Below, one piece after another: positions 1-44,474 of a stretch of DNA of 44,474 bases (the first letter of the stretch is position 1; each line of letters opens with the position of its first letter). Source of the stretch: Acidobacteriota bacterium (GTDB lineage: Bacteria > Acidobacteriota > Terriglobia > Terriglobales > Acidobacteriaceae); NCBI GenBank assembly GCA_021800255.1, contig JAJYZC010000003.1:1-44474 (forward strand). Reading direction: 5' to 3'. Under the pieces are notes generated by a model. That model was given only the letters and a program-made list of their open reading frames with translations. It ran no database searches and was not told where the DNA came from. The position numbers were made by a program, and so were the translations under genes.

Positions 1-36
1 CCCTTGCTTGCGGATGGTGCGGTAAGCTCGTTTCAC
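1..36 (-). CDS. Start of an unidentified gene, cut by the window edge
   Basis: Reading leftwards from a GTG at 36 gives MKRAYRTIRKQG before the window ends. An AAGGAGA ribosome-binding sequence lies about seven bases upstream of this GTG. Twelve residues are too few to assign a family. The gene would be divergent from the thioesterase that follows. It is reported because the RBS and start pair is good; the product is unknown. Confidence 0.4.
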   Translation of the reverse strand, partial: MKRAYRTIRKQG

Positions 37-114
37 GGCGGTTCTCCTTCAAAAAGGTTGACAACCCGATTCTTCCAGAACCGGGTCGAACCGCCGCTTA
101 ACTTTCAACTATGG

Positions 115-528
115 GTGGGACATCCTCCCCACACGGCGCCGAATAGCTGTTTTGGCTGCGGCCAAGCCAATCCCACGGGGCTGCGCCTGGAATTCCTGCA
201 CGCCTCTGATGGCGGCGTGGTCAGCCTCGCAATCGTCTCTCATGCCTTCGAAGGCCATCCCGGCTGCCTGCACGGCGGCATCATCGCCACCCTGCTCGAC
301 GAGGCCATGAGCAAGGCCGTGCGCGCCCAGGGTTTGACCGCCATGACGCGCCATATCGAGATCGATTATCTGCGTCCCGTACCCTCGGCCACGCCCCTGC
401 GCATCGAAGGAAAAGTGACTCGCGGCGAAGGCCGCAAGCATTGGGCTGAATCCAGAGTCCTGAGCGAGCGCGGAACGGTTTTGGCGCAGGCCCAGGGCGT
501 ATTCATCGAGATTCGTCCCCGGACATAG
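115..528 (+). CDS. PaaI-type hotdog-fold thioesterase
   Basis: A 137-residue protein of the PaaI/4HBT hotdog family, which hydrolyses acyl-CoA or similar thioesters in the cytoplasm. The N-terminal CFGCGQANPTGLRLEF is typical of one PaaI subgroup. The segment HPGCLHGGIIATLLDEAM is the family's active-site HGG loop followed by the helix with the catalytic acidic residue. I chose the GTG at 115 because the family usually begins just before the CFGCG motif. A longer reading from a TTG at 4 would overlap the divergent gene's leader and adds a low-complexity stretch. No clear Shine-Dalgarno precedes 115, so the start is uncertain. The gene is convergent with flgE and has no evident link to motility; the substrate cannot be told. 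Confidence 0.85.
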   Translation: MGHPPHTAPNSCFGCGQANPTGLRLEFLHASDGGVVSLAIVSHAFEGHPGCLHGGIIATLLDEAMSKAVRAQGLTAMTRHIEIDYLRPVPSATPLRIEGKVTRGEGRKHWAESRVLSERGTVLAQAQGVFIEIRPRT

Positions 529-532
529 GATT

Positions 533-556
533 GAGGACGGCCCGAAAGCCGCCCTC
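533..556. terminator. Hairpin between convergent thioesterase and flgE
   Basis: GAGGACGGC and GCCGCCCTC pair (one A/C mismatch) around a CCGAAA loop. The hairpin fills the 37-base gap between two convergent stop codons, so it could end transcription from both sides. There is no T-tract, so intrinsic termination is inferred from position and stem only. Confidence 0.5.
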
Positions 557-565
557 AGCGCGGCG

Positions 566-1846
566 TTAGTGGACCATGTTGATCGTGTCCTGGGTTACGG
601 TGTCGAAGGTAGTCACTGACTTGGCGTTGGCCTCAAAGGCGCGCTGCGCGATGATCAGGTCAGAGAACTCCGAGGAGATGTTGACGTTGGAGGCCTCCAG
701 CGCGCCATCCTGAATCGTAGCCAGGCCGGATGTTCCTGAGGTGCTGACGGCGGCCGTCCCGCTGGCCAGGGTGGTCGCGTAATCGCCGTCGCCCAGCAGT
801 TGCAACCCTTGCAGATTGGTCACGTTGGCCAGCGCCAACTGACCTACATTCTGCTGTTGGCCGTTCGAGTAGCTGGCGGTGATGGTTCCGTCAGAGTTGA
901 TGGTGAAGCTCTGATACTGGCCGCTGGCGTAGCCGTTCTGCGAGGTCGCAGAGACCGCCGAGGTTGTGTCCACCTGGCTGATGGTGGGCGTGCCGCTCGC
1001 GCCGAGCAGGTTCCAGTTGATGCTCAGGTTCGAGGCGCCGTCGGCCAGCCCCGTAAAGCTGAGCGGAATGGAAGAGACGTCGCCGGCTGCGGTCCCCACC
1101 GTTTGCGGAGCTCCCGCGCCCTGAGCCACGGTGCTCAGATTGCCATTCGCATTAAAGGTCATCGTCCCCGTTACCGGCGTGGACGTTCCGCTGGCGAAGT
1201 CGGAGGCCGGCAGAGCCACCGAATAGGTCCATGTATTGGCGGCCGTTTGCGTATAGGTCACTGTGGCTACGTGCGGCTCACCCAGAGAGTCGTACACCGT
1301 AACCTGCGCCGGGAACTGCGTTCCGGTTGCCGACGCCGCGTCAAGGTTTGCCGTCATGCTCAATGTTGAGGTGGCTTGCGGATTTTGCACTTGGCCTACG
1401 GGAATATTGATGGCCGTCAGCGGCGCATTGGTGTTGACCACGCCGTTCACCGCCGGGTAGCCCATCACGCTCAGGCCGTTGGTGGTGACGAGGTTGCCGT
1501 TGGAATCCAGCGAGAAGTCCCCGGCGCGGCTGTATTCGTAACCGCCGTTCCCGTTGCCGATTACAAAAAACCCGTTGCCGTTCAGGGCCACATCGGTGTT
1601 GTTGCCGGTGGAGTTGATGGATCCCTGGGTGAAGTCAATCTCGTTGGAGGCGACTTGAGTGCCCGCACCTACCTGGATCGGGTCGCCCGCGCCGGTCGAG
1701 CCGATCTCCTGGTAGAAGAGGTCGGAAAAATTCGTTGCCTCGCCCTTGAAGGCGGTGGTGTTCATGTTGGATAGATCGTTTGCGATGGTGTTCAGGGCGG
1801 TCGAATCGGATTCGAGCCCGGTCAGCGGAATTGAGAAACTTGCCAT
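566..1846 (-). CDS. flgE: Flagellar hook protein FlgE
   Basis: A 426-residue hook subunit, exported through the flagellar type III apparatus and polymerised outside the cell on the distal rod. The N-terminus (MASFSIPLTGLESDSTALN, then IANDLSNMNTTAFKG) is the rod/hook-family signature helix. The middle holds the FlgE/F/G-like core, with NGNGFFVIGNG and YSRAGDFSLDSNGNL. The C-terminus (ALEASNVNISSEFSDLIIAQRAFEAN) is the conserved coiled-coil-forming tail. The ATG at 1846 is preceded by AGAGGAG, which makes it a better start than the codon eight residues upstream. It is last in a fliK-flgD-flgE unit and abuts the thioesterase end to end. The Ser/Thr/Gly/Ala-rich, lysine-poor middle is typical of exported filament proteins. 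Confidence 0.96.
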   Translation of the reverse strand: MASFSIPLTGLESDSTALNTIANDLSNMNTTAFKGEATNFSDLFYQEIGSTGAGDPIQVGAGTQVASNEIDFTQGSINSTGNNTDVALNGNGFFVIGNGNGGYEYSRAGDFSLDSNGNLVTTNGLSVMGYPAVNGVVNTNAPLTAINIPVGQVQNPQATSTLSMTANLDAASATGTQFPAQVTVYDSLGEPHVATVTYTQTAANTWTYSVALPASDFASGTSTPVTGTMTFNANGNLSTVAQGAGAPQTVGTAAGDVSSIPLSFTGLADGASNLSINWNLLGASGTPTISQVDTTSAVSATSQNGYASGQYQSFTINSDGTITASYSNGQQQNVGQLALANVTNLQGLQLLGDGDYATTLASGTAAVSTSGTSGLATIQDGALEASNVNISSEFSDLIIAQRAFEANAKSVTTFDTVTQDTINMVH

Positions 1847-1914
1847 GATCCATCTCCTCTTGGGTTGCAATGCGGTTGCGTAGAATCTATACGCGGTTCC
1901 AGTTGAGCAAACCG

Positions 1915-2514
1915 CTAATGGGAGGCCGGAACGCTGCCCTGGGCCGGCGCGCGCGTTCGTCCGTCCAGGGCATGGGCAACGCGCTCGGCGGCGGGATTGG
2001 CGGTGGGAACGCCGAGGTTGCCAAAGACGCGCTGAAAGGCCGCGCTTTGGGTTTCTGCCGCTCCGCCGGCGACAGCGGATTGCGCCTCGTTCAATGCATC
2101 CGTCGGTTTCGTCTTCGCGCTTGTATGGGCAGCGAGCGTGGAGACCGCGGCAGCGCCGGGGCTCCCGGCGGCGGGCGCAGCCTGGGTTGTGCCGCTGCTC
2201 CCGCTTGACGATGTGGACGGCGCGCTCAGGTCGGTGGTCAACGTCTCGTTGATGTTGATGAGCTGCTCCAGGCTGTTCACATTGATCAACTGGTTGATGT
2301 ACTCGTTGGGATCGGTGTCCGCGGTCGGGTCCTGGTTCTGCATCTCGGTCACCAGCAAGGTGAGAAAGTCATTGGCCGAGATGGTCGCCGAATCATCGCT
2401 TGATCCGGATGCGCCACCGGTTCCGGAGGTCGAGCTGTCCATGGGAGTTGCAATCTGCCCACTCAGCGCCTGTCCTGCCGTCAACGGTTGATTGAGAATT
2501 CCTGCTGCTGCCAT
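1915..2514 (-). CDS. flgD: Hook-capping scaffold protein FlgD
   Basis: A 199-residue protein that caps the growing hook and is discarded when the hook is finished. The conserved N-terminal region contains ISANDFLTLLVTEMQNQDP followed by DPNEYINQLINVNSLEQL, the FlgD core motif. The rest is Ala/Ser/Gly-rich and does not clearly show the tudor/Ig-like C-terminal half of enterobacterial FlgD (about 230 residues), so this looks like a reduced form. The ATG at 2514 has a GGAGGG ribosome site; an upstream in-frame start lacks support. It lies between fliK and flgE, the usual hook-assembly trio. Confidence 0.92.
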   Translation of the reverse strand: MAAAGILNQPLTAGQALSGQIATPMDSSTSGTGGASGSSDDSATISANDFLTLLVTEMQNQDPTADTDPNEYINQLINVNSLEQLININETLTTDLSAPSTSSSGSSGTTQAAPAAGSPGAAAVSTLAAHTSAKTKPTDALNEAQSAVAGGAAETQSAAFQRVFGNLGVPTANPAAERVAHALDGRTRAPAQGSVPASH

Positions 2515-2611
2515 CGTCCTTCCCTCCTGCCATCTTTCTGCTCTGCAACCAAGCCGCTCCCGGTTCGCCACTCGGCGTGCTCTTCAGGCCAAGCCTCAAT
2601 TGCGTCCTGGC

Positions 2612-4549
2612 TCAGACCACAACCGAGATGTATGCGCCGGTTCGCCCAGGGAATGGAACGGCGCCGCCGGTCCAACTGCGCGAGTCCGAGGTTCCTTCGA
2701 AAACATCATGCGGAGTCGCGGCGGAAGGCGGCTGCGGATTTGCGGAAGGCTCCGGTGAACCTCCCTGCCCTGAGCTCTGTCCGCTGCCTGGATTCATTCC
2801 CTGGCCTGCGCTATTGCTCATTCCACGGTCCCCCGGCGACGCCATCGACAGCGTTGCAACCGGCGTATGATGTTCAGCGAGATAGGCGTTCAACCCCGCC
2901 ATGTGCCCGCTTAGCGCCTGCGCCGCCTCGACTGAGCCAGGCACGAGAGTGGCGTGGACACCGCTGGAACTCAGATCCGCGCGTACCCCGACCCAGCCCA
3001 ATGCTGGATCTTCGAACCCCGCCTCCGCCCGCCGCGTTCCCGCATGAATCCAGCTTGGCGCGTCCGGCTTCACCGCGCTATCGAGGGCCGCAAAGGCCGC
3101 CTGAGGGCCCGAATCCGCGTGGATCGTGCCGGAAGCCTCCGCCTGCGCTCCGGACGCATTCACAGTCCCTTGCGCTCCCCTCGCGGCTTCAACCCACGCC
3201 GGCGCGGAGGCGGTTGCGGCAGCGGGCTGCGTCTGAGCTATGTGTTCCGTGTGCTGACCAGCAGCGGCGCCGGACTCCCGCGCCGGACTTCCTGTGGCCG
3301 CAGACACAGGATGTGCGTTACTCCCTTGAAAAGGTCTTTGCGCAACGGCGGCTCCAGACGCAGGCTGGCTCACGGCCGGCGTAGCAACCGCGGCCTTCCG
3401 GCTGGATGTCCTGCCATCGGCCGGGGCTGCATTGTTGTTCGCCGCAGCTTGTCCGCCTGCCTGCGCCAGAACCTGCGCCTGATCTTCAGCGAGCGGTAGA
3501 CCGGCAAGAGCAGACTCTTGAGTCTCTTGGCGCCCATTGCTTTCCAGTACGGTCTGCCCGGCCGAAGGCGGTCCCTCAGCAGCCGTGCGTTCGCCAGTGC
3601 CCGCCGGGACTGCCGTGCGCGCTTGACTGGCAGGCCGATCCTCCGCTGCGTTAGCAGTTCCCACCGCCGTTTGGGTGCGGCCTGGGGCAAGCGCAGCGCG
3701 GCTGGCGAAGCCTTTCATAGCGCCGTTTGAAGAAGCGAAGGAAAGCTCCGCGAGCAAGGGATGCGCCGCCTCCGGCTCGCCGTCAGAGACCGTTTTGTAC
3801 GCAGCCTCTGCAGGAACGAGGCCGGGAGCCGCTATGGCCGGCGGCGGGCTGACGGCGGCTGCCGGGGCCTGTGCCGGCGCCGCCTTCGCGGCCGCTGCCT
3901 GGGACTTCAAATGCTTGCGATCTTTGGCAGCATGCGCGTCCTTCGCCGCGCCGGCGGAGTGCGCGCCTACTGAGCTTTTGTTCGTTGTCCCGTTTCCGAA
4001 ATCGACAAGAGCCTCAGTTGTTGTCCTCGTGGCAGAAGCCTGGCGTGCCGAGGACGCTGAAACCGCCGGTGAGGCTTCGCTTGGCAGGTCATCTTTGAGC
4101 GCCGATTTGAGCGCCGATTTGAGCGCCGGCGCGGTCACCGAACTCGCAGCCGGGCGCTGGCCTGCGAGGGAACTGAAAGATAGAGGCAACGCTGGATCCT
4201 CAACCGCGCTCTGATTTTCGTTCTGGGTTGGCTTCAGCGTCTCGCCCTCCGCGTCTATCTGCGTCTTCGGTTGCATTCGCACCGCGATTCCACTGTTGAC
4301 CGAGGCCCACAGCGATCGCCAGCTTACGCTCGCGCTTCCCGAATTGAGGGAGGGCGATGAAGAGGCAGCTTCGCCGGGCCTGACCGTGCTGTATCTGCTG
4401 CCCTGCGTTCCTACCGCACGCTGGCCCTGCGCCGGCGCCGCATCGCCTCCCCCTGCAATCTTCGGACCGGTATTTCCAATCCCTGGGTTCCCGGCTCCCA
4501 CGGCCTCGGCTCCGATTGCCCCAGTTCCTACGGCGACGGCGACGGTCAT
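2612..4549 (-). CDS. fliK: Flagellar hook-length control protein FliK
   Basis: A long (645-residue), Ala/Ser/Gln-rich, low-complexity protein of the kind that acts as the secreted molecular ruler for hook length and triggers the FlhB specificity switch. The C-terminal part (about residues 540-590) has the Flg_hook domain pattern: DPALGWVGVRADLSSSGVHA, then a helix around EAAQALSGHMAGLNAYLAEH. The rest is disordered, as usual for FliK. The ATG at 4549 has no Shine-Dalgarno and sits about two bases from the start point predicted by the sigma-54-like promoter at 4562-4577. A GTG at 4501 with GGAG eight bases upstream is therefore a serious alternative start. First gene of fliK-flgD-flgE. Confidence 0.85.
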   Translation of the reverse strand: MTVAVAVGTGAIGAEAVGAGNPGIGNTGPKIAGGGDAAPAQGQRAVGTQGSRYSTVRPGEAASSSPSLNSGSASVSWRSLWASVNSGIAVRMQPKTQIDAEGETLKPTQNENQSAVEDPALPLSFSSLAGQRPAASSVTAPALKSALKSALKDDLPSEASPAVSASSARQASATRTTTEALVDFGNGTTNKSSVGAHSAGAAKDAHAAKDRKHLKSQAAAAKAAPAQAPAAAVSPPPAIAAPGLVPAEAAYKTVSDGEPEAAHPLLAELSFASSNGAMKGFASRAALAPGRTQTAVGTANAAEDRPASQARTAVPAGTGERTAAEGPPSAGQTVLESNGRQETQESALAGLPLAEDQAQVLAQAGGQAAANNNAAPADGRTSSRKAAVATPAVSQPASGAAVAQRPFQGSNAHPVSAATGSPARESGAAAGQHTEHIAQTQPAAATASAPAWVEAARGAQGTVNASGAQAEASGTIHADSGPQAAFAALDSAVKPDAPSWIHAGTRRAEAGFEDPALGWVGVRADLSSSGVHATLVPGSVEAAQALSGHMAGLNAYLAEHHTPVATLSMASPGDRGMSNSAGQGMNPGSGQSSGQGGSPEPSANPQPPSAATPHDVFEGTSDSRSWTGGAVPFPGRTGAYISVVV

Positions 4550-4561
4550 GATCTGGAGATG

Positions 4562-4577
4562 TGCAGATGCCGTGCCA
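4562..4577 (-). promoter_or_regulatory. Sigma-54-like promoter upstream of fliK
   Basis: On the minus strand the sequence is TGGCACGGCATCTGCA. It matches the -24/-12 consensus TGGCACG-N4-TTGCA in all but one base and has the required GG-N10-GC spacing. It lies in the only sizeable gap between fliJ and fliK, in the right orientation. Confidence 0.8.
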
Positions 4578-4666
4578 AAGGGGATGGGGGCGGGTTAGAA
4601 CATTGTCAGGAATGGGACCGCTGCTCCCAATTCAGGAAGCGATCAGCCGTTAGGATCGGTTTTTGC

Positions 4667-5200
4667 TCAAGTTTTCCTGCCGGATGACTTGTCTTTGTGC
4701 AACCACGCCAGCCGGGAAAGGATCGGCTGGTCCACGCCCTGGCTGGCGGCATTGCCAGCGGCCTGACCGGCGCGAACCATGCGGCTCAAAAACCAATCGT
4801 CTAAAGTGCGCTGGCCGCGGCGGCCCGCCTCGATAGCGTCTCTGGCCTCGGTCTCCCGGATCAAGGTCTCCGCCTGGCGCCGCTCCACCCTCTTGGCGAG
4901 ATAGGCTTGGCGCCGCGCGGCGGCCTCCTGCTCCATCTCCGCGATCCGGGGAGCGAGAGCGGCGGCATGACGGCTGCCGGCGCGCGTCTCCTCCAGGCCC
5001 GCGAGCCGGTCGGTGGGCTCCGCATTCCTGGCGCTGGCAACCACCAGCCGCCGTCCACGGCGCTGCCTCTCGGCGGCTGCCGCCAGGGCGTGCTCCAGGC
5101 GTTTGAGATCTCCGAGCGCCGACTCCAAAGCCAGCCGGGATTCCTCTTCCTCGATCTCCAAGACGCGCAGCAGGCGGCGCAGCGCACGCGCGACGGCCAT
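4667..5200 (-). CDS. fliJ: Flagellar export protein FliJ
   Basis: A 177-residue, Arg/Glu/Ala-rich protein predicted to be almost entirely a coiled-coil hairpin, as expected for FliJ. FliJ sits in the FliI ATPase hexamer like the gamma subunit of F-ATPase and links it to FlhA. Sequence alone is weakly conserved; identity rests on size, coiled-coil character (EIEEEESRLALESALGDLKR) and position three bases after fliI. The ATG at 5200 has GGAGG inside the fliI end. The C-terminal tail (ILSRLAWLHKDKSS) is unlike typical FliJ and could be an adaptor segment. Confidence 0.85.
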   Translation of the reverse strand: MAVARALRRLLRVLEIEEEESRLALESALGDLKRLEHALAAAAERQRRGRRLVVASARNAEPTDRLAGLEETRAGSRHAAALAPRIAEMEQEAAARRQAYLAKRVERRQAETLIRETEARDAIEAGRRGQRTLDDWFLSRMVRAGQAAGNAASQGVDQPILSRLAWLHKDKSSGRKT

Positions 5201-5203
5201 GGC

Positions 5204-6517
5204 TCAGACCTCCGCGGCCAACTGGGCAAGCGAGCGCAAACTGCCGGCGAAGTGGACCTGCTCGTGAGCGTCCTGGGTCAAAAATGCGCGCATGGCCTCG
5301 CGGGCGCGCAAGGCGCGGTCAAGATCGGCGTCAGAACCGGGTTTATAGGCGCCGATGCGCACCAGATCCTCGGAGCGGGCGTAGACCGCCATTAGCTTGC
5401 GCACAAGCGCCGCCTGCTCGCGGTGCTCGGCGGCGGCAACGGCGGGCATCAGGCGGCTGATCGAATCCAGCACCTCGATGGGCGGATACCAGCCCTCGGA
5501 GGCTAGAGCGCGCGAGAGCACCACGTGGCCGTCGAGCAGCGAGCGCACCGCGTCCACCAGCGGGTCCTGCTGATCGTCGCCCTCCATCAGCACCGTGTAG
5601 AATGCCGTGATCGACCCCGAGCGGAACTGCCCGGCGCGCTCCACTAGACGCGCCAGCCGGGCAAAGACCGAGGGGGTATAGCCCTTGGCCGTCGGAGGCT
5701 CGCCGGCCGCCAGCCCGATCTCCCGCGCCGCCATGGCGAAGCGGGTGAGCGAGTCCAGCACCAGCAGCACGTCTTTGCCTTCGGCAGCGAAAAACTCGGC
5801 GACGGTTGTGGCGGCCAAGGCCGCGCGCACACGCATCAGCGGTGACTGGTCGGAGGTGGAAACCACCACCACCGACCGGGCCAGGCCCTCGGGACCGAGG
5901 GCGTCATCGAGAAACTCGCCTACCTCGCGCCCCCGCTCGCCGACTAGGCCGACCACGGTCACATCGGCCTCGGTATTGCGCGTCATCATGCCGATCAGGG
6001 TGCTCTTGCCCACTCCCGACCCGCCAAAGATGCCCACGCGCTGGCCCCGGCCCACGGTCAGCAATGCGTCGATGGCGCGGATGCCGGTTCCGAGCGGCGC
6101 GCGAATGGGAGCGCGGTCCAGCGGCGAGCGCACCGCCCCGTCCAGCGGCAGCGACGCAGCAGCGGCGGGAGGCGGTCCGGCGTCAATCGGCTTCCCTAGA
6201 GCGTTCAATACCCTGCCCATCAGCGCCGGTCCTGCCCCGATCTCCGGCGTAACTCCCAGGGCCGCCACCGTGTCGCCAAAGCGAATGCCCTCGCTCGTCT
6301 CCACCGGCATGGAGAGCACGTTCGAACCGCGGAATCCGATCACCTCAGCTAGATGCAATCGGCCCAGCCTGTCCTCGATCTCGCAGCACTCGCCTACGGA
6401 AGCCAGGGGTCCGGCCGATTCGATGGTCTGGCCCACCGATTCCAGCACCTGACCGCGCCAGCGCCAGGGCTGGCCGCGCTCCAAATGAGCGAAGTAGCGG
6501 CTGAGCAGCGGCGTCAT
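5204..6517 (-). CDS. fliI: Flagellum-specific export ATPase FliI
   Basis: A 437-residue cytoplasmic ATPase that energises unfolding and delivery of export substrates. Walker A is GGSGVGKST (about residues 165-173) and Walker B is VLLVLDSLTRFA (Asp near 255). The LVGERGREVGEF segment and the C-terminal region are those of the F1-beta-like type III ATPases. The ATG at 6517 overlaps the fliH stop (ATGA), implying translational coupling. The same frame runs open for 79 more codons upstream, but that part is an Arg/Gly-rich shadow of fliH and is not coding. Confidence 0.97.
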   Translation of the reverse strand: MTPLLSRYFAHLERGQPWRWRGQVLESVGQTIESAGPLASVGECCEIEDRLGRLHLAEVIGFRGSNVLSMPVETSEGIRFGDTVAALGVTPEIGAGPALMGRVLNALGKPIDAGPPPAAAASLPLDGAVRSPLDRAPIRAPLGTGIRAIDALLTVGRGQRVGIFGGSGVGKSTLIGMMTRNTEADVTVVGLVGERGREVGEFLDDALGPEGLARSVVVVSTSDQSPLMRVRAALAATTVAEFFAAEGKDVLLVLDSLTRFAMAAREIGLAAGEPPTAKGYTPSVFARLARLVERAGQFRSGSITAFYTVLMEGDDQQDPLVDAVRSLLDGHVVLSRALASEGWYPPIEVLDSISRLMPAVAAAEHREQAALVRKLMAVYARSEDLVRIGAYKPGSDADLDRALRAREAMRAFLTQDAHEQVHFAGSLRSLAQLAAEV

Positions 6518-7305
6518 GCGTGCGCCTCGTCTTGGCTGTTTGCCGCCTGCCGCTGCGGAAACATCGGCTCCTCCCGGCCTGCGCCGGCGCGGTCGAAAAA
6601 GCCACGCTCGATCTCCGCCAACTGCGCGCGAATCCCCAGGTCCACCCTGCCCAGAGCGGTCTCGATGGCGCAGTCGCCGGTCCGCATCTCCTCGCAGGCC
6701 ATCACCGAGGGCTTCAAGGCCAGATTGGGCAGCAGAGCGACGGCCTCGGTCCATAAATCCAGTTCGCTGGCAGGCACCCGCAGCCGCACCTCAGTGGTTC
6801 CGGCAAGCTGCCCCAGCGCCACGCGCACCGCCCCGGTCAACAGCAGCGGGTCCATCTGCGCCTCGCGGCGCAGGATGCGGGCGGCGATCGCCAGAGCCAG
6901 CTTCACTACCTCGTGCTCGACCGCGTGCATGTAGCGGTCGCGCTCCTGGACAAAACCCTCGATCATCTCCGCGGCTTGGCGGCTGCGCTCTTGCTGTGCG
7001 GCTTTCACGGCCGCCGCTTGAGCCTCCCGTTCGGCCTGGCGGCCCTCCTCAAGTCCGCGCGCGAGCCCGGCCTCGAAGGAGCGGCGGGTTTCCTCAGCCA
7101 GACGTTGCTCCCACTCGGCCTTGCCAGCCGGCGCGGCAGAATTCTTTTGGCGTTCGCGCGCTGGCTCAGTAGGCGCGGCGGCATCGGCTGCCTCTTCCCA
7201 GCCGTTCCAAGACGGAGGCGAAGGCGCATCGGCGCAGACCGGATAGGCGAAGAGTTGAATCTCGCCGGCGGCTTGGTTTTTAGCTTCCGCGCTTGTCTCC
7301 TGCAA
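6514..7305 (-). CDS. fliH: Flagellar assembly protein FliH
   Basis: A 263-residue regulator of FliI that resembles the peripheral stalk of F-ATPase. The N-terminus is poorly ordered. A helical region with AEETRRSFEAGLARGLEEGR shows the G-x3-G repeat typical of FliH, and the C-terminal domain (VKLALAIAARILRREAQ and onwards) matches the FliH/HrpE fold. It appears to start at a TTG (7305) preceded by GGGGGAGAG at close spacing; no ATG offers a better match. Overlaps fliI by four bases. Confidence 0.9.
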   Translation of the reverse strand: MQETSAEAKNQAAGEIQLFAYPVCADAPSPPSWNGWEEAADAAAPTEPARERQKNSAAPAGKAEWEQRLAEETRRSFEAGLARGLEEGRQAEREAQAAAVKAAQQERSRQAAEMIEGFVQERDRYMHAVEHEVVKLALAIAARILRREAQMDPLLLTGAVRVALGQLAGTTEVRLRVPASELDLWTEAVALLPNLALKPSVMACEEMRTGDCAIETALGRVDLGIRAQLAEIERGFFDRAGAGREEPMFPQRQAANSQDEAHA

Positions 7306-7407
7306 TCTGTCTCTCCCCCGGCCCGGCGATCAACCTTCCCTATGCGCCGGTGGTTCTCTAAACACCCATCCACCAGCCTTCTGCCGGCCATCTTCCGGCT
7401 GCCCCGC

Positions 7408-8460
7408 TCACGCCAGCATCTCGTCGCCCGTTTCCAGCTTGAGAATGACCTTCCCTTCGGCCTCCAGCCGCCGCGCCAGGTTGAGAATCTCCTGCTGCGC
7501 CTGCATCACCTCGCGCGAACGCACCGGGCCCAGCACCTCCATGTCCTCCTTCAACATCTCCACCGCCCGCGAGCTCATGGCTTTGAAGATCTGGGCGCGC
7601 AGATCGTCATTGGCTCCGCGCAAGGCCAGAGCCAGTTGCCGCTTGTCCACGCCGGAGACGATCTCGCGAATGCTGGCCGCCGGAACGGTCATGAGATCCT
7701 CGAAGGTGAACATCAGGTTGCGGATGTTGAGGGCCAGCTCCGGCTGAGTCTCCTCGATGGCGTCCAAAATCTTCTTCGACTCTTCGGCGTTGAGCCGGTT
7801 GAGCAGGTCGGCCACAGCCCGGAAACCGGAGTAGCTCTTGCGGGCCGTGTCGCCCATGCTCTCCAAGCGGCGATGGAGGATATGGGCGACCTTCTGCGCC
7901 ATCTCCGGCGAAAACTGGCGCATCTCGGCCAGTCTTTGGATGGTCACCACCTTGTGCTCCTCGCTCAGATTGTCCAGCACAGTCGAGGCCCGCCAGGGGT
8001 CTAGGTGCGCCAGCACCAGCGCAATGGTCTGCGGATGCTCGGTGTCCAAGAGCTTGCCCAACTGCTGGGGATCGGTGCGCTGCAGTTTGGCCAGATTTCC
8101 CTCCGCGGCCTCTTGCGAGCGGCGCAGCATCAGAAGCAGATCCTCGGCGCGCTGTTTGCCGAAGGCGTCCACCAGCAGGCGGCTGGCAAAGTCCAGGCCG
8201 CCATGCACCATAAAGTTCTGGGTTTCGAGCAACTGCCAGAACTCTTCCATGATCTCAGCGGAGAGCTCCGGAGTGACCCCGCGCAGGTCAGCCAATTCTT
8301 CGGTCAGCCGCTGCACGTCGGCCTCGGGCAGCGCGCGCAGAATCTCCTTGGCCAGATCCTCGCCTACGGCCACCAGCAGGACAGCCGCCTTGCGCACCCC
8401 AGACATGCTCGCCGAACTGCGGCGGCGCCCGGCGTTGCCCTCGTTTGCCTGCTCAGCCAC
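7408..8460 (-). CDS. fliG: Flagellar motor switch protein FliG
   Basis: A 350-residue component of the C ring that connects the MS ring (through FliF) to the stator and generates torque. The N-terminal domain has MSGVRKAAVLLVAVGEDLAKE. The middle domain has EHPQTIALVLAHLDPWRAS (an EHPQT-type motif). The C-terminal torque helix region includes FTFEDLMTVPAASIREIVSG and LALALRGANDDLRAQIFKAM, with the charged residues expected for stator contact. It starts at a GTG (8460) with AAGGA upstream. The 102-base gap to fliH shows nothing further. Confidence 0.97.
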   Translation of the reverse strand: MAEQANEGNAGRRRSSASMSGVRKAAVLLVAVGEDLAKEILRALPEADVQRLTEELADLRGVTPELSAEIMEEFWQLLETQNFMVHGGLDFASRLLVDAFGKQRAEDLLLMLRRSQEAAEGNLAKLQRTDPQQLGKLLDTEHPQTIALVLAHLDPWRASTVLDNLSEEHKVVTIQRLAEMRQFSPEMAQKVAHILHRRLESMGDTARKSYSGFRAVADLLNRLNAEESKKILDAIEETQPELALNIRNLMFTFEDLMTVPAASIREIVSGVDKRQLALALRGANDDLRAQIFKAMSSRAVEMLKEDMEVLGPVRSREVMQAQQEILNLARRLEAEGKVILKLETGDEMLA

Positions 8461-8483
8461 TGCCAGAATCCTTTCCCGATGGG

Positions 8484-10133
8484 CTAGTCAGAGTGAATCC
8501 AGCTTTGCAACAGACGCGAACTCTGCGTGGGCTCGCGCTTCATGTGCGCAGTCACCTGCTCGAAGATCTCCTGATTCCGCGCCCGCTCGTGGTCGGGTTC
8601 GACGGGTTTCGGGGAGGCCAGCGTACCGGATGCTGCTGCTCCAGCGGCCAGATCCTTGTTTTCCCCCTTGGCCGGAATTTTTGCCATCGCGGCCGCGCCC
8701 GCGGCGCGACGCAGGGCCGGCCGGACGCCGAAGGCCAGCACCGCCAGCAAGCCGAGAAGCAGAGCGGCGTACTTGATGAGAAAGGGCGAAGCCTCGACCG
8801 TGCCCAACAGTTGCTGGCGCAGCGGCACTGGCGGCTGTGGGCGATTCTGGGCAAAGGGCAGATCCTCGACCGTGACCACATCTCCGCGCGCCGCGTCGAA
8901 GCCCACCGCAGCCTGCGCCAGAGCGGTCAGATTTTGCAGCTCGGCGGCCGAGCGCCGCTGCCAGATCGCCGGCCGGCCGTACTCTGCGGGCTGAACCAGC
9001 CGGTCGTTCACGACGACGGCCGCCGTCAGACGCCGCACCCAGCCGGCGTTCTCCACCGTGTGCTTTACGGTCTTCGAGGCTGCGTAGGTTCCGGACTCGG
9101 TGGTTGCGCTCTCGGGCGAGGTGGTCTGCTTGGGATAGACAGGCAGAGGCTGGGAGTTGGGCGCGTTCGAGGCTGTGCCAGCAACCCCGGCGGCCACCGG
9201 CTGAGGACCGGTGTTCTGCTGCGTGCGCTGCATCGAGAGCGTCACCGTCTGGCTGGGATCATAGGTCTCCTGGGTCACGTCGGTGGCGGCCGGATCGTAA
9301 TCCAGAGTCACCGAAGCGCGCACGTTGCCCGCGCCCGTCACCGGCTCCAGGGTGGCGATCAACTTTTCCTCAAGCGCCTGCTCGGCGCTCAACTCCATGG
9401 CCTCGGGGGTCTTCGGCCCCAGCGGCAGATGGCCGTCGGCGTCCACCAGCACCACGTGATCGGGCCTCAAGCCGTCCACCGACGAGGCCACCAGGTTGCG
9501 GATCGCCTCCGCCTCGCCATCGGCCAGCGACAGATGGCGCAGCTTGATCACCACCGCAGCCTTGGCCGGACGGTCCTGACCGGAAAACAGCGAATCGTGC
9601 GGCAACACCAGATCCACGCGCGCCGATTCGACATCGGCGAGGGTCTCTATGGTGCGCGCCAGCTCGCCCTCAAGCGCCCGCTGGTAGTTGACGTGTTCGT
9701 CGAACTCCGAACCCACCCAGTTGGGCTTGTCGAAGAGCTCGAAGCCCATCTGCCCGCTCTTGACGCCTCCCTTGGCCGCGGCGGCGAGGCGCGCCTTGTC
9801 CAACTGCGCGGCGGGAACTAGGATGCCAGTTCCGTCCGGCGTCACATCGAAGGGAATCTGCGCCTGGGTCAAAACCTGGCTGATCTGGCGGGCATCGTCG
9901 GGATCCAGGCCGGTGTAAAGCGTGCGCCAATCGGTGCGCAGGCCCAGCCAGAGCAGTCCGCCCACAAGCCCCGTTAGCAGCAAAGCCGCGGTCAGCGCCC
10001 AGCGGCGCTGCTGGGGGGGCATCCCGGCCCATAAAATCCGGCTTCGTCCCCAAAGACCGGCGAAGCGGTCGCCCCACTGAGGCTGCCCGGGCAGCGTGCG
10101 CACACTCTTTTCCAACTGGGTTCCGGTGGCCAT
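8484..10133 (-). CDS. fliF: Flagellar M-ring protein FliF
   Basis: A 549-residue inner-membrane protein that forms the MS ring. The first membrane segment is at about residues 45-65 (WALTAALLLTGLVGGLLWLG) and the second at about 450-474. The ring-building motifs lie between them, including TGLDPDDARQISQVLTQAQI, the GQMGFELFDKPNWVGSEFDE region and a Ser/Thr/Pro-rich loop. The C-terminal tail ends with the FliG-binding segment SSRLLQSWIHSD. Its leader consists of the low-complexity array at 10140-10172, so the ribosome site is unusual: the nearest AGGAG copies lie more than 20 bases from the ATG and only GAAG is close. Confidence 0.97.
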   Translation of the reverse strand: MATGTQLEKSVRTLPGQPQWGDRFAGLWGRSRILWAGMPPQQRRWALTAALLLTGLVGGLLWLGLRTDWRTLYTGLDPDDARQISQVLTQAQIPFDVTPDGTGILVPAAQLDKARLAAAAKGGVKSGQMGFELFDKPNWVGSEFDEHVNYQRALEGELARTIETLADVESARVDLVLPHDSLFSGQDRPAKAAVVIKLRHLSLADGEAEAIRNLVASSVDGLRPDHVVLVDADGHLPLGPKTPEAMELSAEQALEEKLIATLEPVTGAGNVRASVTLDYDPAATDVTQETYDPSQTVTLSMQRTQQNTGPQPVAAGVAGTASNAPNSQPLPVYPKQTTSPESATTESGTYAASKTVKHTVENAGWVRRLTAAVVVNDRLVQPAEYGRPAIWQRRSAAELQNLTALAQAAVGFDAARGDVVTVEDLPFAQNRPQPPVPLRQQLLGTVEASPFLIKYAALLLGLLAVLAFGVRPALRRAAGAAAMAKIPAKGENKDLAAGAAASGTLASPKPVEPDHERARNQEIFEQVTAHMKREPTQSSRLLQSWIHSD

Positions 10134-10139
10134 GACTTC

Positions 10140-10172
10140 AGCTTCTAGCTTCTAGCTCCTAGCTCCTAGCCC
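10140..10172 (-). repeat. Low-complexity array before fliF start
   Basis: On the minus strand it reads as successive GCTAGGA and GCTAGAA units ending at the fliF ATG. It is in inverted orientation to the array at 10269-10305, so the two ends of the fliE-fliF spacer can pair around about 100 bases. Confidence 0.8.
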
Positions 10173-10268
10173 TTGGTTGCCGTTTGCACATGTGCGGGAG
10201 CTGCGCAATCTGCCGGCTCGCCGCGTCTGTTCACCATTCCTGAACCGTGATAGCCGATCTCGCACAGA

Positions 10269-10305
10269 AACTAGCTAGAAGCTAGCAGCTAAAAGCTAGA
10301 AGCTG
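10269..10305 (-). repeat. Low-complexity array after fliE stop
   Basis: It lies three bases past the fliE stop. On the minus strand it begins CAGCTTCTAGCTTTTAGCT, a 19-base sequence also present unchanged just after the flgK stop (23383-23401). Confidence 0.8.
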
Positions 10306-10308
10306 CTT

Positions 10309-10662
10309 TTAGAACTGCATCCCCATCACCGCCTGGTAGGCCTCAACCGCTTTGTTGCGCACCGCCAGCGCCAGTTCAAAGGCCATGCTGGCTTTTTCGG
10401 CGGCGATGACGGCCTCGTGCACATCCACCCCGGAACCGGTCATCAACCCCTCGACGGCCGCCTGGGCCTGCTCATCAAGACGATTGATCTGACCAACGGC
10501 ATCGGTCACCAGGCCGGCGAAGGGAGCCGGAGCCGCCCCTGCCCTATCCGCCGGCGGCAAGACCGGCGAGGCCCTGCCGGCGCCTGACGGATTGAAGGCC
10601 GCCGCCGAGGCGCCGCCGGGAGGGTTCATGGCGGGTTGTATCGCTCCTGCGGAAAGGCTCAC
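10309..10662 (-). CDS. fliE: MS-ring/rod junction protein FliE
   Basis: A 117-residue periplasmic protein that joins the MS ring to the proximal rod and is one of the first export substrates. The C-terminal half is recognisable FliE: a helix around GSGVDVHEAVIAAEKASMAF followed by the conserved VRNKAVEAYQAVMGMQF terminus. I prefer the GTG at 10662, which has GGAGG six bases upstream and starts 10 bases after the flgC stop. An ATG at 10629 is a possible shorter start, and an in-frame start at 10692 would overlap flgC. The N-terminal half is Ala/Pro/Gly-rich and not conserved. Confidence 0.93.
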   Translation of the reverse strand: MSLSAGAIQPAMNPPGGASAAAFNPSGAGRASPVLPPADRAGAAPAPFAGLVTDAVGQINRLDEQAQAAVEGLMTGSGVDVHEAVIAAEKASMAFELALAVRNKAVEAYQAVMGMQF

Positions 10663-10672
10663 GTCTTGCCTC

Positions 10673-11188
10673 CTACACGTTGGCGATCTCAAGCGCCGTG
10701 GTAATCATGCCCTTCTCTGCTTGCACGGCGGAGCCGTTCAAATCGTATGCACGCGTCGCCCCCATCAGGTCCACCATCTCTGTGACAGGGTTAATGTCTG
10801 GATAGGAGACATATCCGTCGGGTCCGGCATCCGGATTCCCAGGATCGTAGCGTTTGAGAGGAGGGGAGGGGTCCGAGACCACCGCTGCAACATGCACCCC
10901 GGGCGCCACAGCCTGGCTGCCGGGCGGGCTGAGCGTGGGCAGGGCCGCCGCAGCCAGCGCGTTGAACTGCGCACTGGGTGAGGCCGCGGTCGAGGCCACG
11001 GTCATGGAATCGAGAAAGTTGGGGTCGCCGCGGTCGGCGGCAAAGACCACCTCCTGGCGGCGGTAGGGACCTCCCGCCTCGGTGCGCGTGGTCTCGGCGT
11101 TGGCCATGTTGGCCGCCACCACCTCGGCGCGTATCCGTTCGGCCTGCATGGCCTCACCTGAAGCGTCCATCATTGCAAACAGGTTCAT
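10673..11188 (-). CDS. flgC: Proximal rod protein FlgC
   Basis: A 171-residue rod subunit. The N-terminal helix (SGEAMQAERIRAEVVAANMANAET) and the GGPYRRQEVVFAA segment are typical FlgC. The segment DGYVSYPDINPVTEMVDLM, followed by a helix with ATRAYDLNGSAVQAEKGM, is the conserved FlgC C-terminal signature. The ATG at 11188 has AAGGAGAT upstream. It follows flgB after 94 bases and precedes fliE, the usual flgB-flgC-fliE order. Confidence 0.96.
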   Translation of the reverse strand: MNLFAMMDASGEAMQAERIRAEVVAANMANAETTRTEAGGPYRRQEVVFAADRGDPNFLDSMTVASTAASPSAQFNALAAAALPTLSPPGSQAVAPGVHVAAVVSDPSPPLKRYDPGNPDAGPDGYVSYPDINPVTEMVDLMGATRAYDLNGSAVQAEKGMITTALEIANV

Positions 11189-11282
11189 CTTGTCATCTCC
11201 TTGGGAACTGCCGGCCTGCGCCCGCGGCCCTGTTCCGTGGCCGCCCCCCTGCCGGCATGGCAGCCGCGCCCGCTTCTTTGCC

Positions 11283-11648
11283 CTATTTGTCAGCGTGAAT
11301 GGCGTCCATTACCTCCTGGTACTGCACCCGCAGCAGGGCCGCGCCGGTCTTAAACCTCAGTTGCGCCTCGGCCAGATTCAGGCCCTCACGGTCCATGGAA
11401 ACATTGTTGCCGTCGGGCCGGGCGATGAGACCCGCAACGGTTTCAACATGCACCGGCTGCGCCGCCCGTCCCTGGTCCACATCGCGGATGGCCTCGCGCA
11501 TTTCGGCGTCGAAGTCCATTCCTACGGCCTTATATCCGGGAGTATCGATGTTGGCCATATTGGCAGCCGTCAGCTTGGCCTGGCTGACGGCCAGATCCAT
11601 GTAGCGCGCAATCTCGTCGCTCAACTCGGTCTCGATATGCATGGTCAT
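11283..11648 (-). CDS. flgB: Proximal rod protein FlgB
   Basis: A 121-residue rod subunit. Diagnostic segments are SQAKLTAANMANIDTPGYKA near residue 22 and the C-terminal LAEAQLRFKTGAALLRVQYQ. The ATG at 11648 has GGAGGG at good spacing; a second in-frame ATG six bases downstream is less favoured. The gene begins 69 bases after the FlgR-like activator. I found no convincing promoter in that gap, so read-through from the regulators is likely. Confidence 0.96.
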   Translation of the reverse strand: MTMHIETELSDEIARYMDLAVSQAKLTAANMANIDTPGYKAVGMDFDAEMREAIRDVDQGRAAQPVHVETVAGLIARPDGNNVSMDREGLNLAEAQLRFKTGAALLRVQYQEVMDAIHADK

Positions 11649-11717
11649 CGCGTTTCCCTCCGCGCGGCGCTTTTGTGCCTGCGCACTGAAAACCGTCCGG
11701 CTGCGCGCATGCGCGGC

Positions 11718-13058
11718 TCAGTCCACCAGACGCCCGAAGTCGATCTCACGGGCGGTAAGAATGGGGGACTCGCCGGCCAAGATGACAGCCCGCTCTAAAA
11801 CATGCTCGAGTTCGCGGACATTGCCCGGCCAGGCATGCGCCGCCAGCTTGGTCATGGCTCCACTATCTACACGCTTGACCGGGGCATCGCGGCCCATCTT
11901 CTCGAGAAAGTGCTCCACCAGCAGAGACAGATCCTGGATGTGCTCGGCCAGCGGCGGCGTGCGAATGAGAAAGACCGCCAGCCGGTAGTACAAGTCGGGG
12001 CGAAAGCCGCCGGTCTGGGCCTGCTCGGCCAGCGGCCGGTGGGTGGCGGCCAGGATGCGAACATCCACCCTCACGGTCTCGTTGTCGCCCACCCGCTGCA
12101 ACTCACCGCACTCGGCGAAACGGAGCAACTTCGATTGCAGGCCCAGCGGCATCTCTCCGATCTCGTCCAAAAACAGCGTGCCTCCGTCGGCGGCCTCGAT
12201 GCGGCCGGTACGGCCCTGCACAGCGCCGGTAAAGGCGCCGCGGGTGTGCCCGAACAGTTCGGCTTCGAGCAGGGCTTCAGGTATAGCAGCGCAATTGATG
12301 GCCACAAAGGGCTTGCGGCTTCTTGCCGACAGCCGGTGCACGGCCTCAGCGACCAGCTCCTTGCCGGAGCCGGTCGGCCCCTCAATGAGCACCGGCGTCA
12401 GGCGCGGCGCCACCAAACGGACGCGGCGGCTGATCTCCAACATGCAGGCGGCATTGCCAATCATCTCGGGCAGCCGTTCGGTCTCCGCTTGTTGGCTGGC
12501 GCGGCCCGGCAACTCGATGCGCATAGGGATGGTCTTGGCGGGCGCCTGCGGCATCGGTACCACGGCGGGCAGCTTATCCTGCAGCGCAGATGACGGTGCG
12601 ACTGCGGCGGCAGGCGGCAGGCCGGCGGCGGTGCGTCCGGGCGCCGTCTCGAAACCGTTGAACTCGGGCGCTAGGTTCCACGCCGCCGTATCGGTATCCT
12701 GCGAACGGCGCAAGGCATAAAGAAGCTCCTGACGGTAGGGGCCGCGCGGACCCTCTTGTGTGAGCGAACCGGCCGTGGTCACCAGGTCCACCAGCGGAAA
12801 CCGGTCCCGGAAATCGTGGAGGAACTCGGCAAGATCGAGATCGGGGAGCCAGGAATCGACGATGACGGCCTCCGGGATCGCGTCTTCGGCCTCGGCCCAG
12901 GCTTGCGCGCCGCTTCCGGCTTCGCGTACCTGCCAGCGCAGGCCGTTGAGAATTTGGGTGAGCCGCTGGCAAAAGCTGCGGTCGGCGCTGGCGACCAAAG
13001 CGGTGCGCGGACGCACGCGCAGGGCAGGCGGAAGAACGGGAACCGGAAAAGGCTGCAT
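11718..13058 (-). CDS. FlgR-like sigma-54 activator without DNA-binding domain
   Basis: A 446-residue NtrC-family activator. The N-terminal receiver-like domain (residues 15-125) keeps an aspartate in VIVDSWLPD (Asp68) but has only one residue of the usual acidic pair (VASADRS) and lacks the conserved Lys-Pro, so its phosphorylation is doubtful. The AAA+ domain is intact: Walker A GPTGSGKE (227-234), the sigma-54-contacting GAFTGA loop (274-279), Walker B GGTLFLDEIGE, and WPGNVRELEHVLERAVILAG. The protein stops 16 residues after that motif, so the Fis-type helix-turn-helix is missing, as in Helicobacter FlgR. It heads the flgB operon, and three sigma-54-like promoters in the window make it their likely activator (inference). 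Confidence 0.92.
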   Translation of the reverse strand: MQPFPVPVLPPALRVRPRTALVASADRSFCQRLTQILNGLRWQVREAGSGAQAWAEAEDAIPEAVIVDSWLPDLDLAEFLHDFRDRFPLVDLVTTAGSLTQEGPRGPYRQELLYALRRSQDTDTAAWNLAPEFNGFETAPGRTAAGLPPAAAVAPSSALQDKLPAVVPMPQAPAKTIPMRIELPGRASQQAETERLPEMIGNAACMLEISRRVRLVAPRLTPVLIEGPTGSGKELVAEAVHRLSARSRKPFVAINCAAIPEALLEAELFGHTRGAFTGAVQGRTGRIEAADGGTLFLDEIGEMPLGLQSKLLRFAECGELQRVGDNETVRVDVRILAATHRPLAEQAQTGGFRPDLYYRLAVFLIRTPPLAEHIQDLSLLVEHFLEKMGRDAPVKRVDSGAMTKLAAHAWPGNVRELEHVLERAVILAGESPILTAREIDFGRLVD

Positions 13059-13092
13059 GAAGATTCTCCTAAGCGCAAAAATGGATAATTAC

Positions 13093-13122
13093 TAACTTGA
13101 ATCGAGTCTTAACTTGCATCGA
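13093..13122 (-). promoter_or_regulatory. 13-bp direct repeat upstream of the FlgR-like gene
   Basis: TCGATGCAAGTTA and TCGATTCAAGTTA (minus strand) occur 17 bases apart with one mismatch. They span the end of the OmpR-type gene and the 50-base gap before the activator. The form suggests an operator, but the protein that might bind is unknown and chance cannot be excluded. Confidence 0.4.
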
Positions 13123-13894
13123 GGGCCGGAGCTGCGGGCGCAGCCGTGGCCTGGCCCGCGATTCGGCCCGTGGCCGGGGTCGCACCCGCAAGCATGGGAA
13201 GGGCGGCTAGCGGCGGGGTCATTTCCACCTCAGAAGGCACCATGTAACCCCGGCCGCGCACGGTCCGGATCAACTGCCCCGGCGGCGGATCCTTCAGCTT
13301 GCGGCGAAGGTAGTTGACATAGACGTCCACAATGTTCGTGGTCTGCGCCGGCTCCAGGTTCCAGACCGAGTCCAGCAGCTCCACGCGCGAGACGCACTGT
13401 CCGCGGTTGAGCAGCAGGTGCTCGAGCAGAGCAAATTCCTTATTGGTGAGGACTACAGTCTGGCCGCCGCGCCGGGCCGTGTGGTCCAGCCGGTCCATCT
13501 CCAGATCTCCGGCGCGAAGCTGCAGCCGCGCCTCCCGCTTGCGCCGCAGCAGGGCCCGGCAACGAGCCCGCAGCTCGTGCAGGCTGAAAGGCTTGACCAT
13601 AAGATCGTCGGCGCCCCGGTCCAGGCAGCGCACGCGCGTGTCCACCTCCTGCCGGGCGGTGAGCACCAGCACGGGAAGATCGGCATCGAGAGTACGCAGC
13701 TCTTCGAGCACCTGCTCGCCGTCTTTGACCGGCATGTTCAGGTCGAGAATGGTCAGATCGGGCATCTCCTGGCGAAACGCCTCCACGGCCGCCCCGCCGT
13801 CGTAGGCCAGACGGACGCGATGCCCGTCGGCTTCCAGCCCCCGGCTGAGAAACAATCCCAGCGCCTTGTCGTCCTCGGCAATGAGTAGCCTCAT
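13109..13894 (-). CDS. OmpR/PhoB-family response regulator
   Basis: A 261-residue two-domain regulator. The receiver has all key residues: acidic pair in IAEDD, phosphoacceptor Asp51 (LTILDLNMP), Thr in VLVLTA and Lys101 (VKPF). The winged-helix domain (about residues 125-225) has TNKEFALLEHLLLNRGQ, TNIVDVYVNYLRRKL and IRTVRGRGYM, so it should bind DNA. A roughly 35-residue Ala/Pro tail follows. No histidine kinase is in the window, so the partner is unknown. The ATG at 13894 has AAGGA upstream. It sits 50 bases before the FlgR-like gene in the same direction and may control the flagellar cascade (inference). Confidence 0.93.
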   Translation of the reverse strand: MRLLIAEDDKALGLFLSRGLEADGHRVRLAYDGGAAVEAFRQEMPDLTILDLNMPVKDGEQVLEELRTLDADLPVLVLTARQEVDTRVRCLDRGADDLMVKPFSLHELRARCRALLRRKREARLQLRAGDLEMDRLDHTARRGGQTVVLTNKEFALLEHLLLNRGQCVSRVELLDSVWNLEPAQTTNIVDVYVNYLRRKLKDPPPGQLIRTVRGRGYMVPSEVEMTPPLAALPMLAGATPATGRIAGQATAAPAAPALDAS

Positions 13895-13939
13895 GACAGT
13901 TCCTTTTCGCGCAACGCCGGCGCGCGCCTGCCCGCTAGA

Positions 13940-13964
13940 CCGCGCGGCCCGTTGTTTAAGCCGC
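13940..13964 (-). promoter_or_regulatory. Hairpin in the response-regulator leader
   Basis: A perfect seven-base stem, GCGCGGC with GCCGCGC, encloses an 11-base loop about 45 bases before the regulator's start. The function is not evident. The remaining 13895-14152 gap shows no gene. Confidence 0.35.
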
Positions 13965-14152
13965 GCTAAGCAAGGTTCTCCTTCACCTTCAGGCTAGACA
14001 AAACGAAACTCAAGATTGGAGAGAAAAAAGACAGGGAGGCGATTCCAGGATTGGCACAGGACGAGCACCCAATCCCAAAACGGCGCGGATCGCCTCGCCT
14101 TGGAGGAGGTCCGGCATACGCGCAGGCTAAAGTCTTTCAGCTTCCGTCCGAT

Positions 14153-15295
14153 TCAATTGGACCGGCCGCGAGACGCCGGCTGCCCGAATGCGCTGGGGCG
14201 GGAGCGGGAGGCTGCTTTGCGCTCGTACATAGCGGCATCGGCCCGGGCGAGAAGCTCTTTCATGGCCTCATCCGGCAGGCGTTCCGCCAGCCCGATGGAT
14301 GCGTCGATCTTCAGCTTAAGCGGGCCGGACTTTCCCTGAACGGTGTAATCTCCGCACACCCACTTGCGCAGGCGGTCGATCTGCGCGCCCGCCTCGGCCT
14401 GCGAGCAGTCCAGCACAATAATGAATTCATCACCGCCCCAGCGGCCGATCACGTCCGACTGGCGGCACACCGAACGCAGCTCCGTTGCGAACTGCTTGAG
14501 CAGTTCATCGCCCGTGAGGTGGCCGTGATCATCATTCACCTTTTTGAACCCGTCGATGTCCACAATCGCCACGCAAAAGACAGATCCAGACGCGATCCGG
14601 CTCTCGATCATGTTTTCCACGCACAGGCGGCTGCGCAGCCCGGTCAGCGCATCGTGGAAGGCCAGCGCTTCAGCCTCTTCGAGCTTGGTTTGATAAGTTG
14701 TAAGCCGTTCCTGAAGCTGGTCGAAGGCTGTTTTGCCTTCCGCAGTCATGCGATCAATGGATGTCTTCAGTTCTGCGGCGCTGGTTTCAATCGCGGCGCG
14801 AACTTCGGTCAGGTCTTCCAGGGTAGCGATTTCTTTGAGCCGCGCCGTGACCTCGTTGATCTGTTGGGCGCAGCGCTGATCTCGTGCGCCCACCGATTCC
14901 GCCGTGCGCGCCATCACGAGCAGCAGATCCTTTACCTCGCCCGCCTTTTGCTGATAATGCCGGGCCGTGTTTCTTCCCCAACCGCGGAGGTTCTCCTGTA
15001 TCCCCGTATTGGTGGCCTCCAACTCCGCGCGGCTCATGGCGGCGGAGAGGTTGGCCTTCAATTTTCCAAGACTGTCCTTGAGCTCATTGCCCAAGGCGGG
15101 GCATGCGTCCCGGCTGCAATTTCCCACCTCCAGCAACGTCGAGCCATATGCGGCCATCGCCAGGGCCAGCATGCCCGTCTCGTCTGTCTCAGCCGCCTCT
15201 CCACTGCCGGGAGAAGCCGAGTCCAGATACTTTTTCAGCGAGATGATTTTGCCTTGCAGCAAAGGCTCCCCCTCAGCGATTGGACCGCTCACCAA
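14153..15295 (-). CDS. Soluble diguanylate cyclase (GGDEF) with coiled-coil N-terminus
   Basis: A 380-residue protein with no membrane segment. Residues 1-65 are unassigned. Residues 70-215 are long heptad-rich helices, probably a coiled coil. Residues 210-370 form a GGDEF domain that makes c-di-GMP from GTP: DALTGLRSR, IVDIDGFKKVND, the catalytic GGDEF at 287-291 and an RxxD inhibitory site (RQSD, 278-281), so product inhibition is expected. The start is a TTG (15295) or the adjacent GTG (15292) just after AGGGG; both lie only a few bases from the start point of a sigma-28-like promoter, so a later start is possible. It is divergent from the second cyclase. Confidence 0.9.
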   Translation of the reverse strand: MVSGPIAEGEPLLQGKIISLKKYLDSASPGSGEAAETDETGMLALAMAAYGSTLLEVGNCSRDACPALGNELKDSLGKLKANLSAAMSRAELEATNTGIQENLRGWGRNTARHYQQKAGEVKDLLLVMARTAESVGARDQRCAQQINEVTARLKEIATLEDLTEVRAAIETSAAELKTSIDRMTAEGKTAFDQLQERLTTYQTKLEEAEALAFHDALTGLRSRLCVENMIESRIASGSVFCVAIVDIDGFKKVNDDHGHLTGDELLKQFATELRSVCRQSDVIGRWGGDEFIIVLDCSQAEAGAQIDRLRKWVCGDYTVQGKSGPLKLKIDASIGLAERLPDEAMKELLARADAAMYERKAASRSRPSAFGQPASRGRSN

Positions 15296-15306
15296 CCCCT
15301 ATTCTT

Positions 15307-15334
15307 CTATCGGCAGCAAATTGTCTATTCATCA
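15307..15334 (-). promoter_or_regulatory. Sigma-28-like promoter for the soluble cyclase
   Basis: The minus strand has GCCGATAG (seven of eight bases of GCCGATAA) with ATGAAT 12 bases upstream in the -35 position. The -35 half is weak. The same ATGAAT/GCCGATAG pair is seen before cheY. Confidence 0.5.
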
Positions 15335-15734
15335 GGCCGAACAACATCCTTGAAAATCGCCGGAAGTGTATGCCTATACCTCAAATGGGTTATTGTCAGA
15401 ATCGAAAGTTCCATTACCCTTGATGGATGAACCACACCTGAGGTAAGAGTGTATTGGGTGCACTTCGTCGACATGGCCCTCTCGAACGAGCGTGGCCGGC
15501 CGCCAAGCTGAAAATGGCTGGATTGCCGCTCCGAATGGCCTGATTCGATCCAACTACGTCTCTGACAACATGAATCCGTTTCATCCAATTCGTGCCCTCC
15601 CAAGTCCTAAAATGGGACCTGGAGCACCCTCAAGTGGTACAAAACTAAGCTGTCAGAGGCCTGCGTGATTCTTTCACAGGCTTGCTTCCGGCATTCGATG
15701 CCGGTGAGATTGGAAAATGCTGCAAAAGCGTTAT

Positions 15735-15760
15735 AGAAGTTTGGGCAAAACAGCCGATTT
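15735..15760 (+). promoter_or_regulatory. Sigma-28-like promoter for the membrane cyclase
   Basis: AGAAGTTT (six of eight bases of TAAAGTTT), a 10-base spacer and GCCGATTT (six of eight of GCCGATAA). The spacer is one base short of the enterobacterial norm. The predicted start point leaves a leader of about 35 bases with a strong AGGAGG site. Confidence 0.5.
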
Positions 15761-15802
15761 TATTACTTATTGTCGCGCAGAGCAGTGGATAGGAGGGCCG
15801 GG

Positions 15803-17134
15803 GTGGACTGGGGCAAACTGCCGGATCTGGGTGCGGTCGCGCTCTTAACCTGCGCCTTCGCTTCCGTGGCGAGGAGCAACCAAACGCGGGCATCGGGACT
15901 TTGGCTCACCGGATGGGTGATGGTCGATCTGCACTTCGCGGCCATGGTCTTTATACCGGCTCCAGGGGTTCTCGGCGATATTGCGCAGTTCGTTGGACTG
16001 ACGGCGCTGATCTGGGCGGGAGTTCTGTTCTTGTGGGCTGCGGTTCCTTTCCGCGAGGATCCTTCCAGCCGCTGGATGGTCAGTATCCTATTGGGCCTCA
16101 CGGCGCTTTACATCGGCTTGATTATGGTCAGTCCGGCCGCATCCTGGTCATTGATTCCCGCGGCGGCACTGATCGGAATATTGCCTCTGACGCTTACGCT
16201 GCTGACGTTGCGTACACTCAACCACCCGCTGCGCTGGGCTACGGTGGCCCTCTTTGGCGCTCTCTCCATCTTTTTGCTGATCGTCCAGCGCCGCCCGAGC
16301 AACGGCACGGAACTGGCTTTGAACGCGGTTCTATTTACGGTCTATTTCGACTGCTGCATCCATTGTTGGTATGCGTACCGGCGCGCCAGCGCAGGCGCGT
16401 TTGTCACCATCGCCGGATTTCTGGCCTGGGCCAGCGTATTCATCGTAGGGCCTACGCTCTACGCCTCATGGCCGAATCTCCACATCGACCCCGAAATATG
16501 GAACCTGCCCAAATATGTGGTGGCGGTGGGCATGATTCTGCTCGTTCTTGAAGACCAGATTGAACACAACAAGTTCCTGGCACTGCACGACGAGCTCACC
16601 GGACTTCCCAATCGCCGCCTCTTCCAGGACCGGCTGGCAAGCGCCCTGGAGCGCGCCCGCCGCAGTGGGACACAGGCGGCCCTCTTGCTCGTCGACTTGA
16701 ACCAGTTCAAACAGGTCAACGACACCTTCGGCCACCACGTGGGCGACCTGCTTCTGAAAACCGTGGGAACGCTGTTCGTGGAAAGAGTGCGCCGCTCCGA
16801 TACCGTGGCGCGAACCGGCGGTGACGAATTTTCCATCGTTTTGGAAGAACCCACCAGCAGGGCAGACGCCGAGCGTGTGGGCCGATCGCTGATTCAGCTT
16901 CTGCGTGAACCCCTCGAGTTGGACGGTCAAGCAGTGCCTGCATCCGCCAGTGTGGGAGTAGCTGTCTTTCCCGAGGATGCGCTCACCATGGAATCGCTGT
17001 GCATTGCTGCTGACTTGAGGATGTACGACGAAAAACACGCCGCCGCTCACCGCCACCGGCGCTTACGTCCCTCCCTGACCACTTACCCAACCGCAGCCGA
17101 CGCACCAAGCGGTCTCCATACCGAGCGAGCTTGA
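15803..17134 (+). CDS. Membrane-anchored diguanylate cyclase (GGDEF)
   Basis: A 443-residue protein. The first 250 residues contain about seven or eight hydrophobic segments (for example LTGWVMVDLHFAAMVFI and ALIGILPLTLTLLTLRTL) and form an integral-membrane sensor of unknown ligand. The GGDEF domain follows: HDELTGLPNRRLFQDRL, LLVDLNQFKQVNDTFGHHVG, catalytic GGDEF at about 339-343, and an intact RxxD inhibitory site (RRSD) five residues before it. The GTG at 15803 was chosen because AGGAGG lies six bases upstream; a TTG 11 codons earlier lacks a ribosome site. The gene is followed by a strong hairpin and has no EAL partner nearby. Confidence 0.92.
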   Translation: MDWGKLPDLGAVALLTCAFASVARSNQTRASGLWLTGWVMVDLHFAAMVFIPAPGVLGDIAQFVGLTALIWAGVLFLWAAVPFREDPSSRWMVSILLGLTALYIGLIMVSPAASWSLIPAAALIGILPLTLTLLTLRTLNHPLRWATVALFGALSIFLLIVQRRPSNGTELALNAVLFTVYFDCCIHCWYAYRRASAGAFVTIAGFLAWASVFIVGPTLYASWPNLHIDPEIWNLPKYVVAVGMILLVLEDQIEHNKFLALHDELTGLPNRRLFQDRLASALERARRSGTQAALLLVDLNQFKQVNDTFGHHVGDLLLKTVGTLFVERVRRSDTVARTGGDEFSIVLEEPTSRADAERVGRSLIQLLREPLELDGQAVPASASVGVAVFPEDALTMESLCIAADLRMYDEKHAAAHRHRRLRPSLTTYPTAADAPSGLHTERA

Positions 17135-17181
17135 GAGGCTTATCCTACCAATCGCAGTTTTGGATCGAACCATGCGCAGAC

Positions 17182-17215
17182 AACGAAGGCCCGGGAGATC
17201 ATCCGGGCCTTCGTT
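17182..17215. terminator. Strong hairpin between the cyclase and pnp
   Basis: AACGAAGGCCCGG pairs perfectly over 13 bases with CCGGGCCTTCGTT around the loop GAGATCAT. It lies between the convergent 3' ends of the membrane cyclase and pnp, so it could serve both strands. No long T-tract follows. Confidence 0.75.
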
Positions 17216-17230
17216 GCGGTAGCAGCGATT

Positions 17231-17330
17231 CCAAAATTGCTGTACCCAGAAAGCGCACTGCGGAGCGGCATTTACTTTGAGAAAATGTCCATCCGCTGAA
17301 CCATAAAATGGCGCGTAAACTCTGGGACAG
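17231..17330 (+). repeat. Dispersed intergenic repeat, copy 1
   Basis: About 68 of 100 positions match 30581-30680 without gaps. The best blocks are AAGCGCACTGCGGAGCGGC and the AAAATG...AAACTCTGG end. Neither copy overlaps a gene. Confidence 0.65.
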
Positions 17331-17348
17331 GTATAAGGGGCCGTTCTC

Positions 17349-19775
17349 TTATCTCTGGCCGTTACCGCCTGGTCCCCGGCTGCCTGGACGCCGCCGGCGC
17401 CGGCGCCGGTTATTCATGTTCTGAGGCCGCCCACTGCCTGCCGGCTGACCGGCATGAGCCGGCGCTCCATCGGCGCGATTGAAGTTCGGTTCGTTGTTTT
17501 CATCCACCTCCTCATCCTCGCCGTCGAAATCGTCTCCGCCTTCGATGAGGATGGTGCTTTGGTTGGATGCGGGCTGCCGATCATCGAACTCATGCCGCTG
17601 GGGAGGTGGAGCCGCGAAAGTTTCATCCGCGGAGCTATCAGCCGCCCTGGTTTCAGCCGGGGCCGATTGCGCCAGCTTGGCCTTCTGCTCCCGGATGAGC
17701 GCCTTGCGGCTCAGCTTGATGCGATTGCCCTCGATAGCCAGCACCTTGACCATGATCTGATCGCCTTCGCTCAGCTCGTCCTTGACCTCTTTCACACGGT
17801 GCTCGGAGATTTCAGAGATGTGCAGCAGGCCGTCGGTACCGGGGAAAAGCTCGACAAAGGCGCCGAACTCCGCGATGCGCACCACCTTGCCCAGGTAGGT
17901 TTTGCCTACCTCTGGAACCGCGGTGAGGTCGCTGATGATGGCCAGAGCCTTCTTCAGACCCTCGGCGTCGCTGGAGGCGACGCTAACTTTGCCGGTGTCG
18001 TTTACATCGATTTTGGCGCCGGTCTGCTCCACGATGCCGCGAATGGTTGCGCCGCCCTTGCCGATCAGGTCGCGAATCTTATCCACCGGAATCTGCACGG
18101 TCTCGATGCGGGGCGCATACTGCGAACGTTCCTGGCGCGGGCCGCTGAGCGCGGCATCCATCTTATCCAGAAGGAAGAGCCGCCCGCGGCGGGCCTGCTC
18201 CATGGCCTGCTCAAGAATCTCGCGGGTGAGGCCGCCGATCTTGATGTCCATCTGCAGCGCAGTGATGCCCTGGCGCGTACCCGCAACCTTGAAGTCCATG
18301 TCGCCGTAGTGGTCTTCCGCGCCGGCAATGTCGGTGAGAATGGCGTATTCTTCGCCCTCTTTCACCAGCCCCATGGCTACGCCGGCCACTGAGCCTTTGA
18401 GCGCGATGCCCGCGTCATAGAGCGCCAGGCTTGCACCGCAGACGGAGGCCATAGACGAGGAGCCGTTGGACTCCAGAATGTCGGAGACCACGCGAATGGA
18501 ATAGGGAGATTCATCCGCGTCGGGCAGGACGGCGCTAATCGCTCGCTCAGCCAGGGCGCCGTGGCCCACTTCACGCCGGCCCACGCCGGTCATGCGTCCC
18601 GTCTCGCCAACGCTGAAGGGCGGAAAGTTGTAGTGGAGCATGAAGTTCTTCCGTTGCTCCCCCTCGTAGGACTCTAACCGCTGGCTTTCGTCGGCGGTGC
18701 CCAGCGTGGCCGTCACCAGGGCCTGGGTTTCGCCGCGGGTGAACAGAGCCGAGCCGTGCGTCCGCGGCAGCACGCTGGTCTCGATGGTGATGGGACGAAT
18801 CTCATCGAAGGCGCGCCGGTCGGGCCGGATGCGGTCCTTGGTTACCTGCTCGCGGAACAGCCGTTCGCGCAGAAGCTCGTAGTAGTGTCCCAGCTTCTTT
18901 TTGGCTGCCGGGTCGTCGGCAGGAAGCCCTGCTGACAGCTCATCCTGAATCTGCTTGATCAGCGCGTAGCTCTCCGTTTTGCCGTGGGTCTTGGTATCCA
19001 GAGCGTCCTTAAGCCGCTCGCCGATCTTCGCCTTGAGCTCGTTGTAGTAGGCCTCGTCAAACTCCGGCGGCGTGAAGGGACGCTTCGGCTTACCGGCCTT
19101 CGCAACCAGTTCTTCGATGGCGGTTACGATCTTCTTGATCTGCTCGTGACCGAACTCGATGGCGGCCAGCACCACCTCTTCGCTCTCTTGTTTGGCACCC
19201 GACTCGATCATGACGATGCCGTCCTTGTGGCCGACGATCATGATGTTGAGCGTGCTCACGGCCCGCTGGGCATAGGTGGGGTTGACGACGAACTCACCGC
19301 CCACGCGGCCTACCCGCACTGCGCCCACGGTGGCGCTGAAGGGAATATCAGAGAGCGCCACGGCCGCGGCGGCCGCGTTGATAGCCATCACGTCGGGATC
19401 GTTTTCTTTGTCGGCCGAGAAGACCAGCGCGATCAGTTGAGTCTCATTGCGGAATCCGTCAGGAAACAGCGGGCGGAGGGGCCGGTCGATCTGGCGGGCG
19501 GTGAGGATCTCCTTTTCGCTGGGCCGGCCTTCACGCTTGATGAAGCCGCCGGGAATGCGGCCTCCGGCGTAGGTGTACTCGCGGTAATCCACCGTGAGCG
19601 GGAAGAAGTCGATGCCTTCGCGGACATCGGTGGAAGCTACAGCAGTTGCTAGAACGACGGTCTCGCCCGTGGTGACCAAGGCGGCGCCAGAGGCTTGCTT
19701 GGCCATGCGGCCAGTTTCAAAAACCACCCGCTTGCCGCCGGCAAGCTCGACGGCTACTTCATGCTTCATAGACAT
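17349..19775 (-). CDS. pnp: Polyribonucleotide nucleotidyltransferase (PNPase)
   Basis: An 808-residue phosphorolytic 3'-5' exoribonuclease of the RNA degradosome. It has the two RNase PH domains (first about residues 15-145, with DYREYTYAGGRIPGGF; second about 320-470, with LVTATLGTADE, GEQRKNFMLHYNFPPF and GRREVGHGALAERA), a KH domain (KIRDLIGKGGATIRGI) and an S1 domain (GKTYLGKVVRIAEFGAFVEL, HISEISEHRV). About 100 extra C-terminal residues are first acidic (DDFDGEDEEVDENNE) and then end in an Arg-rich tail. The ATG at 19775 has GAGGA upstream. It follows rpsO, a widely conserved order. Confidence 0.98.
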   Translation of the reverse strand: MSMKHEVAVELAGGKRVVFETGRMAKQASGAALVTTGETVVLATAVASTDVREGIDFFPLTVDYREYTYAGGRIPGGFIKREGRPSEKEILTARQIDRPLRPLFPDGFRNETQLIALVFSADKENDPDVMAINAAAAAVALSDIPFSATVGAVRVGRVGGEFVVNPTYAQRAVSTLNIMIVGHKDGIVMIESGAKQESEEVVLAAIEFGHEQIKKIVTAIEELVAKAGKPKRPFTPPEFDEAYYNELKAKIGERLKDALDTKTHGKTESYALIKQIQDELSAGLPADDPAAKKKLGHYYELLRERLFREQVTKDRIRPDRRAFDEIRPITIETSVLPRTHGSALFTRGETQALVTATLGTADESQRLESYEGEQRKNFMLHYNFPPFSVGETGRMTGVGRREVGHGALAERAISAVLPDADESPYSIRVVSDILESNGSSSMASVCGASLALYDAGIALKGSVAGVAMGLVKEGEEYAILTDIAGAEDHYGDMDFKVAGTRQGITALQMDIKIGGLTREILEQAMEQARRGRLFLLDKMDAALSGPRQERSQYAPRIETVQIPVDKIRDLIGKGGATIRGIVEQTGAKIDVNDTGKVSVASSDAEGLKKALAIISDLTAVPEVGKTYLGKVVRIAEFGAFVELFPGTDGLLHISEISEHRVKEVKDELSEGDQIMVKVLAIEGNRIKLSRKALIREQKAKLAQSAPAETRAADSSADETFAAPPPQRHEFDDRQPASNQSTILIEGGDDFDGEDEEVDENNEPNFNRADGAPAHAGQPAGSGRPQNMNNRRRRRRRPGSRGPGGNGQR

Positions 19776-20126
19776 AGTTGTCCTCGTTTCATGGGTTCAC
19801 TTGAGAAACCTGCAAGGAAAAGAGCGCGGGAGCGAAGACAGTTGCGAGGTACTTCGCCGGCGCCAAGTCTCGCGCCGGCGCCAAATGTCCTTCGCAGGGC
19901 GCAAGAGGCTGGAGCGCAAATAGATCTGCGGAGCAAAAACCGGAGGCAAAAACCGGGGATTGATTGATCCTGCGCACCATATTCACTCCAGTGAAGCCAT
20001 ACTCCGGCGACGGCCCTGACGCCAAACTCCATTCGCCAGGTACGCGACGGTCCCAAATTCCAGATGAAACGGGGGCCGCGACGAAACTCCGGTCTGGGTG
20101 CTTCCGGGTCAATGTGGGCTTTCCGA
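19776..20126. other. rpsO-pnp intergenic region
   Basis: This 351-base spacer carries no convincing gene. It has two copies of CGCCGGCGCCAA close together (about 19856-19888), themselves self-complementary, and two AAAAACCGG direct repeats near 19935-19955. Such structure before pnp could take part in the RNase III/PNPase autoregulation known in enterobacteria, but nothing here proves it. Confidence 0.5.
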
Positions 20127-20393
20127 TTACTTACGGAGACCGAGCTTGCCGATCACGTCCCGATAGCGGTCCGAATCATGCGCCTTCAGGTAATCCAGCA
20201 GGCGGCGGCGCTTGCTGACCAGCATCAAAAGCCCGCGCCGGGAAGCGTGGTCTTTCTTGTGGGTCTTGAAGTGCTCGGTTAGGCCGCCAATCCGCTCGCT
20301 CAGAATTGCAATCTGGACTTCAGGCGAGCCTGTGTCAGCCTCGTGAGTGCGGAAGCGTTCGATCAGTTCACTCTTTTTTTCTGTCGCCAGCAC
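20127..20393 (-). CDS. rpsO: 30S ribosomal protein S15
   Basis: An 88-residue primary 16S rRNA-binding protein with the full family pattern: [58 protein letters not shown] and [20 protein letters not shown]. It starts at a GTG (20393); AGGAG lies about 10 bases upstream, rather far. Full normal length. No gene was seen in the 239 bases upstream (20394-20632). Confidence 0.98.
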
Positions 20394-20632
20394 GGCGTAG
20401 GTTGCTCCTCTTCTTCTCTCAGGTCCACGTTTAAGTGTCTATGTTGAGCCTATCATGAACGGCCCCGCCGCCGAAACCCGGCAAGTAGCCGGACCACAGA
20501 GGAAGCTCCGGAGAATCTGTGTGTTGTCCGGATTTTGACGGCAGCTTGTCCCGCCATCTCAACTCATTCCATATTCGGCCGTTCTGCGGGTAAAAGATCA
20601 TCTGCAACGCCTGTTTGCAACTTTCGAGCGCC

Positions 20633-21682
20633 TTACGGATCGCTTTTGGCCTTCGATCCGATCCAGTAGTTGGTCCGCGCCACGATCCGAGCTCCGTAAT
20701 CCTGGACCGTGCGCACCTTGATGGTGTGCAAGCCGGGGGTGGGATCGGAGGGGCTGAAGGTGATGAGATAACGGTTGCGCATGTGCGCGGCCGCATCCAC
20801 TACGCGCTGTTCGAACCGCTTGGCGCCGCTAAAGGTCATATACTCGCCGCCGGTCAGTTGAGCAATCTCTTTGGTCACGTTCTTTTTGAAGGCATTGACG
20901 GCCATGATGACCGGCGAAAGCATGTTCATGGTGCGGTCTTCGCCGGAGTCCTGGACGTCGTGGGTGAACTCGGCCTCCGCCGGGGAGAACGACACGCTCA
21001 GCACCAGCACGTCCGACTCGCCGATCTGCCGGAGCAACTGTTCAGGCCGGGTGTGCTTGCTGCCGTGGTCGCGCCGCTCGCTGATGAGAAGCAGAACCCT
21101 CCGGTACCTTTGCGGCTGCGTCTGAAGCAAGTTGACGGCATAGCTCACGGTGTCCAGAATGGCCGCGCCGCCGTCGCCAGGCTGCAATTGCTTAAGTTCC
21201 TCATCCACCAGGCCGCCGGAGTGGGTGAAATCCTGGATCAGATATTGGGTGGAATCGAAGCCCACCAGGGCTACCTCGCTCCCTGGGGCGGCGAGGAAGA
21301 GTTCGAGCAGTGGTCCCAGCTTGGCCAGCTTGCCGAACTCCAGCACGCTCGCGCCGCCCAGTTCCACGGCCACCACCAGCGCCACCGGGGCCGTGTCCAT
21401 CTCAGACTGCACGTGAATTTTCTGCGCCACGCCGTTGTCTTCCACGATGAAGTTCTTGGCCTTAAGCCCGTACAGAACCTCCCCATCCGGCTTCTCCACC
21501 AGCGTGGGCACCAGCACTTCGGTGGTGGTCACGCGCAGCGCAGGCGCCTGAGAAGAATGGGGGATGGGCATGGGCTTGGGCGGTTCGACGGGAGGCAATT
21601 GGGGCGCTAACTGCTGCGCCCACCCGCTCGACGCGGCCAGGAACGCCAAAGAAATAAAAATTAAGCGAGGTCCAATACTCAT
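20633..21682 (-). CDS. Secreted VWFA-domain protein, acidobacterial type
   Basis: A 349-residue protein with a signal peptide (SLAFLAASSGWAQ, cleavage near residue 23) and a proline-rich linker. A VWFA-like fold follows: VALVVAVELGG in place of the DxSxS metal site, then GSEVALVGFDS, RRVLLLISERRDHGSKHT and DVLVLSVSFSPAE. It resembles the VWFA-related family (TIGR03436 type) expanded in Acidobacteria, where the MIDAS metal site is often degenerate as here. The conserved end (YLITFSPSDPTPGLHTIKVR) supports the assignment. Role unknown, probably periplasmic or extracellular adhesion or scaffolding. A weak AAGAG site precedes the ATG. Confidence 0.85.
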   Translation of the reverse strand: MSIGPRLIFISLAFLAASSGWAQQLAPQLPPVEPPKPMPIPHSSQAPALRVTTTEVLVPTLVEKPDGEVLYGLKAKNFIVEDNGVAQKIHVQSEMDTAPVALVVAVELGGASVLEFGKLAKLGPLLELFLAAPGSEVALVGFDSTQYLIQDFTHSGGLVDEELKQLQPGDGGAAILDTVSYAVNLLQTQPQRYRRVLLLISERRDHGSKHTRPEQLLRQIGESDVLVLSVSFSPAEAEFTHDVQDSGEDRTMNMLSPVIMAVNAFKKNVTKEIAQLTGGEYMTFSGAKRFEQRVVDAAAHMRNRYLITFSPSDPTPGLHTIKVRTVQDYGARIVARTNYWIGSKAKSDP

Positions 21683-21956
21683 GCACTCTTAGATTCAGCA
21701 TACCGGAAGCGGTGCTCGCCGTAATCCCTGTCGCACTATGTCCCGGGGCATTCGCATGAATCCATTTTTGTTGACCACAATCGTTCCGTTTGCTCTTGCG
21801 CCGGAGGCGCAACGCGCGCCTAGCGCATGTTTGCGCCTCCTCCCAGCGCAACCCGTCCAAACGCGCTCCTTGTCAAAAGCAGTGCGCGGTCCGCTCTCTT
21901 GTCGATCTCAGCAGCGCCCACCTGTCCTTCGCTCGCTGGCTCCCAAGTTCCCTGCT

Positions 21957-22181
21957 TCATCCTCGCTTACGCGCCTCGCGCTGCATGGTTCCCGTCCAGT
22001 GCAGAAAGCTCAGCATCTCCCAGCGCGTGGCCCACAGAAAGCTCAGAACGCTCCCCGCAGTCAGCGTTTCGGCGCGCTGGCCGGAATACGTCTCAATGCG
22101 CCAGCGCAGATACGGGCTGCGCCACGGCCGCAGCCAGTAGCCGCGCGTTGCATTGCATAGAAAACGGAATGGGGCCAGCAC
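21957..22181 (-). CDS. Small protein of unknown function, Trp/Arg-rich
   Basis: A possible 74-residue protein from a GTG at 22181 with GAGG five bases upstream. The segment WRSPYLRWRIETYSGQRAE followed by a hydrophobic, Trp-rich helix (SVLSFLWATRWEMLSFLHW) looks protein-like and unlike the Arg/Ser/Pro-rich shadow frames on the other strand. An AT-rich stretch (TATATT near 22203) could be a -10 element. I do not recognise a family. The flanking 21683-21956 interval has no supportable gene. Confidence 0.5.
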   Translation of the reverse strand: MLAPFRFLCNATRGYWLRPWRSPYLRWRIETYSGQRAETLTAGSVLSFLWATRWEMLSFLHWTGTMQREARKRG

Positions 22182-22346
22182 GCCAACCTCGTTTCCCTTT
22201 TAATATAATGGCTTGGGCGCGCGAGTCAGGAAGGTCACCCGGCTGCCTGGTTCTTTTGTTCATCTTCGGACCGGCTCAGCGGACCCGCAATTTCTGAAGG
22301 ATTCAATTCTTCGCGCGGCCAACTATCGCTGGACCTGAAGCAGCAA

Positions 22347-23261
22347 TCACCCCTGCAACTTGCTGAATAGGCTGTTGGACACCGACTCCAGTTGCGCGAT
22401 CACGTCCTCGAGCGCCGTTTGCTGCGTCTCGGCCTGCGAAAGCTGGGTGGAGACCGTGGGAATGTCGGCCTGCATCAAGTTTGTTTGCGCGGCTGTCAAC
22501 TCGGTTTGTTCGCTGGTTACCGCGCTGGAGGCAGCGCTCAACTGGTTGATGGAGTTGTCGATGGTCACGCGCTGCTGGGAAACGTAGTTCAGCGCCGTGC
22601 TCAACGCCTCTGTATCGTTCACCGCTTGCGCGGTGTTGACCGTGCCGCTGGAGTAGTCGGCCACCAGCGCGTTCAGCGCCCCGAACACGCTGTTGGCGCC
22701 GCTTCTCAAGAAAATCTGGTCGCCGGGAACATTCAACTGAATTTTTTGACCGTTGGGCAGCTCAAGATAATTGATATTTTCGTCGCCGTTGTAGGTGGTC
22801 ACGGCCGGCGAGGCGCCCGTGGAGGTAGTGAACGGCGCCGCCGAGGTCTCGCCGCCGGCGAAGATGTACTGGCCCTGATAGCTGGTGTTGGCCAACGACT
22901 GCACCTCGTCGAGAATTCCCGCAATCTGATTTCCGACCGATGCCACATCGCTCGCGTTCATGGTTCCATTGTTGGCGCTGGTAGCTAGCGAAATGGCCTG
23001 GGTCAGTTCGGAAACCACGCTGCCCAGCGCCGAATCGGCTACCTGCAACTGACCCGTGACCAAGTTCGAGTTCGTGGTAAAAGAGTCGTCCTGCTGGATC
23101 TGGTTGAGCAGCAGCACATTCTCTCCTGAGGCCACCGGATTCTGACTGATGGACGTGATGCTCACGCCGCTTGACAGCTCCGAGCTCAGTTGCTCCTCGT
23201 TGGCCTGGGTCTGATCGAGCGAGCTCACCAGATTCGAGACGTAGAAAGGGTCCACCCGCAT
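22347..23261 (-). CDS. flgL: Hook-filament junction protein FlgL
   Basis: A 304-residue protein (HAP3) that joins FlgK to flagellin. The N-terminal helix (VSNLVSSLDQTQANEEQLSSELSSGVSITSISQNPVASGE) and the C-terminal helix (TVSTQLSQAETQQTALEDVIAQLE) are the flagellin-like coiled-coil ends. The middle has NTSYQGQYIFAGGETSAAPF, the FlgL signature. The ATG at 23261 has AGGAG seven bases upstream. It follows flgK after 143 bases. Confidence 0.95.
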   Translation of the reverse strand: MRVDPFYVSNLVSSLDQTQANEEQLSSELSSGVSITSISQNPVASGENVLLLNQIQQDDSFTTNSNLVTGQLQVADSALGSVVSELTQAISLATSANNGTMNASDVASVGNQIAGILDEVQSLANTSYQGQYIFAGGETSAAPFTTSTGASPAVTTYNGDENINYLELPNGQKIQLNVPGDQIFLRSGANSVFGALNALVADYSSGTVNTAQAVNDTEALSTALNYVSQQRVTIDNSINQLSAASSAVTSEQTELTAAQTNLMQADIPTVSTQLSQAETQQTALEDVIAQLESVSNSLFSKLQG

Positions 23262-23376
23262 ACGACAACTCCTGGCTTCCTGCTTCTAATTCTTTCCGTG
23301 CCCCCACCAACCCGATCCTGAAGCCCGCTCTACTCGCCCATCGATCTGCCGCCGGCGTTCCGCCTGGAACAGGCCA

Positions 23377-23401
23377 GCTAGAAGCTAAAAGCTAGAAGCT
23401 G
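23377..23401 (-). repeat. Low-complexity array after flgK stop
   Basis: AGCTAGAAGCT-type units, three bases past the flgK stop. It includes the 19-mer CAGCTTCTAGCTTTTAGCT (minus strand, 23383-23401) also found past the fliE stop. The other end of the flgK-flgL spacer, just before the flgL RBS, has a degenerate TTAGAAGCAGGAAGCCAGG in inverted orientation. Confidence 0.75.
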
Positions 23402-23404
23402 TCC

Positions 23405-24826
23405 TTACGCCACCGCCGTCTCCACGCCCAGGTTCAGCGCCGCGGCCATCACGGTGTTCAGGATGGTAAAGACCTGCGAGGCCGCCTGATAGCTCGTCTC
23501 CAGGGTGGACATTGCAGAGGCTTCATCGTTCAAGTTGACGCTGGAGAGCGCGTTGTTCTGGGTCTGCAACTGGCTCACCGAGGCGCTCTGCGCGGTGTTT
23601 TCGGTTTGCACCTCAGAGACCGTTGAGCCCAGTGTGGAAACGAAGTTCGAATAGTAGTTGATGGGCGTTTGTCCGTTCACAATGGTCTGGCTGGCCAGAT
23701 TCGCCATGGCGACCGCATTCGAGTTGTCCCCCGTCCCGTTGCCCGTGCCGGCCGCCGCGATCTGGTTAGGATCGGTCATCGTTACGCTCATGGCCGCCGC
23801 GCTGCCGGCCACTTGCGCCGGCTGATTGAAGATGTAAAGGGGATTGGCCGCGCTGCCCGTGACGCCATCCAGATCCTCGCCGGAGTTGTTTTGCGCATTC
23901 ACCTCCGTAGAAATGCTATAGGCGAGCTGGTCGAGCGAGCTCAGCGCGCTCGGAATATCCGTATCCCGCGCCGTCAGATACCCGCCCAATTGTCCTCCGC
24001 CCTGCGCCAACTGCGCGGTAATGTCCGTTCCGCCCAGAAAAAAGTCCGTGTTCCCGTTTACGGTTCCCGTAGTCAACTGAAAGCTCTGCCCTTCGGAGAC
24101 CAGCAACTGCCCTGAAGTGGTGGTAATCGAGAGGCCGTTGTTCTCCGTGGTCACCTGATTGATGCCGATCAGTTGCGAAAGCTGGCTCAGATCCTGCTGC
24201 CGCTGATCCTCCAGGGTTCCGGCATCGGCATCCGGCGAGGCGGACTGAATCTCCAGGTTGAGCTGCACGATGGCGCCGGTGAGCGAATTGACCTGGCTGA
24301 CGACGCCGGTCGCTTCCTGGGTGAGGGCCGCGCTTTGCGAGTTCAGGCTGTTGGCGGCGCCGGAAATGTCGCCGGCCAGCGTCGAGGCCGATGACAGCAC
24401 CTGCTCGCGCAGCGCATTGTCCGTGGGATTGGCTTCAAGCGAGGAGAATGAGTCGAAGAAGCTGGTGATGTCGCTGCCAATATCGCCGGCGCTCGAAGAG
24501 GACGAGCCTGAATCGGGCGTAAAGAGGGCTTGAATGTTGTTGAGGGCCGTCAATCGCGTGCTCGACGCCGACTCCAGTTGCTGCTGCTGATCCAGGCGGG
24601 CCTGCAGCACGAGGTCGCGCTGCGAGGTGGCGCCAGTCTCCGTAACCCCGTCGCCGGCCAACACGCCGTTGACCGAGATGGGCTGATTCTCCTGCCAGTT
24701 GGGCGTTTCCTCGGTGTAGCCGGTGGTGTTGGCGTTGGCCACATTGTTGGCCACCACGCTCAGGGCGGCCTGATCGGCGTCTAAGGCTCCGGTAATGATG
24801 CTGTATGCGGAGTTAATCGTTCCCAT
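23405..24826 (-). CDS. flgK: Hook-associated protein FlgK
   Basis: A 473-residue protein (HAP1), the first junction protein on the hook. The N-terminus (INSAYSIITGALDADQAALSVVANNVANANTTGYTEE) and C-terminus (NLNDEASAMSTLETSYQAASQVFTILNTVM) are diagnostic. The middle has GDIGSDITSFFDSFSSLEANP and NSLTGAIVQLNLEIQ. It is shorter than enterobacterial FlgK (about 547), with a reduced variable domain. The ATG at 24826 overlaps the preceding flgN-like gene by 14 bases and has GGAG within that gene. Confidence 0.96.
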   Translation of the reverse strand: MGTINSAYSIITGALDADQAALSVVANNVANANTTGYTEETPNWQENQPISVNGVLAGDGVTETGATSQRDLVLQARLDQQQQLESASSTRLTALNNIQALFTPDSGSSSSSAGDIGSDITSFFDSFSSLEANPTDNALREQVLSSASTLAGDISGAANSLNSQSAALTQEATGVVSQVNSLTGAIVQLNLEIQSASPDADAGTLEDQRQQDLSQLSQLIGINQVTTENNGLSITTTSGQLLVSEGQSFQLTTGTVNGNTDFFLGGTDITAQLAQGGGQLGGYLTARDTDIPSALSSLDQLAYSISTEVNAQNNSGEDLDGVTGSAANPLYIFNQPAQVAGSAAAMSVTMTDPNQIAAAGTGNGTGDNSNAVAMANLASQTIVNGQTPINYYSNFVSTLGSTVSEVQTENTAQSASVSQLQTQNNALSSVNLNDEASAMSTLETSYQAASQVFTILNTVMAAALNLGVETAVA

Positions 24827-25160
24827 GCCCGCTCTCCGTGTTCACACAGCCCCGCGCCTGACGCTCGCTGTACTCGAGGCGCCCGGTGCGCAACTCCCGC
24901 AGCCGGTTCATCACCCTCATATTGGCCCGTGTCGCCTCCAGCACCCTGGCAAAAACGGCCATGTCCGCAGCCGCCTCACGGGCCTGACGCGCCCATTCCC
25001 TTTGCGCTTCTGCCGTCCATGGCGCCAGATCGCGGTTGAGGGCCTGGCAAGACAACGCCAGTTCCTCTAGCCGCGGCGCATCCAGACGCGCCAGCGCCCG
25101 CGATGCCTCCGCCACCAGCTCCTTCAACTCCGGATTTACCTGGCGCGCCTTGCCCTGCAT
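24813..25160 (-). CDS. FlgN-like flagellar export chaperone
   Basis: A 115-residue, mostly helical, Arg/Glu/Ala-rich cytoplasmic protein directly upstream of flgK and downstream of flgM, exactly where FlgN, the FlgK/FlgL chaperone, is found. Helices span roughly ELKELVAEASRALARLDAPR, LALSCQALNRDL and AREAAADMAVFARVLEATRANM, with a C-terminal MNRLRELRTGRLEYSE. Sequence similarity to FlgN is not strong by eye, so the call rests on size, helicity and context. The ATG at 25160 follows a purine-rich GGAAGGGAAGGAA run. The 171 bases before it hold no gene. Confidence 0.7.
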   Translation of the reverse strand: MQGKARQVNPELKELVAEASRALARLDAPRLEELALSCQALNRDLAPWTAEAQREWARQAREAAADMAVFARVLEATRANMRVMNRLRELRTGRLEYSERQARGCVNTESGHGND

Positions 25161-25332
25161 CGCCTGCGTTCCTTCCCTTCCCTTCCCGCTACGCCTCCGC
25201 CTATGGAGGCCCGCGACTCTCTCCGCATCAGGATGCGGCCTCTTTCGCGGCCGCTCCGCCGCGGCGCACCTCCGCCACTCCGCCGCCGGCAGGCGTCACT
25301 CGCCAAAATGGCCCTTGACCGCCTCCACTTCG

Positions 25333-25629
25333 CTACTGCCCGCCACTCAGCATGGCATCGACGAGCTTTGAGGCCACCGCCGATGCCGGCACATTGTAGG
25401 TTCCGGCCGCCAGCGCCGCCTGCACGGCGGCAACCTTGCCGGTACGAATCCCCTCGCCTAAAGCAGCCTGCGAGATCTCACTGGCCGCGCTGCTCAGCGT
25501 CGCCAGGTCGCTGCTGAGGCCGCTCTCCGCGTTCGCAGCAACCGGGTTTTTAGCCTGGGCTGTGGGCGGCGCAGCCGCATTCACCCCTAGCAACGACCTC
25601 AGACCATCCATGCTGCTGCGAATATCCAT
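25333..25629 (-). CDS. flgM: Anti-sigma-28 factor FlgM
   Basis: A 98-residue, largely disordered protein that holds FliA inactive until it is exported through the finished hook. The C-terminal segment IRTGKVAAVQAALAAGTYNV followed by PASAVASKLVDAML is the FlgM signature (R-x-x-K-V-A-x-hydrophobic-x-x-A-x-x-x-G-x-Y). The N-terminal part is Ala/Ser/Pro-rich. GGAG lies just before the ATG at 25629, downstream of a good sigma-28-like promoter, which would give the classic feedback circuit. Confidence 0.9.
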   Translation of the reverse strand: MDIRSSMDGLRSLLGVNAAAPPTAQAKNPVAANAESGLSSDLATLSSAASEISQAALGEGIRTGKVAAVQAALAAGTYNVPASAVASKLVDAMLSGGQ

Positions 25630-25650
25630 ACTCCTGGCTCCTTGCCTGAT

Positions 25651-25677
25651 TCATCGGCCCATCTGCTAATCACTCTA
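25651..25677 (-). promoter_or_regulatory. Sigma-28-like promoter for flgM-flgN-flgK-flgL
   Basis: TAGAGTGA, exactly 11 bases, then GCCGATGA on the minus strand: five of eight and seven of eight bases of the TAAAGTTT-N11-GCCGATAA consensus. It fills the short gap between the flgJ stop and flgM. Confidence 0.7.
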
Positions 25678-25678
25678 G

Positions 25679-26041
25679 TCATTCACGGGCTCTCATCACA
25701 GTATTGCCGTGCAGATTTGTGGTTACCTTCCCAGTTTCGTGCTGGTTACCGGAATGGGAGAGTTGACGAATGATGAGATTGGCGATTCCCAAGCCGCCCC
25801 TCGCGCTCAGTGCCTGACCGAGCGCCTCGGAGGCGAATTGGCCCAGCGTTCCGGCTGAACCCGAGTCCAAATCCCCGCCATCGCCATCGTCGCCGGTGAG
25901 CGCATCCCCTTTGGTCATCGGAGCAAGCAGCTCCTTCATCATCATCCCCTCAAACTCGTGCGCGGCCCGCACCAGGCGCGGCGGCGCCTCACCCTCGCCT
26001 GTTTTCGCCGCCGTATTTACTCCGTTCAACGCCGCAAGCAT
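25679..26041 (-). CDS. flgJ: Rod-binding protein FlgJ, N-terminal domain only
   Basis: A 120-residue rod-assembly protein. RAAHEFEGMMMKELLAPM is the rod-binding domain motif, and ASEALGQALSARGGLGIANLI is its second conserved part. The muramidase domain present in enterobacterial FlgJ (about 313 residues) is absent, as in many other phyla, so a separate wall hydrolase elsewhere is expected. The ATG at 26041 is preceded by a purine array (GGGAATAGGGAATAGGGG) that supplies the ribosome site and fills the spacer after flgI. Confidence 0.92.
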   Translation of the reverse strand: MLAALNGVNTAAKTGEGEAPPRLVRAAHEFEGMMMKELLAPMTKGDALTGDDGDGGDLDSGSAGTLGQFASEALGQALSARGGLGIANLIIRQLSHSGNQHETGKVTTNLHGNTVMRARE

Positions 26042-26096
26042 CTTCCTGACCCCTATTCCCTATTCCCTGGTTCCTTGGTTCTCTGGTTCCCGGTCT

Positions 26097-27263
26097 TCAC
26101 AGCACTTCGAGGTCGGCCTCCAGCGCGCCGGCCGCCTTCATAGCCTGCAGGATCGAAATCACGTCCTGCGCTCCTGCTCCAGTGCGCTGCAATTCCCTGA
26201 CCAAATCCTGCACCGTCGCCCCTTCCTTCAAATTGATCTCGTTCACCGGCTTGTCCTGGGCTTGGACGGCCGTCTGCCGAACCACCTTGGTCGTCCCCGT
26301 TGACATCGGATTGGGCTGTGAAACCTCGACCGTAGAGATCACATTCACCTCCAGCCCTCCATGCAGAATGGTGACTGGCTGCAAGCGCACCTGGCCTCCG
26401 ATTACGACCGTCCCGGTACGCTCATCCACCACCACCCGGGCGCGCGGATAGACCTCGATGGGTACCGACTCCACCTTGTCCAGCAAAGCCGTAATGTCCT
26501 CATGCGGCAGAACGGCAATCTCCACCCTGCGGCTGTCCATGGCATGCGCCCGGTCCGCACCCAAGGCCCGGTTGATGGCCATAGCCATCCGTTCGGCGGT
26601 ATGGAAGTCGGCATTGTTGAGCAGGATGTTGATCGCGCGCATCTGGCTCAGGTTGAAGGCCGCCGTCCGCTCCACAATCCCCCCATTGGGAATGCGCGCC
26701 GTGGTGGTGTCGTTCATCTGCTGACGGTTCCCCCCTGAGGCAACCATGTATCCGCCTAAGACTAAGGACCCTTCGGCCTGAGCGAAGATCTGTCCGCCCG
26801 GGCCGTAGAGCGGGGTCATCAGTAGGATGCCTCCTTCGAGCGAGCGGGCATCTCCGGCCGAGGAGACGGTCACGTCGATCTTCTCGCCGGGCTGGCTGAA
26901 AGGCGGCAGCGTGGCGATCACAAAGACCGCGGCCATGTTCTTCACCTGCATGTTGTTGACGCTCAACATGCCGGTCTGGGGCACGGTCACGCCCAGCCGT
27001 TCGAGCGCTGAGACCAGGGTCTGCTCCGGAAAGACGGTCTGCTGGCTGTCGCCGGTGCCGTGCAAACCCACCACCAGCCCATATCCGACCAACTGGTTGT
27101 CGCGAATGCCTTCGATGGCGGTCACGTCCTTGACCCGCGTTAACTGCCCGCCATCTTGCCCGCGGAGCATGGCCGCCCAAGACAGCGCCAGAAGCCATGC
27201 CGCCAGCCGCCAGGCCCACGCCCCTGATTGCCGTTGCCGCCCGCCCCGCATGACCACCCGCAT
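26097..27263 (-). CDS. flgI: Flagellar P-ring protein FlgI
   Basis: A 388-residue periplasmic protein forming the bushing in the peptidoglycan layer. A signal peptide (AWRLAAWLLALSWAAMLRGQ) precedes the mature N-terminus (TRVKDVTAIEGIRDNQLVGYGLVVGL, then GTGDS). Other conserved blocks are NMQVKNMAAVFVIATLPPF, MTPLYGPGG and VVIGGQVRLQPVTI. The ATG at 27263 has GGGGGAG five bases upstream; an ATG four codons later is less well placed. Confidence 0.97.
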   Translation of the reverse strand: MRVVMRGGRQRQSGAWAWRLAAWLLALSWAAMLRGQDGGQLTRVKDVTAIEGIRDNQLVGYGLVVGLHGTGDSQQTVFPEQTLVSALERLGVTVPQTGMLSVNNMQVKNMAAVFVIATLPPFSQPGEKIDVTVSSAGDARSLEGGILLMTPLYGPGGQIFAQAEGSLVLGGYMVASGGNRQQMNDTTTARIPNGGIVERTAAFNLSQMRAINILLNNADFHTAERMAMAINRALGADRAHAMDSRRVEIAVLPHEDITALLDKVESVPIEVYPRARVVVDERTGTVVIGGQVRLQPVTILHGGLEVNVISTVEVSQPNPMSTGTTKVVRQTAVQAQDKPVNEINLKEGATVQDLVRELQRTGAGAQDVISILQAMKAAGALEADLEVL

Positions 27264-27384
27264 TGCAACTCCCCCAGCGATGTTCCTGCGCCCCGCTTCT
27301 CGATTCCCTGCTTCTCAGCCCCTGATCTCTCGCCCCAGCCGCTATCCCTCGCCCCAGCCGCTGCGGCCTCCGGCCTAATCCCTG

Positions 27385-28116
27385 CTAAAAGACTAAAAAT
27401 CTCTGCAGAAAACGCACCAAGGGGTTTTGCCGGTAGGTCGAGTCGTTGACGATCCCCTTACCAGTCACCTCCAGCTCCAGATCAGTCATGGCCGTCGATT
27501 GCACCTGGTTCTGCGCGTTGATGTCCCAGGGCCGCACCAGACCACGCAGTACGATCAGTTGTGTCTGCTGGGAAAACGTCAACTGGCGCGTCGCCTGCAC
27601 CACCAGCATCCCGTTAGGCAGCACATCCTCTACCTCGGCGCCAAAGATAGTCTCCAAGCTGTCGTCGGTGGTGCTCAGCCCCTGCGCCGCGAGCGCGGAA
27701 GAGGCGTTCGCGCCCAGCAGATTCTGCATACTGTTGGAGGCCTTGAGCGCGCCGAACAGAGCCGTCAGGCCCGAGTTGGCGCTCGAGGCCCGGGAGTTCT
27801 TCACCTGACCGTCGGTCGAGGCCGTCAGGCTCTCGCTGACTACGATCATCACGACATCGTGAATCCGGTAGGCTTTGACGTCAGTCCCCAGCCGCACCAA
27901 CTGGCCCCGCGAACTCCAAATCGAGCCGGGCGTCTGGACCTCAGCCGCGTGCTCGGCGCGCACCCGCTGGATATAGTTCTCTAATGACCGTTCGGGAGGG
28001 GTCAATTTGCCGGCTTGCGCGGGCTTTTGCCGCTTCGCGGCCGCCTGCTCCGGCAGCGCCACAACCATCGCCAGCATCAGGCAAAGGGCCACTACCTCGC
28101 GCCAACTCGCCTTCAC
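27385..28116 (-). CDS. flgH: Flagellar L-ring protein FlgH
   Basis: A 243-residue outer-membrane ring protein. Conserved parts are SIWSSRGQLVRLGTDVKAYRIHDVV, VVSESLTAS, LPNGMLVVQATRQLTFSQQ and VLRGLVRPWDINAQNQVQST. The signal peptide (VVALCLMLAMVVALPEQAAA) appears to end at an Ala-x-Ala site. The only cysteine lies inside the hydrophobic core at residue 12, not in a lipobox, so this FlgH may not be a lipoprotein, unlike the enterobacterial one. It overlaps flgA by four bases. The 121-base gap to flgI has a duplicated CCTCGCCCCAGCCGCT. Confidence 0.96.
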   Translation of the reverse strand: MKASWREVVALCLMLAMVVALPEQAAAKRQKPAQAGKLTPPERSLENYIQRVRAEHAAEVQTPGSIWSSRGQLVRLGTDVKAYRIHDVVMIVVSESLTASTDGQVKNSRASSANSGLTALFGALKASNSMQNLLGANASSALAAQGLSTTDDSLETIFGAEVEDVLPNGMLVVQATRQLTFSQQTQLIVLRGLVRPWDINAQNQVQSTAMTDLELEVTGKGIVNDSTYRQNPLVRFLQRFLVF

Positions 28117-28628
28117 GGCTGCGCTCCAATCTGGTGAACGAAGGCCGCGCGGCCCGGCCCCAGCGCCACCACCCTCACCACTTTGCCCCCAATCTGCAAA
28201 CGCGCCTTAAACACCGAACCGGCTTGGGCGGGGACGAGCGCGACGGCCTCCAGCCGCGCCTCAACTATAGGCGTGTTTTCTTCGACGATCACCCGCTCTC
28301 CGGCGCGAATCACAGGCAGGACCGCGGCGCGAACGGCTGAGGTGCGGCCGCGCGCTGACCCGGCCGGCACACTCTGCCCCCGCGCCGCCAGCACCATGCG
28401 CCCCGGTCCCCCCGGATCATCCGTATCGCGCACCAACAGCCAGCGGTCGCCGGTCGCCGGATCGTCAATCTCGCGCAAGATCTCCGCGCCGGGCTCGACC
28501 GCAGCTTCGAGCCCCGGAGACGAAGACAGGTGCGCAGCGCGATGGCCTCCCGCGGCCTGCCCGGCGGCGAACGCCGCCGGTAAGAGCGCCACGATCATCC
28601 ATCTCCCTCCCCATCCGAGCTTCGCCAT
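28113..28628 (-). CDS. flgA: P-ring assembly chaperone FlgA
   Basis: A 171-residue periplasmic protein that assists FlgI polymerisation. A signal peptide (WMIVALLPAAFAAGQAAG) is followed by a variable region and a C-terminal SAF-like domain: VLPVIRAGERVIVEENTPIV, LEAVALVPAQAGSVFKARL and GGKVVRVVALGPGRAAFV. I chose the ATG at 28628 because the signal peptide then begins normally and GGAAGGG precedes it; an in-frame start 10 codons earlier is weaker. The stop overlaps the flgH start. Confidence 0.88.
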   Translation of the reverse strand: MAKLGWGGRWMIVALLPAAFAAGQAAGGHRAAHLSSSPGLEAAVEPGAEILREIDDPATGDRWLLVRDTDDPGGPGRMVLAARGQSVPAGSARGRTSAVRAAVLPVIRAGERVIVEENTPIVEARLEAVALVPAQAGSVFKARLQIGGKVVRVVALGPGRAAFVHQIGAQP

Positions 28629-28672
28629 GCTTTTGTTCCCTTCCCGCAGATTCTTCAATGAGGGCTCTGGGA

Positions 28673-29461
28673 TTATTGGGCCATGTTATTGACATCGGAA
28701 TACATATTGTCGGCGGCCTTAACGACTTTGGAGTCTGATTCGTAGGCCCGCTCAGCCAACACCATCTGTACAAACTCGGTGACCACATCCACGTTGGAGT
28801 TCTCGAGGTATCCCTGCTGCAAGGTACCCTCCCCCTCGGTCCCGCCGGGACTGCCTAGAATGGGGTCGCCGGAGCTGAGCGTGGCCTGGAGCAGGTTGTT
28901 GCCCATCAACTGCAAGCCGCCGGGATTGGGAAAGGTGGCCAACTGAATCTGCCCCAGTTGCGATGGGTTCTGCTGCCCGGGCAGGGTTGCATTCACCACC
29001 CCGTACTGGGTGATGGTGACCGCCGTGGCATTGGGCGGTATGGTAATCGTCGGGATCAGCGGATCGCCGTTGGTGTCCACGATGGTGCCCTGGTCGTTCA
29101 ACTGGAACTGGCCGGCGCGGGTGTAGGCGATGGTGCCGTCGGGCAACTGCACCTGGAAAAAACCCGCGCCTTCGATGGCCACATCGAGCGGGTTGTCGGT
29201 TTCGTTCAGCTCGCCCTGGGTATTGATTACCTCGGTCTCCGCCGGTATGGTCCCCAGGCCGATTTGCAGCCCTGCGGCCACCGTGGTCGGGCTCTGCGCG
29301 GCGCCCGGAGTCACCAGATTCTGGTAGACCATGTCCTGAAACTCCAGACGCAACTGGCGGAAGCCGGTGGTCGAGGAGTTGGCCAGGTTGTTGGCGATGG
29401 TGTCCAGATTCAACTGCTGCGCGCTCATGCCGCTGGCGGCGGTGTACATAGCTCTAATCAT
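28673..29461 (-). CDS. flgG: Distal rod protein FlgG
   Basis: A 262-residue distal rod subunit. Signature parts are MIRAMYTAASGMSAQQLNLD, TIANNLANSSTTGFRQLRLE, GAGFFQVQLPDGTIAYTRAG and the C-terminal GYLENSNVDVVTEFVQMVLA followed by ERAYESDSKVV. The ATG at 29461 has AAAAGGAG upstream. It follows flgF after a 205-base spacer with CAGTGA/TCACTG-type elements at its two ends, and leads into flgA-flgH-flgI. Confidence 0.97.
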   Translation of the reverse strand: MIRAMYTAASGMSAQQLNLDTIANNLANSSTTGFRQLRLEFQDMVYQNLVTPGAAQSPTTVAAGLQIGLGTIPAETEVINTQGELNETDNPLDVAIEGAGFFQVQLPDGTIAYTRAGQFQLNDQGTIVDTNGDPLIPTITIPPNATAVTITQYGVVNATLPGQQNPSQLGQIQLATFPNPGGLQLMGNNLLQATLSSGDPILGSPGGTEGEGTLQQGYLENSNVDVVTEFVQMVLAERAYESDSKVVKAADNMYSDVNNMAQ

Positions 29462-29666
29462 GTCGGCTCCTTTTCAGTGGTCAGGTGTCAGTTCGAGTGA
29501 GCGCACAACGAAACGCAGCCGGCAAATTGGATCTGATCGGTCATTCGGTCACTTCAAACCTTCGCTGTCCCCGGCCCCTTTTCGTTCTCAGTTCTCTGGC
29601 TCCTCTACGCCTGATTCTCTTTCCAGCGTGTTATGTAACAGCTACTGATCACTGACAACTTGCTTT

Positions 29667-30404
29667 TCACACCTTCGGCAGATCCTCGGCCGCGAACTTG
29701 TTGAAGTCGGTGTGGAAGAGAGTGACCGCCTTCTGCATCATCTCTGCCTGGCGCTGCATGACGATCAGGTCCAGCGAACCCTCGGCCACATCCTGGTTGG
29801 AGGCCTCGAGAGCGCCCTCGCGGATGGAGGCGTTCTTTGCGATCGCCGCCTTGACTCCCTGCGGCGCGACGTAGCGGTTGGTCCCCTCTGCGGTTAACTG
29901 GGCGCCGGCCGGAAAGGTGAATACGCCTACCGCAGCCACCACTCCTCCGGCCACCGAGAGCGTCCCATCGGCGCCCACCGATACCTCGCCCGGAGGAATG
30001 AGAATCGGCTTGCCAGCCGCCGAGAGCACCGGCTCTCCCGCATCGGTCTCCAACTGCCCGTTCCGGGCGCGGTGGAAGCTGCCGTCGCGGGTGTAGCGGA
30101 GGCCATGGGAGGTCTGCACCTCGAAAAATCCCTGGCCCTCGATGGCCAAATCGAGGGGATTGCCGGTCTGCTCGATCACGCCCTGGGCCATGCTCAGCTG
30201 GTCGCCGCCCAACAGCCCGTAGTCGTTCATCGCCTGGCCCAACTGTGAATCCATGCCATCCGGCCCCAAGAGCACGGAGCGGAAATACTCCCGCTCGGCG
30301 CGGTAGCCAGGGGTCTGTGCGTTGGCCAGATTCGTAGCCGCTACATCCAGAGCCTGCATGCGTGCGATCAGGCCAGTTGTCGCCGCATAAAATCCGCTGC
30401 CCAT
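29667..30404 (-). CDS. flgF: Proximal rod protein FlgF
   Basis: A 245-residue rod subunit similar to FlgG but shorter. The N-terminus is MGSGFYAATTGLIARMQALD, with AATNLANAQTPGYRAEREYF. The core has AIEGQGFFEVQTSHGLRYTR, and the C-terminus EGALEASNQDVAEGSLDLIV with MQRQAEMMQKAVTLF. The ATG at 30404 has GGGAGGA upstream and was preferred over an upstream in-frame start. First gene of the flgF-flgL series and immediately downstream of a sigma-54-like promoter. Confidence 0.94.
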   Translation of the reverse strand: MGSGFYAATTGLIARMQALDVAATNLANAQTPGYRAEREYFRSVLLGPDGMDSQLGQAMNDYGLLGGDQLSMAQGVIEQTGNPLDLAIEGQGFFEVQTSHGLRYTRDGSFHRARNGQLETDAGEPVLSAAGKPILIPPGEVSVGADGTLSVAGGVVAAVGVFTFPAGAQLTAEGTNRYVAPQGVKAAIAKNASIREGALEASNQDVAEGSLDLIVMQRQAEMMQKAVTLFHTDFNKFAAEDLPKV

Positions 30405-30432
30405 CCCCGTCCTCCCGGCTTGCGGGAAAAAG

Positions 30433-30448
30433 TGCAGATAGAGTGCCG
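30433..30448 (-). promoter_or_regulatory. Sigma-54-like promoter for the flgF operon
   Basis: The minus strand reads CGGCACTCTATCTGCA: -24 element GGCAC, -12 element CTGCA, with the invariant GG-N10-GC spacing. The predicted start point leaves an 18-base leader that includes the GGGAGGA ribosome site of flgF. Confidence 0.75.
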
Positions 30449-30580
30449 TGGATGAGGACAACAAATTAGAGAGGGTTCAGGGATCAGGAGCCAGAAAGCG
30501 AGGGACAGAGGGGCAAATACAAGGTATCCGAAAATAGTGGCGTGGAGAGAGATAACCATCCTGCATCGGCTATAGCGGCA

Positions 30581-30680
30581 CCAGAACTGCTATGCCCAGG
30601 AAGCACACTGCCGAGCGGCGTGTTCCTTAAGAAGACGCGCCCGGCACAAACCTCAAAATGACACAGAAACTCTGGAACCG
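30581..30680 (+). repeat. Dispersed intergenic repeat, copy 2
   Basis: Gapless match of about 68% to 17231-17330, in the same orientation. It lies in the 390-base gap between flgF and cheX, which otherwise holds the flgF promoter and a short tandem duplication but no gene. Confidence 0.65.
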
Positions 30681-30705
30681 CTCGAAGCCGGCCCTGTCAC
30701 GGTCC

Positions 30706-30737
30706 TAAACCAAGGCCCGAATAAACCAAGGCCCGAA
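30706..30737. repeat. 16-bp tandem duplication
   Basis: TAAACCAAGGCCCGAA occurs twice in perfect tandem, downstream of the cheX stop. It is probably a recent slippage product. Confidence 0.9.
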
Positions 30738-30794
30738 TTTGACACACGATAGAGGGAACTGCGAACTGATCCCTGAACCCCGATCCCGCACCAT

Positions 30795-31280
30795 CTACTG
30801 AACGCCGTCGCAGACGATCGTGACCTCGAAGGCCGTGTCTCCGCAACGGTAGATATGGTGCAACTGGAACTCCGGCGCCTGAACGTGGAGGCGGTAGTCG
30901 CGGCCCGTGATCACGGCCGGAACCGACAGCCCGCAGTTGGCGGCCAGCTCGGGAATCTTGCCCTTCCACGCCCCCGCCAGCATATTGCATATCTCGCCCA
31001 CGGCATCCTTTACGGTGTCGTCGATCTCCGAGAACTTCATGCCCGCCATGTGCCCGGCGATATTGAGCGCCGCCGCGCTGCCGCTTGAGAAGACACAGGC
31101 TCCGCTCAAAAGACCTCCAAACCCCACTACGGCGGTCACCGAATCCGGTTCGCGCTCTGGAGCTTCGGAGACGCGCCGACAGGCCAGCCCTATCATGAGT
31201 TGAAAGACCTCTTCCACGCTCGCATCGAGATTGCGCGGATCAGAGACCAGATCCATGCGCGCACGCAGCGACACTGCCAT
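30795..31280 (-). CDS. cheX: CheX-type CheY-P phosphatase
   Basis: A 161-residue protein of the CheX/CheC/FliY phosphatase group. The catalytic E-x-x-N pair is visible in DAVGEICNMLAGAWK (Glu96, Asn99), after a helix DDTVKD. The flanking strand VTAVVGFGGLLSGACVFSS fits the family. It should dephosphorylate CheY-P. The ATG at 31280 has AAAAGGAG upstream; an earlier in-frame start would add 27 uncharacteristic residues. It follows cheY by 90 bases in the same direction, making a minimal response/off-switch pair. Confidence 0.88.
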   Translation of the reverse strand: MAVSLRARMDLVSDPRNLDASVEEVFQLMIGLACRRVSEAPEREPDSVTAVVGFGGLLSGACVFSSGSAAALNIAGHMAGMKFSEIDDTVKDAVGEICNMLAGAWKGKIPELAANCGLSVPAVITGRDYRLHVQAPEFQLHHIYRCGDTAFEVTIVCDGVQ

Positions 31281-31370
31281 TGCCGACTCCTTTTCGCACC
31301 CGCCGTCCGGCCGCGCTTGCGCGATCGCGGCCCTCCGCACGCCGTTCAACAGCATCCACACGCCTCACGC

Positions 31371-31754
31371 TTAGGCTGCACGCACCAGCGGCAATACCCG
31401 CTCTTTCACCTGGTCGGCCGTAAACGGCTTGCGGATATATCCCCGCGCTCCAGCCTGGATGGCCTGCTTGACGTGCTCCTCGCTGGACTCGGTGGTGATC
31501 ATCACCACCGGAACGCCGGGAGCCAGGTTCTGGGCGCGAATCTGGCGCAGAAACTCCAGTCCGTCCATGGAAGGCATGTTGATGTCAGAGAGGATCAGAT
31601 CCACCGGCTTGGCCTTGAGCACCTCCAACCCCTCGGCGCCGCTGCCGGCCTCGTGCACCACCAGCGACTCCAGGCCCGCCTGGCGCAGCGACCGCTCCAC
31701 GATCTTGCGCATCACCGAGGAATCGTCAACAATCAGGGCTCGAATCTCGCTCAT
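31371..31754 (-). CDS. cheY: CheY-type single-domain response regulator
   Basis: A 127-residue receiver with all active residues: Asp10-Asp11 (LIVDDSSVMRK), phosphoacceptor Asp57 (LILSDINMPSMDG), Thr87/Thr88 (VVMITTES) and Lys109 (GYIRKPF). There is no output domain, so it acts by protein contact, most likely with the FliM N-terminal EIDALF peptide encoded nearby. GGAGGG precedes the ATG, and a sigma-28-like promoter lies just upstream, which would place it in the late tier. CheA is not in the window. Confidence 0.93.
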   Translation of the reverse strand: MSEIRALIVDDSSVMRKIVERSLRQAGLESLVVHEAGSGAEGLEVLKAKPVDLILSDINMPSMDGLEFLRQIRAQNLAPGVPVVMITTESSEEHVKQAIQAGARGYIRKPFTADQVKERVLPLVRAA

Positions 31755-31777
31755 GCCAGGCCCTCCGTTCTATATGC

Positions 31778-31804
31778 CTATCGGCGCGCGTTCGAGATTC
31801 ATGA
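31778..31804 (-). promoter_or_regulatory. Sigma-28-like promoter for cheY-cheX
   Basis: The minus strand has TCATGAAT, 11 bases and GCCGATAG. The -10 matches seven of eight consensus bases, the -35 four of eight. The leader would be about 17 bases, ending in the cheY ribosome site. Confidence 0.55.
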
Positions 31805-32124
31805 GCCGGTTTCCCGAAGGCGATCCCGGTTGCCGGCCACACGGAATGCCCAAGCCCCCGCCCGCGCAGCAGATCCGGCTGCCGTCTTGGCTTCGGACTC
31901 GCAACCTGAGTTCAAGCAACTATCATTTTCGCTCGATCGCTGTTATCGGGATCCTCGCGGCTTTCACAGAACATTCCCATTCAGCCCTGCTCGATCACTT
32001 CAGAGTTCCCCTTCAAGTTCTGGAAGAAACCGCACCTTCCCAACAAATCCCATGATTCCGCCATCGCTGTCATTTTTTCTTCACCTTGCGTTCGGTTCTC
32101 TCCTGCCAGGCAGACGATGGCGCT
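31805..32124. other. Spacer between the MshEN gene and cheY, no gene seen
   Basis: About 320 bases without a supportable coding frame, terminator or repeat. A CCCGATAA near 31950 on the minus strand looks like half a sigma-28 site but lacks a -35 partner at the right distance. Confidence 0.5.
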
Positions 32125-33090
32125 CTAATGCCCTCCTACCGATGCGATCAGGTCCTGGATCTCATCCAGCTTCGGTAACGGGGAGGCCGGCCGGCGCAGC
32201 CACATGCGCAGCCATAGACAGTCATGCACCCTCACCAGGCGCGACGCCACCGGCCGGGCGCGTTCCACAGCCTTCATGAGCGCGTGGACCAGAGCCGCCT
32301 CAGAGGCGGTTTCGATCAGCTCAACGGCGGGAAACCGCGCGCCCAACATGCGCGTGTGCGCGGGGCGGAAGAGCGACTCTTCGACCATTCCGCTCTCCAC
32401 GCGCAGTCCGGTCATCCGCTCTACGGCCAGGGCCAGGGCAGGATCAAGGCGCTCTTCGAAGCCCAGATAGAGAATCCTGCCCGCAGCCACGCGCAGGGGC
32501 AACGCGCCAAAGGCGTCGACAAACAACCGGGGCAGAAGCGCCGTCAATCCGCTCCCGTCGTGAATCTCCATGTCCAGCACCGGGCAGCTCCATTGGATGC
32601 CCAGGGCCCTGGTCACCAACTTTTCGCTGACTCCCTCGTGGCGCACCAGCCACTGGCCCAGCCTGCCGCCTCCGGCGGCCTTCTGCGCTTCGAGCGCCTG
32701 GCGAAGCTGTCTGTTGGTGATCCAGCCCTGCTCCAGCATGGTCAGACCCAGGGGAAGGCGATGGCGGTGGTTCTCCGGCGCCGCGCCCCTGGCGTCCAGC
32801 TCGCGGCGCACGGCCGAGGCGATGATCGCCGCCGTACACTCGGCCGAGCAGCACCAGCCGCCTTCAAAGACGGGCCCCGAACGGCTGCGCCAGAGCCGCA
32901 ACCATCCCGACCTGCACTGCGGATTGGCGCAGGTCTCAAAGAGAATTCCCGGCCGCAATCCAGCCCCAGGCGGCTGCGGCCAGTCCACTGCCGCCGCACT
33001 CGAGGCCACGCCCCCGTCCGGCCTTAAATTCAAAACCGGCTCGCGGAGCAATGGCGCCACTCCGCCGCGTCTCCATCTCAAAACAGGCAT
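32125..33090 (-). CDS. MshEN-domain protein with N-terminal zinc-finger-like motif
   Basis: A 321-residue soluble protein of unknown function. Cys54, Cys59, Cys80/81 and Cys85 (ETCANPQC ... WCCSAEC) look like a treble-clef zinc site. Residues 113-153 fit the MshEN pattern LGxxLxxxGx6Lx3Lx2Q followed by RLGxxL (LGLTMLEQGWITNRQLRQAL, then GRLGQWLVRHEG); MshEN domains of type II secretion/pilus ATPases can bind c-di-GMP. The leading Arg of the first motif is replaced by Pro. No ATPase domain follows; residues 170-321 are unassigned. The gene starts within the end of fliN' (13-base overlap, GGAG upstream), so it is translated with the switch genes. A switch-associated c-di-GMP effector is an inference. 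Confidence 0.8.
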   Translation of the reverse strand: MPVLRWRRGGVAPLLREPVLNLRPDGGVASSAAAVDWPQPPGAGLRPGILFETCANPQCRSGWLRLWRSRSGPVFEGGWCCSAECTAAIIASAVRRELDARGAAPENHRHRLPLGLTMLEQGWITNRQLRQALEAQKAAGGGRLGQWLVRHEGVSEKLVTRALGIQWSCPVLDMEIHDGSGLTALLPRLFVDAFGALPLRVAAGRILYLGFEERLDPALALAVERMTGLRVESGMVEESLFRPAHTRMLGARFPAVELIETASEAALVHALMKAVERARPVASRLVRVHDCLWLRMWLRRPASPLPKLDEIQDLIASVGGH

Positions 33091-33851
33091 CGGATGCTCT
33101 CCAGCCGCTTCTTGGGCGCCGCCACTTCCGTCACCCGCAGCCCGAAGTTGCCGTTCACCAGCACCACCTCTCCGCTGGCCACGATCTTATCGCCCACGAT
33201 CAGATCCACCGGCTCGGAAACATGGCGGTCCAGTTGCACCACGTCTCCAGGGCCGAGATCGAGAATCTCGCCCAAGGACATCTCCCGTGCGCCAAAACGC
33301 AGCGCCGCCTCAAGCTCTACGTCAAGCAGCAGTTCCAGACCAGGAGTCAAGGCTGTTTCCGGAGCCTGAACCGCATGCTCCTGCGCAGCAGGCTGTTGGC
33401 CGGATGCGGGGCCATCCGCGGGCTGCGGCTGCGGCGCCGCCGCTTTCAGCTCGTCCCGAACCAGAATGGTCCACGCGCGCTCGCCCTGACGCAACTGAAA
33501 GGCGCACGAGACCTGGCCTTCACCGGAGATCTCCGCAAAGTCTTTGAGGCGGCAGTTCTTCCCGGTCTGGGCCAGCAGTTCGCCGATGGCGGCCTGAGCC
33601 GCTTCGCGCAGCAGTTGGCTCCAACCGGCCTTCTGATCTACGCCCTCGCCGAGCAACGGCGCTTCCAGAATCGAGCTGTCGAGGACGACCGAGAAACGTC
33701 CTTCCATATCTCCGGCCAGTGTGGCAACGAAGCCGAACGATCCGGCCGCCAGCGGCTTGGGCAGCGACTCGACCAACTGCGGTTCGCCGGCCAGAGCCTG
33801 CGCAAAGAGGTCCGCAGCCACGACGGTCCAGCAATCCATGTAAGTCTTCAT
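33078..33851 (-). CDS. Large FliN/FliY-type switch protein
   Basis: A 257-residue protein. The last 80 residues are a FliN/SpoA domain (ELLLDVELEAALRFGAREMS, LGEILDLGPGDVVQLDRHV, VDLIVGDKIVASGEVVLVNG, NFGLRVTEV). The N-terminal 135 residues have an alpha/beta pattern recalling CheC/FliY (GFVATLAGDMEGRFSVVLD) but lack a clear E-x-x-x-N catalytic pair. A Pro/Ala/Gln linker joins the halves. It overlaps fliM by ATGA and the MshEN gene by 13 bases. A second, short FliN is encoded at 41462-41812, so this one may be a FliY-like variant or partner in the C ring. Confidence 0.88.
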   Translation of the reverse strand: MKTYMDCWTVVAADLFAQALAGEPQLVESLPKPLAAGSFGFVATLAGDMEGRFSVVLDSSILEAPLLGEGVDQKAGWSQLLREAAQAAIGELLAQTGKNCRLKDFAEISGEGQVSCAFQLRQGERAWTILVRDELKAAAPQPQPADGPASGQQPAAQEHAVQAPETALTPGLELLLDVELEAALRFGAREMSLGEILDLGPGDVVQLDRHVSEPVDLIVGDKIVASGEVVLVNGNFGLRVTEVAAPKKRLESIRCLF

Positions 33852-34813
33852 GCCACCACCTCACCCAAGATGCGTTCGATGCGGGCGGCGCGGTGCGGCC
33901 CTTGCCGGATGGCCTGTGCACGGGCCAGCGGCTGGCCGCCTACTCGCAGCACAGGAAGCGTATTGGCGGCCAGGCCCAGACGCACAATGCTGCCCGGCTC
34001 GAGATCTTCGATGACCCCGGCCGGCAGCCGCACCGGCGGCAATTGCAGAGAACAACCGAAGCTGATGCGGCGCGCCGCCGCCCCCATGCGCGCTCTCTCC
34101 TCCCCAGGCTGGCGGCGGCGGCGGCCCCAATCTGTGGTCAGCCGGCGCAGAATGGTATTGGCCACCACGGCCGGAAAGGCCAGGTTGAGCATTCCCGAGC
34201 TGTGCGGCATACGAATCTCAAAGCTCAGGCAGAGCGTCTTTTCGGCCACCGAGATGACGCGGGCCACCTGGGTCTGCATCTGGCGGCGCTCGAAGCTGAA
34301 GCTCAGCCCCACCGTCTGCCAGGCTGCGGTCAGCTCGCGGCAGATGACCTCGACCACGCTGCCCAGGATGGACTCCTCAATATCGGTCAGCTCCCGGAGC
34401 GGCCCATCCTTGCCGTCGCCGCCCAGCAGCAGGTCGATGATGGGAGGCGCCAGGGCCAGGTCCAGTTGCAGCACCGAGAGCGCGCCCAGCGGCTCCAGGC
34501 GCACCGAGGCCACGTAGTTGATTTCGGGAATGCGCAGCAGAAAGTCGTTGAACTGGATCTGTTCGGCTGAGACTAAGTTGACCTGAAAGCGGGTGCGTAG
34601 CCAGGCGGCTAGATTGTGCGTCAGGTTACGGGCGAACAGGTCGTTCAGCATACTGATGGCGCGCAACTGCTCGTTGGAGATCTGCCCCGCCGAGGAAAAA
34701 TTGTAGGGCGCGATTTTAGCCTGCGCCTCGGAGCGCGCGCTTTCCGGCGCAGCGCCGCGCGCAGCCTCGAAGAGCGCATCGATCTCGTCCTGTTTGAGCG
34801 TCTTTTCGGTCAC
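33848..34813 (-). CDS. fliM: Flagellar motor switch protein FliM
   Basis: A 321-residue C-ring protein that binds CheY-P and sets rotation direction. The N-terminal KQDEIDALFEAA is the CheY-P-binding peptide. The middle CheC-like domain includes LRAISMLNDLFARNLTHNL, VRLEPLGALSVLQLDLALA and LLLGGDGKDGPLRELTDIEE. The C-terminal FliN-like domain covers about residues 240-315. It starts at a GTG (34813) with AGGAG seven bases upstream. The end overlaps the large FliN gene. Confidence 0.97.
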   Translation of the reverse strand: MTEKTLKQDEIDALFEAARGAAPESARSEAQAKIAPYNFSSAGQISNEQLRAISMLNDLFARNLTHNLAAWLRTRFQVNLVSAEQIQFNDFLLRIPEINYVASVRLEPLGALSVLQLDLALAPPIIDLLLGGDGKDGPLRELTDIEESILGSVVEVICRELTAAWQTVGLSFSFERRQMQTQVARVISVAEKTLCLSFEIRMPHSSGMLNLAFPAVVANTILRRLTTDWGRRRRQPGEERARMGAAARRISFGCSLQLPPVRLPAGVIEDLEPGSIVRLGLAANTLPVLRVGGQPLARAQAIRQGPHRAARIERILGEVVA

Positions 34814-34877
34814 CGTTCCGCTCCTAGCATCTTTTGGCGTGGGTTTATGGTCAGCGGTCAGGGAACAGAGATCAGTT

Positions 34878-34914
34878 TCCTAGTCCCTAGTCCCTAGTCC
34901 CTAGTCCCTAATCC
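34878..34914. repeat. CCTAGTC tandem array between fliA and fliM
   Basis: Four to five copies of a seven-base unit (plus strand CCTAGTC, last copy CCTAATC) begin within three bases of the fliA stop. The rest of the 103-base spacer has no recognisable promoter. Confidence 0.9.
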
Positions 34915-34916
34915 CT

Positions 34917-35780
34917 TCATCCCGCCTTGCGCCGCGGCCGCTCCGCAACCGCGCTGAGGGGCCGGTCGAAGGCCCCGCGCGCGGCCAGATCCTTGAGCGC
35001 GACGCGCAGATGGGAGACAGCCGAGGCATGCACCTGCGAAACCCGCGATTCGACCACCCCCAGCGCCAGGCCGATCTCGCGCATGGTCATCTCCTCGTAG
35101 TAGTAGAGGGTCATCACCAGCCGCTCCCGGTCGGGCAGCTTGGCGATGGCCTCAGCCAGCCGCTCCTCGAGCTCGCCGCGCAGACAGCGGAAGAGCGGAT
35201 CTTCCTCCGGCCGGCCAGGTACATAGGCCAGCTCCTCTTCACCGGAATCCTGGTTGCGTTCAAGGTGCAGCGTGCCGATCTCAAGGCCCTTCAAATCGCC
35301 CAGAAGCTGCTGGTACTCTTCGAGATCCAAGCCCATCTCCGCGGCCACTTCGCCCTCGCCGGGCGCCCGGCCCAACTGCGCCGTCAGCGCACGGATAGCC
35401 TCCTCGACCGCGCGGCCCTTGCGCCTGAGTTCGCGCGGGCTCCAGTCGAGGGTTCTCAGGCTGTCCAGAATGGCGCCGCGAATGCGGAACTGGGCATAGC
35501 TGCGGAACTGCACCTTCTTGGCCGGATCGAACTTGGCGAAGGCGTCCATAAGCCCCACGATGCCGGCGGAGACCAGATCCTCAATGTCCACATGCTGGGG
35601 CAGACGCTCGTGAATGCGCCGGGCGAGAAAACGCACAATAGGCAAGTGCTCAAGCAGGATGCGCTCCTGCTCGCCCGTGAGCACCTGCGGCGCCGGCGCC
35701 GGCGGCGGATAGCTGCTCGGCCCGCTGCCCCGGCGCAACACCCTCTGCTCCCTGGCTGCGGCCGCCCCCTCGGTTCCCAT
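34917..35780 (-). CDS. fliA: Flagellar sigma factor FliA (sigma-28)
   Basis: A 287-residue sigma factor that directs RNA polymerase to late flagellar and chemotaxis genes. Region 2 has LPQHVDIEDLVSAGIVGLMD and VQFRSYAQFRIRGAILDSLR, region 3 WSPRELRRKGRAVEEAI, and region 4 LPDRERLVMTLYYYEEMTMR followed by IGLALGVVESRVSQVHASAV. The first 30 residues and last 20 are variable and Pro/Arg-rich. The ATG at 35780 has AAGGGG upstream. Its inhibitor FlgM is encoded at 25333-25629, and at least four sigma-28-like sites lie in the window. Confidence 0.97.
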   Translation of the reverse strand: MGTEGAAAAREQRVLRRGSGPSSYPPPAPAPQVLTGEQERILLEHLPIVRFLARRIHERLPQHVDIEDLVSAGIVGLMDAFAKFDPAKKVQFRSYAQFRIRGAILDSLRTLDWSPRELRRKGRAVEEAIRALTAQLGRAPGEGEVAAEMGLDLEEYQQLLGDLKGLEIGTLHLERNQDSGEEELAYVPGRPEEDPLFRCLRGELEERLAEAIAKLPDRERLVMTLYYYEEMTMREIGLALGVVESRVSQVHASAVSHLRVALKDLAARGAFDRPLSAVAERPRRKAG

Positions 35781-35853
35781 CTCTCTTACCCCTTGTGAGC
35801 CTTAAAACCTCTGCCCGGCCTGCTCTTGCGTACTCTGCTCCGCCCCCGGCTCC

Positions 35854-37956
35854 TCAGCGCACTGTTCCCACCGGCCGCAGCCGTATCTCAGGCGGAATTT
35901 CGCTGGCGGCGACGACCGCCAGCCGCGGCAGCACCGGCTCCAGCCATCGCTTGACGTGATAACGCGCTGGACTGGGGCAGAGGAGCACGGGCAGGGCCGC
36001 TGCCGAGCCGGAGCCGATAAGTTGTCTCAAAGAATCGGCCAAACGCCGCAGGACTGGTGTTGCGGGCGCCGCGCCTGTAGCCAGCAGGCGTGCGCCGTTC
36101 TCCGCGCCCAGCGTGGCGAGAATCTCCTCCTCGAGCCCGGAATCGAGGAGCAGAACCGGCAACTGGCCCTCGCCGTCGAGCAGAGGGCGAATCACTCTGC
36201 GCCCCAGCGCCTGACGAGCGGCCTCGACCAGGACCACCACATTCTTGTTCCCCGGAGCCGTCTCGAGCAGCGCCTCCAGGATCGCGCCCAGGTCGCGGAT
36301 CGAGACCCGCTCGCGCAGCAGTTGTTCCAAGACCTTCCCCACCTCGCCCAGGGTGAGCAGCTTGGGCACCAGCTCTTCGAGCAGCTTGGGATGGCTTTCA
36401 TTGAGCGAGTCGAGCAGCCGCTTGACCTCGGCCCGGCTCAGCAGCTCCCAGGCGTGCCGGCGAATCAGCTCGCCCAGATGGGTGGTGATGACCGTAACCG
36501 CGTCTACCACCGAGTAGCCGGCGGCGATGGCCTGGTCTTCGAGCGCGGGTGCGATCCACAGCGCCTGTACGCCGAAGGCCGGCTCGCGCGTCTCTCTGCC
36601 CGCCAGCGGCCGGCGGCCCGGGTCGCCCGATACGGCCAGCAGTTGCGCGCCCTCGGTCTGCCAGCGGCCAATCTCGATGCCGCGCAGGCTGAAGACGTAC
36701 TCGCGCGGCTTCAGGCGCAGGTTGTCGGAGATGTGCACGGGAGGCACCAGAAATCCCATCTCCGCTGAGAGATGGCGGCGCAGCGCGCGGATGCGGGTGA
36801 GCAACTGGCCTCCCTGCTTCTCGTCCACCAGCGGAATCAGTTGAAATCCGATCTCCAGGGTGAGGTCTTCGAGCCGCAAAAGAGCGGCTAAGTCCGCGCC
36901 CTGCGCCAGCTCCGCTTTTTTTTTGGCGGCGGGCGCCGGTTCGGCCGCGGCAACGGCCGGCGCGCGCGCCGCCAGCCTGCGGCCAGCCCAGAACAGCCCC
37001 GCGCTGACGGTGAGAAAGACCAGCTTGGGCAATCCAGGAATCAGGCACATGCAGCCCGAGACCAGGCTGGCCATATAAAGCGTGGCGGGCTTGCCCAATA
37101 GCTGCTGGCCGATCTCGCCGCTCAGCGCTCCGGCCGAGCTGGCGCGGGTCAGCGTGATCCCTCCAGCCACTGAGACCAATAGCGAGGGGATCAGGGTCAC
37201 CAGGCCGTCGCCCACGGTGAGCACGGTATAGGTGTGCGCGGCCTCGCTGAGCGCGATCCCCTGCTGCAGCGTGCCGATCAGCAGCCCGGCGACGATGTTG
37301 ATGGCGGTGATTAAAATCGTGGCCAGAGAGTCGCGCTGATTGAAGCGCGCGGCGCCGTCCATAGCCCCGTAGAACTCCGCTTCGCGGGCGATAGCCTGGC
37401 GGCGGCGCCGCGCCTCGGCCTCGTCGATCAGTCCCGCATTCATGTCGGCGTCGATGGCCATCTGTTTGCCCGGCAAGGCGTCCAGGGTGAAGCGGGCAGT
37501 TACCTCGGCGGTGCGCACCGCGCCGTGCGAAACCACCAGGAACTGAATGGCGACCAGAGCCAGAAACAGAACGAATCCCACCACATAGTTGCCGCCCACC
37601 ACGAATTGGCCGAAGGCTTGGATCACCTTGCCGGCCGCCGCCGTTCCATCCTGGCCGTGCAGCAGGATGCGGCGGCTGGAGGCGATGTTCAGCGACAGCC
37701 GGAAGAGGGTTAACAGGAGCAGCAGCGTGGGAAAGACCGAAAGATCGACGGCGCGCCGGATTTGGACTGCGGAGAGAAAGACGATCACCGAGGAGGCCAT
37801 CGAAAGCGCAAGCAGAAAGTCCAAAACCGCGGCCGGGACCGGCACCATCATCACGAAGATCACGCTGATCGCGGCCAGAGGCAGCAGATGCTCGCGAATC
37901 CGGTGCCAGATCGGAACAGCCGGCAGGGCGCCGGCGGCGAGGGCCGCTGAACTCAT
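35854..37956 (-). CDS. flhA: Flagellar export gate protein FlhA
   Basis: A 700-residue inner-membrane protein, core of the export gate and docking site for chaperone-substrate complexes. The N-terminal half has about eight membrane segments (LLPLAAISVIFVMMVPVPAA onwards) and the FHIPEP signature RFTLDALPGKQMAIDADMNA. The C-terminal cytoplasmic half (after about 340) forms the nonamer ring, with GLPKLVFLTVSAGLFWAGRR before it and VVDAVTVITTHLGELIRRHA within. The ATG at 37956 has GGAGGTGG and overlaps flhB (ATGA). The same frame stays open 167 codons further upstream, but that part is an Arg/Pro-rich shadow of flhB. Confidence 0.97.
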   Translation of the reverse strand: MSSAALAAGALPAVPIWHRIREHLLPLAAISVIFVMMVPVPAAVLDFLLALSMASSVIVFLSAVQIRRAVDLSVFPTLLLLLTLFRLSLNIASSRRILLHGQDGTAAAGKVIQAFGQFVVGGNYVVGFVLFLALVAIQFLVVSHGAVRTAEVTARFTLDALPGKQMAIDADMNAGLIDEAEARRRRQAIAREAEFYGAMDGAARFNQRDSLATILITAINIVAGLLIGTLQQGIALSEAAHTYTVLTVGDGLVTLIPSLLVSVAGGITLTRASSAGALSGEIGQQLLGKPATLYMASLVSGCMCLIPGLPKLVFLTVSAGLFWAGRRLAARAPAVAAAEPAPAAKKKAELAQGADLAALLRLEDLTLEIGFQLIPLVDEKQGGQLLTRIRALRRHLSAEMGFLVPPVHISDNLRLKPREYVFSLRGIEIGRWQTEGAQLLAVSGDPGRRPLAGRETREPAFGVQALWIAPALEDQAIAAGYSVVDAVTVITTHLGELIRRHAWELLSRAEVKRLLDSLNESHPKLLEELVPKLLTLGEVGKVLEQLLRERVSIRDLGAILEALLETAPGNKNVVVLVEAARQALGRRVIRPLLDGEGQLPVLLLDSGLEEEILATLGAENGARLLATGAAPATPVLRRLADSLRQLIGSGSAAALPVLLCPSPARYHVKRWLEPVLPRLAVVAASEIPPEIRLRPVGTVR

Positions 37957-39077
37957 CGCCCACCTCCTCCAAAACCCGGAGCCGCGGAGCGGCGCGCCTC
38001 TGCCTCGCGGGCACGGCGCTGGCGGACCTCGGCCTCGACGCGCTGGCGGTAAAGATAGGCGAGGATGGCGGCGACGGCGGCATAAAGCTCGACGGGAATG
38101 GGCTGGCCGACCTCGACCGAGCGGTAGAGGGAGCGGGCTAAAGGTGGATTCTCGACGATCGGAACCCCGGCCCAGCGGGCCTCGGACTTGATCTCCTCGG
38201 CCAGCAGGTTGCGCCCCTTGGCCACTACGCGCGGCGCCTCCATGGTCACGAAGTCGAAGCCCAGAGCCACGGCATAGTGGGTGGGGTTGGTCAGCACTAC
38301 CGCGGCCTTGGCTACATCGGCTTTTACGCGGCGGCGGCGCATCTGCCGCTGCAGGCCGCGAATGCGGCTGCGGATCTGCGGGCTGCCCTCGGTCTCCTTG
38401 AACTCGTCGCGCAGGTCGTCGCGGCTCATCCTCAGCCGCGATTCGCGGCTCTGCCACTCGACGAGGTAGTCGATGGCCGCCCAGCCGAAGAGCAGCCAGG
38501 CTGCGGCTAACAGCAGCCCGTACACATCCGAGCCCAGCAGCTCCAGCCGCGCGGTCGAGAAGGGCGGAATGGTCAACTGCCGGCCGATGCGCTGGACGGC
38601 AAAGACCGCCAGCAAGCCGGCCGGGAGGAGCGACTTGCCCAGCCGGGAGGCGGCGCGCAACGAGAAGAGATTCTTAATGTTGGCGGCTGGGTTGATGCGC
38701 TCCAGCTTGAAGGCCAGCCGGTTGGGGTGAAAGTTTACGCCGCCGGTCTGGAGAATGCCTGCCAGAAGCGCGGCCATCGCCATCAGGCCCATGGCCGCGG
38801 CCGGGGGCGCGAGAACGGCCACCGTCAGCCGGCGCGCGGCAGCCAGCGTGGGCGCCAGAGCGGCAGGCTCCCAACGCCGCGGCGCGCCGAGATCCAGAAA
38901 GGCGGCGAACGCGCTTCGCCACGCCTCCATGGTCCGGCCGCTGATCTCGCCGAGGGCGATGGCGCCGGCCAGCATTCCCGCCGCCGCCGTCAGCTCACGG
39001 CTATACAGAATGTCGCCTTCCTTGCGCGCCTTCTCGCGCCGGTGCTGCGTGGCCCTTTCGGTGCGTTCTCCGGGCAT
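37953..39077 (-). CDS. flhB: Flagellar export switch protein FlhB
   Basis: A 374-residue inner-membrane protein that changes export specificity from rod/hook to filament substrates. Four membrane segments lie in the N-terminal 210 residues. NPTH (264-267) in VVLTNPTHYAVALGF is the self-cleavage site. The cytoplasmic C-terminus includes GRNLLAEEIKSEARWAGVPI and ends in an Arg/Ala-rich tail. The N-terminal ERTERATQHRREKARKEGD is the usual amphipathic start. It overlaps flhA by four bases and follows fliR after three. Confidence 0.97.
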   Translation of the reverse strand: MPGERTERATQHRREKARKEGDILYSRELTAAAGMLAGAIALGEISGRTMEAWRSAFAAFLDLGAPRRWEPAALAPTLAAARRLTVAVLAPPAAAMGLMAMAALLAGILQTGGVNFHPNRLAFKLERINPAANIKNLFSLRAASRLGKSLLPAGLLAVFAVQRIGRQLTIPPFSTARLELLGSDVYGLLLAAAWLLFGWAAIDYLVEWQSRESRLRMSRDDLRDEFKETEGSPQIRSRIRGLQRQMRRRRVKADVAKAAVVLTNPTHYAVALGFDFVTMEAPRVVAKGRNLLAEEIKSEARWAGVPIVENPPLARSLYRSVEVGQPIPVELYAAVAAILAYLYRQRVEAEVRQRRAREAEARRSAAPGFGGGGR

Positions 39078-39080
39078 CGG

Positions 39081-39866
39081 TCAGCCTCCCGCGCCGTGCG
39101 CGGCGGCCGACACAGAGATCAGGCGCTGGGCCATGTCGAGCAGGCTCGCAAAACGCGCCTCGATGAAGCGCGGCCAAAGGGCCAGCGCCCCAATCAAGAC
39201 CACGAATCCGGTCACAGTTTTAAGCGGCACGCTCAGAAACATCACCGGCAGTTGCGGGCTGAGCTTGCCTAAGAGAGCCACCGCAACCTCGACCAGCAGC
39301 GTCGCCGCCAGCACCGGCGCGGCCAGTTCCAGAGCGGCCAGAAAGATTCCGGCGGCGGCGCGCACGATGGCCACTGCGGCCGGCGGCGCCAGGGCGTATG
39401 TTCCCAGGGGCACGGCGCGAAAGCTGCGCACCAGGGAGGCCAAAAGAATGCGGTCCAGCCCGGCAGCGATGAGGATGAGTCCGCCCATGAGCTGGAACAG
39501 GTCGCCCAGCAGCGGCGTCTGAATGGAGGTCGAAGGATCAAGCAGATTCACCAGCGAAAAGCTGAACTGTAAGCCCACGATCTGGCCAGCGAAGGTCAGC
39601 ATCTCGTTCAAAAACGCAAGCACAAGGCCGTAGACCAGGCCCACCGCCAGCTCGCCCACGAGCGCGGGAAAGTCGAGCGTCACGTGGGCCTGGGGCAAGG
39701 CGGCTACCGCCGGCGCCAGTAGAAAGGCCACCGCGCCCGCGAACAGAGCCTTGGCGCGGACCGGCAGCGCGGTCGAGGAGAAGAACGGAGCGAAGGCCAC
39801 CATCCCGCTCACCCGCACCAAAACCAGCGTCATTGCGCTCAAAAATCTGCTCCAGTCCGTCATCAT
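39081..39866 (-). CDS. fliR: Flagellar export gate protein FliR
   Basis: A 261-residue membrane protein of the FliP5-FliQ4-FliR1 export gate. It has about six hydrophobic segments, with the family motifs VRVSGMVAFAPFFSSTALPV, GQIVGLQFSFSLVNLLDPST and LGDLFQLMGGLILIAAGLDR. The ATG at 39866 is probable; a GTG two codons earlier is possible. No strong ribosome site is present because the leader is a low-complexity array. The 235-base spacer to fliQ has no gene but carries arrays at both ends. Confidence 0.95.
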   Translation of the reverse strand: MMTDWSRFLSAMTLVLVRVSGMVAFAPFFSSTALPVRAKALFAGAVAFLLAPAVAALPQAHVTLDFPALVGELAVGLVYGLVLAFLNEMLTFAGQIVGLQFSFSLVNLLDPSTSIQTPLLGDLFQLMGGLILIAAGLDRILLASLVRSFRAVPLGTYALAPPAAVAIVRAAAGIFLAALELAAPVLAATLLVEVAVALLGKLSPQLPVMFLSVPLKTVTGFVVLIGALALWPRFIEARFASLLDMAQRLISVSAAAHGAGG

Positions 39867-39872
39867 TTGCAC

Positions 39873-39900
39873 TCAGCTTTCAGCCATCAGTTCTCAGCTA
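39873..39900 (-). repeat. Low-complexity array before fliR start
   Basis: On the minus strand TAGCTGAGAACTGATGGCTGAAAGCTGAG runs up to the fliR start. It is in inverted orientation to the array at 40060-40096 at the other end of the same spacer. Confidence 0.75.
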
Positions 39901-40059
39901 CAAAAAATTCCCTGCTCCTCCACTTGCCGTGCGCAGCGGCGGCTATCTCTTCCGCTGGTCACTTCGTACGGCAACCTGCGCATCCGTTGCACCGTCATCT
40001 ACAAACCACACGCCTGAATCTTCACTCCGCTTTTTGACTCTCACCGCGATTCGGGCAAC

Positions 40060-40096
40060 AAAAGCTGAAAGCTGACGGCTGACGGCCGAAAGCTGT
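40060..40096 (-). repeat. Low-complexity array after fliQ stop
   Basis: Minus strand CAGCTTTCGGCCGTCAGCCGTCAGCTTTCAGCTTT, beginning a few bases past the fliQ stop. It has the same [stop]-CAGCTTT layout as after fliE and flgK. Confidence 0.75.
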
Positions 40097-40101
40097 TTTC
40101 C

Positions 40102-40371
40102 TCACCCTAAATACCTGTGAAAGTCCTCAAGCAATAACCGCGTATAGGTGACCAAACGCTCCACGAACCACGGCATTCCGGCCAGCAAGATCAGGGCTAC
40201 AATTCCCAGCCGCGGCACCGAGCTGATGGTCTGGTCCTGCAGGCTGGTCAGGGTCTGGAGAAGGCTTATCCCCAGACTCAAAATCGCCGCCGCGATCAGC
40301 AACGGCGCCGACAGGATCATGGCCTCCTTCACCAGTTGGCGCAGCAGTTCGGCAACCATGTCGGGAGTCAT
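40102..40371 (-). CDS. fliQ: Flagellar export gate protein FliQ
   Basis: An 89-residue protein with two membrane helices (AMILSAPLLIAAAILSLGIS and LGIVALILLAGMPWFVERLV) joined by LLQTLTSLQDQTISSVPR, the highly conserved FliQ loop. Normal family length. The ATG at 40371 follows GAGAGG, 10 bases after the fliP stop. Confidence 0.97.
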   Translation of the reverse strand: MTPDMVAELLRQLVKEAMILSAPLLIAAAILSLGISLLQTLTSLQDQTISSVPRLGIVALILLAGMPWFVERLVTYTRLLLEDFHRYLG

Positions 40372-40381
40372 GCGCCTCTCC

Positions 40382-41086
40382 TCAAAAGCTCTTCAACAGC
40401 GAGGTAGCCAGCAGGTTCCAGCCGTCCACCATCACGAACAACAGAATCTTCAAGGGCGTCGAAACCACTACCGGAGGCAGTTGAAACATGCCAATCGAGG
40501 TGGTGATCGCGGCCGTCACCATGTCGATCAGCAAAAAGGGCAGATACAGGACCGCACCGATGGCGAAGCCGGCCTTCAACTCGGAGAGGATGTAGGCCGG
40601 CACCACCACACGCATGGGCAGGTCGCCGGGCGAGTTGGGTCTGGGAATCTGCCCTACGGATACAAACAGGGCCAGGTCCTTCTCGCGCGCATAGCGGAGC
40701 ATGAAGCGCTTCACCGGCTGGGCGCCGCGGTCGATGGCCTCCAGGCCGGTGATCTGGCCGGCGCGGTAGGGCTCGACGGCCTGCTGGTCCACCTGCTGGA
40801 GCACCGGCGTCATCAGAAACCAGGTCATCATCAGAGCCAGCCCCATCAGCGTGGGGTTGGAGGGCGCAGTCTGCGTGCCCAAGGCCTGGCGCAGAAAGTG
40901 AAAGACCACCAGCAGCCGCACCATGGGCGTCATGACCATCAGAATCGCGGGCAGCAGGGTAATCAGCGTCAAGACGAAGAGGATCGTCCACGGAGTGGAG
41001 TTCGAGGGATGCAAACGCGCATTCAGATCCGGAAGCAACGGCACGGGCGCTGCCGCAACCGCACGCGCTGCCCACAGGGCTACCAT
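40382..41086 (-). CDS. fliP: Flagellar export gate protein FliP
   Basis: A 234-residue gate protein. A short cleavable signal-like N-terminus (LWAARAVAAAPVPL) is followed by TLITLLPAILMVMTPMVRLL and FHFLRQALGTQTAPSNPTLM, then ALMMTWFLMTPVLQQV. The C-terminal pair of hydrophobic segments contains AYILSELKAGFAIGAVLYLP, FLLIDMVTAAITTSIGMFQL and LKILLFVMVDGWNLLATSLL. The ATG overlaps the fliO end by seven bases. A longer open frame over the same bases (40368-41150) is an out-of-frame shadow. Confidence 0.97.
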   Translation of the reverse strand: MVALWAARAVAAAPVPLLPDLNARLHPSNSTPWTILFVLTLITLLPAILMVMTPMVRLLVVFHFLRQALGTQTAPSNPTLMGLALMMTWFLMTPVLQQVDQQAVEPYRAGQITGLEAIDRGAQPVKRFMLRYAREKDLALFVSVGQIPRPNSPGDLPMRVVVPAYILSELKAGFAIGAVLYLPFLLIDMVTAAITTSIGMFQLPPVVVSTPLKILLFVMVDGWNLLATSLLKSF

Positions 41087-41373
41087 GAAACCCTCGAAGC
41101 CCGGCGCGCCGCCGGGCGTGCGCTCGAAGATGCCTTTTCATCAAGGGCATAGAATGCCGGCCCGCCCTCGGCCGAGGTGGCCACCAGAATCCGCCGCCCC
41201 TCGGCCTCCACCAGGGCCAGCGACTGCCTGGGAGCCAGCGCGATCCTCTCTACAAGCGCCAGCCGCGGTTGGGCGCCTTGCCGGCCGCGCCATCGGCCGC
41301 GCCACTGCTCGAGCAGCCACCCGGCCAGACCGCCGGTACCGGCTCCATCCCCTGCCGCCGCTTTCCCTCTCAC
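41080..41373 (-). CDS. fliO: FliO-like export gate assembly protein, no membrane segment
   Basis: A short (97-residue) protein in the standard fliN-fliO-fliP position. The only family-like part is LALVERIALAPRQSLALVEA with RRILVATSAEGGPAFYAL, which fits the soluble FliO domain. FliO normally has an N-terminal membrane helix that anchors it while FliP assembles; none is visible here, only GGLAGWLLEQWRGRW. I chose the GTG at 41373 with GGGAG eight bases upstream. A TTG 24 codons earlier adds an Arg-rich segment, also without a membrane helix. Either the protein is truly reduced or its anchor is missing. Confidence 0.72.
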   Translation of the reverse strand: MRGKAAAGDGAGTGGLAGWLLEQWRGRWRGRQGAQPRLALVERIALAPRQSLALVEAEGRRILVATSAEGGPAFYALDEKASSSARPAARRASRVSW

Positions 41374-41461
41374 TCGCTCTTCTCCCTGCCTTGTGCGCCT
41401 GGCCACTGCCTTCGGCCTTCCGCATGCGGTTCCGGCTCTATGCAACCTGTCCCCGGCGGGC

Positions 41462-41812
41462 TTAGGCCAGCCGTGTGATGCGCACCACTAACTGCGAATC
41501 GATTACCTCGAACTCTGCCCAAGCCAGTTGCACCTTGCCCGAGGCCAGCGGCACATCGTCTCCCCCGGCCCATTGCGACTCGATCAACTGTCCCGGCTTC
41601 AGGGCCAACAAATGGCGCACCCGAAACTCGCGCACTGGCACCATCACGTCCAACTCGACCGGCAACAGCGCCGCCGGGCCGCTGATCTCAATTTCGGCGC
41701 CCTCTTTGATCTCCACCGGCACGGGCGCCAAAGCCTGCGCGCTCGTGCCCGTGGCGCTGTCGTTTGCCGCCGACGCTGCCGCCGTCACCGGCGGTGGATG
41801 CGTGGTCGCCAT
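41462..41812 (-). CDS. fliN: Short FliN-type motor switch protein
   Basis: A 116-residue protein. About 40 Ala/Thr/Pro-rich residues precede one SpoA/FliN domain: ALLPVELDVMVPVREFRVRH, LLALKPGQLIESQWAGGDDV, PLASGKVQLAWAEFEVIDSQ, LVVRITRLA. It is the only FliN copy of normal size in the window and the first gene of the fliN-fliO-fliP-fliQ-fliR-flhB-flhA series. No good ribosome site precedes the ATG, which lies about three bases from the start point predicted by the sigma-54-like promoter, so a leaderless message is possible. Confidence 0.88.
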   Translation of the reverse strand: MATTHPPPVTAAASAANDSATGTSAQALAPVPVEIKEGAEIEISGPAALLPVELDVMVPVREFRVRHLLALKPGQLIESQWAGGDDVPLASGKVQLAWAEFEVIDSQLVVRITRLA

Positions 41813-41824
41813 AGGTTAGGAACC

Positions 41825-41841
41825 TTGCAGAAAAATGACCA
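41825..41841 (-). promoter_or_regulatory. Possible sigma-54 promoter for the fliN operon
   Basis: Minus strand TGGTCATTTTTCTGCAA: GG-N10-GC spacing and the same CTGCA -12 element as the fliK and flgF promoters. The -24 half is weaker (TGGTCA for TGGCAC). Confidence 0.5.
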
Positions 41842-41954
41842 GAAGCGGCACAGCGGAATTGGAAGGGATTAAGAGTCCCGCAAAACTTTCTCCGGTCTTC
41901 GATTGAGCCTTGATCGAGACAACATTGCTTTTCCATCGCTGCTACACTGGAAGC

Positions 41955-41986
41955 GGAAGGCAAGGTAGCCTTCCGGCTTAAGCCGG
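41955..41986 (+). promoter_or_regulatory. Two overlapping hairpins in the pdxS leader
   Basis: GGAAGGC/GCCTTCC (seven base pairs, six-base loop, 41955-41974) overlaps the perfect palindrome CCGGCTTAAGCCGG (41973-41986) by two bases. They lie about 35 bases before pdxS and could act as a leader terminator, attenuator or RNA-stability element. Confidence 0.45.
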
Positions 41987-42020
41987 AGAGAAACCTGAGC
42001 TGATAAGAAGGTTGAAGATT

Positions 42021-42974
42021 ATGCCGCAAGAAAATGGAAGTAAAGCAGTTACCGAAACCGGCCTGCGCCTGAAGGTGGGTCTGGCCGAGATGCTCAAGGG
42101 CGGCGTCATCATGGACGTGATGAGCGTCGAGCAGGCGCGCATCGCCGAAGAGGCAGGCGCGGCCTCGGTGATGGCTCTCGAACGCGTACCGGCCATGATT
42201 CGCGCCGAGGGCGGCGTGGCGCGCATGGCGCGGCCTGCCCTCATCAAGCAGATCATTCAGGCCGTCTCCATCCCGGTGATGGCCAAGGCGCGCATCGGCC
42301 ACTTTGCCGAAGCGCAAATTCTACAGGAACTCGGCGTGGACTTCATCGACGAGAGCGAGGTCCTGACCCCCGCCGACGAGGCCCACCACATCGATAAGCA
42401 CGCCTTCAAAACCCCCTTCGTCTGCGGCGCGCGCAACCTGGGCGAGGCCCTGCGCCGCATCGCCGAGGGCGCGGCCATGATCCGCACCAAGGGCGAAGCC
42501 GGCACAGGCGACGTGGTCCACGCCGTCCAGCACATGCGCCAGATCACCCGCGAGATGCGCACGCTGACCGTGCTCACCGAGCAGGAGCTCTACGCCGCGG
42601 CCAAGGACCTGCAAGCGCCGTATGAGCTCGTCCGCATGGTGGCCCAGGCCGGCAAGCTGCCGGTGCCCAACTTCTCAGCCGGCGGCATCGCCACGCCCGC
42701 CGATGCGGCCCTCATGATGCAGCTTGGCGCCGAGGCCATCTTCGTCGGGTCAGGAATCTTTATGAAGGAGCGCGCCACCCCGCTCGATGTCGAGAAATCG
42801 CCCCAGGAGCGCGAGGAGGCGGTCAGCCGCGCCAAGGCCATCGTCGTCGCCACCACGCACTACAACGACCCCAAGATTCTGTCCGAAGTGAGCGAGCAGG
42901 TGACCGGAACCATGAAGGGCCTGGCCGCGGCGGCCATCGAAGAAAAGGACCTGCTGCAAACCCGCGGCTGGTAA
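42021..42974 (+). CDS. pdxS: Pyridoxal 5'-phosphate synthase subunit PdxS
   Basis: A 317-residue TIM-barrel enzyme that makes PLP from ribose 5-phosphate, glyceraldehyde 3-phosphate and the ammonia supplied by PdxT. Diagnostic blocks are [60 protein letters not shown] (with the substrate-binding lysine), [33 protein letters not shown] and [20 protein letters not shown]. The ATG at 42021 has AGAAGG upstream; a TTG three codons earlier is less likely. PdxT is not adjacent and not in the window. The gene marks the right border of the flagellar cluster. Confidence 0.98.
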
Positions 42975-43039
42975 TTTGCCATTAAGGCAGACGCCCGCTA
43001 TTCGCTCGCAGAAGGTTCGTTACCTCGCATCCTTGGCAG

Positions 43040-43056
43040 GCGGGCGTGTAGCCCGC
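43040..43056 (+). terminator. Hairpin downstream of pdxS
   Basis: GCGGGC and GCCCGC pair around GTGTA, 66 bases after the pdxS stop. There is no T-tract, so a terminator role is tentative. Confidence 0.4.
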
Positions 43057-43099
43057 TCAAAAGCCGCAGTACGCTGCACCGAGCCGGAAGGAACTGGAC

Positions 43100-43195
43100 C
43101 CCGCTCATCGCAAAGAACGCGATGAACGGGGCACAGCACAGAGCGTCTCAAAGATCATGAGCAGTTCTTCACGGCTGTTGATCGGGCCACCTGCC
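43100..43195. repeat. 96-bp direct repeat, copy 1
   Basis: Matches 43286-43381 at 92 of 96 positions (offset 186). It contains an imperfect hairpin (CCCGCTCATCGC with CGCGATGAACGGG). No coding role is visible. Confidence 0.9.
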
Positions 43196-43285
43196 GAGGC
43201 GAACAGCAGCTCGTCTTCCAAGTACGATTGTGCGCCAGGGGAGGGTAATTTTCTGCAAAGGCGCCTGCCCGGCGGAGAGGCTGTG

Positions 43286-43381
43286 CCCGCTCATCGCAAA
43301 GAACGCGATGAACGGGGCACAGCAAAGAGCGTCTCAAAACTCACGAGCAGTTCTTCACGGCTGTTGATCGGGCCACCTGCC
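43286..43381. repeat. 96-bp direct repeat, copy 2
   Basis: Second copy, four mismatches from the first. Its 3' flank leads into a GGTGGGGCACCC-type element shortly before the end of the outer-membrane protein gene. Confidence 0.9.
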
Positions 43382-43472
43382 CGGTCCTGTCCTTCACTTC
43401 TTGCCCTAGCAGAGCTAGGGTGGGGCACCCCCATTTCGTCGTCGGGTGGGCCGCCCGCCTTTTTGCTTGAGG

Positions 43473-44306
43473 TTAGAAGTGAAGGTGCGGACGCCAGGCT
43501 TTCTTGTTGATATTTCGCGAAATCATGAGTTTCAACGTCCATCTGTCAGAACCGGACGTTAGGCCGAGGCCCGCGCCCGCTTCAATATCCCAGATTTTGC
43601 CGTTACGGTCAAACACGCCCCACGCCTCGTGGAATTGATCGTGCAGGCTCATAAAACTGTAAAAGCTTCCAAAGTGGTCGTATTCCTCGGCGGCCACATC
43701 CCATGTGTGATTGATGTTGTACACGATGCGCCCGCAGGGGTTCCACTGCAACCCTTGAATTCCTCCCGTCCAGTCCGTATCGACAATCGGATTGTAGATA
43801 AGCTCCCATTTACCGGGGTATGCGCCGATGATCGGACGTATCTCCGCCGTGTAGGTCCGTGGCTCCCACTGTGGGTAGTTGAAGCTGAATTCGAAATTCA
43901 TGCCCCAGAAGAGCAGGTGCTGCTGCGCGTGCGGCCGCACGAACAGTTCGCGGACTTTGAAACCATCAATCCTCCCGCCGCCACTCGACTGGCCGAGCTT
44001 CATCGAGTACGGCGAATAGACAGGCATATACAGGCCCTGCTCCAGCCACGGTTTGACCCCGTATGCCCACTCCCATGTTCCGTTGAACGAATGATCGGGA
44101 ATAACGCCTCCGGGTTCACGGGGCGTCAACCTGCCGGCGGGAGTAAAGTTGCTGTGCACCATGATATTGAAGATGCCCTGCGGCGCGATAACCGCATCGT
44201 AGACCTGGATCTCGTCGGTCTGGGCATGGGCCATTATGGGCGCGATCATCAGAGCGATGACGATCAGGGTTAGAGAGCGCAGGTGAATGCTCCGGGGCTG
44301 CTTCAT
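43473..44306 (-). CDS. Secreted protein, probably outer-membrane beta-barrel
   Basis: A 277-residue protein with a clear signal peptide (LTLIVIALMIAPIMAHAQ, cleavage after Ala-His-Ala). The mature part is rich in aromatic residues, Gly and Asn, with alternating strand-like segments (LLFWGMNFEFSFNYPQW, RIVYNINHTWDVAAEEYDHF, WTLKLMISRNINKKAWRPHL). The last residue is Phe, as in many outer-membrane proteins assembled by BAM. I do not recognise a named family; porin-like or unknown-function outer-membrane protein are both possible. AAGGA lies nine bases before the ATG at 44306. The 168 bases upstream to the window end show no clear promoter. Confidence 0.75.
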   Translation of the reverse strand: MKQPRSIHLRSLTLIVIALMIAPIMAHAQTDEIQVYDAVIAPQGIFNIMVHSNFTPAGRLTPREPGGVIPDHSFNGTWEWAYGVKPWLEQGLYMPVYSPYSMKLGQSSGGGRIDGFKVRELFVRPHAQQHLLFWGMNFEFSFNYPQWEPRTYTAEIRPIIGAYPGKWELIYNPIVDTDWTGGIQGLQWNPCGRIVYNINHTWDVAAEEYDHFGSFYSFMSLHDQFHEAWGVFDRNGKIWDIEAGAGLGLTSGSDRWTLKLMISRNINKKAWRPHLHF

Positions 44307-44474
44307 GGTCTGAATTCCTTTTCGATTTCATCGAGAGAGCAGAGAGAATGCCGTACCCGGCAGGTGCCCCGGTCATCGACCGGCTACGAGCTGTTCGTGC
44401 CCCATGCATTCACAGTTTTATCGTGGATGAGCGGGAGAGCACAAACCTCAACCCGGCAGGAGGGCCGCCGTATC

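Follow-up and report, generated by a model that had tools for sequence, protein, structure and literature searches.

The flagellar gene cluster and its two predicted diguanylate cyclases

The window, by which we mean the whole stretch of DNA that was analysed (44,474 nucleotides of contig JAJYZC010000003.1 from an Acidobacteriota bacterium), is a flagellar gene cluster, with hook, rod, ring and switch genes and the export-gate genes flhA, flhB and fliR. The cluster further encodes a sigma-54 activator, FliA and FlgM, and two divergent GGDEF genes, here called DGC1 and DGC2, lie inside it. The genes of concern are as follows:

11718..13058, minus strand: sigma-54 activator, of flagellar type by context
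13109..13894, minus strand: OmpR-type response regulator, downstream of DGC1
14153..15262, minus strand: DGC1, predicted soluble diguanylate cyclase with helical N-domain, stalk helix and GGDEF domain (reading frame open to 15295)
15803..17134, plus strand: DGC2, predicted membrane diguanylate cyclase with eight predicted transmembrane helices followed by GGDEF (start GTG 15803)
25333..25629, minus strand: FlgM, anti-sigma-28 factor (PF04316, 43.5 bits; cut-off 25)
34917..35780, minus strand: FliA, sigma-28 (TIGR02479, 244.8 bits; cut-off 189.6)

The GGDEF domain (PF00990, cut-off 23.8 bits) scores 116.6 bits in DGC1 and 150.2 bits in DGC2. The I-site and A-site read RQSD-VIGRW-GGDEF in DGC1 (RxxD-x5-GGDEF) and RRSD-TVART-GGDEF in DGC2. 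A GG[DE]EF A-site is present in 25 of the 27 aligned DGC1 sequences, and 23/27 have both motifs together, with RxxD five residues before GGDEF; both motifs are found in all 29 aligned DGC2 sequences. On the strength of these canonical active sites and I-sites, both proteins are predicted to synthesize c-di-GMP. The predicted structure of DGC1 (mean pLDDT 81.8) comprises a helical N-domain, a long stalk helix and the GGDEF domain, and in that of DGC2 (mean pLDDT 86.9) the GGDEF domain follows eight hydrophobic helices; domain searches of DGC1 detected nothing other than GGDEF, and no receiver domain. A preliminary description of this DNA had proposed two divergent diguanylate cyclase genes inside a flagellar cluster, both with intact GGDEF and RxxD sites, one soluble with a coiled coil and the other a polytopic membrane protein, and this part of it is borne out by the domain and structure predictions.

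The loci with relatives of DGC1 belong to metagenome assemblies of Acidobacteriota, which are labelled Terracidiphilus, Acidobacteriaceae, Candidatus Sulfotelmatobacter and Terriglobia. Comparison with orthologues places the DGC1 start near 15262 (TTG) or 15247, and TTG 15262 is probably the translation start. Nearly all DGC1 orthologues begin with ATG (ATG-ATC-TC) at the position corresponding to 15247-15249 (minus strand), which is ATC in this genome; the upstream TTG at 15262 could replace it as the start. The TTG at 15295 that had been quoted earlier was rejected: it lies only about 5 nt past the predicted transcription start, and the orthologues point elsewhere. A DGC2 start at 15770 was likewise set aside, the orthologues placing it at GTG 15803.

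The gene order DGC1, OmpR-type regulator, sigma-54 activator, flgB is kept in many relatives. No terminator was recognised after DGC1, so that read-through into the regulator and activator genes is possible; scans for sigma-70 promoters and terminators gave nothing above chance and an Rfam search gave no match. The stretch between DGC1 and the regulator gene (13895-14152) is similar in several relatives (e.g., L015, L018, L016 and L027). In the sigma-54 activator a receiver domain is matched weakly, and the protein stops shortly past the AAA+ lid; Pfam detected no C-terminal DNA-binding domain in it, and inspection by eye showed no FleQ-type c-di-GMP motif. On the other side, a gene for polynucleotide phosphorylase (PNPase; 17349-19775, minus strand) adjoins DGC2 inside the flagellar cluster, a position kept in several relatives. 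Elsewhere in this genome, a flagellin gene has a weak GGDEF match (G000:C97:3262-3699) at a distance of about 2 kb.

A conserved, predicted sigma-28 promoter upstream of DGC1

The following promoter features, predicted from the sequence, concern DGC1 and flgM:

15308..15335, minus strand: predicted sigma-28 promoter of DGC1, with -35 CTGATG (15335-15330) and -10 GCCGATAG from 15314
15308-15314, minus strand: GCCGAT box upstream of DGC1
25653..25677, minus strand: sigma-28-like promoter of flgM, TAGA-N15-GCCGAT, the positive control within the window

The predicted transcription start of DGC1 lies near 15300. The preliminary description had noted a GCCGAT-type -10 box before each of the two genes; both boxes are present, but their presence proves little, since the motif occurs at chance frequency. 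In the whole genome GCCGATA has 500 occurrences, fewer than the 600 of a reversed-pattern control, and in the window 3 were observed against 4 expected. With a position weight matrix trained on 17 flagellin promoters and that of flgM, and thus independent of DGC1, the DGC1 site of this genome scores 6.6, where shuffles have a median of 4.9 and a 95th percentile of 9.5; its -35 is off consensus. With the box at chance level in this genome, only comparison with relatives can separate signal from chance. We searched the 160 nt that precede the start codon in 27 DGC1 and 29 DGC2 orthologues, with shuffled sequences as controls.

GCCGAT was found upstream of 26/27 DGC1 orthologues (shuffle mean 2.0) and GCCGATA upstream of 22/27 (shuffle mean 0.3). 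The orthologues share ancestry, so that these are not counts of independent events; the chief safeguard here is that the spacer is not conserved. The combination CTRA-N16/17-GCCGAT is present in 13 of the 27, compared with 0.02 in shuffles, and a CTNAAG-like -35 stands at one spacing upstream of GCCGAT. When 35 DGC1 promoters were tabulated by position, only two blocks proved conserved, from -21 to -15 and at GCCGATA; the alignment was made on GCCGAT, so those six columns are conserved by construction, whereas the -35 block and the following A are not. Two conserved blocks with little conservation between them are the pattern expected for a promoter. The flagellin/flgM matrix also scores the DGC1 regions above shuffles (p=3.6e-12), with nearly all best hits on the GCCGATA box, and many orthologues (L006, L015, L017, L023, L149-L152) have a near-consensus CTAAA[AG] together with GCCGATA. 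The usual DGC1 spacer is one nucleotide longer than that of flagellin promoters.

The promoter reaches beyond this first set of orthologues: it recurs at nine of 12 further loci, the most distant of them at about 40% protein identity. The box before DGC1 is absent in L032 of the first set and in L147 and L154 of the further loci, and in L142 it occurs only farther upstream; for L149-L151 and L155 the start codon is not firmly matched, and the distance from box to start is uncertain. The promoter is also kept at loci with no flagellar homologue detected within 6 kb (L140, L145, L146, L149-L151 and L155); at L155 the sigma-54 activator is weakly matched (29%) about 5 kb away. Membership of the sigma-28 regulon was judged by a conserved -35/-10 pair at sigma-28 spacing; such a pair precedes DGC1, weak as it is in this genome alone, and the comparison supports the prediction that DGC1 carries a conserved sigma-28 promoter.

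A different promoter architecture upstream of DGC2

The region upstream of DGC2 has the following predicted elements:

15720..15734, plus strand: DGC2 upstream box CTGCAAAAGCGTTAT (family consensus CTACAAAAGCGCTAT), a possible activator site
15753..15763, plus strand: -10-like element GCCGATTTTAT (family form CGATTCTAT), 30 nt past the upstream box; the second “sigma-28” box of the preliminary description
15753-15758, plus strand: GCCGAT box within this region

Among the 29 DGC2 orthologues, none has GCCGATA before the gene, and none has a TRAA or CTRA -35 at sigma-28 spacing (strict patterns). What is conserved is another arrangement: in 15/29 (shuffle mean 0.5) the CTACAAAAGCGCTAT box is followed, at a distance of 30-31 nt, by a CGATTCTAT-like element, and many orthologues have in addition a TTAC element about 37 nt before the box. 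A strict form of this pattern has matches in 3/48 genomes, two of the three at DGC2 itself, and within the window no further DGC2 box reaches the scores of the training set, apart from one weak match inside the PNPase gene. The promoter looks activator-dependent from its conserved elements; a -35/-10 pair at sigma-28 spacing is not conserved, and a sigma-28 promoter of DGC2 is not supported at the level of the family.

This leaves the case of the species itself, where both cyclases might be sigma-28 dependent if the GCCGATTT of DGC2, together with TAGA, formed a lineage-specific promoter overlapping that of the family. TAGA-N15-GCCGATTT lies upstream of DGC2 in this species and has a single counterpart in the window, at flgM, with 0.15 expected, although the TAGA-N15-GCCGAT pattern was picked after the site had been seen; the site scores 9.1 with the flagellin-trained model, just below the shuffle 95th percentile of 9.6. 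Given that orthologues lack both the sigma-28 -35 and GCCGATA, and that the CGAT element of DGC2 belongs to a promoter conserved in another form, in which the distance to the upstream box is fixed, we consider a lineage-specific sigma-28 promoter of DGC2 unlikely.

Distribution of the cyclases and of flagellar genes

Whether the two cyclases belong with the flagellum at all can also be asked of gene presence; they could be general c-di-GMP enzymes that stand beside flagellar genes by chance. Within the genus, in assemblies that are incomplete, DGC1 is present in 27/37 genomes with FlhA and in 4/10 without (p=0.07), and for DGC2 the association with FlhA has p=0.43; the former is a trend, neither is significant, and flagellins occur even in several genomes in which FlhA is missing. 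Each of the two genes lies outside the flagellar cluster in several relatives, and DGC2 is kept in a genome (G013) with no family match to flagellin or FlhA. Against a chance neighbourhood, DGC1 keeps its predicted sigma-28 promoter also at locations outside the cluster, and we regard the absence of any functional flagellar tie as improbable for the pair, while it may well hold for DGC2.

The relative G013 (locus L126), with no flagellin match and only a fragment of FlhA, keeps FliA, FlgM, DGC2, the OmpR-type regulator and the sigma-54 activator, and is without DGC1. G004 and G032 have FliA-type factors above the family cut-off, and neither flagellin nor FlhA was matched in them. Six genomes of the same genus (G008, G014, G031, G036, G039 and G042) match FlhA at least twice and encode a further FliA, which suggests a second flagellar system.

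Proposed regulation of DGC1 and DGC2

We propose, with a probability of about 0.72, that DGC1 is a late, sigma-28-class flagellar gene timed by FlgM export and that DGC2 has its own activator-type promoter, not primarily dependent on sigma-28. On completion of the hook, FlgM would be exported and FliA freed; FliA would then use the CTNAAG-N14/15-GCCGATA promoter that is conserved before DGC1, and the enzyme would be made in cells that had just built a flagellum. Such timing is reasonable because the cluster encodes both FliA and FlgM, the latter with a sigma-28 box of its own. The helical N-domain and stalk of DGC1 presumably gate dimerisation of the GGDEF domains in response to a signal, and the intact I-site would subject the enzyme to product inhibition. 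DGC2 would be driven separately, from the upstream box 30 nt before the CGATTCTAT element.

That the GCCGATA before DGC1 has nothing to do with sigma-28, and is conserved instead as a binding site or as an element of the leader, is highly doubtful: a -35 that the flagellin model rates poorly at many DGC1 sites, this genome's included, and the longer spacer speak for it, but the two blocks stand at promoter spacing, many orthologues are near consensus in both, and the flagellin-trained model picks the same site.

Of the sigma-28-like promoters put forward in the preliminary description, with conservation in relatives as the check, that of DGC1 is upheld by its box, its positioned -35, the flagellin-trained model and the further loci; that of DGC2 fails the same comparison, its family having another architecture. 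The suggestion that c-di-GMP synthesis is switched on with the late flagellar genes therefore stands in part, for DGC1 with its conserved promoter and not for DGC2: judged by these promoters, no more than one enzyme of the pair can be assigned to the late flagellar class. A role of DGC1 in surface attachment is plausible from general c-di-GMP biology.

More broadly, and only tentatively, the flagellar checkpoint of Terriglobia may raise c-di-GMP, the FliA freed at hook completion making DGC1 and new flagellated cells being thereby primed to settle. The sigma-28 circuit may also serve c-di-GMP or other ends beyond motility, as FliA and FlgM are kept in a relative with only a fragment of FlhA and no detectable flagellin.

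Comparison with known systems

Structure searches with the whole DGC1 and DGC2 models gave matches to the cyclase part of each. DGC1 resembles Caulobacter DgcB (6ttr; Z 21.6, 184 residues, rmsd 2.1) and Pseudomonas SiaD (7e6g; Z 22.6, 201 residues, rmsd 5.0) in having a stalk helix and a GGDEF domain, and these two matches are confined to those parts. An assignment of DGC1 as SiaD was rejected, the NCBIfam SiaD model giving 129.7 bits, far below its cut-off of 290. PleD (2v0n), the canonical I-site-regulated cyclase, shares the GGDEF fold and I-site (Z 23.3, 188 residues, rmsd 4.5) but has receiver domains, of which none was detected in DGC1.

In the bacteria studied, FlgM export at hook completion frees FliA (PMC13432727), and genes of c-di-GMP signaling are known in its regulon. 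A few literature searches found no relevant paper on flagellar gene control and c-di-GMP in Acidobacteria, and a limited open-access search found no GGDEF-only cyclase of the FliA class that is conserved throughout a bacterial class. Legionella pneumophila has a FliA-dependent GGDEF/EAL protein, lpp0952 (PMC5655016), which like DGC1 places a GGDEF protein in the FliA regulon; it has EAL and PAS/PAC in addition, whereas in DGC1 only GGDEF was detected. PdeH (YhjH) and YcgR of E. coli are FliA-dependent c-di-GMP genes (PMC8669469, PMC4866697) and so, as proposed for DGC1, belong to the sigma-28 class timed after hook completion; PdeH, however, degrades c-di-GMP, where DGC1 is predicted to make it. 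In P. aeruginosa, a fliA mutant has raised c-di-GMP (PMC4866697). The phosphodiesterase BifA of Pseudomonas putida is partly controlled by FliA and favours swimming, and its authors suggest phosphodiesterase control as a conserved role of FliA (PMC5300878); DGC1 would share with BifA a FliA promoter on an enzyme of c-di-GMP turnover, and would break that proposed role.

The FliA targets described among c-di-GMP enzymes are mostly phosphodiesterases (PdeH, BifA), a wiring that fits the view that building a flagellum lowers c-di-GMP. If our reading of DGC1 is correct, some bacteria would couple flagellum completion to a rise in c-di-GMP through a conserved sigma-28 promoter before a cyclase gene, the reverse of the wiring from FliA to phosphodiesterases in E. 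coli and Pseudomonas putida.
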